Shown here: piece after piece, positions 1 through 53,291 of the stretch | Numbering within the stretch: the stretch's first letter is position 1 | Layout of the letters: each line of letters starts with the position of its first letter | Assembly (NCBI GenBank): GCA_017546505.1 | Contig: JAFYWV010000080.1 | Location: forward strand, 1-53,291 | DNA: 53,291 bases | Direction: 5' to 3' | From: Bacteroidaceae bacterium | GTDB taxonomy: Bacteria; Bacteroidota; Bacteroidia; Bacteroidales; Bacteroidaceae | Notes under the pieces: model-generated | What the model saw: the letters and a program-made list of their open reading frames with translations, nothing else | Databases searched by the model: none | What the model was told of the DNA's origin: nothing | Made by a program: the position numbers and the translations under genes

Positions 1-44
1 CTAAACAGTTAGGAGCGCTTTGCAAAGCGCTCCTAACTGTTTAG
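1..44 (-). terminator. Perfect palindrome / likely terminator after peptide gene 1
   Basis: A perfect 44-bp inverted repeat with 21-bp arms around a central GC. On the minus strand it starts at the last base of the last sense codon (AAC) of the 54-aa peptide gene and contains its TAA stop. It runs to the window edge, so any T-tract beyond it cannot be seen. A factor-independent terminator is the simplest reading. Confidence 0.7.
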
Positions 45-205
45 TTCCACAAATTGCCCCACTCACCGCGGTGGTTGCCACCAAGCTGACCGCCGTTTGA
101 GGTATCTACTGTCTTGTCGTTATCCAATTTCAATGATGCTGCAAGCATTGTCTCTGCTGCAACGTTTACCTCTACCATAAGAGGTGATACATAAGTCTTC
201 TTCAT
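41..205 (-). CDS. Small peptide 1 (54 aa), MKKxYVSP family
   Basis: A 54-codon gene, ATG at 205 and TAA at 43-41. It begins MKKTYVSPLMVEV and ends GGNHRGEWGNLWN. I do not recognise a named family, but peptides beginning MKKxYxxP are frequent in Bacteroidales. There is no hydrophobic signal peptide; the middle (residues 9-25) is mildly amphipathic, residues 28-34 are acidic/polar, Gly pairs lie at 38-39 and 42-43, and the tail is Trp-rich. A near-identical copy at 2487-2651 and a diverged one at 5684-5839 argue that it is a real translated gene. The sequence just before the ATG (AACAATAACGATAT) is shared with copy 2. It lies 75 bp after the stop of the 599-aa exported protein in the same direction, so co-transcription is likely. 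Function unknown. Confidence 0.75.
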   Translation of the reverse strand: MKKTYVSPLMVEVNVAAETMLAASLKLDNDKTVDTSNGGQLGGNHRGEWGNLWN

Positions 206-239
206 ATATCGTTATTGTTTTTATTTTAAAGTCCTTAAT

Positions 240-269
240 GTCCTTAGAGTCTTTAAAGACCCTAAAGAC
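240..269 (-). other. Intercistronic hairpin between the 599-aa gene and peptide 1
   Basis: A 30-nt inverted repeat with 15-bp arms and two wobble positions lies in the 75-bp gap between the exported protein gene and peptide gene 1. No T-tract follows it on the minus strand, so an RNA-processing or stability hairpin, or a partial attenuator, fits better than a full terminator. Confidence 0.4.
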
Positions 270-280
270 ATTATATTTTC

Positions 281-2080
281 TTACTTAACAAGTACCTTTT
301 TGCCACCTACAATGTAGATACCGGGAGCTGTAATCTCCTCAACGCGGCGGCCTGTGAGGTCGAAGATAGCCTTAACCTCGTTCTCAACCTCTACATTCTC
401 AATGCCTGTTGTGCCTTCCCAGTCAAAGCCGTAGAATGCTGCGGTACCCTGTGTTGCAGACATCTCAAGGTAAGCCTTGAATGCACCGTTGTAGAACTGG
501 GTTTTATCAACATCATCACCAGAGCCAACAGCTGCGTTATAGAAACCAACTTCACCGTCAACCATGCCAAGTGCATAGTATGCCTTGCCATTCTCCTTGG
601 TGATCAAAGTCTTCTTTGTTGTACCCTTCAAGAGGTTGTTCTCGGGAGCTGTTGCTGTGCCTGGAGAAACAATCTCAGGAGCAAATGTAACATTCTCCTC
701 TGTTGCATATCTAACAACGATACCTGTCTCTGGGTAAACAATACCTGTAATAGGCTCAAGACCCATGTAGCCTGCCTCGTTGATGCCGTTTGCATAGTAA
801 ACCTCTGCGCCGAGTTCCGCAGGGATGCTGATAGCAGCCTCAGAGAAGTATGTTGCGATATCAGCAGCTGCATTAATCTCCAAAGGCTTCACTGCAAGAA
901 TACCAGAACCGTTGTCATTGTCGGTCCAGAAGGCAATATTGCCATTACCGGCATCAGCATTCATATAGCGGCCAGCAGGGTGCTTCAAGCAGAACCAGTC
1001 ACCCTTCTTTACGAAGTCACCGTCGGTGTTAACATCATACTTTCTTGCTGCAATAGACCAGGTTGTGTTGAAACCTTCGGCCAAGCCTTCCTCCTGCAAC
1101 AATACAGGATTATGACTATCAGTACCATCTGAAGAAAGAATCTTGCCTTCTGCTGATTTGTTTACTACGCGGAAACCGTTTACAGGGTCACCAACGAATG
1201 CCCAATAGTAGTCGTCGCCTGCGTTTGTCAAAGTCTTGTTCTCTCCCCAAGCAAGTTTTTCTGTGTTACCGGCACCAACATATGTTCTGTATCTTTCAGT
1301 GCCGTTACCGGTGTTGTGGTTTGAGTGCATTACAAGGTTGTACCAACCATTATTTGCGTTAACATCAGCTACAGACGCGAAGAACTCAAATGGCATTTCA
1401 CCAACAATTACGGTGATTGCAACTTCCTCATCCTTTGTTACTGCACCTGTTGGCACATCTTCGTAGCTTACTTCATAAAGGTTCAAGTCGTGTGCAGGGA
1501 ATGCGTTTCCTTCAACAACAGAGTGCTCTACACTCTTTACAACAGTACCATTGTATGTGTAGTTGTAAATTACAGTATACTCGGGGAGGTTCTCCTGCTC
1601 TACAACGAATGTAGCACCGTTATCAGAGTCGTTGAATGGATGATACTTGCCCGATGCACCAACATTCTCCCATTTGAAATATTTATTGGCATTCTTTGAT
1701 TGGTTGTAGCACTTAATCTTGAACTCATTGATACCAACATTCTCAAAAGTCAAAGCGTGAGCATTGGCAACATCTGGGTCAGCATTTACATTCCAACCAG
1801 CACCAGCACCCTGATAAGAGATATACTCGCCACTGTTTGATTTTACATAGAACTGTCCGTTGCCAGCATCGCTGAATGTAAAAATCTGTACATTCTCACC
1901 GTCGCCCTCAATTTTTGTGGCACCATAAACCTCGCCGTGTGTATTTGCAGCTGTGCCGCCAACTGTCAGGTAGAGACCTGTGCTCTTTTCCTTGATACGA
2001 TACTCTGTACCGACTGTAATCTGCGCCATTGCGCCTACTGAAAGGAACAATGACATTAAAAATAAAGTAAATTTTCTCAT
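281..2080 (-). CDS. Exported multidomain protein, ricin-like/beta-rich, with C-terminal secretion-type tail (599 aa)
   Basis: The first 19 residues (MRKFTLFLMSLFLSVGAMA) are a signal peptide, giving a mature N-terminal Gln. Residues about 22-160 and 230-395 look like ricin-type/beta-trefoil repeats (GLYLTVGG, GEYISYQ, AGRYMNADAG), which usually bind glycans. Residues 167-228 resemble a MucBP-like beta repeat. About 400-545 is the beta module (PAELGAEVYYANG...YPETGIVV) that precedes the tail in all three large proteins here. The last 40 residues (EVKAIFDLTGRRVEE...GIYIVGGKKVLVK) resemble a Por/T9SS C-terminal sorting domain, so export to the cell surface is likely. There is no catalytic motif. 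Signal peptide and tail are nearly identical to those of the 802-aa protein while the middle differs. Peptide gene 1 follows. Function beyond probable glycan binding is unknown. Confidence 0.85.
   Translation of the reverse strand: MRKFTLFLMSLFLSVGAMAQITVGTEYRIKEKSTGLYLTVGGTAANTHGEVYGATKIEGDGENVQIFTFSDAGNGQFYVKSNSGEYISYQGAGAGWNVNADPDVANAHALTFENVGINEFKIKCYNQSKNANKYFKWENVGASGKYHPFNDSDNGATFVVEQENLPEYTVIYNYTYNGTVVKSVEHSVVEGNAFPAHDLNLYEVSYEDVPTGAVTKDEEVAITVIVGEMPFEFFASVADVNANNGWYNLVMHSNHNTGNGTERYRTYVGAGNTEKLAWGENKTLTNAGDDYYWAFVGDPVNGFRVVNKSAEGKILSSDGTDSHNPVLLQEEGLAEGFNTTWSIAARKYDVNTDGDFVKKGDWFCLKHPAGRYMNADAGNGNIAFWTDNDNGSGILAVKPLEINAAADIATYFSEAAISIPAELGAEVYYANGINEAGYMGLEPITGIVYPETGIVVRYATEENVTFAPEIVSPGTATAPENNLLKGTTKKTLITKENGKAYYALGMVDGEVGFYNAAVGSGDDVDKTQFYNGAFKAYLEMSATQGTAAFYGFDWEGTTGIENVEVENEVKAIFDLTGRRVEEITAPGIYIVGGKKVLVK
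354..415. repeat. 62-bp block identical to 3148-3209
   Basis: This stretch encodes the start of the C-terminal tail (around TGIENVEVENEVKAIFDLTG). It is identical base for base to 3148-3209 in the 802-aa gene, whereas the upstream coding regions are unrelated. This suggests recent duplication or recombination through the tail. Confidence 0.85.
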
Positions 2081-2183
2081 TGTTATTAGTTTTTAAGGTT
2101 TTAAAGTATACAAAAAAAGAATATATGGTTTGCAAAGGAAACAAAAAAAACGCCTTTGCGGTGAATAAAAATGTTAAAGTTTG

Positions 2184-2205
2184 TTAAAGTTGTATATAAT
2201 TCAAC
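2184..2205 (-). promoter_or_regulatory. Conserved upstream element, copy 1
   Basis: A 22-bp stretch (core TATATAATTCAAC on the plus strand) located 104-125 bp upstream of the 599-aa gene. It recurs with one mismatch at 5597-5618, 114-135 bp upstream of the 802-aa gene. Between the element and each start codon the sequences otherwise differ widely, so it may be a shared regulator site, or simply a relic of duplication. Confidence 0.4.
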
Positions 2206-2319
2206 ATTTCATCTTCATTTTGTTAACACTCTACCGCAATATTGGCAAAAAGAAAAACGCCACTTTGTGCGCGTAAAATATTGCAACGTTGCGCTTAAAC
2301 TGCACCAGTGCCCGAAAAA

Positions 2320-2400
2320 CCCCTCCGTCACTTCGTGCCACCTCCCCTATTTAGTGAAGGACGGCACACACACTGTCGGCTTGCCTACTGAGGGGAGGGC
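2320..2400. repeat. Dispersed palindromic intergenic repeat, copy 1
   Basis: It begins with the 30-bp sequence starting CCCCTCCGTCACTTCGTGCC and ends with AGGGGAGGG, forming an imperfect palindrome. The same 30 bp begins a second element at 2681. Similar C-rich/G-rich intergenic repeats are scattered in many Bacteroidetes genomes. There is no coding capacity. Confidence 0.7.
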
Positions 2401-2448
2401 GCAAACTTCGCCTACGCTGCTCGCGACTGACTGCTGCGGCTTTATCGA

Positions 2449-2490
2449 TTAACATAAAAGAGGTGCGTTTCCGCACCTCTTTTATGTTAA
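2449..2490 (-). terminator. Terminator after peptide gene 2
   Basis: A perfect 19-bp stem with a 4-nt loop (TTTC on the plus strand). As with copy 1, the stem begins at the last base of the last sense codon and includes the TAA stop of the peptide gene, but its sequence is unrelated to the palindrome at 1-44. Confidence 0.75.
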
Positions 2491-2651
2491 TTCCACAAAT
2501 TACCCCACTCACCGCGGTGGTTGCCACCAAGCTGACCGCCGTTTGAGGTATCTACTGTCTTTTCGTTATCCAATTTCAATGATGCTGCAAGCATTGTCTC
2601 TGCTGCAACGCTAACCTCTGTTGCAAGAGGTGATACATAATTCTTCTTCAT
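2487..2651 (-). CDS. Small peptide 2 (54 aa), MKKxYVSP family
   Basis: The start is ATG at 2651 and the stop TAA at 2489-2487. The frame is open upstream to 2702, but that stretch lies in a repeat and is not conserved; the ATG chosen matches copy 1 and peptide 3 (MKK). It begins MKKNYVSPLATEVSV and ends GGNHRGEWGNLWN. DNA over the last two thirds differs from copy 1 at only about two positions; the first 15 codons are more diverged, and the substitutions keep the frame. It lies downstream of the 802-aa gene but is separated from it by 423 bp containing repeats. Function unknown. Confidence 0.75.
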   Translation of the reverse strand: MKKNYVSPLATEVSVAAETMLAASLKLDNEKTVDTSNGGQLGGNHRGEWGNLWN

Positions 2652-2680
2652 ATATCTGTTATTGTTTTTATTAGTTAATA

Positions 2681-2767
2681 CCCCTCCGTCACTTCGTGCC
2701 ACCTCCCCTACAGAGGAGGAATTAACTCTCCCTCTTCAAGGGGGAGTGCCGTACAACGGCGAGGGGG
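2681..2767. repeat. Dispersed palindromic intergenic repeat, copy 2
   Basis: Starts with the same 30 bp as the element at 2320 and ends GTACAACGGCGAGGGGG. The two ends form a long imperfect inverted repeat of about 40 bp per arm, so it could fold as a cruciform or RNA hairpin. This is REP- or MITE-like. No transposase is present. Confidence 0.7.
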
Positions 2768-2853
2768 TTGCATTGCAAGGGCGGGCGAACCGCCCTCGCT
2801 TTCCTATTTTCTAATAAGTGAGATAAAAAGGTTCAAATACAAGGCTTAGGCAA

Positions 2854-2915
2854 ACGAGTGAAACGCAAAGCTCGCTTTAGCGTTTTGCAACGAGTGCAGC
2901 CAAGGCTCGCCAAAG
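2854..2915. repeat. Dispersed intergenic repeat B, copy 1
   Basis: About 62 bp of the form ACGAGTGAAACGCAAAGCTC...GCTTTAGCGTTTTG...GTGCAG matches 16797-16863 with roughly three quarters identity, judged by eye. Its internal part (AAACGCAAAGC...GCTTTAGCGTTT) is an inverted repeat. Both copies are in non-coding DNA next to genes of unrelated function. Confidence 0.55.
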
Positions 2916-3074
2916 GCAGCCGGCTTGCGACGCCGGATAAACCGCAGTTTACTTTTGCGTAAATGCCATTGCGTACGAGCAATGTTTGCGACAACGGGAA
3001 CTTTAGTTCCCCAAAGGAGTGCTGCAGGCTTAGACGGCAAGCGTAACGCAGTAGTTGGCCTTTTTAATCACTTA

Positions 3075-5483
3075 TTACTTTACCAGCACTTTTTTGCCAC
3101 CTACAATGTAGATACCACGCTCTGTGATAGACTCTACCTTGCGGCCGGTGAGGTCGAAGATAGCCTTAACCTCGTTCTCAACCTCTACATTCTCAATGCC
3201 TGTTGTGCCGTCCTCAAAGCGGAAGCTGTAAGAAGCAGCGTTCACACCATCGGTCATTGGCAAGTATGCCTTGTGGCTGTTGTTGAGGAATGCTGTATTG
3301 CTCTGCTGATTCAAGATTGCACCATAGAAACCAACACCGTTTGCACCATTGCTAAGCACATAAGCATCAGCAGCGATGTATGTTGCAGCTGTTGTACCAA
3401 CGAGTGCGCTTGTTGCAGTAGCATCGGTTGTTGTGATTGCAAGGCTGTGTGAACCTGCACCAACAAGTACAACACCGGTTTCAGCAGGAACAACTGTCAA
3501 AGCCTCGCTCAATGTAGCCCACTCACCGTTGATTGTCACAGTGTGTGCTGTAACACCAGTAGGGAGCTGAACTGCTACAGGAGCAAAGAATGTTGCATAG
3601 CCGGCTGCAGTAACTGTTACAGGGAGCGACTCTACTTCCTTGATTGCCCAATTGTGAGCATCGCCACAAGTGTTTGCCGAACAACGGTTAACAAAAGTAG
3701 AACCATCACCGTTTGCAGAAATGTGCAACCAACGGCCACCTGACTGGATGTTATACATAGCAATAGCCCCGTTAGCAGCTGCAACGAAATTTATTGCAGA
3801 TATATCATTTGAACCCACAGCCTCGAATGTCCAATCGGAACCATTCAAACCAAAGTAGAGACCGGTTGTGTAAGCCAAAAGGTGTTCACCATCGTAGTAG
3901 TAGATTGCAGATGCATCCTTTGCACCGCAAGCGATGCGACCATTAGCATCAACCACACTTGTGATATAGTTATCACCATTGCAGAATGTATAATACTTAC
4001 CAGCAACAGGCATATTCAATTGGAATGTTGCAATAAGAGCATTCAACTCGGCAACCTTTGCCTCAACCTCGGCTGGTGTTGGAGTATTAGTTGCCTGAAT
4101 TGCCTGGCGGAATGTAACGATTGCCTGGAACTTTGCCTCATAATCGGCATCAGTAGCTGTGTACTCACCCACGCCAGCACCAATTGTTATCTGATCGAAC
4201 ATAGTCCGTGCATTTGCAATAGCTGCGTCAAGCGCTGCAACAGCATCGGTATTGTCGGCCTCATACACTGCAACAGCTTCAGCAATAGCATTGAGTGTAG
4301 CAGGAGCGATGTCGGCAACCTCAACCACCTTATGCGCGCTACCGGCATCGTTGAGCGCTCTCAAGCCTCCCTGTGAAGCATTACCTTTCCAGTTTGCAAC
4401 ACCGGGTACTGCAGTGTGATTGAAGTGGTTGATTGCACCATAATTGTCGGTAGAGAAGACAAGTGCATAGTCTGTACCTGTTGTATTTTTAACGACCTGT
4501 ATATCGTTGGTAACATCTGTTACGAATGGGAAACGGCCACCCTCGTCAGCATTTCTACCAACAAACTTGCCTGCACCGATATTGTAGAGATAGAACTTAC
4601 CGGTATTCTCTGACTTGTAAATAGCCCATTGGCAAGCCTCAACATCAGCACCTGTTGCGAATGTACCATAAGAGGCTGTTGATGCAACAACATCTGCATT
4701 GGCACTGTTATATATGAGCCAGCCACGTGTAGTAATCAAGTTATACACCTTGTCGTTGCTCAAATCCTCAACGTCTGTAACAACGACTTCGGCAGGCTCC
4801 TCTTCCTCGGAAGGGAATGTGATTGCAGCAATCTGTTCGGCACTCAAAGCATCCTCGAATACCTTAACACCGGTGATTGTTCCGTTGAAGACCTCACCGT
4901 TGCCACCTGAGTTCTTAGCACCACCAATATAGATTTTCGCATTTTCGTGGTCGGCTTTAACCATTGCAGGAGTTGCAATTTCGTAACCGCTCATAAAACC
5001 GTCAGCGTGTGCATTGTCCCAGCTTCTGCTAAGAGAACCGTTTACATACACCCTAAAAGAATTCTGACCTCTGTTGATTACATAGGCAACAATCATACCG
5101 GTTGTATTGGCAGCAATACCGGCACCACCGGTAAAACGATCACCGCTTCTCCAAGATGCAAGATAACCGCCATCAGCGCCATTCATACCATAACCCACAT
5201 AACGTGAATTTGTACCTTCACTTGAACTGTTTGCAGCCTCGGTAGGGTCAGATGTAGCAAAAAGAGACATACGACCAGAAAGGCGAGCTGGGGTATTAAT
5301 TCTAACAGCAATAGTCAAATCACCTTCCAATGCAAAAACCTTGTCTGCATCTTCTGCTGAGACTTCATAAGGATAAGTTGTACCAATCTGCGCAGCAGTA
5401 AGTTCCAAAATTGGATCTGGTACCTGCGCCATTGCGCCTACAGTGAGGAACAAAGACATCAAAAATAGAGTAAATTTTCTCAT
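3075..5483 (-). CDS. Exported LamG/ricin-like surface protein with C-terminal secretion-type tail (802 aa)
   Basis: A signal peptide (MRKFTLFLMSLFLTVGAMA) gives a mature N-terminal Gln at 20. Residues about 25-225 look like a LamG/concanavalin-like jelly roll (FRVYVNGSLSRSWDN, IYIGGAKNSGG, VKVFEDALSAEQIAAI). Residues 240-390 are a beta-rich ricin-like segment, 395-490 is helical (FIVAR-like), 495-640 is a second ricin-like segment, 645-760 is the beta module (YATFFAPVAVQLPTGVTAHT...VPAETGVVL), and the last 40 residues are a Por/T9SS-like tail ending GIYIVGGKKVLVK. This architecture is common in Bacteroidales surface glycan-binding proteins and glycosidases, but no catalytic domain is present. 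Signal peptide and tail match the 599-aa protein. A promoter with a palindromic spacer lies upstream. Confidence 0.85.
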   Translation of the reverse strand: MRKFTLFLMSLFLTVGAMAQVPDPILELTAAQIGTTYPYEVSAEDADKVFALEGDLTIAVRINTPARLSGRMSLFATSDPTEAANSSSEGTNSRYVGYGMNGADGGYLASWRSGDRFTGGAGIAANTTGMIVAYVINRGQNSFRVYVNGSLSRSWDNAHADGFMSGYEIATPAMVKADHENAKIYIGGAKNSGGNGEVFNGTITGVKVFEDALSAEQIAAITFPSEEEEPAEVVVTDVEDLSNDKVYNLITTRGWLIYNSANADVVASTASYGTFATGADVEACQWAIYKSENTGKFYLYNIGAGKFVGRNADEGGRFPFVTDVTNDIQVVKNTTGTDYALVFSTDNYGAINHFNHTAVPGVANWKGNASQGGLRALNDAGSAHKVVEVADIAPATLNAIAEAVAVYEADNTDAVAALDAAIANARTMFDQITIGAGVGEYTATDADYEAKFQAIVTFRQAIQATNTPTPAEVEAKVAELNALIATFQLNMPVAGKYYTFCNGDNYITSVVDANGRIACGAKDASAIYYYDGEHLLAYTTGLYFGLNGSDWTFEAVGSNDISAINFVAAANGAIAMYNIQSGGRWLHISANGDGSTFVNRCSANTCGDAHNWAIKEVESLPVTVTAAGYATFFAPVAVQLPTGVTAHTVTINGEWATLSEALTVVPAETGVVLVGAGSHSLAITTTDATATSALVGTTAATYIAADAYVLSNGANGVGFYGAILNQQSNTAFLNNSHKAYLPMTDGVNAASYSFRFEDGTTGIENVEVENEVKAIFDLTGRKVESITERGIYIVGGKKVLVK
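3148..3209. repeat. 62-bp block identical to 354-415
   Basis: Second copy of the tail-coding block; identical in all 62 bases to 354-415. Confidence 0.85.
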
Positions 5484-5545
5484 TTGTTATTAATTTAAAT
5501 TATTATGTAATCTCTTATGAATTAAACACTTTGCGTAAACTTTTG

Positions 5546-5569
5546 CAAAGATAGTAACGGCCGGCCGTT
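5546..5569 (-). promoter_or_regulatory. Promoter -7 box with a palindromic operator in its spacer
   Basis: On the minus strand TATCTTTG (5553-5546) matches the Bacteroidetes -7 consensus TAnnTTTG, 63 bp upstream of the 802-aa gene start. A 14-bp GC-rich perfect palindrome AACGGCCGGCCGTT (5556-5569) sits in the spacer, where the -33 box would follow; no good TTTG is seen there. A poor -33 with a palindrome in the spacer suggests a regulator-dependent promoter. Confidence 0.45.
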
Positions 5570-5596
5570 TTACCCCCCCTGAATTGTTAATTTTTA

Positions 5597-5618
5597 TTAA
5601 AGTTCTATATAATTCAAC
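5597..5618 (-). promoter_or_regulatory. Conserved upstream element, copy 2
   Basis: Matches 2184-2205 in 21 of 22 positions and lies upstream of the -7 box of the 802-aa gene by about 45 bp. A position upstream of the promoter suits an activator site. Confidence 0.4.
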
Positions 5619-5683
5619 AAAAAAAGAGCAGACACCAACAGGTTTTCACATCAGTGACGGCTGACAATCCACTAAAAACAGTA

Positions 5684-5839
5684 TTACATTCCACTCCAAA
5701 TATCACTCCAACCGCCACGGAGTTCATTTGACATCTGCTCCTCATCATCCACCTGTTCGTCATCCCTGCTCAATGCGAGCATATACATAGTACTTATCTC
5801 GACAATTTCAACAAACGGTGATACATAACTCTTCTTCAT
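5684..5839 (-). CDS. Small peptide 3 (51 aa), diverged member of the MKKxYVSP family
   Basis: ATG at 5839, TAA at 5686-5684. It begins MKKSYVSPFVEIVEI, has an acidic middle (RDDEQVDDEEQ) and ends ELRGGWSDIWSGM. It keeps the MKKxYVSP head and the RGxWxx[IL]W tail of peptides 1 and 2, but little else is shared, so it is not a recent duplicate. The same ATATATGAAGAAG start context is present. It begins 90 bp after the stop of the M60-type peptidase gene, mirroring the position of peptide 1. No strong hairpin terminator follows; a T7 run occurs about 75 bp downstream of the stop. Function unknown. Confidence 0.7.
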   Translation of the reverse strand: MKKSYVSPFVEIVEISTMYMLALSRDDEQVDDEEQMSNELRGGWSDIWSGM

Positions 5840-5929
5840 ATATCGTATAATTGTTTTTTAGTTTTTGACATAAGAACAAAAGAACGCTATTTCCTGGCAC
5901 CGGCAACTAACCAACAACAAAATTTATAT

Positions 5930-8900
5930 TTAGCGAACAACGCGTTTAACACCATCTACAACATAGATACCGGGAACTGTAATCTCCCCGACCTTGCGGC
6001 CTGTGAGGTCGTAAATCTCTTTGCTCTCTGCTCTTTGCTCTTTCATCTCGTTGATGTCTGTTGTTGCCTCGCCAAAACGGAAACTGTACATTGCTGCAGG
6101 CTGAATTGTGTTCTCTTCCTCAAGCAGATAACACTTATTGGCATTGCAAAGCACGTAACCGCTTTCGTTGTGGTTTGTTGTGCCATTGACACTCACTTTG
6201 TTGCCGTTTTCATCACGATTCTCGTATGTCCAATAGAATGCCACACGACCGCTCTTCTTGGCAAGCATATATATATTGTAGGCATTGCCGCAATGTACAA
6301 TCTTGTTGCAAGATGTGCCTTTGAGAATGTTATTATCAGTATTAAAGTCTGGCGTGTTTGCGGTGTATTTGAACTCGGCAGCACCGGCTGTTTCGCTACT
6401 GAGCACAACAGCTGTGTTTGCAGGGAGAATTCCACCTGTAACCTCGGCTAAAACCAACTGTCCCATCTCATTGATTTCCGTAACTATTGAAGCGGTAATG
6501 CCATCGGGTATCTGTGCATTGTATGCAAGGTAGAGAGTTGAATAGGCATTTGTATCACTGCCGCTTTCGTTGGCGCCAAGAGAGACAGTCTGCTTGATAT
6601 CCTCCTCGACATTCCCAACTTTCTCGACATACCAAGCAGAGGCCGTACCAAGACCACCTGTATATCCTACAAGTTTACTGCCACTCGCCTGCGCGTGCAA
6701 TGGATAACCGCCGGCAACGTTCAAGCGCACAATGCCGTTTTCATTGTCAAGGAAATCGACTGTAACCAGTTTGGCCGCAGCCTCATCGCCAAGAACAACC
6801 TGACCGCCCCAAGGCGCAGCTTTGAGATAGCTTTGTGTGTGGAGGCTCTTCAAGTGATAACCACCCTTGACAGGCACAAACTCCCATACATATTTTGAAA
6901 GTTGCTCGTCAGTTGCAGCCCCGAAATAGGGGTTGTTCACAGCATCCACATAAACGAGGTTGTTCTCGCTATAGCCACCGGTATATGCCGACCTTATCTT
7001 GCACAAGCCACCGTTGTACTCAAGGGCATCGTATGCCCCGGCCAATGTTGTGCAAGCATCGTCATACTCGTCATCGGTAGAGTTCTTTGCCTCGAGCAAC
7101 GCCGCTGCATTGTTATATGCATCGTTATATGGAGTTGCACTCTCCACAGTATAAGTACCGATTACTTCGCCTGAAGCAGCCTCGCTGCCGCAAGCTACAT
7201 ACTGGTTATAAAGTGCATAGTAAGCATCGGACAAAGAGTAGTCGGTCTCATCGAGTACAAACTGGAACTGCGAGCCACCATCGGTAGAAGGGGTTGTATT
7301 ATAGAAGCCCATCTTCTTACTATCACCACCGTGGTTACTGAAGTAGAATGTTGCACCACTACCATTGAGAATTGTAATGTTCGACCATTCACTACCCGCT
7401 ATTGCAACGATATTCCAATTGTTGCTATAGCCATCGGCTGTGCTTTCAACAACTTTAACTTTGCTATCGCCCTCACTGAATGAGTTTGTCGCAAGCACCT
7501 TTCCCTCGCCTGTATATGGCAAAATCAAAACATCCTTTGTAGCATCAGCGCCACTCATAAAGAACCAAGCCTGTGCCTTGTTGCCAACATACTCATCGGC
7601 AACAGCAACCATTGCCGACGCTGCATCATACTGCAAGCGTTTGTTATCGCCACGGTTAATCCAAATTTTGTACAGCACAGGGTTGTTTACATCTGTTGTG
7701 AGCTTAACCGGGATGTTCTTCAATAGCATTGCAGCCTCCAACGCATTCTTTGCAGCCTGCAACTCATAAACAGCGGTATTATATGCCGTTGGGGTAACAC
7801 AGTGTTCTGTCTCTGCTACCATCGCCTTGGCCTCCACGACCTCATTATGCGCAGTAACAAGTGTGTTCAACGGCATATTAGGATTAGCATTAACCTCAAC
7901 AGTCTTACACGCTGTCACAGAGAACTTGCTGAGTACGAAGAACGGATGGTCGTTGTACATTGCGTTGTTATTGGTCTTTGTAACCATAAAGCGGACATAA
8001 CGGTAAGCCTTACCGTTTGTCAAAGCCTCATCTGTTGCATATGTAACTGTTGCGGCTGTTGTTGGCAATTCAGTAAGTGTTGTAATTGCCTCAAAGTTCT
8101 CAAGGTCGTTACTACCTTCAATAACCATTTCTACAGGAGCATTGTTATTATTATTGTCGCGACCTGTGTAGCTGAACTTGAACGACATAAGCGCCTTCTC
8201 CTCGCCCATATCAAGACGCAGATAGTGGTCAAGATTATCATCTGTATTGCCTTTATAAGCTGTGTGCAGATGCGACATATTATCTTTATTTTCACCAACC
8301 AGAGCGGATACACCAAGAGCATCGTCACCACCATTGTCTTTACCTTCGGCATTGCAATAGAGGTAATAAGGTGCATTTGCATCGGTGCACTGCATTGTGA
8401 TTTCCTCCTCGATTGTACTGATTGTTGCAGCTTCAGTTACTAATGGTTCTGTTTCGTCGACAAGTGTCTCAAGATCTTTCTTGTCTGTTACATTTCCATC
8501 CACAATAGCCTGCAAGGCATCTATATGAGCCTTCAGAGCGGTTTTTGCTGCATCATACGCGTCCTGTGTCAAATATACAGCCACAGCATCCTTGGCATCG
8601 CGGTATCCACGCAGCACAGCGGGCAGGCAGTCAAAGATGTCCGATGTTGAGTAGAACTCATTCACAGTTGTAACACTGTTTGCATAAAGGTTGAAGTCGG
8701 ACATATTGAAGCAACCGCCACGATTAGAAGCAACCGCCACGCGTATATAGCGATAATTTCTTGCAAGTTCATAAGGCGCCGCCATTTCCCATTTAGTATT
8801 TTCGGTTGAAGGAAGGCCTTCGATAACAGAGAATAGCTCGGTATAATCCTTTTGGTCGTTGCTACCATAGAACTTCAATCCTGTAGGACGGCTATCAGCC

Positions 8901-11900
8901 GCACCCGATACACGTGTGGTATAATCTATTGCAAGGTCTTCAAGTACAATGTTCGCACCCAGGTCTACCTCAACATAGTGGGAATACGCCTCTGAAGATG
9001 ACTGCCAGTATGTACCTGTAAAGGTTCCAATATTGGCAACACCATCGGTCTCGTCAATGAGAGCGCCATTGCCATTATCGTCATTTGCACGTGGGTATGT
9101 CCATATATAATAAGGACTTGTCTTGCTATCTACCTGCAATGCAACATTTCCAGTCTCTACTGCACCATCAACAGTTGTCAACTCAAGGAGATCTTCCATT
9201 TCTGTTATAAGTGTCTGCAAGCTACTTCTGTCGGCAACATCAACTGTCTTAATCTCCATCAACCTCTCATACTCTGCATTCAATCCTTCATAGGCTGCTG
9301 TTATTTCTTCTACCGTTGCTGCGTAATCTACAGCATAAACACGCTCGGCATTCTGTATTGCGGCCGCCAAAGCATAAAGGTCATCCTGAGTAAAGGCTGT
9401 TCGGTAATACTCTTCAATAACACCATTGTTCTCATCAGCAATTTCCAAGTAGAACTGTACGACATTATCGTGAAGTGCCTGAAGCTCGGCCTTAAGTTCC
9501 GAAGTAACATCAATTGCAGCATAGAGAGCATCGTATGCAGCCTGCTGGTCAGCAATCTGAGCATCGAGCAAAGGTACACTTGTAACAAGCTCATTGGTGC
9601 TGACTGCTTTTGACGAGTTCGTAATATGCACCGTGGTGAGCAACAATTCGTCGGTAACGCAGCTCTTATATGCATTATTCACTGTAACATTCTCTTCGGT
9701 AACAGATGTCAAGCCGAATTCCGACATTGTAAAGAATGGATGTCCGTTTTTATCATCTTCATCGGCTGTAATATCGGTCACCTTGAAGCGCAGATAGCGA
9801 TACTTTGTACCTGCACTTCCCAGAACAGAAGATTCATATACGGTATTCGTATTCAGGACTTCGGGCAGCGGTGTCAGTGTCGCAATCTCAGTAAATGTAT
9901 CTTTTGTACTATTTGACGCATCTATCTCATTTGCACCCTCAACAACCATTGTGAGCGGCATATCCTTTTTGCTTCGTGATGCAGTAGTATAGGTAAAATA
10001 GAACAAATCAATTGGAGTTGTTTCTCCCGCATCTACACGCAAGTAGTGATAGTCACCATCGTCCGAATTGGTATTCCAACGAGTATGCAGATAAGTTCCC
10101 GTTTTTTTGTCTGTCAGATTAGTAACATAGTCTGCTGAATAATCAGCATTTTGCGTTGCTATATACGGTGCATTACAATAGAAATTGCTTGTTGTGAGGG
10201 TGATTGGAGTTTCTACCGCTAAAGTAACAGTTCCCACGCCTTTCATAAGCGTCTCCGTTTCGGCAGCCAATTGGGCAAGCGTTGCCTTGCGGGCATCAAT
10301 TGTTGCCTTGTACTGTCCATACAATGTTTCATAAACACTCTGCAACGCCTGCAGTTTAGCATCAATATCACCGGTTGTCGGCGATATGCTGTTTGCGGTT
10401 CTCTTTCCATTGTGCAGAGCATTCATTGCTGCTGTAACGGCATCTACGCTGACTGTACCGCTATATACATCGTTGACTGTTGCTGTGAAGCCTGTGACTG
10501 GTGTTATATCAAACTCGGCCATATGCCAGTAACCGCGGCTCGCGTGATAATTGAAGCGCAGATATTTATAGGACGACAGCATTACACCACCAAACTCCCA
10601 AGCCGTGCCGGCACTCTGTGGCATACCCGATGCCGAGCCGATATATTTGTAGGTGACATTGTCGTCGCTACCATAGACATCTACACTCTTTGGAAAATCG
10701 GCCTCTGCTCCCGAACGGGTTGTGTGGCTGAATGTGAAGCTTGAGAGATCATTACCCTCGCCTAAATAGACAGCCAGATAGTGAGAACCCGATGGTGGCT
10801 CACTACTCCACTCGGTGTGGAAATAGTTTGCATTAACACCGGTTGTTCCATCGACCAGATAATTGATACTACCCTCGGAATCCTCTGGAGCATTTGACCA
10901 AAGATAGCCTGCACTGTTTTGTGTTGTTGTCTGCAACGAAAGCGGTGTACCTTTGGTATATGTCACAGCACCAACCACCTCATCAAGCAGTTGCTCGGTT
11001 TTATTTATATAAACCTCAAGATCGGCAAGGTCAGCAATCACCGGGTCGGCAGCAACAGCGGTGAGATACCAACGAGAAGCATCGGCACCGGTCTCCCAAC
11101 CAACCACATTGCTCCAAGACGAGTGCAGATTCCTGTAACCGGCTGCAGGTGACAATTTGATTGCCCAGACACCATCAGCCACCTCTTCCAATGTGTAAAG
11201 AGCATCGTTGTCCGCTTTGTCGCTTGTAGCGTTCATTGAAACTGACTGTTGCACCGCCGGGATATATTTGTTGCTCAAAGTACGGATATTATAGACACCG
11301 GCCGTAGATGTCTCTACGAACTTCCATCTTGCATCATCGCTTGTCTGGTCAACACCACCCTCGGAGCGCACAACACCGGAACCATTCACCCACATTGTTT
11401 CGCTTGAATATGCCTTGTTTTTTATAATATAGGTAAGTGATGGATTGAAAGGAATCTTAGCATCCTTGTTCTCCAACACCTTTGCATATTCGGCATAGAG
11501 AAGGTCGTATGCGGCCTCATAGCCCGATGAACCTGCATATACCTCTTTGGCGTATTCAAGAGAACTTTCAAGGCCGGCAACCGCTGCTTTCTTGAAATAG
11601 CCAATCTTTGTATATGTATCATCAACCTTATCAACAATAGACTGTGCCTTTGATATCAACGCACCAAGCACACCCTTTTGCAATGCGGTAAGGTTTACCT
11701 CAGCTTCAACAACATTGCTTTGAGAATCGACAGCCTTAATTGTTGCATTACCCGATACAATAGCTTCCATCGCCTTATCGCTCAATGCAAATGTAGCCTT
11801 ATTGCTGAACGAGATTATCTCGCCCTTTTCGTTGACAATAAGGAAGCCGACGCCACCAGTGCCACCACTCATTGTTATCGTGCCGTTGTCCGACAGTGTT

Positions 11901-14440
11901 GCGGTGTAGGTTGTTTCAACAGGCACATTACCGGCAATAAAATCGGTAACAGAACCTAAATCGGAGTTCGGGGTTGTTTCGTTATATATCTCACGTGCAG
12001 TCTTACCGTCGTGTTGCAGATAAGTCGCATTTTCATCGTCGTCATTGATGAATATTATCGAAAGATTTTCCTTCAAAGGATTGCCTTCGGCATCGCGCAT
12101 CGCCTTAACCTCGGCAATGGCCTCGTCTATCATTGCCTGTGAAACATTGTAGATAGAATTGCTATAGTCACCCACAAAGCGGTCTTCCATCACCGAGAAA
12201 TAGCCGTGCGCACGGAAGAACTCTGTCAAGTCCTCACCCGCAGCCTGGCAAGTTAGTTTGTAGAAGTGAAGTGTTGATACATCACCCGACACATTGTAGC
12301 CCTTTTGCATCTGTTCATTACGCAGAAGCTCGAAAAGACGAGGATAGAACTGTGTGTTATTACCGGCCAAGTGATAGTAGAGCCACAAACGGTAGTATAG
12401 ATGGGTAAGTGCCCAGATGTTATTGGTATATATGTCACTGCCGTTAGTGTTGAAAGCATTCAACACACTCTCCAATGAACCGTCACTGCCATTGTAGCGC
12501 GATGTTGACATACCCTTATACCACAATGAGATATTTGAAAACAGGTTATTTGTAACCTCGGTAAGACCATTCAAAGTGAGAAGTCCCTGATGCTGGTGAC
12601 CAATCTCGTGAGCAGGTCCCCAAGTAGAGCCTGCTGTATTAGGCAGGTCAAAGACAGCTGCACTGAAGCCACCGATAGGATAACCTACGTGGTCGCCGGC
12701 ACCATACGGATTACCGCTGCTTGTTCCCAAGATAATACCGTGGTGATTGAAATATTCGCTGTAATCGATACCCTGGCAGAACTCAAGATATGTTTTATTG
12801 TCAATATTGCTTTTGTTTTCGTAATCATACATTTCAGCAGGAGTACTCTCTTTTGTCCAACGTGGATAGAAGTCGTTCATCCTTTCCATCTGCGAATTGC
12901 TAACAAGACCCATTGTTGCAAGCTGAGAGTAGAAAATGCGGTCCCACGCCTCCATTACAATATTGATTTTTCCGGTTGAAGGGTCGCAGCCCATACCATA
13001 ATCGGCCCAACTTTCAGCATAGCTGTATGGAGTAGAAGGGCAATTGATTCTATCGGGTAACAAAGAGCGCAAACCGGGACCTTCCTGTTCATCCTCCAAT
13101 TGAAGGAGAAGTATTTCACGGTGACCGAGTATGGGCAATATGCTCAAATTGGCACGTGTCTCCATATATTCCCAATCGGCATCGGCATCAACGCTTGCAC
13201 CTGTATATGTCTTCCATAGATTCTCTGCATCTGTTGTTGCGCGGAAGTCACCGCAGGCATTGTAGAAACCGTTGATGGCACCACCCTCGATGTGGATTTT
13301 CAACGGTGCGAACTCAGAGAGTTTACGAGGGAACTTTTCGGTAGGTGTTGCTCCGTTGGGATTGTAGGTATCGACATTGTAGCAGATATAAAGCATTCCG
13401 GTGTTTCCTGTATAGTTTATTACATTCAAGCCCGGTCTCAACTCAACAGCACTCTCTGTTGTAGTTCCATTTATTCGACGGTTTGTATATCCATCGACAA
13501 GGCGCAATGTTGCACCCGTTTTTATTTCACCCTCAACCATTACATAAAGAGTGCCGGCTGCAGGCATATATATACCTGTAGGGTTATCGTTGTTGGCGTG
13601 AGAGTTTATGCCAAGCCACGATGTAATGTCGCCTGCAATACTGTATGGCTCATACATCTGCACACGGAATTTCTTGGCATATTCAGCTTCCCAACCGTCT
13701 TTTGTATTATCGGCATTATCCTCGGCCCAAGCATCACCATACACCTTATCGACCATAGCTTTCAACCCGGTTGGAAGTGCCTGATATTCACTGGTTGCCT
13801 TTGCCGCATCGAGCGAACTAAGTTTAGGAGCAACACAAGCCCCTGCACCATCATTAAACAACGCATTAAGTGCAGTAGAATAAGATGCAACCTCAGCAAC
13901 AGTCGGTGCCATTTCAAGGAGTTCGGTTATCTGCTCTGCTGTATAATCGACCTTGGTTATTGTCCAATGCGAACCACTGTTGCCATCGCCATTAAGCCAC
14001 CCCACCACATTATAGCCGCCATTATCACCATTATTATCATCGTGCATATGACCGTAACCATCGGAATCTTTAGTCTTCAAAGTATTCAGGGTGGAATTTG
14101 AAGTCAACAACTGGAATTTATTAAACGCAGATGAATAATCATCAGTCATTCCCCAGGCTGCGCCATAAGAATAAGCTCCTCTCAGGTACTTACCGCAAGC
14201 AACATTGCGCAATACATAATAATCACCATCCTTGGTCACATACCACTCCTGAGCCTTGTCATTGAGATCCGTAGTTTTGGTATGCACATCGTCAAAACCG
14301 TTAGCCCTCAACGAGCGACCACCCCTGGCACTTTCGAACCTATAAATTTGTCCAACTTCAAGAGAGGACAACTGTGCCCACGATGCCGAACTCAACATCA
14401 GCAGTACAGCAACAAAAAGATGTGTAAAAATTCTTTTCAT
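5930..14440 (-). CDS. Giant exported M60-type (enhancin-like) metallopeptidase with four discoidin-like domains (2836 aa)
   Basis: I place the start at 14440 (MKRIFTHLFVAVLLML...SWA|Q), where a signal peptide begins; the frame is open 11 codons further upstream. Residues about 25-160 are ricin-like. The M60 gluzincin domain covers about 260-780, with the zinc motif HEIGH at 611-615 (H611, E612, H615) and a third ligand candidate E628 in GLTEV. M60 peptidases cleave mucin-type O-glycoproteins. Four F5/8C (CBM32-like) segments follow at about 1175-1310, 1415-1580, 1770-1920 and 2015-2180, each joined by helical FIVAR-like linkers. Further ricin-like segments lie at about 1005-1130, 2250-2400 and 2480-2610, then the shared beta module (2635-2790) and a secretion tail ending GIYVVDGVKRVVR. 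A secreted or surface mucinase-like enzyme is the likely role. Peptide gene 3 follows. Confidence 0.85.
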   Translation of the reverse strand: MKRIFTHLFVAVLLMLSSASWAQLSSLEVGQIYRFESARGGRSLRANGFDDVHTKTTDLNDKAQEWYVTKDGDYYVLRNVACGKYLRGAYSYGAAWGMTDDYSSAFNKFQLLTSNSTLNTLKTKDSDGYGHMHDDNNGDNGGYNVVGWLNGDGNSGSHWTITKVDYTAEQITELLEMAPTVAEVASYSTALNALFNDGAGACVAPKLSSLDAAKATSEYQALPTGLKAMVDKVYGDAWAEDNADNTKDGWEAEYAKKFRVQMYEPYSIAGDITSWLGINSHANNDNPTGIYMPAAGTLYVMVEGEIKTGATLRLVDGYTNRRINGTTTESAVELRPGLNVINYTGNTGMLYICYNVDTYNPNGATPTEKFPRKLSEFAPLKIHIEGGAINGFYNACGDFRATTDAENLWKTYTGASVDADADWEYMETRANLSILPILGHREILLLQLEDEQEGPGLRSLLPDRINCPSTPYSYAESWADYGMGCDPSTGKINIVMEAWDRIFYSQLATMGLVSNSQMERMNDFYPRWTKESTPAEMYDYENKSNIDNKTYLEFCQGIDYSEYFNHHGIILGTSSGNPYGAGDHVGYPIGGFSAAVFDLPNTAGSTWGPAHEIGHQHQGLLTLNGLTEVTNNLFSNISLWYKGMSTSRYNGSDGSLESVLNAFNTNGSDIYTNNIWALTHLYYRLWLYYHLAGNNTQFYPRLFELLRNEQMQKGYNVSGDVSTLHFYKLTCQAAGEDLTEFFRAHGYFSVMEDRFVGDYSNSIYNVSQAMIDEAIAEVKAMRDAEGNPLKENLSIIFINDDDENATYLQHDGKTAREIYNETTPNSDLGSVTDFIAGNVPVETTYTATLSDNGTITMSGGTGGVGFLIVNEKGEIISFSNKATFALSDKAMEAIVSGNATIKAVDSQSNVVEAEVNLTALQKGVLGALISKAQSIVDKVDDTYTKIGYFKKAAVAGLESSLEYAKEVYAGSSGYEAAYDLLYAEYAKVLENKDAKIPFNPSLTYIIKNKAYSSETMWVNGSGVVRSEGGVDQTSDDARWKFVETSTAGVYNIRTLSNKYIPAVQQSVSMNATSDKADNDALYTLEEVADGVWAIKLSPAAGYRNLHSSWSNVVGWETGADASRWYLTAVAADPVIADLADLEVYINKTEQLLDEVVGAVTYTKGTPLSLQTTTQNSAGYLWSNAPEDSEGSINYLVDGTTGVNANYFHTEWSSEPPSGSHYLAVYLGEGNDLSSFTFSHTTRSGAEADFPKSVDVYGSDDNVTYKYIGSASGMPQSAGTAWEFGGVMLSSYKYLRFNYHASRGYWHMAEFDITPVTGFTATVNDVYSGTVSVDAVTAAMNALHNGKRTANSISPTTGDIDAKLQALQSVYETLYGQYKATIDARKATLAQLAAETETLMKGVGTVTLAVETPITLTTSNFYCNAPYIATQNADYSADYVTNLTDKKTGTYLHTRWNTNSDDGDYHYLRVDAGETTPIDLFYFTYTTASRSKKDMPLTMVVEGANEIDASNSTKDTFTEIATLTPLPEVLNTNTVYESSVLGSAGTKYRYLRFKVTDITADEDDKNGHPFFTMSEFGLTSVTEENVTVNNAYKSCVTDELLLTTVHITNSSKAVSTNELVTSVPLLDAQIADQQAAYDALYAAIDVTSELKAELQALHDNVVQFYLEIADENNGVIEEYYRTAFTQDDLYALAAAIQNAERVYAVDYAATVEEITAAYEGLNAEYERLMEIKTVDVADRSSLQTLITEMEDLLELTTVDGAVETGNVALQVDSKTSPYYIWTYPRANDDNGNGALIDETDGVANIGTFTGTYWQSSSEAYSHYVEVDLGANIVLEDLAIDYTTRVSGAADSRPTGLKFYGSNDQKDYTELFSVIEGLPSTENTKWEMAAPYELARNYRYIRVAVASNRGGCFNMSDFNLYANSVTTVNEFYSTSDIFDCLPAVLRGYRDAKDAVAVYLTQDAYDAAKTALKAHIDALQAIVDGNVTDKKDLETLVDETEPLVTEAATISTIEEEITMQCTDANAPYYLYCNAEGKDNGGDDALGVSALVGENKDNMSHLHTAYKGNTDDNLDHYLRLDMGEEKALMSFKFSYTGRDNNNNNAPVEMVIEGSNDLENFEAITTLTELPTTAATVTYATDEALTNGKAYRYVRFMVTKTNNNAMYNDHPFFVLSKFSVTACKTVEVNANPNMPLNTLVTAHNEVVEAKAMVAETEHCVTPTAYNTAVYELQAAKNALEAAMLLKNIPVKLTTDVNNPVLYKIWINRGDNKRLQYDAASAMVAVADEYVGNKAQAWFFMSGADATKDVLILPYTGEGKVLATNSFSEGDSKVKVVESTADGYSNNWNIVAIAGSEWSNITILNGSGATFYFSNHGGDSKKMGFYNTTPSTDGGSQFQFVLDETDYSLSDAYYALYNQYVACGSEAASGEVIGTYTVESATPYNDAYNNAAALLEAKNSTDDEYDDACTTLAGAYDALEYNGGLCKIRSAYTGGYSENNLVYVDAVNNPYFGAATDEQLSKYVWEFVPVKGGYHLKSLHTQSYLKAAPWGGQVVLGDEAAAKLVTVDFLDNENGIVRLNVAGGYPLHAQASGSKLVGYTGGLGTASAWYVEKVGNVEEDIKQTVSLGANESGSDTNAYSTLYLAYNAQIPDGITASIVTEINEMGQLVLAEVTGGILPANTAVVLSSETAGAAEFKYTANTPDFNTDNNILKGTSCNKIVHCGNAYNIYMLAKKSGRVAFYWTYENRDENGNKVSVNGTTNHNESGYVLCNANKCYLLEEENTIQPAAMYSFRFGEATTDINEMKEQRAESKEIYDLTGRKVGEITVPGIYVVDGVKRVVR

Positions 14441-14823
14441 TTTTATATTATGTTTTTCATTTATTCTCAACACATTGCAAACCGGGGCTTTTTAAATAAT
14501 CATTTACACCGCTCTCAACAGCCCCGTAAAAGCAAGTTACGGACAACGCTTTTTTATACATAAAACATTGTTACAAAACAGCGCACAATTGCACAAAATT
14601 ACGTTTTTTCGCATTATTTGACAATCAAAAATCCGCTTTTCTTTACAGCCAAAAACAGATTTTAAACAAACAATTGTTTTTGTAGCACACACCCCCTTTT
14701 AGACTCCACGAAAATACACCGACAAATAACAGCAATAACAAAAAACGTGTTCTGCATCATTTTTACAGAGATTATTAGTAACTTCGCGACAGAAGTCAAA
14801 TGATAAATAAAAAACAGAATACT
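14441..14823. other. Divergent intergenic region between the M60-type peptidase gene and metY
   Basis: 383 bp, very AT-rich, with no gene. On the minus strand a weak -7 box (TAACTTGC, 14539-14532) is followed by a leader with a 7-bp hairpin (CGGGGCT/AGCCCCG, 14483-14526 on the plus strand) before the peptidase start. On the plus strand a -7-like box TAACTTCG (14779-14786) lies 38 bp before metY. I see no SAM riboswitch. Confidence 0.6.
14779..14786 (+). promoter_or_regulatory. Candidate -7 box for metY
   Basis: TAACTTCG differs from TAnnTTTG at one position and lies 38 bp upstream of the metY ATG. A T-run about 15-19 bp upstream stands where the -33 box is expected, but it is not a clean TTTG. 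Confidence 0.35.
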
Positions 14824-16107
14824 ATGACAAAGAAACTTAATACAGGCACGCTCTGCGTACAGGGCGGTTGGCAACCAAAGAAGGGCGAGGCACGTGTTTT
14901 GCCCATTTTCCAAAGCACTACATTCAAATATGAGACAAGCGAGCAGATGGCGCGTCTGTTCGACCTTGAGGACAGCGGTTACTTCTACAGCCGCCTGCAG
15001 AACCCCACCGTTGATGCCGTGGGTGCAAAAATAAATGCTTTGGAAGGCGGTGTGGGCGCTGTGATGACATCATCGGGGCAGGCTGCAAACTTTTATGCAA
15101 TACTCAACATTTGCCAGGCAGGCGACCACTTTGTTTCGGCTACGACAATTTATGGTGGTACATACAACCTTTTCGCTGTCACATTGAAGAAGATGGGCAT
15201 TGAGGTGACATTCATTGATGCCGATGCTCCTGCCGAGGAGATTGAGAAGGCGTTCCGCCCGAATACAAAGGCGCTGTTCGGCGAGACAATTTCGAACCCA
15301 AGCGTAAACGTACTGGACATTGAGAAATTCGCCGACATCGCTCACCGCAACGGAGTGCCCCTTATCATAGACAACACATTTGCCACACCGGTAAACTGCC
15401 GCCCCATTGAGTGGGGTGCCGACATTGTGACACACTCTACAACAAAGTATATGGACGGCCACGCAGTTGCTGTTGGCGGTTGCGTCATAGACAGCGGCAA
15501 TTTCGATTGGGAGGCGCAGCACGACAAATTCACCTGTCTGACCGAGCCCGACGAGAGTTACCACGGACTCATATACACAAAGAACTTTGGACGCGCGGCC
15601 TACATAACAAAGATGGTGTCGCAGGTGATGCGCGACCTGGGCGCTATGATGGCCCCCGAAAATGCGTTCCTGCTGAACCTGGGCCTTGAGACGCTGCACC
15701 TGCGTATGCCGCGCCACTGCGAGAATGCACAGAAGGTTGCCGAATACCTGGAGAAACACCCGAAAGTGAAATGGGTGAACCACTGCGGCCTGCCAAGCAG
15801 CAAATATTATGAGCTTGCAAAGAAATATCTGCCCAACGGCGGATGTGGTGTGATGGCTTTTGCAGTAGAGGGCGACAAGGAGGATGCGATACGTTTTATG
15901 GACAGCCTGAAATTCATTGCCATTGTGACACACGTGGCCGATGCACGTTCGTGCGTGCTTAACCCGGCAAGCCACACTCACCGCCAGTTGAGCAACGAGC
16001 AGCTCATTGAAGCAGGCATCGACCCCGACCTCATACGCCTCTCTGTGGGCATTGAGGATGCCGAGGACATCATTGCCGACATTGAGCAGGCATTGCAGGT
16101 AATATAA
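14824..16107 (+). CDS. metY: O-acetylhomoserine aminocarboxypropyltransferase (427 aa)
   Basis: A PLP-dependent Cys/Met-metabolism enzyme that makes homocysteine or methionine from O-acetylhomoserine and sulfide or methanethiol. Seen: the N-terminal TGTLCVQGGW, IFQSTTFKYE, YSRLQNPTVDA, the cofactor loop SSGQAANFYAI, and the PLP lysine in HSTTKYMDGH; about 430 aa is normal for MetY. I prefer ATG 14824 (MTKKLNTGTLC) over the in-frame ATG at 14800 because family members begin close to TGTLxVQGG. It is transcribed away from the M60-type gene; the TonB-domain gene follows 42 bp later and may be co-transcribed. MetB/MetC-type relatives share the fold, but the long insert and N-terminus favour MetY. 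Confidence 0.93.
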   Translation: MTKKLNTGTLCVQGGWQPKKGEARVLPIFQSTTFKYETSEQMARLFDLEDSGYFYSRLQNPTVDAVGAKINALEGGVGAVMTSSGQAANFYAILNICQAGDHFVSATTIYGGTYNLFAVTLKKMGIEVTFIDADAPAEEIEKAFRPNTKALFGETISNPSVNVLDIEKFADIAHRNGVPLIIDNTFATPVNCRPIEWGADIVTHSTTKYMDGHAVAVGGCVIDSGNFDWEAQHDKFTCLTEPDESYHGLIYTKNFGRAAYITKMVSQVMRDLGAMMAPENAFLLNLGLETLHLRMPRHCENAQKVAEYLEKHPKVKWVNHCGLPSSKYYELAKKYLPNGGCGVMAFAVEGDKEDAIRFMDSLKFIAIVTHVADARSCVLNPASHTHRQLSNEQLIEAGIDPDLIRLSVGIEDAEDIIADIEQALQVI

Positions 16108-16149
16108 GAAGATACGTTCAAGAAAAGGACTACCCCAAGAGTGCAAAAT

Positions 16150-16785
16150 ATGAAAAACAGACTACTCCTTGCCGGTGCTATGTTATGGTGCGGATGCATA
16201 GCGGCCGCAACATTGGAAACGACTCCACAGGACAGCACACGCACAAAGAAGATGGAGATAAAGATGATGGACGGCAAAAATACCGGACTCATCGAAAAAC
16301 AGAACAGGAAAGCTGTGTCAATAAAAGAGATGATGAAGATTGACAAGAGCAACCCCAAAGATATCGGTGCGCCTGAAATAGAAAACCCGAAGCAGACAGA
16401 GAGCAAGAACAGCGCCGAGGAGATGAAGAATATGGCAAAGAGAGAGGGTAACAAACCTACAATAAAAAACATAAAGCCAAAGGTGAGCTACCCCACTTAC
16501 CCGGGCGGCAACGTTGCCATAAGGGAGTTTGTGAGAAAGAACCAGCAGTATCCCAAGGAGTGCAAGCGCGAGCGCCTCAGGGGCAGAGTTGAGGTGATAA
16601 TTGCCATTGCCCCAGATGGCACCCCACACAGCGCAACAATCTCAAAAAGCAGTGACAACGTTTATATGGATGCCGAGGCGCTACGCATTGCCGAGCTGAT
16701 GCCCCGATGGACTCCGGCCGAGGAGAGCGAGGACCCACAAGGAACAGAATGTGTGATTTTTGTTAACTTCAGACCGGGAAGGTGA
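16150..16785 (+). CDS. TonB C-terminal-domain protein with signal peptide (211 aa)
   Basis: Start at ATG 16150 (MKNRLLLAGAMLWCGCIAAA), giving a signal peptide; a GTG three codons upstream is less likely. Residues 30-115 are charged and Lys-rich. Residues about 120-210 match a TonB C-terminal domain (YPTYPGGNVAIREFVRKN, LRGRVEVIIAIAPDGTP, DAEALRIAELMPRWTPA). Typical TonB has an N-terminal membrane anchor and Pro-rich spacer, which this protein lacks, so it is probably one of the periplasmic TonB-domain proteins frequent in Bacteroidetes rather than the energy transducer itself. The exact role is unknown. A convergent terminator separates it from sufE. Confidence 0.8.
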   Translation: MKNRLLLAGAMLWCGCIAAATLETTPQDSTRTKKMEIKMMDGKNTGLIEKQNRKAVSIKEMMKIDKSNPKDIGAPEIENPKQTESKNSAEEMKNMAKREGNKPTIKNIKPKVSYPTYPGGNVAIREFVRKNQQYPKECKRERLRGRVEVIIAIAPDGTPHSATISKSSDNVYMDAEALRIAELMPRWTPAEESEDPQGTECVIFVNFRPGR

Positions 16786-16796
16786 AAGCTCGTACC

Positions 16797-16863
16797 AACG
16801 AGCGAAACGTAAAGCTTGCTTTAGCGTTTCACAGCTAGTGCAGTTGAGGTTCAAGCACGCAAA
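16797..16863. repeat. Dispersed intergenic repeat B, copy 2
   Basis: Related to 2854-2915: ACGAGCGAAACGTAAAGCTTGC...TTTAGCGTTTC...AGTGCAG. It lies directly after the TonB-domain gene stop and before its terminator. Confidence 0.55.
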
Positions 16864-16877
16864 GTGTGGTTAAAACG

Positions 16878-16926
16878 GAAAACCAAAAGCACGAAGATTG
16901 TAACAATCTTCGTGCTTTTGGTTTTC
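16878..16926. terminator. Convergent terminator between the TonB-domain gene and sufE
   Basis: A perfect 23-bp stem with a 3-nt loop, A-rich on the left and T-rich on the right (GAAAACC...GGTTTTC). It can work on both strands and closes the seven-gene minus-strand run that ends with sufE. Confidence 0.85.
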
Positions 16927-16955
16927 ACATTTCACTTTTCACCTTTCAGTTCAAC

Positions 16956-17381
16956 TCAGTTCTTTGCTTTGAAAGCAAGGGCATAGAGCTTCATCTGTTT
17001 TATCATTGCCAAAAGGCCGTTGCTTCTTGTCGGTGAAAGGTGCTCCTTCAGGCCGATGGCCTCGACAAAATAGGGCTCATTATCGAGAATTTCATCGGGT
17101 GTCCTGCCCGAATAGACTTTAATCAGCAATGAAACAATGCCCTTCACTATCAACGCATCACTCTCGGCACGAAAAAAAACTTTACCATCAACAAAATCGG
17201 CCTGTAGCCACACACGGCTCTGGCAACCTTCGATAAGATTGTTATCGGTCTTATACTCGGCGGGCAACGGTTCCTGCTCACCGCCAAGGTCTATGAGCAA
17301 CTGGTAGCGGTCGAGCCAATCATCAAAATCGTTGAACTCGAGAATTATTTCATCCTGTATCTCTTTTATTGTAGCCATCAT
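16956..17381 (-). CDS. sufE: SufE-type Fe-S assembly sulfur acceptor (141 aa)
   Basis: SufE takes persulfide from a SufS-type cysteine desulfurase for Fe-S cluster assembly. Seen: the acceptor Cys in IEGCQSRVWLQ (about residues 50-60), the helical GIVSLLIKVYSGRTPDEIL, and the C-terminal LSPTRSNGLLAMI; the length is typical. ATG 17381 overlaps the TGA of the upstream M28 gene (ATGA), suggesting translational coupling; a second ATG immediately follows. It is the last gene of the minus-strand run and is followed by a strong terminator. No sufS is present in the window. Confidence 0.92.
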   Translation of the reverse strand: MMATIKEIQDEIILEFNDFDDWLDRYQLLIDLGGEQEPLPAEYKTDNNLIEGCQSRVWLQADFVDGKVFFRAESDALIVKGIVSLLIKVYSGRTPDEILDNEPYFVEAIGLKEHLSPTRSNGLLAMIKQMKLYALAFKAKN

Positions 17382-18409
17382 TTCTCGTTGTAAATTACTG
17401 TGAGCACTGTCTGACCGACAGCCTTGAGAGTGCCGGCATCAATCCAGTCCATATTATCCTTCATTGTGTGGTGGTGAGCACCAAAACCGTTAGGGCTTTC
17501 GGGGTCGTAGTTTATTATGTCAATACAAGGTATGCCGGCTGTGCTGTTGACATAGAAATGGTCGTCAGTGATTGCACCGCCCTCTTCTTTGACGAAATAG
17601 TCCGAGTATCCGGCTTTCTTGGCCCATCGCCACACTTTATCAACGACATTCGCTGCAAAGTACATTGAATAGGACTCTTGATGGAATGCCGAATTGGGTG
17701 CACCGACAATGTCGAGCAGAATGCCGTATCTTGGGCTATAGCCGGGCGTGTGAGGGAAATAGGCCCAGTATTGCGAGCCCAAAGCCCAAGAGTGCCTGTT
17801 TGTATGGTGTTTCTCCACATCATTCTCGTGAAGTCCATAGTCCTCGGCATCAAAAAGGATTATATCAACACCCACCGTAGATGGCACTGACGAAAGTTGG
17901 CGTGCCACCTCGAGCAAGACACCCACTCCACTGCCGCCATCATTTGCGCCTGGAATCGGTTTGTAGTGGTTTGCCTTGTCCGGGTCGGAGTCGGCCCAAG
18001 GACGGGTATCCCAATGGGCGCAGAGCATTACACGCTCCTGCTTTTCGGGGGCAAACTGCGCTATGATGTTGCGTGCCTTGAAGGCATCGCCATTGTATGC
18101 TTTCAATTCCATCTCCTGCTCAATCACATCGGCACCGTATGAACGCAACTTGGCAACAAGCCAATCGCCACATTTGCGGTGAGTTGCACTACCGGGAACA
18201 CGAGGACCAAAGGCTACCTGACGGGCCACAAAGCTATAAGCGCTGTCGGCATCGAAGATGGGGACAATAGCGAGTGGCTCAACAGTTTGTTGAGCACCCG
18301 GCTGTGTTGTTTCAACGGACGATGGTTTTTCAACGGCACTATCCTTGGGAGCACCGCCGCAATTTGCAAAAAGCAGTGCAAAAAGCAATGTATAGACTTT
18401 ATACATCAT
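17378..18409 (-). CDS. M28-family lipoprotein, glutaminyl-peptide cyclotransferase-like (343 aa)
   Basis: Probably a periplasmic zinc enzyme that converts N-terminal Gln of exported proteins to pyroglutamate. Seen: an N-terminal hydrophobic stretch ending LLFANCGG (lipoprotein-type Cys); zinc-site segments CAHWDTRPWAD, IPGANDGGSGVGVLLEVA and FDAEDYG; and the C-terminal HHHTMKDNMDWID, which resembles the HTMxDN motif of glutaminyl cyclases. M28 aminopeptidases share the fold, so peptidase activity is the alternative. It starts 3 bp after cysS and overlaps sufE by 4 bp. Several exported proteins in this window have Gln right after AxA, which is what such an enzyme would modify. Confidence 0.75.
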   Translation of the reverse strand: MMYKVYTLLFALLFANCGGAPKDSAVEKPSSVETTQPGAQQTVEPLAIVPIFDADSAYSFVARQVAFGPRVPGSATHRKCGDWLVAKLRSYGADVIEQEMELKAYNGDAFKARNIIAQFAPEKQERVMLCAHWDTRPWADSDPDKANHYKPIPGANDGGSGVGVLLEVARQLSSVPSTVGVDIILFDAEDYGLHENDVEKHHTNRHSWALGSQYWAYFPHTPGYSPRYGILLDIVGAPNSAFHQESYSMYFAANVVDKVWRWAKKAGYSDYFVKEEGGAITDDHFYVNSTAGIPCIDIINYDPESPNGFGAHHHTMKDNMDWIDAGTLKAVGQTVLTVIYNEK

Positions 18410-18412
18410 TGC

Positions 18413-19888
18413 TCAACGGTTTAGTCTCCAGGTTGCGCCGTCCTTGCCATCCTTAACCTCGAAGCCGAGAGCAGCAAGTTCGTCGCGTATCTTGTCACTG
18501 GTTGCCCAGTCCTTGTTTGCCTTTGCCACCTGACGCTGCTGCAAGAGCATATCGACAACCTTGCCGAAAGCCTCTTCGCGTGCGCTGTTGGAGCCTTGCT
18601 CCTCGCGCAAGCCAAGTATATCGAACGCGAAAAGATGGAACACCTCCTTGAGCTCGGCAAGGTCGGCCTCACTGATTGTCGCTTTCTTGTCGGCCAACTG
18701 GTTGATGGCACGCGAAGCATCGAAAAGGTGTGAGATGACCTGAGCTGTGTTCATATCGTCGTTCATTGCATCGTAGCACTTGTTGCGCAACTCCTTGACA
18801 TCGACGGTTGTCTCGCCCGTTGCCACCAGACCGCCGAGAGTCTTGTATGCCTCGAGCAAGCGTTGCATTCCCTTCTCGGCAGCCTGCAGAGCCTCGTTGC
18901 TGAAATCGACAGTGCTGCGGTAGTGTGCCTGGAGAATGAAGAAGCGGATGGTCATTGGAGTGTAGGCCTGTGTCAAGAGCTTGTGAGAACCGTTGAAGAA
19001 TTCGTCGAGCGTGATGAAGTTACCCAACGACTTGCCCATCTTTGTTCCGTTGATGGTTATCATATTGTTGTGCATCCAATACTTGACAACATTATGTCCC
19101 ATAGCTGCCATTCCCTGTGCTATCTCGCACTCGTGGTGCGGGAATACAAGGTCCATTCCGCCACCGTGAATATCGAACTGCTCGCCAAGATACTTGCGTC
19201 CCATTGCCGTACACTCACAGTGCCAGCCGGGGAAACCGTTGCTCCAGGGCGATGGCCAACGCATAATATGCTCGGGCTGTGCGCACTTCCAAAGGGCAAA
19301 ATCGGCAGGATTGCGTTTTTCGTCCTGGCCATCGAGCTCGCGTGTGGTGTTCAGGACATCATCAAGATTGCGCCCCGAAAGAATGCCGTACTTGTGTGCC
19401 TTGTCATATTTTGCAACATCGAAATATACTGAGCCCTGACTCTCGTAGGCAAAGCCGTTGTCGAGGATTTCCTTGACAAGTTCAATCTGCTCAATGATAT
19501 GCCCCGATGCGTGAGGTTCGATGCTTGGCGGCAGGACATTGAGCGCGTCCATCACCTTGTGATAGTGGAGCGTGTACTGCTGCACAACCTCCATTGGCTC
19601 AATCTGCTCAAGACGTGCTTTTTTTGCAATCTTATCCTCGCCTTCGTCGGCATCGTGCTCAAGGTGACCCACATCGGTTATGTTACGCACGTAGCGCACC
19701 TTGTAGCCGAGGTTCTGCAAGTAACGGAACAATACGTCGAATGTGATTGCCGGACGTGCGTGACCAAGATGGGCCGGTCCATAGACTGTCGGGCCGCACA
19801 CATAGAGTCCCACATTGGGGGCATTAAGTGGCTCGAACAACTCTTTCTTGCGAGAGAGTGTGTTGTATATCATAAATTTGTTTTCCAT
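18413..19888 (-). CDS. cysS: Cysteinyl-tRNA synthetase (491 aa)
   Basis: Charges tRNA-Cys. Seen: the class I HIGH motif as HLGH at residues 40-43, the preceding zinc ligand Cys31 in YVCGPTVYG, further zinc-site residues in [10 protein letters not shown], the KMSKS-type loop [10 protein letters not shown] near residue 275, and a C-terminal helical anticodon-binding part. Length is normal. An internal ATG ([10 protein letters not shown]) five codons in is a possible alternative start. It lies 24 bp after the Ig-like lipoprotein gene and 3 bp before the M28 gene. Confidence 0.97.
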
Positions 19889-19912
19889 ATCTTTTATTAT
19901 GTTGTAAGCTGG

Positions 19913-21835
19913 TTATTTAAAATTTCGTGTTGCGTTGCGGTTGCGTTTGCGACGCTCCTTGTCCGGTTTCTGCTTTGTTATCTCAAGCGGTTTCTGCTCG
20001 TTTAGCGGAGCTGTTATATCCCAATCGTCCTGTGTATATTCAAAGAGCGCACGCAGGTCGAGTGAGTGGTGATAGTAGTAGACACTCTCGGGCTGCAGAC
20101 CTTTTTCATATTCACCCGTATCCCACTTTCCATTACCGTTGGCGTCAACGATAAGCCGCATAAAGTATTTGCCCGGTTTTATAAAATAGAATGAACAGTG
20201 CCCATCTATGGTTTTTTGCTCCTTTACAATGCTCTCACGTTGGTCGAGCAGTTGCAGAATGCCGTTATCCCCAACACCGGCTATGTTCACATAGAGCACT
20301 GCATATTCATCGAGTGACTTGAAAGATATTTCACGCGAGAATTTTTCGGACACACCACCATAAAGGCCTTTGAATGCTGCCGAATCGGCTGTCACAAGAT
20401 ATTTCTGCTCGGGGCGCCACTCGGCGAAAAGCTCATAGCTGCGGATGTTTGCAGTATCTTGTCGAAGAATACGCTCCATCGGTATTTGGACAGAATCCAC
20501 TACCATAGAGACTGTTATTGCCGAGGTATCTACAGAGAGCAATGGTTCATCGAAAGTAAACTTGCACACATTATTGATGTCCATTGACGCTGCACCGCTG
20601 AAACGCAGTGGCAGAACTTTGGTCTTGGGGATATATGCAGGCGGATTGTTCTCGTCATAACCGGCTTCACGCTTGGCTTTACGCATAAAGGCCTTTACAT
20701 CATCCTCGTACTTCTTCTGCTGTTGCTCCTGCACAGTAGCCCAACGTCTCCTGGACGAGATGCTCAGTGTGTCGTGACGGTCCACGACCTTTCCCGAGTC
20801 GTCAACGACCTTGTATGTGAGTTTCAGCGCCAAAGTATCATTGCGATAGAGCATCGAGTCCTTGAGCCAATATACCAGTGTATCCATTCTGGCATTTTTT
20901 TCAAGCACATAGGCATCGGTAAAATCAAAGCCGAGCCCTTCGAGTTGTGGCAACTCTTCATTGGGTGCTGCAAAAAAGAACGTCAGTTTATTATGCGGGT
21001 CGCGTGTCTGCTTTATGAGATATTGAGTAACAAAGGACTCATTAAACACGCGAAGTATGAGGTCATCGGGCATAAAACGTGTGTAGTTGACAAAGCGCAC
21101 CGTGTCGATGGTGGTGCTGTCGCGCCAGATTGTATCGGGGCGTACAGCAGGGGCTGCCGTAGGCTCAACGATGGTAGGGAGCCAGGCTATCGCCTCGCTC
21201 TTCTGGTCGAACAAGAAGTTCTGGTTGGCATCGGAGAGTGCATATACACGATACTTGCCCGGTGCAATACCTTTTATCGTGAAACGGCCACGTGAGTCGG
21301 TGCGCGAGACACGCTCAAAAGGCAACTTTGTAAATGCGCTGTCGTCGAGACAAGAGTGCAGACCAACAACGACACCCTTGATTGGTTCAAGATTCTCGGC
21401 ATTGAGCACTGTTCCCGAAACGGCGAATGTATCGACCTCTGTTCCGGTTGAAAAGACGTATGCAAAGTTCTCAAAAGGATTGCCTTCGTTGTTATCCACT
21501 ATCGAATTGCCGAAATCTATCGAATAGGTGGTGTTGGGTTTCAAGGTGTCGAACAGTTCAACGGTTACCTTTTTTCCACTGTATTTAATCTCGGGCATCT
21601 GCTGTTGAGGCGGAGAGACGACAACGCTCTCATAGGCTTTCTCCAAGGTTACATTCTCATCGAATTCCATTGTAATCTTGGCTGTCTGCACACCTGTTGC
21701 ATTCAACGCAGGAGTAGCCTTGAGAAGAACCGGGGGCTCTTCGTCATAAGGACCACCATCAGGCGTTCCGATACTGGCACAAGCTACAAACAGAAGTGCC
21801 AACAATAGCGACATTACAATTTCCTTGATTTTCAT
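19913..21835 (-). CDS. Ig-like-domain lipoprotein (640 aa)
   Basis: The N-terminus MKIKEIVMSLLLALLFVACAS is a lipoprotein signal with Cys after VA. A bacterial Ig-like domain (Ig_5 type) covers about 35-135 (ATPALNATGVQTAKITMEFDEN, LKPNTTYSIDFGNSI), followed by a carboxypeptidase-regulatory-like segment (GRFTIKGIAPGKYRVYAL) and an EF-hand-like Asp-rich loop (DANGNGKWDTG) near 580. The C-terminus is very basic (KQKPDKERRKRNRNATR). Proteins of this layout are widely conserved in Bacteroidetes; I know no defined function. ATG overlaps the stop of the GH3-like gene by one base (TAATG), indicating coupling. Confidence 0.82.
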   Translation of the reverse strand: MKIKEIVMSLLLALLFVACASIGTPDGGPYDEEPPVLLKATPALNATGVQTAKITMEFDENVTLEKAYESVVVSPPQQQMPEIKYSGKKVTVELFDTLKPNTTYSIDFGNSIVDNNEGNPFENFAYVFSTGTEVDTFAVSGTVLNAENLEPIKGVVVGLHSCLDDSAFTKLPFERVSRTDSRGRFTIKGIAPGKYRVYALSDANQNFLFDQKSEAIAWLPTIVEPTAAPAVRPDTIWRDSTTIDTVRFVNYTRFMPDDLILRVFNESFVTQYLIKQTRDPHNKLTFFFAAPNEELPQLEGLGFDFTDAYVLEKNARMDTLVYWLKDSMLYRNDTLALKLTYKVVDDSGKVVDRHDTLSISSRRRWATVQEQQQKKYEDDVKAFMRKAKREAGYDENNPPAYIPKTKVLPLRFSGAASMDINNVCKFTFDEPLLSVDTSAITVSMVVDSVQIPMERILRQDTANIRSYELFAEWRPEQKYLVTADSAAFKGLYGGVSEKFSREISFKSLDEYAVLYVNIAGVGDNGILQLLDQRESIVKEQKTIDGHCSFYFIKPGKYFMRLIVDANGNGKWDTGEYEKGLQPESVYYYHHSLDLRALFEYTQDDWDITAPLNEQKPLEITKQKPDKERRKRNRNATRNFK

Positions 21836-23349
21836 TATTTGTTCATCTCAAGTAGTTCTTCAATATGTTGACGGCTGTTACTCAAACGTGGCACTTTGTG
21901 CTGACCGCCCAGTTTTCCTTTGCTTTTCAGCCAATCGCTGAAAAGATGTTCGCGCGCAACGACAAGTTCAAGCTGCTGCATTGTCTTGTTCTTATACCGC
22001 TTGGCCTCGTAGTCGGAATTTATCTGTTGCAGGGTTGTGTCCAATATCTGTGCAAAGGTTTCAACCGATGTAGGCGGCTCGGCAAACTCTATGAGCCACT
22101 GATGACGGCACTGTGCATTGGCATCCATAAACACCGGCGCAGCGGTGTAATCGAGAACTTTAGCCCCTGTCTCACTGCAAGCCTTTTCCAGGCCTTTCTC
22201 GGCATTCTCCACAATCAGCTCCTCACCAAAGGCATTGATATAGTGTTTTGTGCGCCCCGAGATAACAATCTTATAGGGGTCTTTGCTCGTAAAACGCACT
22301 GTATCACCAATCATATAACGCCATAGACCGCACGATGTAGATATGAGCATTGCATAGTTCTTGCCGACCTCGACCTCCCAAAGCGGCAACACGCGCGGGC
22401 TTGGTGAACCGATGTCCTCAAAAGGTATGAATTCGTAAAATGTATCATAGTCAATCATAAGCAACATTGCCGGGTCGAGCGGGTCGTTCTGTATTCCAAA
22501 GAAGCCCTCACTGGCGTTGTATGTCTCGACATACTTCATATTGCTGTTGCGTATGAGCTGGTGATACTGCTTGCGATAGGGTGTGAAGGCCACACCTCCG
22601 TGGAAAAAGACCTCGAGATTAGGCCATACCTCATCGACACTGCTCTTGCCGGTGACATCGAGCAAATGCTTGAGCACAGCCATCATCCAGGAGGGGACTC
22701 CGGAGAGGTTGGTTACATTCTTGACAGAGGCGCTGCGGGCAATCTTGTCCATCTTCTCCTCAAAGTCGCCCAAAAGAGCAATCTCTTTCTTTGGAACACG
22801 CAGCATATTCACAAATGGGCTGCAATTCTCAATGAGTATTGCGCTCAAATCGCCGACAAGACTGTTGTGCAAATTGTAGTTGGGGGAATGGCTGCCACCC
22901 AAAATAAGTGCACGGCCAGAGAGGATGCGACTATCGGGATTATTGGCCACGTAGGTTGCAACTACATCAAAGCCACCTTTATAGTGCACATTCTGCAACC
23001 CTGTGGGGGTAACAGGAATGAACTTGCTCTTGTCGTTGGTTGTGCCGGAGGATTTTGCAAACCACTTGCAACCACCTTTCCAAAGAACATCCCTCTCGCC
23101 ACGACGCATACGGTCGATGTAGCCCTTCAACGTTTCATAATCCTGAACACCTACCTGCTTGGCAAACTGCTCGTACTGTGTTATATCGGAATAGTTATGC
23201 TTTATACCCCATTCGGTAGAAACAGCCTCACCGACAAGGCGTTTCAGCACATCGCGCTGAATAGCCTCGGTGGCGGTTGCATATCTTTCTATTTTCTTCA
23301 CCCTACCATTAAAGAGGGGCTTTGCAAATGGTGTCAAATTCATAATCAA
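21835..23349 (-). CDS. GH3 auxin-responsive-promoter family protein (504 aa)
   Basis: A member of the adenylate-forming superfamily related to plant GH3 acyl-acid amido synthetases. Seen: the ATP loop FAKSSGTTNDKSKFIP (about 95-110), GGFDVVATYVANNPDSRILSG, YNASEGFFGIQ (about 275), and the C-terminal domain signature GRTKHYINAFGEELIVENAE. The bacterial substrate is unknown; acyl-amino-acid conjugation is an inference from plants. It starts at 23349 or at the ATG two codons later (MNLTPFAKP). Gene context: dsbD 48 bp upstream and an overlapping Ig-like lipoprotein gene downstream. Confidence 0.88.
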   Translation of the reverse strand: MIMNLTPFAKPLFNGRVKKIERYATATEAIQRDVLKRLVGEAVSTEWGIKHNYSDITQYEQFAKQVGVQDYETLKGYIDRMRRGERDVLWKGGCKWFAKSSGTTNDKSKFIPVTPTGLQNVHYKGGFDVVATYVANNPDSRILSGRALILGGSHSPNYNLHNSLVGDLSAILIENCSPFVNMLRVPKKEIALLGDFEEKMDKIARSASVKNVTNLSGVPSWMMAVLKHLLDVTGKSSVDEVWPNLEVFFHGGVAFTPYRKQYHQLIRNSNMKYVETYNASEGFFGIQNDPLDPAMLLMIDYDTFYEFIPFEDIGSPSPRVLPLWEVEVGKNYAMLISTSCGLWRYMIGDTVRFTSKDPYKIVISGRTKHYINAFGEELIVENAEKGLEKACSETGAKVLDYTAAPVFMDANAQCRHQWLIEFAEPPTSVETFAQILDTTLQQINSDYEAKRYKNKTMQQLELVVAREHLFSDWLKSKGKLGGQHKVPRLSNSRQHIEELLEMNK

Positions 23350-23397
23350 TCACTATATCATTACCGTTGCACCAACGGAGAAGAAACAGCAACGGTG

Positions 23398-25314
23398 TTA
23401 CCTCTTATAATTTTTCAAACCCTCTTTGAGGAAGTCAACAAAATCACCGACATCTTTCTTGAATGCGAAAGAGCCGTTCAAAGGCTGTCCATTAGAGTCG
23501 ACAAGTACATAGAATGGCTGTGAAAGTTCACCGAATTTATGTTGCTGCAGATAGCTCCATTTTTCACCGACCTCGTTATATTCCAAACCATCCTTGCCCA
23601 CAAAAGGTTCATCAAGGAGTGCTCTGTCATCGACATAAAGAGAAGCGACAATGTAGTCCTTTTGCAAAATATCAAGCACGGCAGCCTCGCCAAGCACCGC
23701 TGTCTCCATCTCGCGGCAGTTCACACAGCCGTGACCGGTAAAGTCGAGGAAGATTGGCTTGTTCTGCTCACGGCTCATACGGATTGCCTCATCATAATCG
23801 TGGGTGTCCGATTTGAATGTATTGTCATACATACTGAAATCCTGTGTGAACATTGGTGGAGCAAATGCACTGATAGCTTTACAAGGCGCACCCCACAGAC
23901 CAGGTATCATATATACGGCAAAAGCAAATGACAACAGTGCACCAAAGAAGCCTGTAACACTTGTATTCCTGTCGCTGGGGTCGTCGTGTGGCATACGGAT
24001 TATCTTCAGCAGATACATACCAAGAAGGATGAACAGGCCAATCCACAAAGCAAGGAATGTCTCACGGTCAAGGATGCCCCATCCCTTTGTAAGGTCGGCA
24101 ACAGAAAGGAACTTCAAGGCGAATGCAATTTCAACAAAGCCAAGAACAACCTTTATGGTATTCATCCAACCGCCTGAGCGCGGTGTCTGCTTGAGCAATG
24201 AGGGGAAGATTGCAAAGAGTGTGAAAGGCAATGCAAGTGAAAGGGCAAAGCCGAACATACCGACCGCCGGAGCAAAGATATCGCCCGAAGTCGCTGTCTC
24301 AACAAGCAGGAAACCGATGATTGGACCTGTGCAAGAGAATGACACCAATGCAAGCGTGAAAGCCATAAGGAAGATGCTGAGCATACCTGTGGTGTTGCCG
24401 GCCTTTTCATCGACCTTGTTTGTCCAGGATGATGGCAACTTGATTTCAAAGCCACCAAGGAACGAAGCACCGAAGACAAGCAACATAAGGAAGAAGAATA
24501 CATTGAAGAATGCATTGGTTGCAAGCTCGTTGAGGGCCGCAGGACCAAAAATCAAAGTCACTGCAAGACCAAGCAACAGATAGATTACCACGATTGATGC
24601 ACCGTATATCAAAGCCTCGCGAACCGCCTCTTTCTTGGCCTTTGAACGCTTGAGGAAGAAACTCACTGTCATTGGAATGATTGGCCACACGCAAGGAGTG
24701 AGCAATGCCAGCAATCCACCACCGAAACCAAGAATAAAGGTTACCCAAATTGATGAATGGCTGCTCTTCTTTGGCATCTCGACAGGTGACCAAGGGTCAA
24801 TCTCTGCATCGGCAGGCTTTGACTCGGCAACAACCTCTGATGCTGCATCACCCTCGCCAACCTGTGCAGCGGGTGCCACTGCAACCTCGCCGTTGGAGAT
24901 TGTAAAGTCGTAACGGCCGGGAACGCAACCCATTGCACCGCACGACTGGTAGTGCAAAGTACCTTTCATAAAGAAGTTCTCATCAAGAACTTTGATTTTT
25001 TGAGCAAAAACAGCATACTCCTCAAAGTATGTCACCTGCATATTGAACACAGATTCATATTTTGACATTGGCTCTTCAAGCGGAACGAGTTCGCCGACAA
25101 GTTCAACGCCCTCGAGCTCTGAGAACTTCACATAGGTAGGCTTTGGGCCGCCCTTGGGAATATCGGTCGAGTACATATAGTACCCCGGTTCTATTTCTGC
25201 AATAAACTCAATAACACCCTCGGGAGTAACCTCGTGAGTAACTCTAACCGGTTGCTGCGCACCTGCCTGCAACGCTATCACAAACAGGAATAATGACAAA
25301 AACAATCTTTTCAT
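23398..25314 (-). CDS. dsbD: Thiol:disulfide interchange protein DsbD-type (638 aa)
   Basis: Moves electrons from cytoplasmic thioredoxin across the inner membrane to periplasmic thiols. The signal peptide ends QAGA|Q. The N-terminal DsbD-alpha domain spans about 25-160 with the Cys pair CGAMGC; eight or so membrane segments (about 195-470) carry the conserved Cys in LLTPCVWPIIP and SFSCTGPIIG; the C-terminal thioredoxin-like domain has CVNC at 530-533 (TGHGCVNCREME). All six functional cysteines are present. Length is slightly above E. coli DsbD. It follows rsmF by 22 bp and may be in one operon. Confidence 0.95.
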   Translation of the reverse strand: MKRLFLSLFLFVIALQAGAQQPVRVTHEVTPEGVIEFIAEIEPGYYMYSTDIPKGGPKPTYVKFSELEGVELVGELVPLEEPMSKYESVFNMQVTYFEEYAVFAQKIKVLDENFFMKGTLHYQSCGAMGCVPGRYDFTISNGEVAVAPAAQVGEGDAASEVVAESKPADAEIDPWSPVEMPKKSSHSSIWVTFILGFGGGLLALLTPCVWPIIPMTVSFFLKRSKAKKEAVREALIYGASIVVIYLLLGLAVTLIFGPAALNELATNAFFNVFFFLMLLVFGASFLGGFEIKLPSSWTNKVDEKAGNTTGMLSIFLMAFTLALVSFSCTGPIIGFLLVETATSGDIFAPAVGMFGFALSLALPFTLFAIFPSLLKQTPRSGGWMNTIKVVLGFVEIAFALKFLSVADLTKGWGILDRETFLALWIGLFILLGMYLLKIIRMPHDDPSDRNTSVTGFFGALLSFAFAVYMIPGLWGAPCKAISAFAPPMFTQDFSMYDNTFKSDTHDYDEAIRMSREQNKPIFLDFTGHGCVNCREMETAVLGEAAVLDILQKDYIVASLYVDDRALLDEPFVGKDGLEYNEVGEKWSYLQQHKFGELSQPFYVLVDSNGQPLNGSFAFKKDVGDFVDFLKEGLKNYKR

Positions 25315-25336
25315 TTCTATATTTTTTATTCGTTTT

Positions 25337-26689
25337 TCAAAGTTCTACAGGGTTTTTCCTTATCCTCCACTCGGCCGGGTAGAGGTTATTCGCCCTGTTT
25401 CCAATATTTTTTGCAAAGCCTATCGGCACGCCCTTGTATGTGAGCAACAGATAGCCAACAGGCGCTTGCTCAAAAGCCAATGCCTCACGATGCAGATAGG
25501 CAAGTGCCTGTTCACGTTCAAGCTCGACCTGTGCAAATGCCTCTTTGCACAAAGCATTGCTCATAGCCAACTGATGCAACGGTATGAGTTTATTGTTCTT
25601 CACGTCGGCAAGCGGCAATGCACAATGCAGCACTTTCATCTTTTGTTGCAGCGCAAGCATTGCATTTGTGTGTTCACACGGCATTGCAATCACCCTATCG
25701 CCCTGCTGTAGAAAATCATATCCGGCAGAGGATGTCACCCACCCCTGGAACGTTGCCTTCAATTTTGACGCTACCGGCTGATAACGTTGCTGGCGCGGCT
25801 GAGACAGAGGGGCATCACCCTCCTTGCGGAGCGCTGCAATGAAGAAACCCTCCCCGGCTGTGTAACCCGGCAAAAAGCGATAGACCGGCAACTCACCGGC
25901 AAGCGCTCCGGTAACACCCCACTCTTCGGCGATGTTCACCGGCAACGGAGTAGCACCAAGCTCGGTTGCTATCCACTCGACACACTCCTCATTCTCTTCG
26001 CTATTGAATGTACAGGTGCTGTATATCAAAATGCCACCGGGACGCAATGTCGGCCATATATCGGCCAATATTCGTCTTTGGCGTCTGACGCACTGCTCCA
26101 CATTCGAGAGGCTCCACTGTTCGACTGCACCCTGGTCCTTGCGGAACATTCCCTCACCCGAGCAAGGAGCATCGACGACAATCAAGTCGAAAAAGTTTCC
26201 GAAGCTACCAAAGTCGGCGGGCTCATTACGGGTAACGACAGATGATGGATTGCCCCATTTTATAACGTTCTCGGCAAGCACCTGGGCACGCTGCGGCACC
26301 GGCTCATTCGACACAAGAAGGCTACCTTCGGGCAGCAGCGACAGCAAATGAGTTGTCTTGCCACCAGGAGCGGCGCACAGGTCGAGAGCACGGACAGGAG
26401 TGTCCACATACTGCTTTACAAACTGTTCAATGAACATTGACGATGCCTCTTGCACGTAATAACACCCTGCGTGGAACAGGGGGTCGGCGGTGAACACCGG
26501 ACGGGATGACAAATAGCGTCCATTGGCAGCCCAAGGCACCATAGCATTACTGTTGTCCGGCATCTGCTTTGACACATTGTAGCGCAAACTGACCACAGGC
26601 TCACCTTCAAGAGCCTCTATGAAACGCGCAAAGCGCTCTTTTCCAAAAAGAAGCTCGGTCCTGTCGACAAAGGCTGTGTTCAGTTTCAT
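25337..26689 (-). CDS. rsmF: rRNA cytosine-C5 methyltransferase, RsmF/NOL1-NOP2-Sun family (450 aa)
   Basis: S-adenosylmethionine-dependent m5C methylation of rRNA. Seen: motif I CAAPGGKTTHLLSLL (about 105-120), motif IV DAPCSGEGMFRKD and motif VI YSTCTFNSEENEE with the two catalytic cysteines, then a C-terminal PUA-like extension typical of RsmF (VGYLLLTYKGVPIGFAKN). RsmF in E. coli methylates 16S C1407; the same site here is inferred. It is the first gene of the minus-strand run. Confidence 0.9.
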   Translation of the reverse strand: MKLNTAFVDRTELLFGKERFARFIEALEGEPVVSLRYNVSKQMPDNSNAMVPWAANGRYLSSRPVFTADPLFHAGCYYVQEASSMFIEQFVKQYVDTPVRALDLCAAPGGKTTHLLSLLPEGSLLVSNEPVPQRAQVLAENVIKWGNPSSVVTRNEPADFGSFGNFFDLIVVDAPCSGEGMFRKDQGAVEQWSLSNVEQCVRRQRRILADIWPTLRPGGILIYSTCTFNSEENEECVEWIATELGATPLPVNIAEEWGVTGALAGELPVYRFLPGYTAGEGFFIAALRKEGDAPLSQPRQQRYQPVASKLKATFQGWVTSSAGYDFLQQGDRVIAMPCEHTNAMLALQQKMKVLHCALPLADVKNNKLIPLHQLAMSNALCKEAFAQVELEREQALAYLHREALAFEQAPVGYLLLTYKGVPIGFAKNIGNRANNLYPAEWRIRKNPVEL

Positions 26690-26793
26690 AGTTCATCCTC
26701 CAATTTATACGCCATGCAACAAGTGCACAAAAAGGCATTATCGAAGCAAAGATACAAAAAATATGACAGTAAATAGCTCAAACAACAAAAAAA

Positions 26794-26820
26794 TGCAAGT
26801 TTAACTGCAAGTTTATGCAA
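26794..26820. repeat. Short tandem direct repeats TGCAAGTTTA
   Basis: TGCAAGTTTA occurs at 26794-26803 and 26806-26815, followed by a third TGCAA at 26816. It lies in the 262-bp divergent gap between rsmF and thyA. Possible protein-binding iterons, or chance in AT-rich DNA. Confidence 0.3.
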
Positions 26821-26849
26821 CAAAATAAAATTAACTTTCAACAATAGGA

Positions 26850-26882
26850 ATATTCGCAACGAAAGCTTATCTTTGCGAATAT
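26850..26882 (+). promoter_or_regulatory. thyA promoter with palindromic operator
   Basis: A perfect -7 match TATCTTTG (26868-26875) lies 76 bp upstream of the thyA ATG. It is embedded in an inverted repeat with 10-bp arms ATATTCGCAA and TTGCGAATAT and a 13-bp spacer; the right arm overlaps the -7 box. A repressor site is the natural reading; a DNA hairpin is the alternative. Confidence 0.45.
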
Positions 26883-26951
26883 ATACACCTTGACCTGTGA
26901 CAAATCAAAGCCACACAGAAGGGGGTTCACATTTTGAAAAAAACAAAAGAA

Positions 26952-27746
26952 ATGAAACAATATCTTAATCTGCTTGAACGCATCCTGACAGAAGGTACAA
27001 AGAAAGACGACCGCACCGGAACCGGAACCATAAGCGTATTCGGACACCAGATGCGTTTCAACCTTGAAGAGGGCTTCCCCTGCCTGACAACAAAGAAACT
27101 GCACCTGAAGTCAATCATACACGAACTGCTGTGGTTCTTGAACGGTGACACCAATGTCAAATATCTGCAAGAGAACGGAGTACGCATCTGGAACGAATGG
27201 GCCGACGAGAACGGCGACCTTGGACACATCTACGGCTATCAGTGGCGTTCCTGGCCGGGGTATGACGGTGAACACATAGACCAGATAAAAGAGGTTGTGG
27301 AGACAATAAAACACAACCCCGATTCGAGAAGAATAATAGTAAATGCCTGGAATGTGGGAGATATAAAGAATATGAACCTTCCGCCTTGCCACGCAATGTT
27401 CCAGTTCTATGTCGCCGACGGCAAGCTGAGCCTGCAACTATACCAGCGCAGCGCCGATTGTTTTTTGGGAGTGCCGTTCAACATTGCATCGTATGCGCTA
27501 CTGTTGCAGATGATGGCACAAGTGACAGGATTGAAAGCCGGAGAATTCATCCACACATTGGGCGATGCGCACCTATACCTCAACCACATCGAGCAGGCAA
27601 AGCTACAGCTCACACGCGAGCCAAAGAAACTGCCGAATATGGTGATAAACCCGGATGTAAAGGATATTTTCTCTTTCAAGTTCGAAGATTTTTCACTCGA
27701 GAACTACGATGCCCACCCACACATAAAGGGCGTTGTAGCAGTTTAA
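26952..27746 (+). CDS. thyA: Thymidylate synthase (264 aa)
   Basis: Makes dTMP from dUMP with methylenetetrahydrofolate. With ATG 26952 ([12 protein letters not shown]) the protein is 264 aa, the same as E. coli ThyA, and the catalytic Cys falls at position 146 ([13 protein letters not shown]). Also seen: RTGTGT near the N-terminus, [15 protein letters not shown] and the C-terminal [10 protein letters not shown]. Another in-frame ATG at 26934 would add six residues and is not needed. folA follows 9 bp downstream, giving the classic pairing in which DHFR recycles the dihydrofolate made by ThyA. Confidence 0.98.
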
Positions 27747-27755
27747 GCCCATACT

Positions 27756-28250
27756 ATGTATAAGTTAGCACTAATAGCTGCAATAGCAAAGAACAACGCC
27801 ATAGGGTTTGAGAACAAACTAATATATTGGCTGCCCAACGACCTTAAGCGCTTCAAGGAACTGACCACGGGGCATACTATCATTATGGGCAGCAACACGT
27901 TCCGTTCATTGCCTAAAGGTGCACTGCCCAACCGTCGCAACATAGTACTGTCTCGCAAGGAGAAGGAGTTCCCGGGCTGCGAGACATTCAGCTCTTTAGA
28001 GGAAGCATTGGCCAATTGCACCAACGAAGAGGTCGTCTACATTATCGGCGGAGAGATGCTGTACAGGACAGCCCTGCCACTTGCAGACATCCTTTGCCTG
28101 ACAGAGGTTGAAGACACTCCAAAAGAAGCCGATGCATTCTTTCCACTATTCACAAAGAGCGAATGGGAAATCATTGAGCAAGAAGAGCACACCACTGACG
28201 AGAAGCATAACCTCTGCTACCGCTTTGTAACATATTCAAAAAGGAAATAA
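27756..28250 (+). CDS. folA: Dihydrofolate reductase (164 aa)
   Basis: NADPH-dependent reduction of dihydrofolate. Seen: LIAAIAKNNAIGFENKLIYWLPNDLKRFKELT at the N-terminus (in parts AIGFENKL and LPNDLKRFK), the cofactor loop HTIIMGSNTFRSLP, NIVLSRKEKEFPG, and YIIGGEMLYRTALP. Length 164 is typical of chromosomal DHFR. Co-transcribed with thyA; a strong terminator follows at 28305. Confidence 0.97.
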   Translation: MYKLALIAAIAKNNAIGFENKLIYWLPNDLKRFKELTTGHTIIMGSNTFRSLPKGALPNRRNIVLSRKEKEFPGCETFSSLEEALANCTNEEVVYIIGGEMLYRTALPLADILCLTEVEDTPKEADAFFPLFTKSEWEIIEQEEHTTDEKHNLCYRFVTYSKRK

Positions 28251-28304
28251 CCAGAGATACAGACTTATATTTACACAATCAGCGTGTTCAACTAACATAA
28301 AATA

Positions 28305-28349
28305 AAAAAGTCAGTGGCATCATCACAACGATGATGCCACTGACTTTTT
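28305..28349. terminator. Convergent terminator between folA and exbD2
   Basis: A perfect 20-bp stem with loop ACAAC, flanked by an A5 tract on the left arm and T5 on the right, so it can terminate transcription from both sides. Confidence 0.88.
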
Positions 28350-28369
28350 ATCAGGAATACCAATTGGGA

Positions 28370-28843
28370 TTACTGTCCGTTATTTTTCTCCTCGTTGGCC
28401 GAGTAGAAGATTTGCAGAGCATAAGCCTTACGCAGCTGCATCTTGACATCAGACAAAAGGCCCATATCAATATTGTTATCAATCTTAAGAGCCACTTTCA
28501 TTTTAGCAGCCTTAGAACCCAAGCGCTCCTTCTCCTCTACGATATACGCCTTGAGGTTGTTGACCTCGCGACGTGAAAGCTGGCGGTCATTGAGCTGAAT
28601 GCCGGCCTCCTGGCTCTCCTTGTTGTTCATAGGAGTACCGATATAGATGTTTGTAATCGCAGATTTGCGCTCCAACTTCGTCAACTCAGTACCCTTTGGC
28701 AACTCCACCTGCACCTTTACTTCCTGCTCACGCATAGACGTTACAATCATAAAGAAGAACAGAATAGAGAATATCAAGTCGGGCAATGACGAGGTATTCA
28801 ATTCAGGCATTTCTGCCTTTCCTTTGTCGCTAAATTTACTCAT
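28370..28843 (-). CDS. exbD: ExbD/TolR-type biopolymer transport protein 2 (157 aa)
   Basis: A single N-terminal membrane segment (about 17-40, LPDLIFSILFFFMIVTSM) with the conserved channel Asp (D22 in SLPDLIF), then a periplasmic domain. ExbD partners ExbB to use the proton gradient to energise TonB or similar. The preceding SSLPDLIF fits the ExbD family. It starts 2 bp after the larger ExbD gene; two ExbD paralogs side by side are common in Bacteroidetes. Confidence 0.88.
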   Translation of the reverse strand: MSKFSDKGKAEMPELNTSSLPDLIFSILFFFMIVTSMREQEVKVQVELPKGTELTKLERKSAITNIYIGTPMNNKESQEAGIQLNDRQLSRREVNNLKAYIVEEKERLGSKAAKMKVALKIDNNIDMGLLSDVKMQLRKAYALQIFYSANEEKNNGQ

Positions 28844-28845
28844 AG

Positions 28846-29532
28846 TTACTTTCTCTTACCAATTTCAATAGGCTGAGCCTCGGAAATCATATTTACATAA
28901 CGGCGACGGCACAACTCGAGTTCGTCGGCTGTAAGCTGCTTCTCTGGATCCTGTACACCATAAACCTCTTTTGCAAACTCATCGCGCAAATCGTTGTATG
29001 CGCTGTAGAGAACCTCCTGCACCTTAAAGTAAACCTCGTACTTTGTAGAACGGTCGGTCTGCAAGGTTATAACGTGCTGGTTGTTTCTTACGATGTTACT
29101 TACCCCATTAGGATAGAGTATTTCGAGACCTGCATCGTTGATATAGGTTATAGTATCCAACTTCTTCTTTGGCTCGGGATAGTTTTCATTAACCTTACCG
29201 CCGGGGGTATTGGCTGTGATGAACTCTTTGGCCAACTCACGCAACTCCTCGAGCTCGTCGACCTTGAGCATCAACGGTCTTTCACCCTCTCTCAACTTAC
29301 CCGCGGTAACCATTATCTCGTTGTCCATATTCACATACACCTTCAAAAGGTTGCGCTCGTGAACCTCGGGGTCATCCTGCTGTTGTTCATCAGGAGGGTT
29401 TGGCAGCATCACCTGCAAACCAAAGTTCGAGTTCATTGATGTCACGACCAAGAAAAAGATGAGCAATATGAACGAGATATCCGCTGTTGAGCTGGCGTTA
29501 ATTCCCGGAACTTTTCTTTTACTTTTTCCCAT
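28846..29532 (-). CDS. exbD: ExbD/TolR-type biopolymer transport protein 1 (228 aa)
   Basis: One N-terminal membrane segment (FILLIFFLVVTSM, about 20-34) with the channel Asp in STADISF (D18). The periplasmic domain is longer than usual, with an extended insert (about 60-150) and a C-terminal helical part (LTADELELCRRRYVNM). The longer form is characteristic of Bacteroidetes ExbD paralogs. It is in an operon with ExbB and a 4-TM protein. Confidence 0.88.
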   Translation of the reverse strand: MGKSKRKVPGINASSTADISFILLIFFLVVTSMNSNFGLQVMLPNPPDEQQQDDPEVHERNLLKVYVNMDNEIMVTAGKLREGERPLMLKVDELEELRELAKEFITANTPGGKVNENYPEPKKKLDTITYINDAGLEILYPNGVSNIVRNNQHVITLQTDRSTKYEVYFKVQEVLYSAYNDLRDEFAKEVYGVQDPEKQLTADELELCRRRYVNMISEAQPIEIGKRK

Positions 29533-29559
29533 TATCTAACTCAGTTATAAAAGGGTTAA

Positions 29560-30000
29560 TCAAGAACGCATTTTTGAGATTGCGAAACTGAAAATCATAC
29601 ACAATGCCGCAATGCCGAACAATGCATACTGCAAGTAGAGCACGAAATCGAGCTTTGTAGGAGATACGAAGTAGAGGGCAACAATAGCTGCTGCAACAAC
29701 CACAATACGTATAACTTTCTTAAGCAAGCCCTGTGTGCTGTGCATCATATTTTTTACGGCAGCTGCTGTCTCGAAAACGAACACAAGCAACATTGTAATA
29801 AGACACATTGCATAGCACAGATACAGAGAGGGCTCCATAAACTGGGGATAAGGCAACTCGGTTACCTCACCGGCCTCTGATGTCTGCTCCAATACCAATG
29901 GCTCGCCTGCAAAGAAGAAGAGCGCAAAGACAACCAAAATGATGGCTGCAAAGGCATAGAGGACATACTTTGATATTTTTGAATACAAATCAGCCTTCAT
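29560..30000 (-). CDS. Four-TM membrane protein in the ExbB/ExbD cluster (146 aa)
   Basis: No family name recognised. Four hydrophobic segments lie at about 10-32 (VLYAFAAIILVVFALFFF), 52-76, 92-110 (IRIVVVAAAIVALYFV) and 115-142. It sits between exbB (23 bp) and exbD (27 bp), so it is probably an accessory component of this proton-channel complex; that is inference from context only. Confidence 0.75.
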   Translation of the reverse strand: MKADLYSKISKYVLYAFAAIILVVFALFFFAGEPLVLEQTSEAGEVTELPYPQFMEPSLYLCYAMCLITMLLVFVFETAAAVKNMMHSTQGLLKKVIRIVVVAAAIVALYFVSPTKLDFVLYLQYALFGIAALCMIFSFAISKMRS

Positions 30001-30023
30001 AAGTTTTGTTTATTTAGCTGTTA

Positions 30024-30878
30024 TTACTTCTTGAGGTTGTACTTTGTGAGCAAGTCGAGCAAAGTGATTGAAGAATCCTCCATATCAGCAACGATAGCCT
30101 CGATCTTGGTGAGGATAAAGTTGTAGAATACCTGAAGGATAAGAGCTACGATAATACCGTAGATAGTTGTGATAAGAGCCACCTTCATACCACCGGCAAC
30201 GATAGTAGGAGAAATGTCACCCTCGCGCTGGATTGTATCGAACGCCATAACCATACCGATCACAGTACCCAAGAATCCGAGTGATGGAGCCATCGCGATG
30301 AACAATGTGATCCAAGAACAACCCTTCTCAAGCATAGCAGACTGAAGGCTACCGTAAGATACTACTGAACGCTCAACTGTGTCGAGACCCTCGTCGATGC
30401 GGAGAAGACCCTGATAGCAGATAGAAGCTACAGGACCTGCAGTGTTGCGGCAAATCTCCTTTGCAGCCTCAACGTCGCCCTTTGAAAGTGCGTCTGCGAT
30501 TGCGCCCATAAGTTTCTTTGCGTTAACCTTTGCAAGGCTCAAATAGATGATACGCTCAATACAGAAAGCAAGACCAATCACCAATGCGATTGATACAAGC
30601 GCCATAAACTCAGGACCACCCTCAATGAACTTGGTCTTCAAACCTTTGTGTACACCAAGGATACCACCCTCGGCAACAACAGCCTCCTCAGCTGCAGGAG
30701 CCTCTTCTGTTGCCTCCTCGGCTACCGGAGCCTCTGCAGGAACTGAATCATTTGGAGTAGAATCGCTGATAGCGGTAACTGCATCTTCTGATGTAGCTAC
30801 AGGAGTTGCATCCTGAGCATAAACCTGGGCTGTAGCGAACAAGCCCAACATTGCAACGATTGCAAAAAGCTTTTTCAT
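30024..30878 (-). CDS. exbB: MotA/TolQ/ExbB proton channel protein with signal peptide (284 aa)
   Basis: The proton-conducting partner of ExbD. The N-terminus is a signal peptide ending VYA|Q (about residue 21), then an Ala/Glu-rich linker to about 70, a first membrane helix (FMALVSIALVIGLAFCIERIIYL, about 90-112), and the conserved ExbB core (EKGCSWITLFIAMAPSLGFLGTVIGMVMAFD in parts; TIYGIIVALILQVFYNF). The signal peptide and acidic linker are a known Bacteroidetes variant and absent from E. coli ExbB. The tRNA-Ser gene is only 51 bp upstream in the same direction, so the operon may be read partly from the tRNA promoter. Confidence 0.92.
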   Translation of the reverse strand: MKKLFAIVAMLGLFATAQVYAQDATPVATSEDAVTAISDSTPNDSVPAEAPVAEEATEEAPAAEEAVVAEGGILGVHKGLKTKFIEGGPEFMALVSIALVIGLAFCIERIIYLSLAKVNAKKLMGAIADALSKGDVEAAKEICRNTAGPVASICYQGLLRIDEGLDTVERSVVSYGSLQSAMLEKGCSWITLFIAMAPSLGFLGTVIGMVMAFDTIQREGDISPTIVAGGMKVALITTIYGIIVALILQVFYNFILTKIEAIVADMEDSSITLLDLLTKYNLKK

Positions 30879-30929
30879 TTTGTTTAATTTTTTAGATTAA
30901 TATTTTAAGTTAATTCATTCAAACATCTG

Positions 30930-31017
30930 CGGAAAGAGGGGGATTCGAACCCCCGATACGCTTTTGACGTATACACGCTTTCCAGGCGTGCCTCTTCAAC
31001 CACTCGAGCATCTTTCC
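30930..31017 (-). tRNA. tRNA-Ser(GGA)
   Basis: An 88-nt gene on the minus strand. The 7-bp acceptor stem GGAAAGA/TCTTTCC has discriminator G, the anticodon loop CTGGAAA gives anticodon GGA, a long variable arm is present as in class II serine tRNAs, and the T-arm has GGTTCGAATCC. CCA is not encoded. Confidence 0.96.
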
Positions 31018-31088
31018 CTGAATACCGTCGGCAGCTAATCGGGTTGCAAGTTACAACTTTTTTTGCAATACAACACTTTATTTCACGA

Positions 31089-31118
31089 CAAAAGTAGTTT
31101 TTTTTTTCGAATCGGTAA
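31089..31118 (-). promoter_or_regulatory. Promoter for tRNA-Ser
   Basis: On the minus strand, TTTA (31118-31115), an 18-bp spacer, then TACTTTTG (31096-31089), a full match to the -7 box TAnnTTTG. It lies about 72 bp upstream of the tRNA 5' end and may also serve the exb operon. Confidence 0.5.
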
Positions 31119-31243
31119 ACATTTATTAGAAAATCATTGCCTCAATAGCAAAAAAACCACAATTATAAGATTTTTTAACATTGTCAAAGAACAAGCAACA
31201 CAAAAAACGAAGAAAAGGTTATAGACATTTATAATTTATTCTT

Positions 31244-31251
31244 TACTTTTG
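31244..31251 (+). promoter_or_regulatory. Promoter -7 box for the lpxK operon
   Basis: TACTTTTG matches TAnnTTTG; it lies 35 bp upstream of the lpxK start. No clear TTTG at -33. Confidence 0.4.
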
Positions 31252-31285
31252 CATAAAGGAACACCAACATAGGAATTCCCTTAAT

Positions 31286-32350
31286 GTGAAAAGAGATTTT
31301 TTGCGCACACTGACAGATGCCATAAACCCATATTCTTGGATTATGGCAGCAAGGAACAAGGCTTTTGACACCGGAGTGCTCGAAAGCCGCAAATTCAATA
31401 TTCCCACAATCTGTGTGGGAAACATATCTGTTGGAGGAACAGGAAAGACGCCACACATTGAATATATTGTAGGGCTTTTGAACAAGGTTTACAGAATAGC
31501 AGTGCTGAGCAGAGGCTATGGGAGGAGAAGCAAAGGATATATCAAGGCCGGCAAAGAGTCGACAATGGAGCAGATTGGCGATGAACCGTTCCAGATAAAA
31601 GAGAAATTCCACGACATTGATGTTGCAGTGTGTGAAAAGCGGGTCGAAGGCATTGAGAGGCTCACTCACCAGAACAAATCATTACAGGCAATTCTGCTCG
31701 ACGATGCCTATCAGCACCGCTATGTGAATGCAGGCTTGTACATACTGCTCATAGACAGCAACCGCCCGCTGTGGAGAGATTGCGTACTACCGTTCGGGCG
31801 TCTACGCGAGACCCCGGCAGGAATAAGGAGGGCCGACATCGTCATATTTACGAAATGTAAAAATATAACTGACGAACAGAAAGCCGCCTATCGTCGTTAT
31901 ATCAAGAAAAAAAAGAATATTCCCGTATATTTTTCAACGGTACGCTACGGCACCCCCTATCCCCTATTCAAAGAGGATGCGGCTACCGGTGCCGTCATAG
32001 AGAAAAAGAGCCGCATACTGCTTGTCACAGGCATTGCAAAGCCACAGCCATTGAAAGCCGAAATTGAAAGATATGGAGCTGAAGTTGAACTTATGCAGTA
32101 TGGCGACCACCACAACTTCAGTACCGCCGAACTTGATGACATCGCCAAGCATTTTATAAAGAGAGGATGCTCTGCCATCATCACCACCGAAAAAGATGCA
32201 ACAAGAATAAAACACCGCATAGACCTTCCACGCATAGTACGAGAAAACATCTATGCTATGCCAATCGAGGTTGAATTTTTGGACGGAGAAGAAAAATTGT
32301 TTAACAAAAATATTTACGATTATGTTACAGAAAATTCAAGAAACAGCTGA
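31286..32350 (+). CDS. lpxK: Tetraacyldisaccharide 4'-kinase (354 aa)
   Basis: Phosphorylates lipid A at the 4' position at the inner membrane. Seen: the P-loop GNISVGGTGKTP at residues 45-56, VLSRGYGRRSKG, and the C-terminal TTEKDATRIK. It starts with GTG at 31286: no ATG is in frame upstream, and an out-of-frame ATG at 31284 is followed at once by TGA (AUGUGA), overlapping the GTG. The pnp gene overlaps the end by 29 bp. lpxK-pnp-thiL order is common in Bacteroidales. Confidence 0.93.
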   Translation: MKRDFLRTLTDAINPYSWIMAARNKAFDTGVLESRKFNIPTICVGNISVGGTGKTPHIEYIVGLLNKVYRIAVLSRGYGRRSKGYIKAGKESTMEQIGDEPFQIKEKFHDIDVAVCEKRVEGIERLTHQNKSLQAILLDDAYQHRYVNAGLYILLIDSNRPLWRDCVLPFGRLRETPAGIRRADIVIFTKCKNITDEQKAAYRRYIKKKKNIPVYFSTVRYGTPYPLFKEDAATGAVIEKKSRILLVTGIAKPQPLKAEIERYGAEVELMQYGDHHNFSTAELDDIAKHFIKRGCSAIITTEKDATRIKHRIDLPRIVRENIYAMPIEVEFLDGEEKLFNKNIYDYVTENSRNS

Positions 32351-33131
32351 ATTCCTTAGAGGAAAAATGACAACAGCCCCCGAGACCGCAATAATCCTCG
32401 GCACAGGCCTCGGCAGCCTTGTAAACGAGATTACCGACAAATATGAGATTGAATACAAGGACATCCCCAATTTCCCGCTATCAACAGTAGAAGGGCATTC
32501 GGGCAAGCTAATCTTCGGCAAGCTTGGCAACAAGGAGATTATGGCAATGCAGGGCCGTTTCCATTTCTATGAGGGCTACTCTATGAAAGAGGTGACATTC
32601 CCGGTACGTGTTATGCGCGAATTGGGCATCAAGACACTGTTTGTATCAAACGCTGCGGGAGGTATGAACCCCGATTTCCTCATCGGCGACCTTATGATTA
32701 TCAATGACCACATAAACTTCTTCCCCGAGCATCCGTTGCGCGGCAAGAATATCCCTTATGGCGACCGTTTCCCCGATATGAGTGCAGCTTATGACAAGAG
32801 CCTCATCGCAATGGCAAAGGAGATTGCTGCCGAAAAGGGTATCCGCGTTGTTGAGGGTATATATCTTGGCACACAAGGACCTACATTTGAAACACCTGCC
32901 GAATACCGTATGTTCCACCGTATGGGTGGCGATGCTGTAGGCATGTCAACTGTCCCCGAGGTCATTGTTGCCCGTCACTGCGGCATCCGCGTATTCGGCA
33001 TCTCGGTAATCACCGACCTTGGAGTTGAGGGCATCGTTGTGGAGTGCAGCCACGAGGAGGTTCAGAAGGCTGCAGACGAGGCACAACCAAAGATGACAAC
33101 CATTTTCCGCGAAATCGTTAACCGCGCATAA
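32322..33131 (+). CDS. punA: Purine nucleoside phosphorylase (269 aa)
   Basis: Cleaves inosine and guanosine with phosphate (trimeric type, PNP/MTAP family). Seen: GTGLGS (27-32), EGHSGK (57-62), MQGRFHFYEG (76-85), SNAAGG (109-114) and VGMSTVPE. The frame is open to 32253, but ATG 32322 (MLQKIQETAEFL) gives the standard length and N-terminus. It overlaps lpxK by 29 bp, suggesting coupled translation. Confidence 0.95.
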   Translation: MLQKIQETAEFLRGKMTTAPETAIILGTGLGSLVNEITDKYEIEYKDIPNFPLSTVEGHSGKLIFGKLGNKEIMAMQGRFHFYEGYSMKEVTFPVRVMRELGIKTLFVSNAAGGMNPDFLIGDLMIINDHINFFPEHPLRGKNIPYGDRFPDMSAAYDKSLIAMAKEIAAEKGIRVVEGIYLGTQGPTFETPAEYRMFHRMGGDAVGMSTVPEVIVARHCGIRVFGISVITDLGVEGIVVECSHEEVQKAADEAQPKMTTIFREIVNRA

Positions 33132-33137
33132 GAAGAT

Positions 33138-34172
33138 ATGAACACGACAAAACGAACAGAGATTTCATCACTTGGAGAATTCGGCTTCATCGAGCGCCTG
33201 ACAAAAGACCTCGCAACAGTAAACAAAGAGACCGTAAAGGGTGTTGGCGACGATGCTGCTATACTGCAGTTCGGAGCAGACGAGGAGGTACTCATCACCA
33301 CCGACCTTTTTATGGAGGGAGTGCATTTCGACCTCACATATTTCCCCCTCAAGCACCTGGGTTACAAAGCTGTTGTGGCAAACATATCCGACATATATGC
33401 AATGAACGGCACCCCAAAGCAGATAACCGTGTCGCTAGGTATCAGCCGCAAGTTCTGTATAGAAGATATTGAGGAGCTATACTCCGGCATCAGGCTTGCC
33501 TGTGAGCAGTACGGAGTGGACATCGTCGGCGGCGACACAACATCGTCACTCACCGGCCTTGCCATCAGCATCACAGCAACGGGTACAGCACCAAAAGGTA
33601 CTGCCGTAAAAAGAAGTACAGCAAAAGAGACCGACCTTATTTGCGTCACCGGCAACTTGGGAGCCGCATATATGGGACTTCAACTGCTTGAACGTGAAAA
33701 GATTGCCACAGCAGACAAGGATATGCAACCCGATTTCTCAGGCAAGGAGTATATCCTTGAGCGCCAGCTGAAGCCCGAGGCACGCAAAGAGATTGTGGAG
33801 AAGCTGCGCAGCGAAAACATCAAACCGACTGCAATGATGGACATCAGCGACGGCCTTGCATCGGAGCTTATGCACATTTGCAAGCAGAGCAATGTAGGCT
33901 GCCGAATATACGAGGAGCGCATCCCCATCGACTACCAGACAGCAATTATGGCCGAGGAACTGAACCTCAACGTAGTAACCTGCGCCTTGGGAGGTGGAGA
34001 GGATTACGAACTGCTGTTCACCGTTCCCATTGCCGACCACGAGAAGGTTGCGGCAATGAAGGATGTGCGCATCATAGGGCACATCGTAAGCGAGACAATG
34101 GGGCTTGCCCTCATAACACGCGACGGCGTGGAGATGCAGTTGAAGGCACAAGGTTGGACTCCGCAGGAATAA
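33138..34172 (+). CDS. thiL: Thiamine-monophosphate kinase (344 aa)
   Basis: ATP-dependent last step of thiamine diphosphate synthesis. Seen: GEFGFIERL, VGDDAAIL (about 36-43), TTDLFMEGVHFD, GDTTSS, MMDISDGLASEL and GGGEDYELLF, all family hallmarks. Starts 6 bp after pnp. Confidence 0.95.
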   Translation: MNTTKRTEISSLGEFGFIERLTKDLATVNKETVKGVGDDAAILQFGADEEVLITTDLFMEGVHFDLTYFPLKHLGYKAVVANISDIYAMNGTPKQITVSLGISRKFCIEDIEELYSGIRLACEQYGVDIVGGDTTSSLTGLAISITATGTAPKGTAVKRSTAKETDLICVTGNLGAAYMGLQLLEREKIATADKDMQPDFSGKEYILERQLKPEARKEIVEKLRSENIKPTAMMDISDGLASELMHICKQSNVGCRIYEERIPIDYQTAIMAEELNLNVVTCALGGGEDYELLFTVPIADHEKVAAMKDVRIIGHIVSETMGLALITRDGVEMQLKAQGWTPQE

Positions 34173-34181
34173 CAGACGGCA

Positions 34182-34403
34182 ATGATACTGCACAATGTAG
34201 TACAAGCCATATTTCTGCTCACAGGCTGCATTGCTCTATTGGCATCAATACTAAACAGTGATTGGTTTTTCACAGCCGACAACAGCCGTTTTATGGTAAA
34301 GAAATTCGGCCGCAACGGAGCGCGGTGGATATATGGCAGCATAGGGTTGCTTTTAATCACAGCAGCAATATACTTTTACTTTCAGGTTGAAAGTGTAAAA
34401 TAA
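34182..34403 (+). CDS. Small two-TM membrane protein, Imm17-like (73 aa)
   Basis: Two hydrophobic helices (about 5-25 and 49-68) around a basic loop with FMVKKFGRNGARWIYG. The pattern resembles the immunity protein 17 (Imm17) family as annotated in Bacteroidales, but I cannot confirm this without a profile search. It is 9 bp after thiL and is followed by a terminator, so it is the last gene of the lpxK operon. No toxin gene is nearby, so an immunity role is doubtful here. Confidence 0.7.
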   Translation: MILHNVVQAIFLLTGCIALLASILNSDWFFTADNSRFMVKKFGRNGARWIYGSIGLLLITAAIYFYFQVESVK

Positions 34404-34444
34404 CAAATCATCAGCGAGGCTGTTGCCTCGCTGATGATTTGTTA
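34401..34444. terminator. Convergent terminator between the Imm17-like gene and mrp
   Basis: A perfect 20-bp stem with loop TGTT; its first base overlaps the TAA of the small membrane protein gene. It can serve both strands. Confidence 0.85.
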
Positions 34445-34467
34445 ATACGAGAAGACAAAGTGTACAC

Positions 34468-35571
34468 TCACTTCGTTCCCACTATTTTTGTCTCCGGCAA
34501 CTCAGCATTACGCTTGACAGTCTGTTCCACCAATGCCGCAGCAACCTGCATAAAAGCCTGCCCGTCGGGAGTATCGGCCCTCATTGCTGCCGGCACACCG
34601 GCATCACCGCTCTCACAGATGCTCTGCACAAGAGGAATCTGGCCAATGAGAGGTATGCCGTACGATTCAGCCATACGCTTGCCACCATCTTTGCCGAATA
34701 TATAATATCTATTCTCAGGCAGTTCGGCCGGTGTAAACCAGGCCATATTCTCAACCAAACCAAGAATGGGCACAGCCACCTTGTCATTGACAAACATATT
34801 GACACCCTTTATTGCTGCAGCCAGTGCAACCTCCTGAGGTGTTGTCACCACAACAGCACCTGTCAGGGCAAGACACTGCACAATAGTGAGGTGGATGTCG
34901 CTTGTTCCGGGGGGCAAGTCAATGAGGAAATAGTCAAGGTCGCCCCAAGCAGCATCGGCAATAAGCTGTTTCAAGGCATTGCTTGCCATACCTCCACGCC
35001 ACAAAATTGCCTGGTCGGGGTCGACAAAGAAGCCAATCGACAACAATTTTACACCATATTTCTCAATGGGGAGAATAAGGTCACGCCCATCGATATTCTC
35101 ACTGTAAGGACGTGCATCCTCAACACTGAACATCTTTGGGATTGAAGGGCCGAAGATATCGGCGTCCAACAAACCCACTTTATAACCCAAGCGTGCCAAG
35201 GCAATTGCCAGATTTGCCGAAACTGTAGATTTACCAACACCTCCCTTGCCCGACGATATTGCTATTACATTTTTCACCTGTGGCAGGAACTTGCCCACCT
35301 CGGGACGCATAGCCTGACGGCTGACAACACTTATATTACCCTCTATCTCAACTTCCTTACCGACATAAAGGTGTATTGCGGCCTCGGCCGACTTCACCAC
35401 CGAACGGATAAAAGGGTCGGTCGGTTTGTCAAAGATGAGCGAAAAAGAGACCTTGTTTCCGTCGATGCGTATGTTGTCATCGACCATACCGGCCTCGACA
35501 AGATTCTTTCCATTTCCCGGATAGCGCACTTTCTCAAGCGCATCCATTATCAGTTTTGGATATAATGCCAT
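34468..35571 (-). CDS. mrp: Mrp/ApbC-type P-loop ATPase, Fe-S carrier (367 aa)
   Basis: Delivers or helps assemble Fe-S clusters. An N-terminal DUF59/FeS-assembly-P domain spans about 1-85; the P-loop SSGKGGVGKST follows near 105-115, then LDADIFGPSIP, and LIDLPPGTSDIHLT. I start at 35571 (MALYPKLIMDAL); the frame also offers ATGs 3 and 2 codons earlier that would overlap the Dabb gene. The C-terminal CxxC of some Mrp proteins is not seen. It is last in the ilvE-trmB-dabb-mrp run. Confidence 0.93.
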   Translation of the reverse strand: MALYPKLIMDALEKVRYPGNGKNLVEAGMVDDNIRIDGNKVSFSLIFDKPTDPFIRSVVKSAEAAIHLYVGKEVEIEGNISVVSRQAMRPEVGKFLPQVKNVIAISSGKGGVGKSTVSANLAIALARLGYKVGLLDADIFGPSIPKMFSVEDARPYSENIDGRDLILPIEKYGVKLLSIGFFVDPDQAILWRGGMASNALKQLIADAAWGDLDYFLIDLPPGTSDIHLTIVQCLALTGAVVVTTPQEVALAAAIKGVNMFVNDKVAVPILGLVENMAWFTPAELPENRYYIFGKDGGKRMAESYGIPLIGQIPLVQSICESGDAGVPAAMRADTPDGQAFMQVAAALVEQTVKRNAELPETKIVGTK

Positions 35572-35576
35572 AATCA

Positions 35577-35879
35577 TCAAATTTCATAATCAGCCTCGGC
35601 ACGGCCTTCGGTTATCCCTTTGAAATAGGCAGCCACCTCAACGTGCGCAGGGTGTACCTTGTAGCGTTCCATAGCATCGGCACTCTCAAAGGCCGATACA
35701 AGCACAGCATCGTATGCGGTGCCCGCCACACATACATTGACACCCACCTCAAGCGATTTTATCTCGGGAATTACACCTACAAGAGCCTCAAGATGCTCCT
35801 TCACCCACTGCGCGTGCTGTTGCTTGCTCTTTCCGTTTGCGCCGTCAACAAAGCGCCACATTACAATATGCTTGAACAT
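35577..35879 (-). CDS. Dabb (stress-responsive alpha/beta barrel) family protein (100 aa)
   Basis: A small ferredoxin-like dimeric alpha/beta barrel: FKHIVMWRFVD at the N-terminus, LEVGVNVC in the middle and YKVHPAHVEVAAYF with the characteristic HP near residue 76. The family function is poorly defined; a role in stress is only by name. 11 bp after trmB. Confidence 0.85.
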   Translation of the reverse strand: MFKHIVMWRFVDGANGKSKQQHAQWVKEHLEALVGVIPEIKSLEVGVNVCVAGTAYDAVLVSAFESADAMERYKVHPAHVEVAAYFKGITEGRAEADYEI

Positions 35880-35890
35880 TTTTTCTATTT

Positions 35891-36649
35891 TTATTTGCTT
35901 GTTTCCAGGCAGCTGCGCTTGCTGCGCCCATAGCTGCGGTATTCATCCATCTCAATCTCTATATCCGGCTCGGCATACTGCTCCATAGCAGGCAAATTGA
36001 ACGAAATATATTTAATATTTATTCCGCGTGCAATCCACTGCGACTCGTAGTGGGTACGTATTTGCAGAATATCACTCACCTCAGGCTGTCCGTGCACATC
36101 GTCGATACACTCCACAACCGGCAAGTTATTCACCTCGGCAATATACTTTGTATAGGTGAACATAAAATTACTGTCGGTCTTCAGATGCACAGCAGCATCG
36201 TCTGTGAGAATATTCCTGTAACGTGCAAGGAAATGTGATGAAGTGAGGCGCTTTGTCAGTTTCTTCATCTGCGGGTCGGGGAAAGTGAGCCAAATCTCAC
36301 TCACCTCTCCGGCAGCAAAAAGACGGTCTATAATCTCTATATTCGTGCGCAGGAAACCCACATTGGAGAGGCCTGCCTCAAGAGCATCAGTAGCACCGGT
36401 CCACATACGCGCACCCTTTATATCCACACCAATAAAGTTCTTCTCGGAGAAACGGCGTGCAAGAGCCACTGTATACTCACCCCTGCCACAGCCAAGTTCC
36501 AGAACTATCGGATTGTCATTCTTGAAAAAGTCACGCCCCCAACAGCCTTTGAGTGGAAAATCCACATTGTCAATCGTTGAGTATGGATGCTCAACAACAT
36601 TCGGGTAGGCTGCCATATCGGCAAATTTCTTCAGTTTTCCTTTTCCCAT
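35891..36649 (-). CDS. trmB: tRNA (guanine-46-N7)-methyltransferase (252 aa)
   Basis: Adds m7G46 in the variable loop of tRNAs. Seen: the SAM loop [16 protein letters not shown] (about 49-64), [30 protein letters not shown] (the conserved FPDPWPKxRH-type segment) and LKTDSNFMF. The length is slightly above typical because of a C-terminal extension. Confidence 0.94.
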
Positions 36650-36661
36650 ACTATTTTTTCA

Positions 36662-37681
36662 TTATTCGAGGACGGTTACCCAACCATAGGGGTCGGCAAC
36701 ATCACCATATTGTATTGCACGCAAGCGTGTATAGAGTTCTGTCAGAACAGGCCCCGGCTTGCCATCCTTTGATATCACATACGTTACGCCCTTCTCAATA
36801 TCGTCTATGCGACCAATTGGCGAAACAACAGCAGCTGTACCACAAGCGCCGGCCTCGTCAAAAGTAGAAAGCTCTTCCTCGGGTACTTGTCGTTGTTCTA
36901 CCGTCATACCCATATCAGCAGCAAGACGCATAAGGCTGTTGTTTGTTATCGACGGCAAGATTGATGATGACTTTGGTGTCACGTAGCTGTTGCCTTTTAT
37001 TCCAATAAAATTGGCAGCACCACACTCGTCAATATATTTCTTTTCCTTTGCATCAAGATATATCTCACAAGCATAACCCTCGCTGTGAGCCTGGCAACTT
37101 GCCTTCATTCCTGCAGCATAGTTTCCGCCCACCTTGAAACGGCCAGTGCCAAGAGGCGCAGCACGGTCAAAATGACGGTATATTACACAATCGTTCACAG
37201 CAAAACCTTTCTTGAAATAAGGGCCTACCGGAGTCACAAATATCACAAACAGATACTCTTTTGATGGATTGACACCTACCTGAGCACTTGTACCGATGAG
37301 CAACGGGCGTATATAGAGCGATGCCCCGCTCTCGTATGGCGGCACAAACTCTTTGTTCTGCTCGACAACCGTTGTAACCATCTTGCGGAAAAGTTCAGTG
37401 CTGATGGGTGGCATAAGAATGCCGTCGCAACTGTTCCTCAAACGCTCGGCATTGGCCTCGAGACGGAATATGCGTATCTTGCCATCCTTGCCGCGGAAAG
37501 CTTTCAGCCCCTCAAAGGCACTCTGACCATAATGGAGGCAGGTTGCAGCCATATGAATATTTATATGTTCATCGGTAGATATTTCAACATCTCCCCACGC
37601 ACCATCCTTGTAGTGACAGCGCACATTACAATTCGTTTTTCTGTAGCCGAATCCAATGTTCGACCAATCAATAGCTTCCAT
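36662..37681 (-). CDS. ilvE: Branched-chain amino acid aminotransferase (339 aa)
   Basis: A fold-type IV PLP enzyme that interconverts Val, Leu, Ile and their keto acids. Seen: LHYGQSAFEGLKAFRG, IFRLEANAERL, the PLP lysine in GRFKVGGNYAAG, and the C-terminal DEAGACGTAAVVSPIG. The long form (about 340 aa) fits the BCAT type II group. A -7-like box is 31 bp upstream. Confidence 0.95.
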   Translation of the reverse strand: MEAIDWSNIGFGYRKTNCNVRCHYKDGAWGDVEISTDEHINIHMAATCLHYGQSAFEGLKAFRGKDGKIRIFRLEANAERLRNSCDGILMPPISTELFRKMVTTVVEQNKEFVPPYESGASLYIRPLLIGTSAQVGVNPSKEYLFVIFVTPVGPYFKKGFAVNDCVIYRHFDRAAPLGTGRFKVGGNYAAGMKASCQAHSEGYACEIYLDAKEKKYIDECGAANFIGIKGNSYVTPKSSSILPSITNNSLMRLAADMGMTVEQRQVPEEELSTFDEAGACGTAAVVSPIGRIDDIEKGVTYVISKDGKPGPVLTELYTRLRAIQYGDVADPYGWVTVLE

Positions 37682-37711
37682 TGTGTATATTATTATCTAA
37701 ATTCAGGTTTG

Positions 37712-37719
37712 CGAAGATA
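37712..37719 (-). promoter_or_regulatory. Candidate -7 box for the ilvE operon
   Basis: On the minus strand TATCTTCG, one mismatch from TAnnTTTG, is 31 bp upstream of ilvE in the 108-bp gap after the phosphoesterase gene. Confidence 0.35.
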
Positions 37720-37789
37720 AACATTTTGTCGCAGAAGAAAAAATTTTATCCTCACTTCAAATATCAATTAACCAACGCACCGTGACGCA

Positions 37790-38278
37790 TCAGGCAAGCT
37801 CCACAACCTCAAGGTCCTTTATTTCACTCCCGTCAATTGTCAAGCGGAGAAGAGTGCGCACAGCTTGCCACCCTTGCTTGCCCGCAGCACCGGGGTTGAC
37901 GTGAAGACAGCCGAGCTGTTCATCATACATAACCTTGAGTATGTGAGAGTGTCCGGCCACGAAAAGCTGTGGCTTTTCAGCATACAACTCCTTGCGTATT
38001 AAAGGCGAATATCTACCGGGATAGCCACCTATATGAGTCATCAACACATTGCAATCCTCGACCTTGAAACGGAGCACCTCACCAAAGCGCAGACGAAGTT
38101 CGCGCCCATCGATATTGCCACATACGGCACGTACCGGACAACAATCGGCCAAACGGTCGATGATTAAAGGAGTGCCGATGTCGCCGGCGTGCCAAATCTC
38201 GTCACAACCGGCAAAATGTGACAAATATTTTTCATCCCAGTATCCGTGAGTGTCAGAGAGGATACCTATGCGTTTCAT
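37790..38278 (-). CDS. YfcE/MJ0936-type metallophosphoesterase (162 aa)
   Basis: A small calcineurin-like phosphodiesterase. All metal-site motifs are present: GILSDTHGYWD (D8, H10), WHAGDIG, VCGNIDGRE, MTHIGGYPG and VAGHSHIL. The natural substrate is unknown. It overlaps the upstream kinase-like gene by 4 bp (ATGA). Confidence 0.9.
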   Translation of the reverse strand: MKRIGILSDTHGYWDEKYLSHFAGCDEIWHAGDIGTPLIIDRLADCCPVRAVCGNIDGRELRLRFGEVLRFKVEDCNVLMTHIGGYPGRYSPLIRKELYAEKPQLFVAGHSHILKVMYDEQLGCLHVNPGAAGKQGWQAVRTLLRLTIDGSEIKDLEVVELA

Positions 38279-38895
38279 ACACTAAAACGTGTTTTTATAA
38301 ACTGTTTGAGAAATGCAACAGTGCCATCCACCCCCAGACGCGAAGAGTTTACACAAATATCGTAACAACGAGCCTCGCCCCAACGTGTTGTGGCATAGTA
38401 GTCGTGATATGAACGGCGCTTCTTGTCACCTTTCTCAATATATTCTGCTGCGCCATCCCTGTCGAGTCCCTGAGTGTCCATTATACGACTAAGACGGTCA
38501 TCGTTGTCGGCTGTAATAAAAACACTTATCATTGCCGAGTGGTCGCGAAGAACATATTCGGCACAACGGCCTACAATGACGCAGCTCTCGCTTTCGGCAA
38601 TCTTGCGTATGGCCTCGCTCTGTATCTCAAAGAGTTTATCGCTGTCGAGATAGCTTTCACCGGGCATAAATTCCGAGATAGAGCCGTGAATACTGAAAAG
38701 ACTGCCAAAAAACGAATGGGACTCGCGTTCGTCGGCCATCTCAAAGACGGCAGCATCGATGCCGCTCTCGCGTGAGGCCTCTTGCAACAAAGTCTTGTCA
38801 TACAATTTAACCCCCAACTCACGGGCAAGCATCTCGGCAATCTCTTTGCCACCGCTACCAAGCTGACGACCTATGGTTATCACAAAATTATTCAT
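38275..38895 (-). CDS. Cytidylate kinase-like family protein (206 aa)
   Basis: The N-terminal nucleotide-binding loop ITIGRQLGSGGKEIAEML (about 6-23), IVGRCAEYVL (about 112-121) and a helical lid (AEYIEKGDKKRRSYHDYY) match the AAA_26/cytidylate kinase-like family. True Cmk proteins have a CTIDGPAGSGKST-like loop, which is absent, so the substrate is uncertain. The gene lies 12 bp after the MATE exporter gene. Confidence 0.85.
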   Translation of the reverse strand: MNNFVITIGRQLGSGGKEIAEMLARELGVKLYDKTLLQEASRESGIDAAVFEMADERESHSFFGSLFSIHGSISEFMPGESYLDSDKLFEIQSEAIRKIAESESCVIVGRCAEYVLRDHSAMISVFITADNDDRLSRIMDTQGLDRDGAAEYIEKGDKKRRSYHDYYATTRWGEARCYDICVNSSRLGVDGTVAFLKQFIKTRFSV

Positions 38896-38907
38896 ACCAC
38901 ATTCAAT

Positions 38908-40278
38908 TTATTTTTCACTTTTCCACTCTCTGAATTGCAATACAAGCATAACCACCGTCAGCACAGCTGCCACAATATCAGATATTGGCATACTGTACCA
39001 CACACCTCTCTCGCCAAGATAGTGAGGCAATATGAGCAACAGCGGGATAAGCATCAGTACCTGACGGGTAAGGGAGAGGAATATAGACTTGTTTACTTTT
39101 CCGATGCTTTGGAAAAAGTTCGTTGTGACAAGCTGGAAACCAATGACAGGCATAAAGACAGACATTACACGCATTGCCCACGATGCCTTCTCTATTAGCG
39201 CCGGTTCAGTAGTAAAAATACGTGCTACAAGATCCGGGATAAACTCACACACCACAAAACCGACGGTTGTCACCAAAGTGGCCCATAAAATCGTTTGTGT
39301 CAATGCTTTTTTCACTCTGTCGGGACGCTTGGCACCATAGTTATAACCGACAATGGGCTGCATTCCTTGTGTAAGACCAAGCACAATCATCACAAAGATG
39401 AACTGCATACGATTGGATATTCCGTAAGCCGCTATTGAGAGGTCGCCGTTGTCGCTGTTACTACGCAGGCCTTTATTGATGATGATAACCACCATACAAG
39501 CTGCCGCGTTTATGAGGAACGGCGACATACCGATACTCAGTATACCCTTCACAATGCTGCTTTTGAGTTTGTATATACCACGTTGAAGATGCAACAGTTC
39601 GTTTGGATTGCTGAGCAGCCTTGTCTGCCACAGCAATGTTGTACACTGCGCCAAGATTGTTGCAAGGGCAGCACCGCGTATTCCCCAGCCCAAGACAAAA
39701 ATGAATATAGGAGCCAGAATGACATTCATCACCACCGTTATTATAGTTGCATACATTGCCTGCTGAGGGTGTCCTGAAGCTCGCAATGCCGCATTAATGC
39801 CAAAATAGAGATGTGTAACAACATTTCCAAGCAGAATAACCTCCATAAAGTCACGGGCAAAAGGCAGTGTATTCTCGCTCGCTCCAAAGAATATCAATAT
39901 ATCATCAAGAAAAATAAAAGATATTGTCGCAAAGACTATACCCACCAGAATGTTAAGCGTGACAAGATTGCCGAGAATATTTTTTGCAGAGTCATAGTCG
40001 CGTTGCCCCAGCCTGACCGATAGCTGTGTTGCTCCGCCCACGCCCACCATAGCACCGAAGGCTGCCGATAGGTTCATAAAGGGGAAAGTGGTGGCAAGGC
40101 CCGATATAGCCTCGGCTCCCACATTTGGGATGTGCCCGATGAAGGCACTGTCAATCATATTGTAGAGCGATGCTGCAATCTGCGCAATAATGGCAGGAAT
40201 AGCATATTGCATCAATAGTTTACCGACCTTTTCCGTACCAAGCTCGGTGGGAACTTTTTTTATCGTTGTATTGCTCAT
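38908..40278 (-). CDS. MATE-family efflux transporter (456 aa)
   Basis: Twelve hydrophobic helices with MATE signatures: LLMQYAIPAIIAQIAASLYNMIDS near the N-terminus (in parts), FIGHIPNVGAEAISGLA, GVGGATQLSVRLGQRD and GLTQGMQPIVGYNYGA. A cation-coupled exporter of drugs or metabolites; the substrate is unknown. I start at 40278 (MSNTTIKKVPTEL), because the 31 codons upstream run into the promoter region and are not typical of the family. Confidence 0.92.
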   Translation of the reverse strand: MSNTTIKKVPTELGTEKVGKLLMQYAIPAIIAQIAASLYNMIDSAFIGHIPNVGAEAISGLATTFPFMNLSAAFGAMVGVGGATQLSVRLGQRDYDSAKNILGNLVTLNILVGIVFATISFIFLDDILIFFGASENTLPFARDFMEVILLGNVVTHLYFGINAALRASGHPQQAMYATIITVVMNVILAPIFIFVLGWGIRGAALATILAQCTTLLWQTRLLSNPNELLHLQRGIYKLKSSIVKGILSIGMSPFLINAAACMVVIIINKGLRSNSDNGDLSIAAYGISNRMQFIFVMIVLGLTQGMQPIVGYNYGAKRPDRVKKALTQTILWATLVTTVGFVVCEFIPDLVARIFTTEPALIEKASWAMRVMSVFMPVIGFQLVTTNFFQSIGKVNKSIFLSLTRQVLMLIPLLLILPHYLGERGVWYSMPISDIVAAVLTVVMLVLQFREWKSEK

Positions 40279-40317
40279 AATTTTTGTAAATATTACCCCG
40301 AGGCAACAAAAAAAATA

Positions 40318-40325
40318 TACCTTTG
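40318..40325 (+). promoter_or_regulatory. Candidate -7 box for mnmA
   Basis: TACCTTTG matches TAnnTTTG and lies about 98 bp upstream of the mnmA start within the 144-bp divergent gap. No clear -33 box. Confidence 0.35.
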
Positions 40326-40422
40326 TATATACAATGCGCCAACGCATAGAATATACTGCAAAAATAGTCATTTTTTTTTACTATGCAGATGGTGATATAT
40401 AAATTTATCAAATTGCGGATAT

Positions 40423-41511
40423 ATGTTTAAGGAAAAGAGTGTGCTTGTGGGAATGAGCGGTGGAATAGACAGTACCGCAGTGTGCAGTATGCTGCTTGAG
40501 CAAGGCTACAGAGTAGAAGGGCTCACTTTAATCACTTGCGACAGCGGTTTGAGAGCAGCCGAAGATGCAGCAGCACTGGCTGCCAAATTGGGCATACCCC
40601 ACCACGTTGCAGATGTGAGGGGCGAATTTCGCAAGCTAGTGATTGAACCGTTCATAAATGAATATATGAGCGGCAGAACCCCCAACCCCTGCGTGAACTG
40701 TAACCCCACAGTGAAGTTCAGCCTGCTGGAGAAGTGGGCCGACAAACTCGGCTGTGACAAAATAGCGACAGGGCACTATGTAAAAAAAAGGGAGCTTGCC
40801 GGCAACGATGGAAAGTCTAAATATTATATAGAAACAGGCGACGACGACAAGAAAGACCAGAGTTATTTCCTTTGGCGTCTGACACAGCAGCAACTGTCAC
40901 GCATAATATTTCCGCTGGGAGGCTGGGAAAAGCCCGATGTTCTTGCCTACCTTAAAGAGCACGACCTGCAAAGCGCTGCCAAAGAGGGTGAGAGTATGGA
41001 GGTATGTTTCATCCCGGGCGACTACCGCGACTTTCTGCGCGCAAACATCCCCGACATTGACAAACGCCTTAACGGAGGCTTATTCGTGGACTGTGAGGGG
41101 CGCACACTGGGCAAGCACTGTGGCTACCCGTTCTACACCATAGGACAACGCAAAGGGCTTGGCATAGCACTGGGACACCCTGCGTACGTAATAAAAATCA
41201 ACGCATCCAAGAACACGGTTATGCTTGGAAGCGAGGAGCAACTGCTCACCCGATATATGCTCATAGAATGCCCCGAGTGGATTGACGGCATCCCCGGCAA
41301 CATAAGCGTGAGAGTGCGCTACCGCAGCCGCCCCATTGCGTGCGATGCACCGGCTTCTGTCGGTGACGGACGTTGGCTGGTACGTTTGCACGAAGCTGTC
41401 CAGGCCATAACACCGGGACAATCGGCGGTTTTCTACAATGGGAACACAGTTGTCGGCGGTGCATTCATTGCCGACCAGCGAGGAATAAACCAATGGATAC
41501 CAAAAGAATGA
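40423..41511 (+). CDS. mnmA: tRNA-specific 2-thiouridylase (362 aa)
   Basis: Thiolates U34 of tRNA-Lys, Glu and Gln. Seen: the PP-loop GMSGGIDSTAV (about 9-19), the first catalytic Cys in TPNPCVNCNPTVKF, the second in MEVCFIPGDYRDFL, and YTIGQRKGLGIALGHP. Length is standard. It is first in mnmA-xseA-xseB-pgeF; xseA starts within its stop codon. Confidence 0.95.
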   Translation: MFKEKSVLVGMSGGIDSTAVCSMLLEQGYRVEGLTLITCDSGLRAAEDAAALAAKLGIPHHVADVRGEFRKLVIEPFINEYMSGRTPNPCVNCNPTVKFSLLEKWADKLGCDKIATGHYVKKRELAGNDGKSKYYIETGDDDKKDQSYFLWRLTQQQLSRIIFPLGGWEKPDVLAYLKEHDLQSAAKEGESMEVCFIPGDYRDFLRANIPDIDKRLNGGLFVDCEGRTLGKHCGYPFYTIGQRKGLGIALGHPAYVIKINASKNTVMLGSEEQLLTRYMLIECPEWIDGIPGNISVRVRYRSRPIACDAPASVGDGRWLVRLHEAVQAITPGQSAVFYNGNTVVGGAFIADQRGINQWIPKE

Positions 41512-42686
41512 TGAACAGCATTGAAACACCATTGACCCTCTACTCGCTCAACAACATTGTGCACAATGTCATAAGCGATGCCCTACCCTCGCGTTATTGG
41601 ATTACAGGCGAGCTTAGCGAAGTGCGCGAAACGGCCGTAGGACACTGCTACATTGAGCTTGTGCAGCGCGACGAGGAGACACAGGAGCTGGTAGCCAAAG
41701 CACGGGGTACAATATGGTCGCGCATCTACTCGCTGCTACGCCCCTACTTTCTTGAACAGACAGGACAACCCTTTGCCGCAGGCCTGAAAGTTTTGCTACA
41801 GGTGAGTGTGAGTTTCCACGAGCTATACGGCTACACCCTCGACGTCTGCGACATTGAGCCGGCATACACAATAGGCGACATAGCACGCCACCGCCAACAG
41901 ATTATCAAACGTCTGACAGACGAAGGTGTCATAGACCTCAACAAAAAGCTTGAACTGCCACTGCTGCCGCAACGCATTGCAGTGATTTCATCGGCTACGG
42001 CAGCCGGATATGGAGACTTCTGCGACCAACTGCTGAACAACCGCTACGGCTTTGTATTCTACCCCCGCCTATTCCCCGCCCCAATGCAGGGAAACAATGC
42101 AGAACAGGGCATCATAGCAGCCCTTGACAAGATTGCAGAAGACATTGACAATTGGGATGCCGTGGTAATAATCCGCGGTGGAGGAGCAACAAGCGACCTG
42201 GGATGCTTTGACACATACGACCTTGCCAACAACTGCGCCCAATTCCCCTTGCCAATAATAACCGGCATTGGTCATTTGCGCGACGAGAGCGTGCTGGACA
42301 TTGTGGCACACACAAGTGCAAAGACCCCGACTGCAGTTGCCGAGTTTCTCATACATTCAATGCTGACAAACGAAACAATGATAACAGAGCTGCAGAGCAG
42401 CATAGCAACTGCCATTGAGCGACGGATGGAGAACGAGAAACGACGTATAGATACGCTCACCGGACAGATACCGATGTCAACCGCCCTTTTTATGCAGGGA
42501 CAGCGACACAAGCTCGACCTGTTCCAACGCAGCATAGAAGCAGCGTCTCCCGAGCACATACTCTCATTGGGCTACAGCATCACACGCCTGAACGGCAAGG
42601 CCATACGCGACACCGCCACACTGAAACCGGGCGAAGAAGTTGAGACAACCGTTGCCAACGGAACATTTTCAAGTGTAATAAAATAA
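41508..42686 (+). CDS. xseA: Exodeoxyribonuclease VII large subunit (392 aa)
   Basis: Degrades single-stranded DNA with XseB. An N-terminal OB-fold lies at about 5-100 (RYWITGELSEVRE, GHCYIELVQ), then the catalytic domain with IAVISSATAAGYGDF, VVIIRGGGATSDLGCFD and GIGHLRDESVLD; a short helical region and the C-terminal GYSITRLNGKAI complete it. The frame is open far upstream inside mnmA, so I choose ATG 41508, which overlaps the mnmA stop (ATGA); another ATG follows directly. The coiled-coil region is shorter than in E. coli XseA (456 aa). Confidence 0.92.
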   Translation: MMNSIETPLTLYSLNNIVHNVISDALPSRYWITGELSEVRETAVGHCYIELVQRDEETQELVAKARGTIWSRIYSLLRPYFLEQTGQPFAAGLKVLLQVSVSFHELYGYTLDVCDIEPAYTIGDIARHRQQIIKRLTDEGVIDLNKKLELPLLPQRIAVISSATAAGYGDFCDQLLNNRYGFVFYPRLFPAPMQGNNAEQGIIAALDKIAEDIDNWDAVVIIRGGGATSDLGCFDTYDLANNCAQFPLPIITGIGHLRDESVLDIVAHTSAKTPTAVAEFLIHSMLTNETMITELQSSIATAIERRMENEKRRIDTLTGQIPMSTALFMQGQRHKLDLFQRSIEAASPEHILSLGYSITRLNGKAIRDTATLKPGEEVETTVANGTFSSVIK

Positions 42687-42696
42687 ATAACAGGAT

Positions 42697-42888
42697 ATGG
42701 AAAAGATTACATACGCTGAGGCTATGACACGTCTCGAGGAGATAACAGCCAAGATACAGGGCGGAAAGATTGACATTGATGAACTTGCCGGACTTCTAAA
42801 AGAGGCACAGCTGCTTGTACAGTTCTGCCGCGAGAAGCTTTACAAGGTTGACGAAGAGATAAAGGCGCTGACTGGGGGAGAGGAGTAA
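42697..42888 (+). CDS. xseB: Exodeoxyribonuclease VII small subunit (63 aa)
   Basis: A small helical hairpin protein that binds XseA: TYAEAMTRLEEITAKIQ, IDELAGLLKEAQLLVQFCREKL. The length and the position 10 bp after xseA are typical. Confidence 0.93.
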   Translation: MEKITYAEAMTRLEEITAKIQGGKIDIDELAGLLKEAQLLVQFCREKLYKVDEEIKALTGGEE

Positions 42889-42900
42889 AAGGTAAAGAGA

Positions 42901-43701
42901 ATGACAAAGTTACTCGAATACAACACCAAAGAGACAGTATTGGCCTTCTCGACATATCGCGGAGAGGGTACCGGTTCTTATGGCGGGTTCAACATCACCC
43001 ATTATTGTGGCGACACGGAACTCCACGTGGAACAATGCAGAGAGGAACTTTGCAGAGAATTAGGAATAGATGACAAGCATCTGATTCTGCCAAGACAGAC
43101 ACACGGTGACAGGGTTCTTGCCATAGACTGCGCATTCATACAGCTAGACAAAGCCCAACAGGCCGAAGTTCTGATGGGAGTGGATGCTGTAATCACCAGC
43201 CTGAAACGAACCTGCATCGGGGTTTCTACAGCAGACTGCATACCAGTGCTGCTGCATGACACAAAACGCGACGTAATAGCAGCCATACATGCCGGTTGGC
43301 GCGGCACTGTTGCAATGATTGTATGCAAAGCCATCGACAAGATGAAGAGACTATACGGAAGTTGCGCCGGTGACATTGATGCCATTATAGGACCGGGCAT
43401 ATCCATTGATGCCTTTGAGGTTGGTGACGAGGTGTACAATGAGTTCGCCACAACAGGATTCTCAATGGATAGCATTGCACGGCGCCACCCCACCATTAAT
43501 GGCGGAAAGAAGTGGCACATTGACCTTTGGGAGGCAAATTGCCGTTTACTGCAACAGTGCGGTATAGAACGCAAAAGGATAAATATTGCCGGAATATGCA
43601 CATTCACCCATCACGAGGAGTTCTTCTCGGCCCGAAGGCTCGGAGTCAATTCGGGGAGGATTTTCAGCGGAATATTACTGAAGCCGGCCACCGTAGGTTA
43701 G
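42901..43701 (+). CDS. pgeF: PgeF/YfiH laccase-domain protein (266 aa)
   Basis: A multicopper-oxidase-like fold now linked to peptidoglycan editing and purine nucleoside phosphorylase activity. Zinc/copper-site motifs are complete: LPRQTHGDRVL, VSTADCIPVLLHD, AIHAGWRGTV, and IGPGISIDAFEVG; the C-terminal CTFTHHEEFFSARR is also present. It is last in the mnmA run. The downstream 170 bp to the next (convergent) gene holds no strong terminator, only a 5-bp hairpin near 43852. Confidence 0.92.
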   Translation: MTKLLEYNTKETVLAFSTYRGEGTGSYGGFNITHYCGDTELHVEQCREELCRELGIDDKHLILPRQTHGDRVLAIDCAFIQLDKAQQAEVLMGVDAVITSLKRTCIGVSTADCIPVLLHDTKRDVIAAIHAGWRGTVAMIVCKAIDKMKRLYGSCAGDIDAIIGPGISIDAFEVGDEVYNEFATTGFSMDSIARRHPTINGGKKWHIDLWEANCRLLQQCGIERKRINIAGICTFTHHEEFFSARRLGVNSGRIFSGILLKPATVG

Positions 43702-43871
43702 ATCTTGTATATGGATAGCTGAAAAGTGAACCAACGGTCGACGCCCGAAGGGACCAAAGTCAAAGGGGAAAGTCTGGAAAGATGGCGCACTTTCTTGGCT
43801 GTGCAACCCGCGGCTTTCATTTTTCAGCATTCATTTCAAATTTTGCAACATCTGTTGAAAAACAGCAAAGA

Positions 43872-44186
43872 CTATTTTATCAACAAAACAAAGTTGACAT
43901 CGCCATCGGCAAGGCTACGGCCTGTGGTATGGCCGGTGTCTGCAAATTGTGTAGTGCACTCCTGTGAAGTACATCTATTTTCGCGTGGTATGGCTATTCC
44001 AAGTACAAAACCCAGTACAGAAGCGGCTACAAGCCAGTAGGGATTGATTCGTAGTGACTTTTTGTTCAGACGGGGGAGAGATGGGGGAATGCGAACGGTT
44101 ACATTATCCTCATCACGTACCTCGCGCAAAAGAGCAAACAGTTCTGTTGACTCCTGTTCTATTTTTTTCAATTCATCGTCGTTCAT
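43872..44186 (-). CDS. Small one-TM protein downstream of the ECF sigma factor, possible anti-sigma factor (104 aa)
   Basis: An acidic cytoplasmic N-terminus (MNDDELKKIEQESTELFALL), a basic linker, one hydrophobic segment at about 50-67 (YWLVAASVLGFVLGIAIP), and about 35 residues outside with two cysteines. Size and topology fit a minimal anti-sigma factor, and it lies 71 bp after a sigma gene, but I see no zinc-finger or other anti-sigma motif. Function is inferred from context only. Confidence 0.7.
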   Translation of the reverse strand: MNDDELKKIEQESTELFALLREVRDEDNVTVRIPPSLPRLNKKSLRINPYWLVAASVLGFVLGIAIPRENRCTSQECTTQFADTGHTTGRSLADGDVNFVLLIK

Positions 44187-44257
44187 ATTGTCTTAAGTTT
44201 TTTAGTATGTAAAGCCATTGTCCGGATAGGTATTTATAAGCTCTGAGAGCATTAAAT

Positions 44258-44827
44258 TCATAAATTCATTTTCATTTGTTTCTTGATGGCAGTAAGTGCC
44301 GCGGCAAGGCGCGACTTCACAGTTCCTTCGGGGGAACCGACAATACGGGCCACCTCGGGCACGGTGAGTTCTTCATCGTAATGAAGCAAAAAGGCATCGC
44401 GCTGCAATTCGGGTAGCGCTTGTACGGCTTTGCGCAGCAGCCGGTGCATCTCTTTGCGTTCAATAGTCTCATCTGTTGTGGCTACAGGCTCTTCGCGCAA
44501 CATACACTCTGCCGTGTAGCTTTGGCGTACCACCTCGTGGCGGTAGTCATTCTTACACAAGTTGTAGGCCATAGCGTAGAGCCACGTCGAGAAGGGCTGA
44601 GCAGCGCGGTAGCCGGCACGATGTTGCCAAACTCGCGTGAAAAGTTCTTGCACCATATCCTCTACCTTGACTGTATCATAGGCCAGCATACGAAGGAAGA
44701 AACCGCCAAGCCTGCGTGCATATCTCTCGTACAGCACCTCGTAAGCCTCGTGATTGCCCAACCCGACACGCTGCATCAGTTCGGCATCGGGCAAGGTTAG
44801 CAGAGTGTCAGCGATTGATTTCCTCAT
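44258..44827 (-). CDS. ECF-type RNA polymerase sigma factor (189 aa)
   Basis: Sigma-70 region 2 spans about 25-95 (YEVLYERYARRLGGFFLRML, VEDMVQELFTRVWQHR, PFSTWLYAMAYNLCKND) and region 4 about 125-180 (LPELQRDAFLLHYDEEL, IVGSPEGTVKSRLAAAL). There is no region 1 or 3, hence ECF. I start at ATG 44827 (MRKSIADTLL), inside the upstream gene; the frame is open 10 codons further. It overlaps the end of the exported-protein gene by 20 bp. Target genes unknown. Confidence 0.93.
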   Translation of the reverse strand: MRKSIADTLLTLPDAELMQRVGLGNHEAYEVLYERYARRLGGFFLRMLAYDTVKVEDMVQELFTRVWQHRAGYRAAQPFSTWLYAMAYNLCKNDYRHEVVRQSYTAECMLREEPVATTDETIERKEMHRLLRKAVQALPELQRDAFLLHYDEELTVPEVARIVGSPEGTVKSRLAAALTAIKKQMKMNL

Positions 44828-46001
44828 AGTACTTCTGTTTTTCCTCGGCAGGCACATTGATCTGTTCCACGATACGCATCATCAGACTGCGCAGTTCTTT
44901 ATAGCGTGCGGTGTTACCGCTATGCTTGTAATGGTCGAGCAACGACTTGAAGCACGGGATATAATTAAAATTGTAGCGATCTATAGCCGCAGGATAACTC
45001 TCAGGCAAAAAACTTTGGCGCAAGTAGTCGGTAAGATACAGTTCTTCGTAATTCCTGCGTTTTATGCCCAGGTTATCGTAAGGTTTCTTGCTGTAACGCA
45101 TCACAAGACCTTCAGAGTATAGCTTGTCAGCACAATAGGGCATTTCCGTTTCCATCATTGGAGAGAAGTAGATTGGACGGTCAGTATTATCAATAAGATG
45201 TTGATACACGATATCCTTTACCTTCTCATAATCATTATTGTCCCATTCGTATGTACCATTGTCAACCATTTCAGCAAAACTTGGGAGTCCCAATTTCTTC
45301 TCTATGTGACAACGGTAATCGGCAGTAAATAACCAGAATGATGTATTGACAACTGTGACATCGGTGCGTATGCCCTTTCCATACTGCAATATCAGTTTGG
45401 AGAATGTCTGCGTGTCTCCATGTGCAAAGATGATGGCATTGGGAGCAAGGCCAACAAGTTCATTATAGGCATAGTTGAGCAGCGTGGGAGAATAGCTACC
45501 GCTATTGTACCAACGTGTCAAGATGTCACGCATCATCTCTTCATCGCCGGTCTGCATAAGATAACTAATGAATGTAGGATAATCATCTACAGCATCCGGG
45601 CGCATCTTGATAGCCTTGGCCATACCCGGATTATCCTGAGCATCGTTGTTATTGTGAAAGCGGGTGATGTAATAGGTGTAAGTATCCGGGATAGCCTTCT
45701 CCATCTCCTCAACGATGGCATCAAGCCGCTCATTGATATCGGGTACACTCTCACACCAACTTCTGTATTTCACAGCCCGGTAGTAGTTACCCCAAGCCTC
45801 CTCGTTCTTGTAATTCTTCTCTATTTCTGCTTTCCACAGGCGTTCTTGCACCTTATACCATTCTGAACTTTTATGTACTTTTACAGCTGTCTCTACCTTT
45901 TGCGGAGCCACATTCATTGTTTGTGCTTGCACGGTAGCAGTCATCGATGCCAGTCCCATCATTGCCACAAGGCAAAGGGTGAATACGTGTCTTCTTTTCA
46001 T
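44808..46001 (-). CDS. Exported protein of unknown function, DUF2723-C-terminal-like/TPR-like (397 aa)
   Basis: The signal peptide ends VQA|Q (about residue 26). The rest is soluble and helical, with TPR-like spacing (NEEAWGNYYRAVKYRSW, YSPTLLNYAYNELVGL). A central segment, IIFAHGDTQTFSKLILQYGKGIRTDVTVVN (in parts HGDTQTF and GIRTDVTVVN), resembles the GDNDTFPLWY...GVRTDVRVVN region in the soluble C-terminal part of DUF2723 membrane glycosyltransferases; no membrane helices are present. Its stop lies inside the sigma factor gene, suggesting that the two are made together. A sensor or effector role for the sigma pathway is possible but unproven. Confidence 0.8.
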   Translation of the reverse strand: MKRRHVFTLCLVAMMGLASMTATVQAQTMNVAPQKVETAVKVHKSSEWYKVQERLWKAEIEKNYKNEEAWGNYYRAVKYRSWCESVPDINERLDAIVEEMEKAIPDTYTYYITRFHNNNDAQDNPGMAKAIKMRPDAVDDYPTFISYLMQTGDEEMMRDILTRWYNSGSYSPTLLNYAYNELVGLAPNAIIFAHGDTQTFSKLILQYGKGIRTDVTVVNTSFWLFTADYRCHIEKKLGLPSFAEMVDNGTYEWDNNDYEKVKDIVYQHLIDNTDRPIYFSPMMETEMPYCADKLYSEGLVMRYSKKPYDNLGIKRRNYEELYLTDYLRQSFLPESYPAAIDRYNFNYIPCFKSLLDHYKHSGNTARYKELRSLMMRIVEQINVPAEEKQKYYEEINR

Positions 46002-46194
46002 ATTATTTGTACTTGATTTTTTGTCTTACCTCTTTGTTCACTATAAAAACGCGTCTTTTTCACAATTGCATACACGCCACCTCGCCAATCGTTCATTCTT
46101 TTAACATTTTTTTGTAAGGTATATGTAAAAACTATATAAGGGCAAGGGTGTCTATTGAATCTATATCCTGACCGGCAGATTGAAACATATATAT

Positions 46195-46231
46195 AAAACA
46201 GGCATCGCCCGAATGGAGCGATGCCTGTTTT
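46195..46231 (-). terminator. Terminator of the nqr operon
   Basis: 14-bp arms AAAACAGGCATCGC / GCGATGCCTGTTTT around a 9-nt loop, starting about 20 bp after the nqrF stop. It may also act on the plus strand. Confidence 0.8.
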
Positions 46232-46251
46232 TGTTATTATATTCAGTCGAA

Positions 46252-47520
46252 TTAACCGCCGAAGTTGTCGTACATAATAGATTTCTCCTCAACACCAAGG
46301 TCGGTGAGCATATTCACAACAGCCTTTGACATTGGGCCGGGACCGCACATATAGTACTCGATATCCTCGGGAGCCTCGTGGTTCTTGAGGTATGTCTCAT
46401 AGATAACCTGATGTACAAAGCCTGCGGTGTACTTCACGCCCGCTGCATCGGCTGCAGGGTCGGGACGGTCGAGAGCCAAGTGGAAGGTGAAGTTGGGGAA
46501 CTCCTTCTCAAGCTGCAAGAAATCCTCCAAGTAGAACACCTCGTTGAGCGCACGCGCACCGTAGAAGTAGGTCATCACACGGTCGGTAGTCTTCAAAGTC
46601 TTTGTCATATGCATAATCTGCGCACGCAATGGAGCCATACCGGCACCACCACCAACCCACATCATCTCCTTCTTTGAATCGAAGATTGGGTGGAAGTCGC
46701 CGTAAGGGCCACTCATAATCACCTTGTCGCCCGGCTTCAAAGTGAAGATGTATGAAGATGCTATACCGCAAGGTACATCCATAAAGCCTGAGCGGTCGGC
46801 CTTGAAAGGAGGTGTTGCAATACGCACGGTGAGCATAATGCGGTCACCCTCGGCAGGATAGTTGGCCATTGAGTAAGCACGGATTGTCTCCTCGGTGTTC
46901 TTGCACTTGAGGCCGAGCAAACCGAACTTCTCCCAAGCGGGGAGATACTCGTCACCGATAAGTGACTTGTCGATGTCCTTGTCGTATGTCATATCGTATG
47001 CAGGAATCTTAATCTGCGCGTATGAACCTGGAACGAAGTCCATATGCTCGCCCGGAGGCAATGCAACGATGAACTCTTTGATGAAAGTAGCGACGTTCTT
47101 GTTGGAGATAACCTCGCACTCCCACTCCTTGACACCCATAACTGACTCGGGCACCTTGATTTCCATATCGTTCTTACACTTTACCTGACAGCCCAGACGC
47201 CAGTGAGCCTGCTGTTCCTTGCGTGTGAAATGACTGGTCTCTGATGGCAGAATCTCGCCACCACCCTCTGTTACCTGGAGCTTGCACTGACCACAAGAGC
47301 CCTTACCACCACAAGCCGAGGGAAGGAAGATGCCGTTCTCGGCAAGTGTACCGAGCAATGCACCACCGGCTGCAACCTCAACCTCTTTCTCGCCGTTAAT
47401 CTTTACCTTGATGTTGCCACCGGGAAGCAAAAAGCGTTTTGCCACCAAAAGGACAACTACCAGCAGAAGGATGATTACAAGGAAGACAGCTATACTTGAA
47501 AATATCAATTGTGTATTCAT
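46252..47520 (-). CDS. nqrF: Na+-NQR subunit F (422 aa)
   Basis: The electron entry subunit: oxidises NADH through FAD and a [2Fe-2S] centre. An N-terminal membrane helix lies at about 7-29; the ferredoxin-type cluster site is SACGGKGSCGQC plus a fourth Cys in WRLGCQVKC (about 68-112); the FAD motif is AYSMANYP; NADH-domain motifs are GPYGDFHP and WVGGGAGMAPLRAQI; the C-terminus YMCGPGPM...MYDNFGG is complete. Last gene of nqrABCDEF. Confidence 0.97.
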   Translation of the reverse strand: MNTQLIFSSIAVFLVIILLLVVVLLVAKRFLLPGGNIKVKINGEKEVEVAAGGALLGTLAENGIFLPSACGGKGSCGQCKLQVTEGGGEILPSETSHFTRKEQQAHWRLGCQVKCKNDMEIKVPESVMGVKEWECEVISNKNVATFIKEFIVALPPGEHMDFVPGSYAQIKIPAYDMTYDKDIDKSLIGDEYLPAWEKFGLLGLKCKNTEETIRAYSMANYPAEGDRIMLTVRIATPPFKADRSGFMDVPCGIASSYIFTLKPGDKVIMSGPYGDFHPIFDSKKEMMWVGGGAGMAPLRAQIMHMTKTLKTTDRVMTYFYGARALNEVFYLEDFLQLEKEFPNFTFHLALDRPDPAADAAGVKYTAGFVHQVIYETYLKNHEAPEDIEYYMCGPGPMSKAVVNMLTDLGVEEKSIMYDNFGG

Positions 47521-47532
47521 ATCCTTACTTTA

Positions 47533-48156
47533 TTACATTTTAATACCAGAGAAGCACATAAACGCCATTGCCATAAGACCTACTGTGATGAAGGCGATAC
47601 CCAAACCACGCAAAGGCTTTGGAATGTTGCTGTACTCGATTTTTTCACGTATTGCCGCAAACAGCACAATAGCAATCATCCAACCCAAGCCAGAGCCGAT
47701 TGCAAAAGCAAAAGAGTCGGCCAGGCAAGTGATAGCCTGAGAGTTCTCGGCCGGCAAGCCGATGCGCTGCTGCATAAAGAGCGAACCACCCATAATTGCG
47801 CAGTTAACGGCAATCAATGGAAGGAAGATACCCAACTGGCTATACAAAGCCGGAGCAAAACGCTCGACAATCATCTCCACAAGCTGAACGATACCTGCAA
47901 TGACTGCAATGAACAGTATGAACGCAAGGAATGTGAGGTCTACACCCAAAATACCGTCAGCAGCAAGAACCTTTGTCTGCAACAAGTAGTTCACAGGCAA
48001 TGTAATTACCTGAACGAATATAACGGCAACACCAAGTCCAATGGCAGTCTTTACGCTCTTAGATACAGCCAAGAACGAACACATACCAAGGAAGAAGGCA
48101 AATACCATATTGTCCACGAAAACCGAACGGACAAGTAAACTAATGAAATGTTCCAT
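47533..48156 (-). CDS. nqrE: Na+-NQR subunit E (207 aa)
   Basis: A six-helix integral membrane subunit; with NqrD it forms the channel core and holds an iron centre between conserved cysteines. Seen: [21 protein letters not shown] (in parts) and [13 protein letters not shown], each with the conserved Cys (MCSF, NCAI). Length is standard. Confidence 0.96.
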
Positions 48157-48183
48157 AATTATCTTTCTTTACTGTATCTGAAA

Positions 48184-48813
48184 TTATTTTTCTTGCAAGC
48201 TCTTGTCCTTTGCTCTCTGATACCAAACGATGCAGGCAATAAGTATGAATGCCGCAGGTGTCATAAGCATAAGACCATTATTCATATAACCGGCCTCATA
48301 GAAGCTCTCGGGGATAATCTGGATGTTAAGAAGCGCTCCTGTACCGAAGAACTCACGGAAAAGAGCAACGATAACAAGAATCATCGCATAGCCTACACCG
48401 TTACCGATACCGTCGAGGAACGAAGGCCAAGGCTTGTTCTGCATAGCAAACGCCTCGAGACGTCCCATAAGGATACAGTTGGTAATGATAAGACCGATAT
48501 ATACCGACAGCTGAACGCTCACATCGTATGCAAAGGCCTTGAGAATTTCACTTACCAATGTTACCAATGTTGCAACAACCACCAACTGAACGATGATACG
48601 TATACGCATTGGAATTGTATTGCGGATAAGTGAGATGATTACGTTAGCCATTGCCACAATGATGGTTACAGAAAGACCCATAACAATTGCCGGCTCGAGC
48701 TTGCTTGTAACAGCCAAAGCTGAACAGATACCAAGCACCTGCACGGTTACGGGGTTTTCCTTGAAAAGAGGAGTGTTGAGTGCCTCTTTATTTTTCTTTG
48801 AAAGTAGTCCCAT
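48184..48813 (-). CDS. nqrD: Na+-NQR subunit D (209 aa)
   Basis: A homolog of NqrE with inverted topology; six helices and the paired cysteines in VLGICSALAVTSK and ITNCILMGRLEAF. Spaced 15 bp after nqrC and 27 bp before nqrE. Confidence 0.96.
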   Translation of the reverse strand: MGLLSKKNKEALNTPLFKENPVTVQVLGICSALAVTSKLEPAIVMGLSVTIIVAMANVIISLIRNTIPMRIRIIVQLVVVATLVTLVSEILKAFAYDVSVQLSVYIGLIITNCILMGRLEAFAMQNKPWPSFLDGIGNGVGYAMILVIVALFREFFGTGALLNIQIIPESFYEAGYMNNGLMLMTPAAFILIACIVWYQRAKDKSLQEK

Positions 48814-48828
48814 AGTTATTTCTCCTCA

Positions 48829-49665
48829 TTAATTTTGTTGATTCTTCAAGTAATTGTAATAGGGAGCGAGCTTGCTCTCAAGCATCACCTGCAAACCGTT
48901 ACAAGTGATTGTAGCACCCGAAACGGCATCAATGTGATAATTCTCACCGGCAACACCCTTGCCCTTCTCGACAGCAAGTGCAACCTTGCCGTTCTCGTCA
49001 AAAACCTTCTTTACAATAGCATTGCCATCCTTGTCCTTTGTAAAACGGTTCTGGAACTTGTCGCTCGCAATCTCGGCACCAAGACCCGGTGTCTCACTTG
49101 CGTGTGAGAAGTAGACGCCATAGATGGTATTGCAGTCGTCGTTGAGAGCAATGTAACCCCAGATACCACCCCACAAACCGTTACCGGTCATTGGAATGAT
49201 GTATTTTGTAGCCCCGTTGACCTTAGCCACATAAAGAGGCAGGTTGTTCTCATTCACAGCATCGTTGCTCACCTTAAAACCACCCTCCTGGGCTACTTCA
49301 TTACCTTGGGCATTTACAATGATGTCCTTTTCGATAAGTTCATCATATTTTGCAGCCGCATCGGGAAGGTTTCTCTCATTCAAAGAGGCAAGTATCTGCT
49401 TTTTCTTGTCAAGTTCAACGTTGGCATCCTGCATTGGCTTCAACAATGATGAAACACCGGCCAAAAGGAATGCAACGATAACTACTACCACAGCCGAATA
49501 GATGATGGCATAGAGATCGCTATTGGTGTCAAGACCCTTTTTACCGGGCTCTTTCACCGCGTCGAACTCTGAAGCACCGGCCTTACACAATGGACACACC
49601 GAAGGTGCCTCATTGCCTTCGTGTACGTAACCGCACACCTTGCAAACATATTTTTTTGCTGCCAT
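48829..49665 (-). CDS. nqrC: Na+-NQR subunit C with N-terminal rubredoxin-like domain (278 aa)
   Basis: Residues about 45-278 are ordinary NqrC: one membrane helix (48-72), LKPMQDANVELDKKKQILASL, the periplasmic FMN domain GNGLWGGIWGYIAL and SHASETPGLGAEI, and the covalent FMN site SGAT in DAVSGATITCNG. Residues 1-40 are additional: Cys8, Cys11, Cys24 and Cys27 in CKVCGYVHEG...SVCPLCKAG form a CxxC-X12-CxxC iron site like the short rubredoxin domain of rubrerythrins. A linker follows, and the normal NqrC start (DTNSDLYAIIYS) lies inside the frame without a Met, so the fusion is real in this reading. The rubredoxin domain would face the cytoplasm. It is 5 bp after nqrB. Confidence 0.95.
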   Translation of the reverse strand: MAAKKYVCKVCGYVHEGNEAPSVCPLCKAGASEFDAVKEPGKKGLDTNSDLYAIIYSAVVVVIVAFLLAGVSSLLKPMQDANVELDKKKQILASLNERNLPDAAAKYDELIEKDIIVNAQGNEVAQEGGFKVSNDAVNENNLPLYVAKVNGATKYIIPMTGNGLWGGIWGYIALNDDCNTIYGVYFSHASETPGLGAEIASDKFQNRFTKDKDGNAIVKKVFDENGKVALAVEKGKGVAGENYHIDAVSGATITCNGLQVMLESKLAPYYNYLKNQQN

Positions 49666-49670
49666 ATCTT

Positions 49671-50849
49671 TTAGTTCTTTTTAGTTACACGTTTAGCACG
49701 GGCATTCACATTCGACTGCACCACGCAATAATCGATAAAAGGAGCAACCACGTTCATCAACAGGATTGCAAGCATCATACCCTCGGGATAACCGGGGTTG
49801 AGCACGCGGATGATGATTGTCATAGCACCGATACCAAAACCGTAGATATATTTACCGGTCTCGGTACGGGCCGATGTTACAGGGTCGGTTGCCATAAACA
49901 CTGCACCAAAGCAGAAACCGCCAAGGAGAAGGTTGTGCCAGAGTGGCATAGCCTCGGGCATCTTGTCCCGGAACACGTAAAGCATTGCAATACCACCTAC
50001 AAAGACACTGAGCATTGTCTTCCAGCTTGCAACACCTGTGTAAAGGAGAAGTGCAGCACCAAGTGCAATGGCCACGACGCTTGTCTCACCTATTGAACCC
50101 GGCATAAAACCGAATATCATATCGCAGGATGTCAACAACTCACCGGCAGCACCGACAGGAGCTGCGCCGTTTGCAACATACTGGAGTGCTGTAGCACAGG
50201 TATAACCGTCGACATTAGAGCCAAGGCCACAGATTGCCTCAGTTGCCACCCATACGCTGTCACCCGAGATAACCGAAGGATAAGCGAAGAAGATGAACGC
50301 ACGTGCAATGAGTGCCACATTCACAATGTTCATACCAGTTCCGCCGAACACCTCTTTTGCAAAAATAACGGCAAAAGCTGTTGCGAGGGCAAGCACCCAC
50401 AATGGGCAACCAACCGGAACAATCATTGGAATGAGGATACCTGATACAAGGAAACCCTCGTGTATCTCCTCATTCTTCCACTGTGCAACGGTAAACTCAA
50501 TACCAAGACCCACTGCGTATGCAACCACAATCTTGGGCAAAGTAAGCATCAGACCATAGAGGAACATACTGAACCAGCTTGTCTCGGCCAATGTACCGGC
50601 TGCAATAGCGTTCTGCAAACCGATGTTGTACATACCCAAGAGAAGTGATGGAACAAGTGCAATCACCACCAACGACATAATGCGCTTGCTGTCGATGGCA
50701 TCGTGGATGTTCACACCGTTCTTTGCTGTGTCGTTGGGCACGAACAGGAATGTCTCGAAACCATCGAATAGGGAACGGAAAGCGTGCAGCTTGCCACCCT
50801 CTTCGAAGTTCGGCTTAATTTTATCTATATAATTTCTCAAAAATTTCAT
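49671..50849 (-). CDS. nqrB: Na+-NQR subunit B (392 aa)
   Basis: A polytopic membrane subunit (about ten helices) that carries covalent FMN and riboflavin and pumps Na+. Seen: MLTLPKIVVAYAVGLGIEF, VGCPLWVLALATAFAVIFAKEVFGGTG (in parts), LGGFCFGAVFMATDPVTSARTE (in parts). The FMN attachment segment reads DGYTCATAL where the usual form is Dxx[ST]GA[TS]; the acceptor Thr is kept but the Gly is Cys. It begins 41 bp after nqrA. Confidence 0.96.
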   Translation of the reverse strand: MKFLRNYIDKIKPNFEEGGKLHAFRSLFDGFETFLFVPNDTAKNGVNIHDAIDSKRIMSLVVIALVPSLLLGMYNIGLQNAIAAGTLAETSWFSMFLYGLMLTLPKIVVAYAVGLGIEFTVAQWKNEEIHEGFLVSGILIPMIVPVGCPLWVLALATAFAVIFAKEVFGGTGMNIVNVALIARAFIFFAYPSVISGDSVWVATEAICGLGSNVDGYTCATALQYVANGAAPVGAAGELLTSCDMIFGFMPGSIGETSVVAIALGAALLLYTGVASWKTMLSVFVGGIAMLYVFRDKMPEAMPLWHNLLLGGFCFGAVFMATDPVTSARTETGKYIYGFGIGAMTIIIRVLNPGYPEGMMLAILLMNVVAPFIDYCVVQSNVNARAKRVTKKN

Positions 50850-50890
50850 ACGACTATATTTTATTTTGCATTGAAATTAAACTCGTATAA

Positions 50891-52240
50891 TTAGCACATC
50901 TCTGCACGTAATTTATCCAAACCTTCACGAACGATGCGTTGCAATTCAAGTTTAGAAGAGTCGACGAACTCACAAAGAGCAAAATCCTCGGGAGCAACCT
51001 CGTAGATACCAAGCTGCTCCATCTTGTCGATGTTGCCGGTTATGATTGCCTTCAACAGGTACTCGGGGTAGATATCCATCGGGAACACCTTGTCATACTC
51101 GTTAGACATAATCATATGGCGCTCGCCACCCTTGATGCGGGCATCGATAGTGTACTTGCGCTTGGGTGACAACCAACTGAAATAGCTGCGGCTTGTGCTG
51201 TACATTCCAAAGCGTGGAGCTGCCCAACCAAGCATATCGGCGTCGTTCATAATCTCGGGGATTACAGTAACCTCTGTCGAGAATGCGCCAAGGAAGCCAT
51301 CGGCTGTTGTCTTTTTGCCAGTGAGAACGTTGCCGTCGATAATGCGGTTCGGGTACTTGTTCTCGAGACGGCCGGCAACGATATTGCTGAGTTGTGCACC
51401 AAGAACCACCTTGCTGTATGACGGGTTCTTCACCTCGCTACCTGCAAGCGCAATGGTACGTGTAAAATCGACCTTGCCCTTGTTGAAGAAACGACCGATG
51501 AATATTACCTCTTCGGCACCGATGGTCCACACAATCTCGCCCTTGTTCACAGGAGCTGTCTTGTTAATCTGTACACCGACATTGCCGGCAGGGTGTGGTC
51601 CTTTGAAGATGGTGGTTGTCACATTCTTGGCCACTGTCAAAGCTGCGGCCTGCTGACAAGCGCAGATACCAAGGTGAACAGGAGCAATGCGTGACAACGC
51701 ATCAAGACCGGCCTGGAAATCCTCTTCGTTACCCTTGAGAGCTACCTCAAAGTTAACGGCAAGGGGTTTAGAATCGAATGCCGAAACATAGATGGCACGT
51801 GGCGCATCTTTCGGGTCGGCAATAACATCGTAAGGTCTCTGACGGATAAAACCGAACAGACCGGCCTTCAGAAGGTTTGCCTTGATTTCATCGGCCGAGA
51901 GCGAAAGCACATCCTGTGCCTTGTACTCCACCGACTCGAACTTACCATCCGATTCAACTACTACGCTAAGTACGCGTCTTCTCTCTCCGCGGTTAACCGC
52001 AACAACTTTTCCGCTCACCGGCGAAACAAATTGCAATTCAGGGTTAGACTTATCAACGAACAAAGCGTCACCTGCCTTCACTGCATCCTCGGGCTTAACA
52101 ACAACCTTTGGAGTCACACGTGTAAAATCGGCCGGCATCAAAGCGTAGAGCTTTGGTGTCTCAACCGATGTAAATTCTTTTGCAGGAGCGCCTTTCAAAT
52201 TGATATTCAACCCCTTAGAAATTTTTACGACTCTGTGCAT
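50891..52240 (-). CDS. nqrA: Na+-NQR subunit A (449 aa)
   Basis: A peripheral cytoplasmic subunit. Seen: VVKISKGLNINLKGAP at the N-terminus (NqrA hallmark GLxxPLxGxP-like), IRQRPYDVIADP, KGPHPAGNVGVQI, and CEFVDSSKLELQRIVREGL at the C-terminus. First gene of the operon, with a good promoter upstream. Confidence 0.96.
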   Translation of the reverse strand: MHRVVKISKGLNINLKGAPAKEFTSVETPKLYALMPADFTRVTPKVVVKPEDAVKAGDALFVDKSNPELQFVSPVSGKVVAVNRGERRRVLSVVVESDGKFESVEYKAQDVLSLSADEIKANLLKAGLFGFIRQRPYDVIADPKDAPRAIYVSAFDSKPLAVNFEVALKGNEEDFQAGLDALSRIAPVHLGICACQQAAALTVAKNVTTTIFKGPHPAGNVGVQINKTAPVNKGEIVWTIGAEEVIFIGRFFNKGKVDFTRTIALAGSEVKNPSYSKVVLGAQLSNIVAGRLENKYPNRIIDGNVLTGKKTTADGFLGAFSTEVTVIPEIMNDADMLGWAAPRFGMYSTSRSYFSWLSPKRKYTIDARIKGGERHMIMSNEYDKVFPMDIYPEYLLKAIITGNIDKMEQLGIYEVAPEDFALCEFVDSSKLELQRIVREGLDKLRAEMC

Positions 52241-52273
52241 ATAATTTGAGTTACATTAGTACATTATCCGTCA

Positions 52274-52304
52274 CAAATTTAGAGAAAATTTTCCGCATTT
52301 CTAA
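52274..52304 (-). promoter_or_regulatory. Promoter of the nqrABCDEF operon
   Basis: On the minus strand TTAG (52304-52301), a 19-bp spacer, then TAAATTTG (52281-52274), a full match to the Bacteroidetes -7 box, 34 bp upstream of nqrA. Confidence 0.55.
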
Positions 52305-52422
52305 CAAGTTGTTTTAAAATATTTTAATATTTTTCACTTTGTTACGGTATTTTCCATAATAGAAGTCATTGATGTGCTATAAATTTCTTTTGACAAAATT
52401 CCAAAGAAAGCAACTACTAAAC

Positions 52423-52475
52423 AAAAAGGCCTAAAGGGCGACTATGCCCTAAAGGCCCAAAAGGGTCTACACCCT
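52423..52475 (-). terminator. Tandem hairpin terminators after the FISUMP gene
   Basis: On the minus strand, first AGGGT-GTAG-ACCCT followed by TTTT, then GGCC-(TTTA)-GGGC / GCCC-(TTTA)-GGCC followed by TTTTTG. The second stem has two mismatches in the middle. Both have T-tracts. Confidence 0.65.
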
Positions 52476-52565
52476 CTTGTTTTCAATTTTAAACGCACAA
52501 ACAGCACACAGCTATGTGCGCTTTAAATAAATTGGGGAGCAAACCGCAAGGGTATGCTTAGCAAA

Positions 52566-53291
52566 TTACTCTGAAACGGGGCGAACGGATTGACCGCAGT
52601 AGCGGTGGTAGTAGAAGTTCCAGCCGTAGTAGCCGCTGATGAAGCTCAAGTAGTAAGCGCTGCAGCTGCTGTTACTGTAAAACGACGACGACCAGTACTC
52701 ACCGCCGCTACCCCTGCCGCCGACTCCTGTCCCGCCGCAATAGCCCGCAGCGGGGAGGAAGATGCTGTTGCCGTTGGGGCCGGTAACCTTGTAACCGTTT
52801 ACTCCGTTTTGGGTTGTCCAAGTCCAGGTGCAGTTATTACAGAGTTCCTCTTGTTCTTCGAATGTGGGCATTCGCCAGTTACCTCCCCATTTTACGTGGG
52901 CGACATCGTCCTCGGGGTCAAGTACGGTTTTATTGTCAACTGTTCCATAACTGCTATTTGCACAATACTTGGTCATTGTATACCAACTGCCGCTACACCA
53001 TTTGTAGGTGCTCCAAGCATAATCATCTTTTTCTTCGGTCTCGCCCCAGGCATAATAGCCACCGTACTCCTCGGGCCTAGTGGCACCGACATTGAATGTT
53101 GCCCACTTAACCGAGAGGCCAAGGTCGACGGCTTCGTAAACACCATTTGTCTCCTTTTCAAAATCTGCAACCAATGTAATATCTTCAAACGCTGTGAACA
53201 CATAAGTTGCATCATCGCTCACACACTCATCAGTGCCCTCAACAAACCAACCTGTGAAATCATAGCCCCTGTCGGGAGTGGCCACAACTAC
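52566..53291 (-). CDS. FISUMP-type (Fibrobacter major paralogous domain) surface protein, C-terminal part, truncated by the window
   Basis: At least 239 residues are seen; the start lies beyond 53291. A bacterial repeat (YDFTGWFVEG, about 8-38) comes first, then the FISUMP/DUF1566-like domain: EAVDLGLSVKWATFNVGA, GGYYAWGETEEKDDY, WGGNWRMPTFEEQEEL, GYKVTGPNGNSIFLPAAGY, EYWSSSFY and the end GQSVRPVSE. These domains have a C-type-lectin-like fold and occur on exported proteins of Bacteroidales in many paralogs. From the final EYW onward the codons are strongly NNC (24 of 33), and all nine Tyr are TAC against mostly TAT upstream, a pattern discussed as a finding. Ligand unknown. Confidence 0.85.
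   Translation of the reverse strand, partial: VVVATPDRGYDFTGWFVEGTDECVSDDATYVFTAFEDITLVADFEKETNGVYEAVDLGLSVKWATFNVGATRPEEYGGYYAWGETEEKDDYAWSTYKWCSGSWYTMTKYCANSSYGTVDNKTVLDPEDDVAHVKWGGNWRMPTFEEQEELCNNCTWTWTTQNGVNGYKVTGPNGNSIFLPAAGYCGGTGVGGRGSGGEYWSSSFYSNSSCSAYYLSFISGYYGWNFYYHRYCGQSVRPVSE

Follow-up and report, generated by a model that had tools for sequence, protein, structure and literature searches.

In Vibrio cholerae, the Na+-pumping NADH:quinone reductase (Na+-NQR) is described in the cofactor list of PMC10739449 with six cofactors and no one-iron centre, which agrees with the statement of an earlier note on this DNA that the standard enzyme has none. The structural account in PMC10643135 gives the V. 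cholerae NqrC subunit one membrane helix and a periplasmic FMN domain, has the ferredoxin domain of NqrF reach NqrD–E from the cytoplasm, and reports that the NqrC helix tilts by 12 degrees and shifts by about 4 Å during the cycle. The NqrC proteins of V. cholerae, of unfused Bacteroides, and of Prevotella bryantii (given as 210 aa in PMC6560451) share with the protein described here an nqrABCDEF operon, an N-terminal helix, an FMN_bind domain, and an SGATxT motif; to these the present protein adds an N-terminal rubredoxin of about 35 residues and a linker. RnfG of the Rnf complex is an FMN subunit homologous to NqrC (PMC12174285), but the fused NqrC scores 45.4 bits with the RnfG model TIGR01947, under its cut-off of 102. 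Reverse rubrerythrins begin with a rubredoxin of the same Pfam family, followed by a diiron domain that is missing from the fused NqrC. In addition, the [FeFe] hydrogenase–rubrerythrin chimera of Clostridium perfringens (PMC11926857) and the flavodiiron–rubredoxin-reductase fusion of Trichomonas vaginalis (PMC9364112) join a rubredoxin centre to a redox enzyme and reduce peroxide or O2; neither is part of an ion pump.

Within the open-licence PMC literature, we found no report of a rubredoxin–NqrC fusion, in line with the earlier note, which knew of no described case; the text seen of PMC5924567 holds both NqrC and rubredoxin, as separate proteins. Within that literature, the fused NqrC is thus a hitherto undescribed variant of a known enzyme, and the architecture may be recorded elsewhere, for example as a database domain architecture.

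The nqr operon and the N-terminal domain of its NqrC

The window, that is, the whole 53,291-nt stretch of DNA analyzed, holds a complete nqrABCDEF operon, in order on the minus strand from 52240 to 46252, and each of its six products passes the TIGRFAM model of its own subunit (Table 1). The nqrC ORF starts with ATG, 5 nt past the nqrB stop; its 278-aa product begins MAAKKYVCKVCGYVHEGNEAPSVCPLCKAG... and is read without a stop up to the NqrC membrane helix. Residues 6–34 match RUBY_RBDX (PF21349; E = 8.1e-14, 51.2 bits, cut-off 26.5), and the CxxC-X12-CxxC pattern that the earlier note had read at the N terminus was borne out as C8-x2-C11-x12-C24-x2-C27, the PF21349 match making the domain rubrerythrin-type. 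The ferritin-like diiron domain PF02915, by which a rubrerythrin would be recognized, was absent among the Pfam matches of the protein. FMN_bind scores 62.4 bits (cut-off 22), and the NCBIfam model for NqrC, TIGR01938, scores 191.7 bits (cut-off 144); because the latter match begins at residue 48, the rubredoxin domain is an addition ahead of an ordinary NqrC. Narrower NqrC submodels remain under their cut-offs, for example NF003750 at 262.8 against 352.

Table 1. Features of the nqr operon and of its fused NqrC (window coordinates)
Feature	Position	Strand	Evidence
nqrA	50891..52240	-	TIGR01936 above cut-off
nqrB	49671..50849	-	TIGR01937 above cut-off
nqrC with N-terminal rubredoxin domain, 278 aa	48829..49665	-	RUBY_RBDX and FMN_bind; TIGR01938 above cut-off
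nqrD	48184..48813	-	TIGR01939 above cut-off
nqrE	47533..48156	-	TIGR01940 above cut-off
nqrF, NADH/FAD/2Fe-2S subunit, presumed rubredoxin reductant	46252..47520	-	TIGR01941 above cut-off
Rubredoxin domain, residues 6–34, C8/C11/C24/C27	49564..49650	-	PF21349, 8.1e-14; Cys invariant in alignments A1 and A2
NqrC linker, residues 35–51, length differs among relatives	49513..49563	-	Gaps in alignments
NqrC single membrane helix, residues 53–71	49453..49509	-	Hydropathy window
FMN_bind domain with SGATIT, residues 163–264	48874..49179	-	Pfam; Thr254 presumed FMN-bearing

Sequence searches of the PDB divide the protein in the same way: the best matches of residues 1–44 are a 173-aa chain named rubredoxin and rubrerythrins, and the remainder matches NqrC chains, 3lwx best. 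The sequence of 3lwx, which presumably derives from Parabacteroides distasonis, is 89% and 85% identical to two NqrC loci that are themselves fused (L140 and L139, respectively). In alignment A1 (17 rows), G250, T252, and T254 of the FMN_bind domain are invariant. We take SGATxT to be the FMN-bearing motif; on this assumption and by analogy with Thr225 of V. cholerae NqrC (PMC10739449), Thr254 is the presumed bearer of FMN. Elsewhere in the window, a 2847-aa ORF (5930–14473, minus strand) with matches to peptidase M60, F5/8 type C, and ricin-B-like lectin domains may encode a surface enzyme that acts on mucin or glycans, and an edge fragment (52566–53291, minus strand) with an InlB B-repeat-like domain resembles a surface protein.

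Distribution, selection, and descent of the fusion

A search of NqrC proteins for a rubredoxin domain, which the earlier note had proposed, found the fusion recurring across the genus and the family and scattered through the order. Judged by where the matches start, it is present in 73 different genomes, our own included (33 in the genus sample and 48 in the family sample, 8 being in both). The 44 genomes of the genus sample comprise 33 fused and 5 unfused, with NqrC not detected in 6; the 151 of the family sample comprise 48 fused (7 having CGQ or CGK instead of CGY), 85 unfused, 2 with fragments, and 16 in which NqrC was not detected. N termini were also read directly in 15 unfused family genomes, in four of the five unfused genus genomes, and in several fused variants of the family sample. 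With a profile of residues 1–100, 6 of the 295 genomes of the order sample score as fused, and the gap is wide (3.6e-40 for the worst fused match against 2.4e-23 for the best other match). Beyond Bacteroidales the scope is that of the phylum sample, in which none of the 342 genomes outside the family is fused and our own genome is the sole fused one among 345. Among the matches listed, 16 of 39 named NqrC loci (80 loci kept) are fused, and these 16 belong to six Bacteroidales families: Bacteroidaceae, Prevotellaceae, Paludibacteraceae, Tannerellaceae (including P. distasonis An897), Rikenellaceae, and Dysgonomonadaceae. The named Bacteroides loci among these matches mostly have unfused NqrC.

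Among 30 genus sequences, dN/dS was lowest in the helix (0.059), followed by the rubredoxin (0.105), the linker (0.124), and the FMN domain (0.155), as calculated over the 112 of 435 pairs that lie under a chosen divergence limit. The rubredoxin domain is under purifying selection. Its four cysteines are invariant in alignments A1 and A2 (17 and 19 rows, picked among CGY copies), and in the 19 chosen diverse copies of A2 the CGY is invariant as well; a few rows of both alignments start one to three codons ahead of their Met. An assembly artefact or an isolated frame fusion is ruled out, because many genomes share the fusion and selection acts on the domain; with no stop between the two parts, the fusion that the earlier note reported is genuine.

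A locus that has lost the domain bears both on the start of translation and on descent. L065 is unfused and nested among fused relatives; it has nearly the same leader and keeps the MATKK codons, after which its sequence resumes where the linker ends. This reads clearly as a loss of the rubredoxin module by clean deletion. The earlier note had also stated that the usual NqrC start lacks its own Met; no Met does occur from domain to helix, but an in-frame GTG is present at codon 37. Translation from that GTG, past the domain, or a domain that is only a relic, would leave no fusion product. We consider this barely credible, given the purifying selection (dN/dS 0.105), the start of the ORF so close behind nqrB, and the retention in L065 of the leader and the first five codons; moreover, 32 of the 75 fused ORFs (near-copies counted, L079 and L080 mis-measured) have no ATG, GTG, or TTG from domain to helix.

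On a tree built from the NqrC core, with the rubredoxin left out (63 fused, 45 unfused; a quick method applied to 108 of 122 ORFs, 14 near-copies being omitted), the trait takes 17 changes, at least 7 of which are forced by starred branches. Several unfused NqrC start with a MAK-LNTN-like sequence, and these starts may be further remnants of the domain. Mean BLOSUM scores are 135 among NqrC rubredoxins, 124 to those of reverse rubrerythrins, 116 to N-terminal and 77 to C-terminal rubredoxins of rubrerythrin (Rbr), so that, of the three rubrerythrin classes compared, reverse rubrerythrins hold the nearest rubredoxins outside NqrC. Of 19 diverse NqrC rubredoxins (from 27 chosen names, one being a duplicate and the other seven lost to the motif filter or the removal of identical rows), 17 find their best match in another NqrC rubredoxin and 2 in a reverse rubrerythrin, from pools of 19 and 52, respectively. 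When all copies are used, the five best matches are mainly NqrC rubredoxins for 61 of 66, a count that near-copies help. Repeated recruitment from each genome's own reverse rubrerythrin is disfavoured by the 17 of 19 best matches that fall within the NqrC rubredoxins.

Distances between rubredoxins correlate with distances between cores over 48 loci (Mantel r = 0.42, a value reached by 0 of 2000 permutations), but over 21 diverse loci the correlation is weak (r = 0.14, 219 of 2000 permutations), and a vertical history of the fusion is therefore not established. The sequences fit best with a single origin followed by either many losses or exchange, two courses between which so short a rubredoxin domain does not discriminate.

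Possible roles of the tethered rubredoxin

The domain would bind one Fe and be tethered to the NqrC helix on the cytoplasmic side. By analogy with the published structures (PMC10643135), the N terminus of NqrC should face the cytoplasm near the docking site of the NqrF ferredoxin domain; the cytoplasmic location proposed in the earlier note thus draws its support from homology with V. cholerae Na+-NQR. The nearness of the NqrC rubredoxins to those of rubrerythrins, together with known chemistry, points to rubrerythrins as acceptors. Rubredoxin has a potential near 0 mV, and the NqrF cluster is a low-potential centre. Since electrons would flow downhill from the latter to the former, one would expect the domain to serve as an exit. 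The reading that we tentatively prefer, at somewhat less than an even chance, is that electrons can leave Na+-NQR by a second route, the tethered cytoplasmic rubredoxin: they would reach it from the mobile [2Fe-2S] domain of NqrF and pass on to rubrerythrins, which remove peroxide, and perhaps also to Roo, a flavodiiron enzyme that removes oxygen. In that case the pump would also work as a membrane-anchored NADH:rubredoxin reductase, able to divert NADH electrons from menaquinone to the removal of peroxide or oxygen. A stronger form of this proposal, in which Na+-NQR is branched and the rubredoxin takes electrons from NqrF and passes those of NADH directly to both rubrerythrins and Roo, is possible but doubtful.

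The earlier note had also allowed that the rubredoxin might receive electrons from another donor. A cytoplasmic donor would in that case reduce the rubredoxin, which would feed NqrD–E or menaquinone. The geometry serves entry as well as exit, and free rubredoxins occur in 23 of the 27 chosen genomes; nevertheless, a rubredoxin near 0 mV looks too high in potential to feed low-potential centres usefully, and NqrF already supplies entry, so that we regard this direction as very unlikely. The attachment of the rubredoxin to a helix that moves in the catalytic cycle, as reported in PMC10643135, would also suit a redox sensor or gate, in which the oxidation state of the rubredoxin alters the movement of the NqrC and NqrF helices and makes the pump slower or faster under oxidative stress. 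The length of the linker differs among relatives, which weakens the case for mechanical coupling, and such gating appears quite unlikely.

Variants of the domain bear on whether it carries electrons at all. CGQ or CGK replaces CGY in 7 of the 48 fused family genomes (genera g11 and g21), and g11 also holds a typical CGY copy (L179). The N-terminal pieces of three variants (L180, L182, and L240) exceed the cut-off of PF21349 with 39–41 bits, and zinc-ribbon models stay below theirs; zinc binding by these variants is possible. That the variants are lost domains is ruled out, as the first 36 residues of L180 alone reach 39.1 bits; a search with the whole L180 protein returned no PF21349 match, its Cys-rich tail having probably tripped a filter. 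Long Cys-rich C-terminal tails, presumed periplasmic, extend past the FMN domain in L180 (3213–4382, genome G148) and L179 (2368–3411, genome G134), and other related NqrC have shorter ones. One 382-aa NqrC, L171, has three tandem rubredoxins. All three lie before the membrane helix, and the first two are nearly identical (L171:2679–3827, genome G133).

A metal-bound module, with Fe or Zn, might instead steady the NqrC helix, aid assembly, or hold a partner at the membrane without transferring electrons. The patchy presence of the domain and its loss in L065 suit a dispensable part, and the existence of CGQ and CGK variants, which zinc-ribbon models match under cut-off, is consistent with such a module. 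Conversely, the typical copies keep the CGY and HEG motifs and are nearest to the rubredoxins of reverse rubrerythrins, PF21349 scores best even for the variants, and triple copies suit a carrier better than a brace. On balance, a structural or docking role is unlikely, and a second electron exit remains the reading we prefer.

Candidate peroxide- and oxygen-reducing partners in the same genomes

Our own genome is 86% complete, so further PF21349 genes may exist beyond the three found: the fused nqrC, a reverse rubrerythrin, and a 192-aa rubrerythrin. The rubredoxin of the reverse rubrerythrin is 51% identical to residues 1–39 of NqrC; the gene, which is cut by a contig end, directly follows a FUR-family gene (L177:8189–8976, contig C2). 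The genome also holds two free PF00301 rubredoxins and a single flavodiiron-type gene, whose product has a metallo-beta-lactamase domain and matches flavodoxin slightly below the cut-off. In 27 hand-chosen genomes surveyed for PF21349, PF00301, and PF19583, the flavodiiron-type PF19583 is matched in all 27 and a free PF00301 rubredoxin in 23, so the fused rubredoxin is seldom the sole candidate donor. No free PF00301 rubredoxin was detected in three fused genomes, G289 and G471 (group f105) and G066. One genome, G388, has neither the fusion nor a detected free rubredoxin, yet it has both a PF21349 gene of the Rbr type and a PF19583 gene; the fusion is therefore not required for genes of either type, and dependence of Rbr or Roo on it as a general rule is ruled out.

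Rubrerythrins with an extra N-terminal rubredoxin show a pattern complementary to that of fused NqrC. Among the matches listed by score, they occur in all 5 unfused and none of the 33 fused genomes of the genus sample (Fisher 2e-6) and in 11 of 85 unfused and none of 48 fused genomes of the family sample (Fisher 0.007); these tests ignore kinship and the pattern covers about five lineages, so it is suggestive only. An extended Rbr is also present in a genus genome in which NqrC was not found (G014). Among the matches listed for the order sample, 1 of 295 genomes has an uninterrupted extended Rbr (G401, not scored as fused), and seven further Rbr matches begin that early but across stops. In five loci of genus g15 (L189–L193), a flavin reductase (PF01613), a rubredoxin, a rubrerythrin, and a second rubredoxin form a single chain of 390–415 aa. 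Like L194 and L165–L170, which are rubredoxin–rubrerythrin–rubredoxin proteins, these loci place a rubredoxin ahead of a rubrerythrin, as the fused NqrC places one ahead of a pump subunit, but in chains that hold no pump subunit.

One fused nqr locus lies beside a rubrerythrin gene. In L079, from a Dysgonomonadaceae metagenome-assembled genome (MAG), rbr and nqrA share a strand, with rbr upstream at a distance of 237 nt; among the matches listed, in which some loci are short, this is the only one of 39 named loci with rbr close to nqr, and no rbr was seen near the nqr operon in our window. In the L079 operon, nqrC and nqrD are also separated by a gene for a PBP-superfamily protein (6842–8071), and nqrE and nqrF by one for a nitroreductase (9355–9888); in L080, from another Dysgonomonadaceae MAG, a DNA methylase (PF01555) separates nqrC from nqrD (4533–5498); nqrD, nqrE, and nqrF of both loci were named by eye.

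The suggestion of the earlier note that the pump could exchange electrons with peroxide- or oxygen-reducing partners is the best reading, supported indirectly by the rubredoxin kinship, the Rbr pattern, the PF19583 matches, and L079, and weakened by the free rubredoxins in 23 of 27 genomes and by G388.

If an electron exit is indeed what evolved, the conserved rubredoxin would be a seventh redox centre of Na+-NQR and a branch point before quinone, and, in the stronger form of the proposal, a respiratory pump would itself donate to peroxide and oxygen defence. In Bacteroides, the NADH:rubredoxin oxidoreductase is described in PMC5210497 as “not the sole” source of rubredoxin electrons, and a preprint on B. 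thetaiotaomicron puts rubredoxin ahead of a Roo-like enzyme and suggests that there is competition with rubrerythrins (PMC13252398). The fused NqrC is a concrete candidate for a further source of this kind, the link to Bacteroides physiology running through relatives of B. thetaiotaomicron because the named Bacteroides loci listed are mostly unfused. If this is true, gut anaerobes would draw rubredoxin-level electrons from the pump besides those from the NADH:rubredoxin oxidoreductase.
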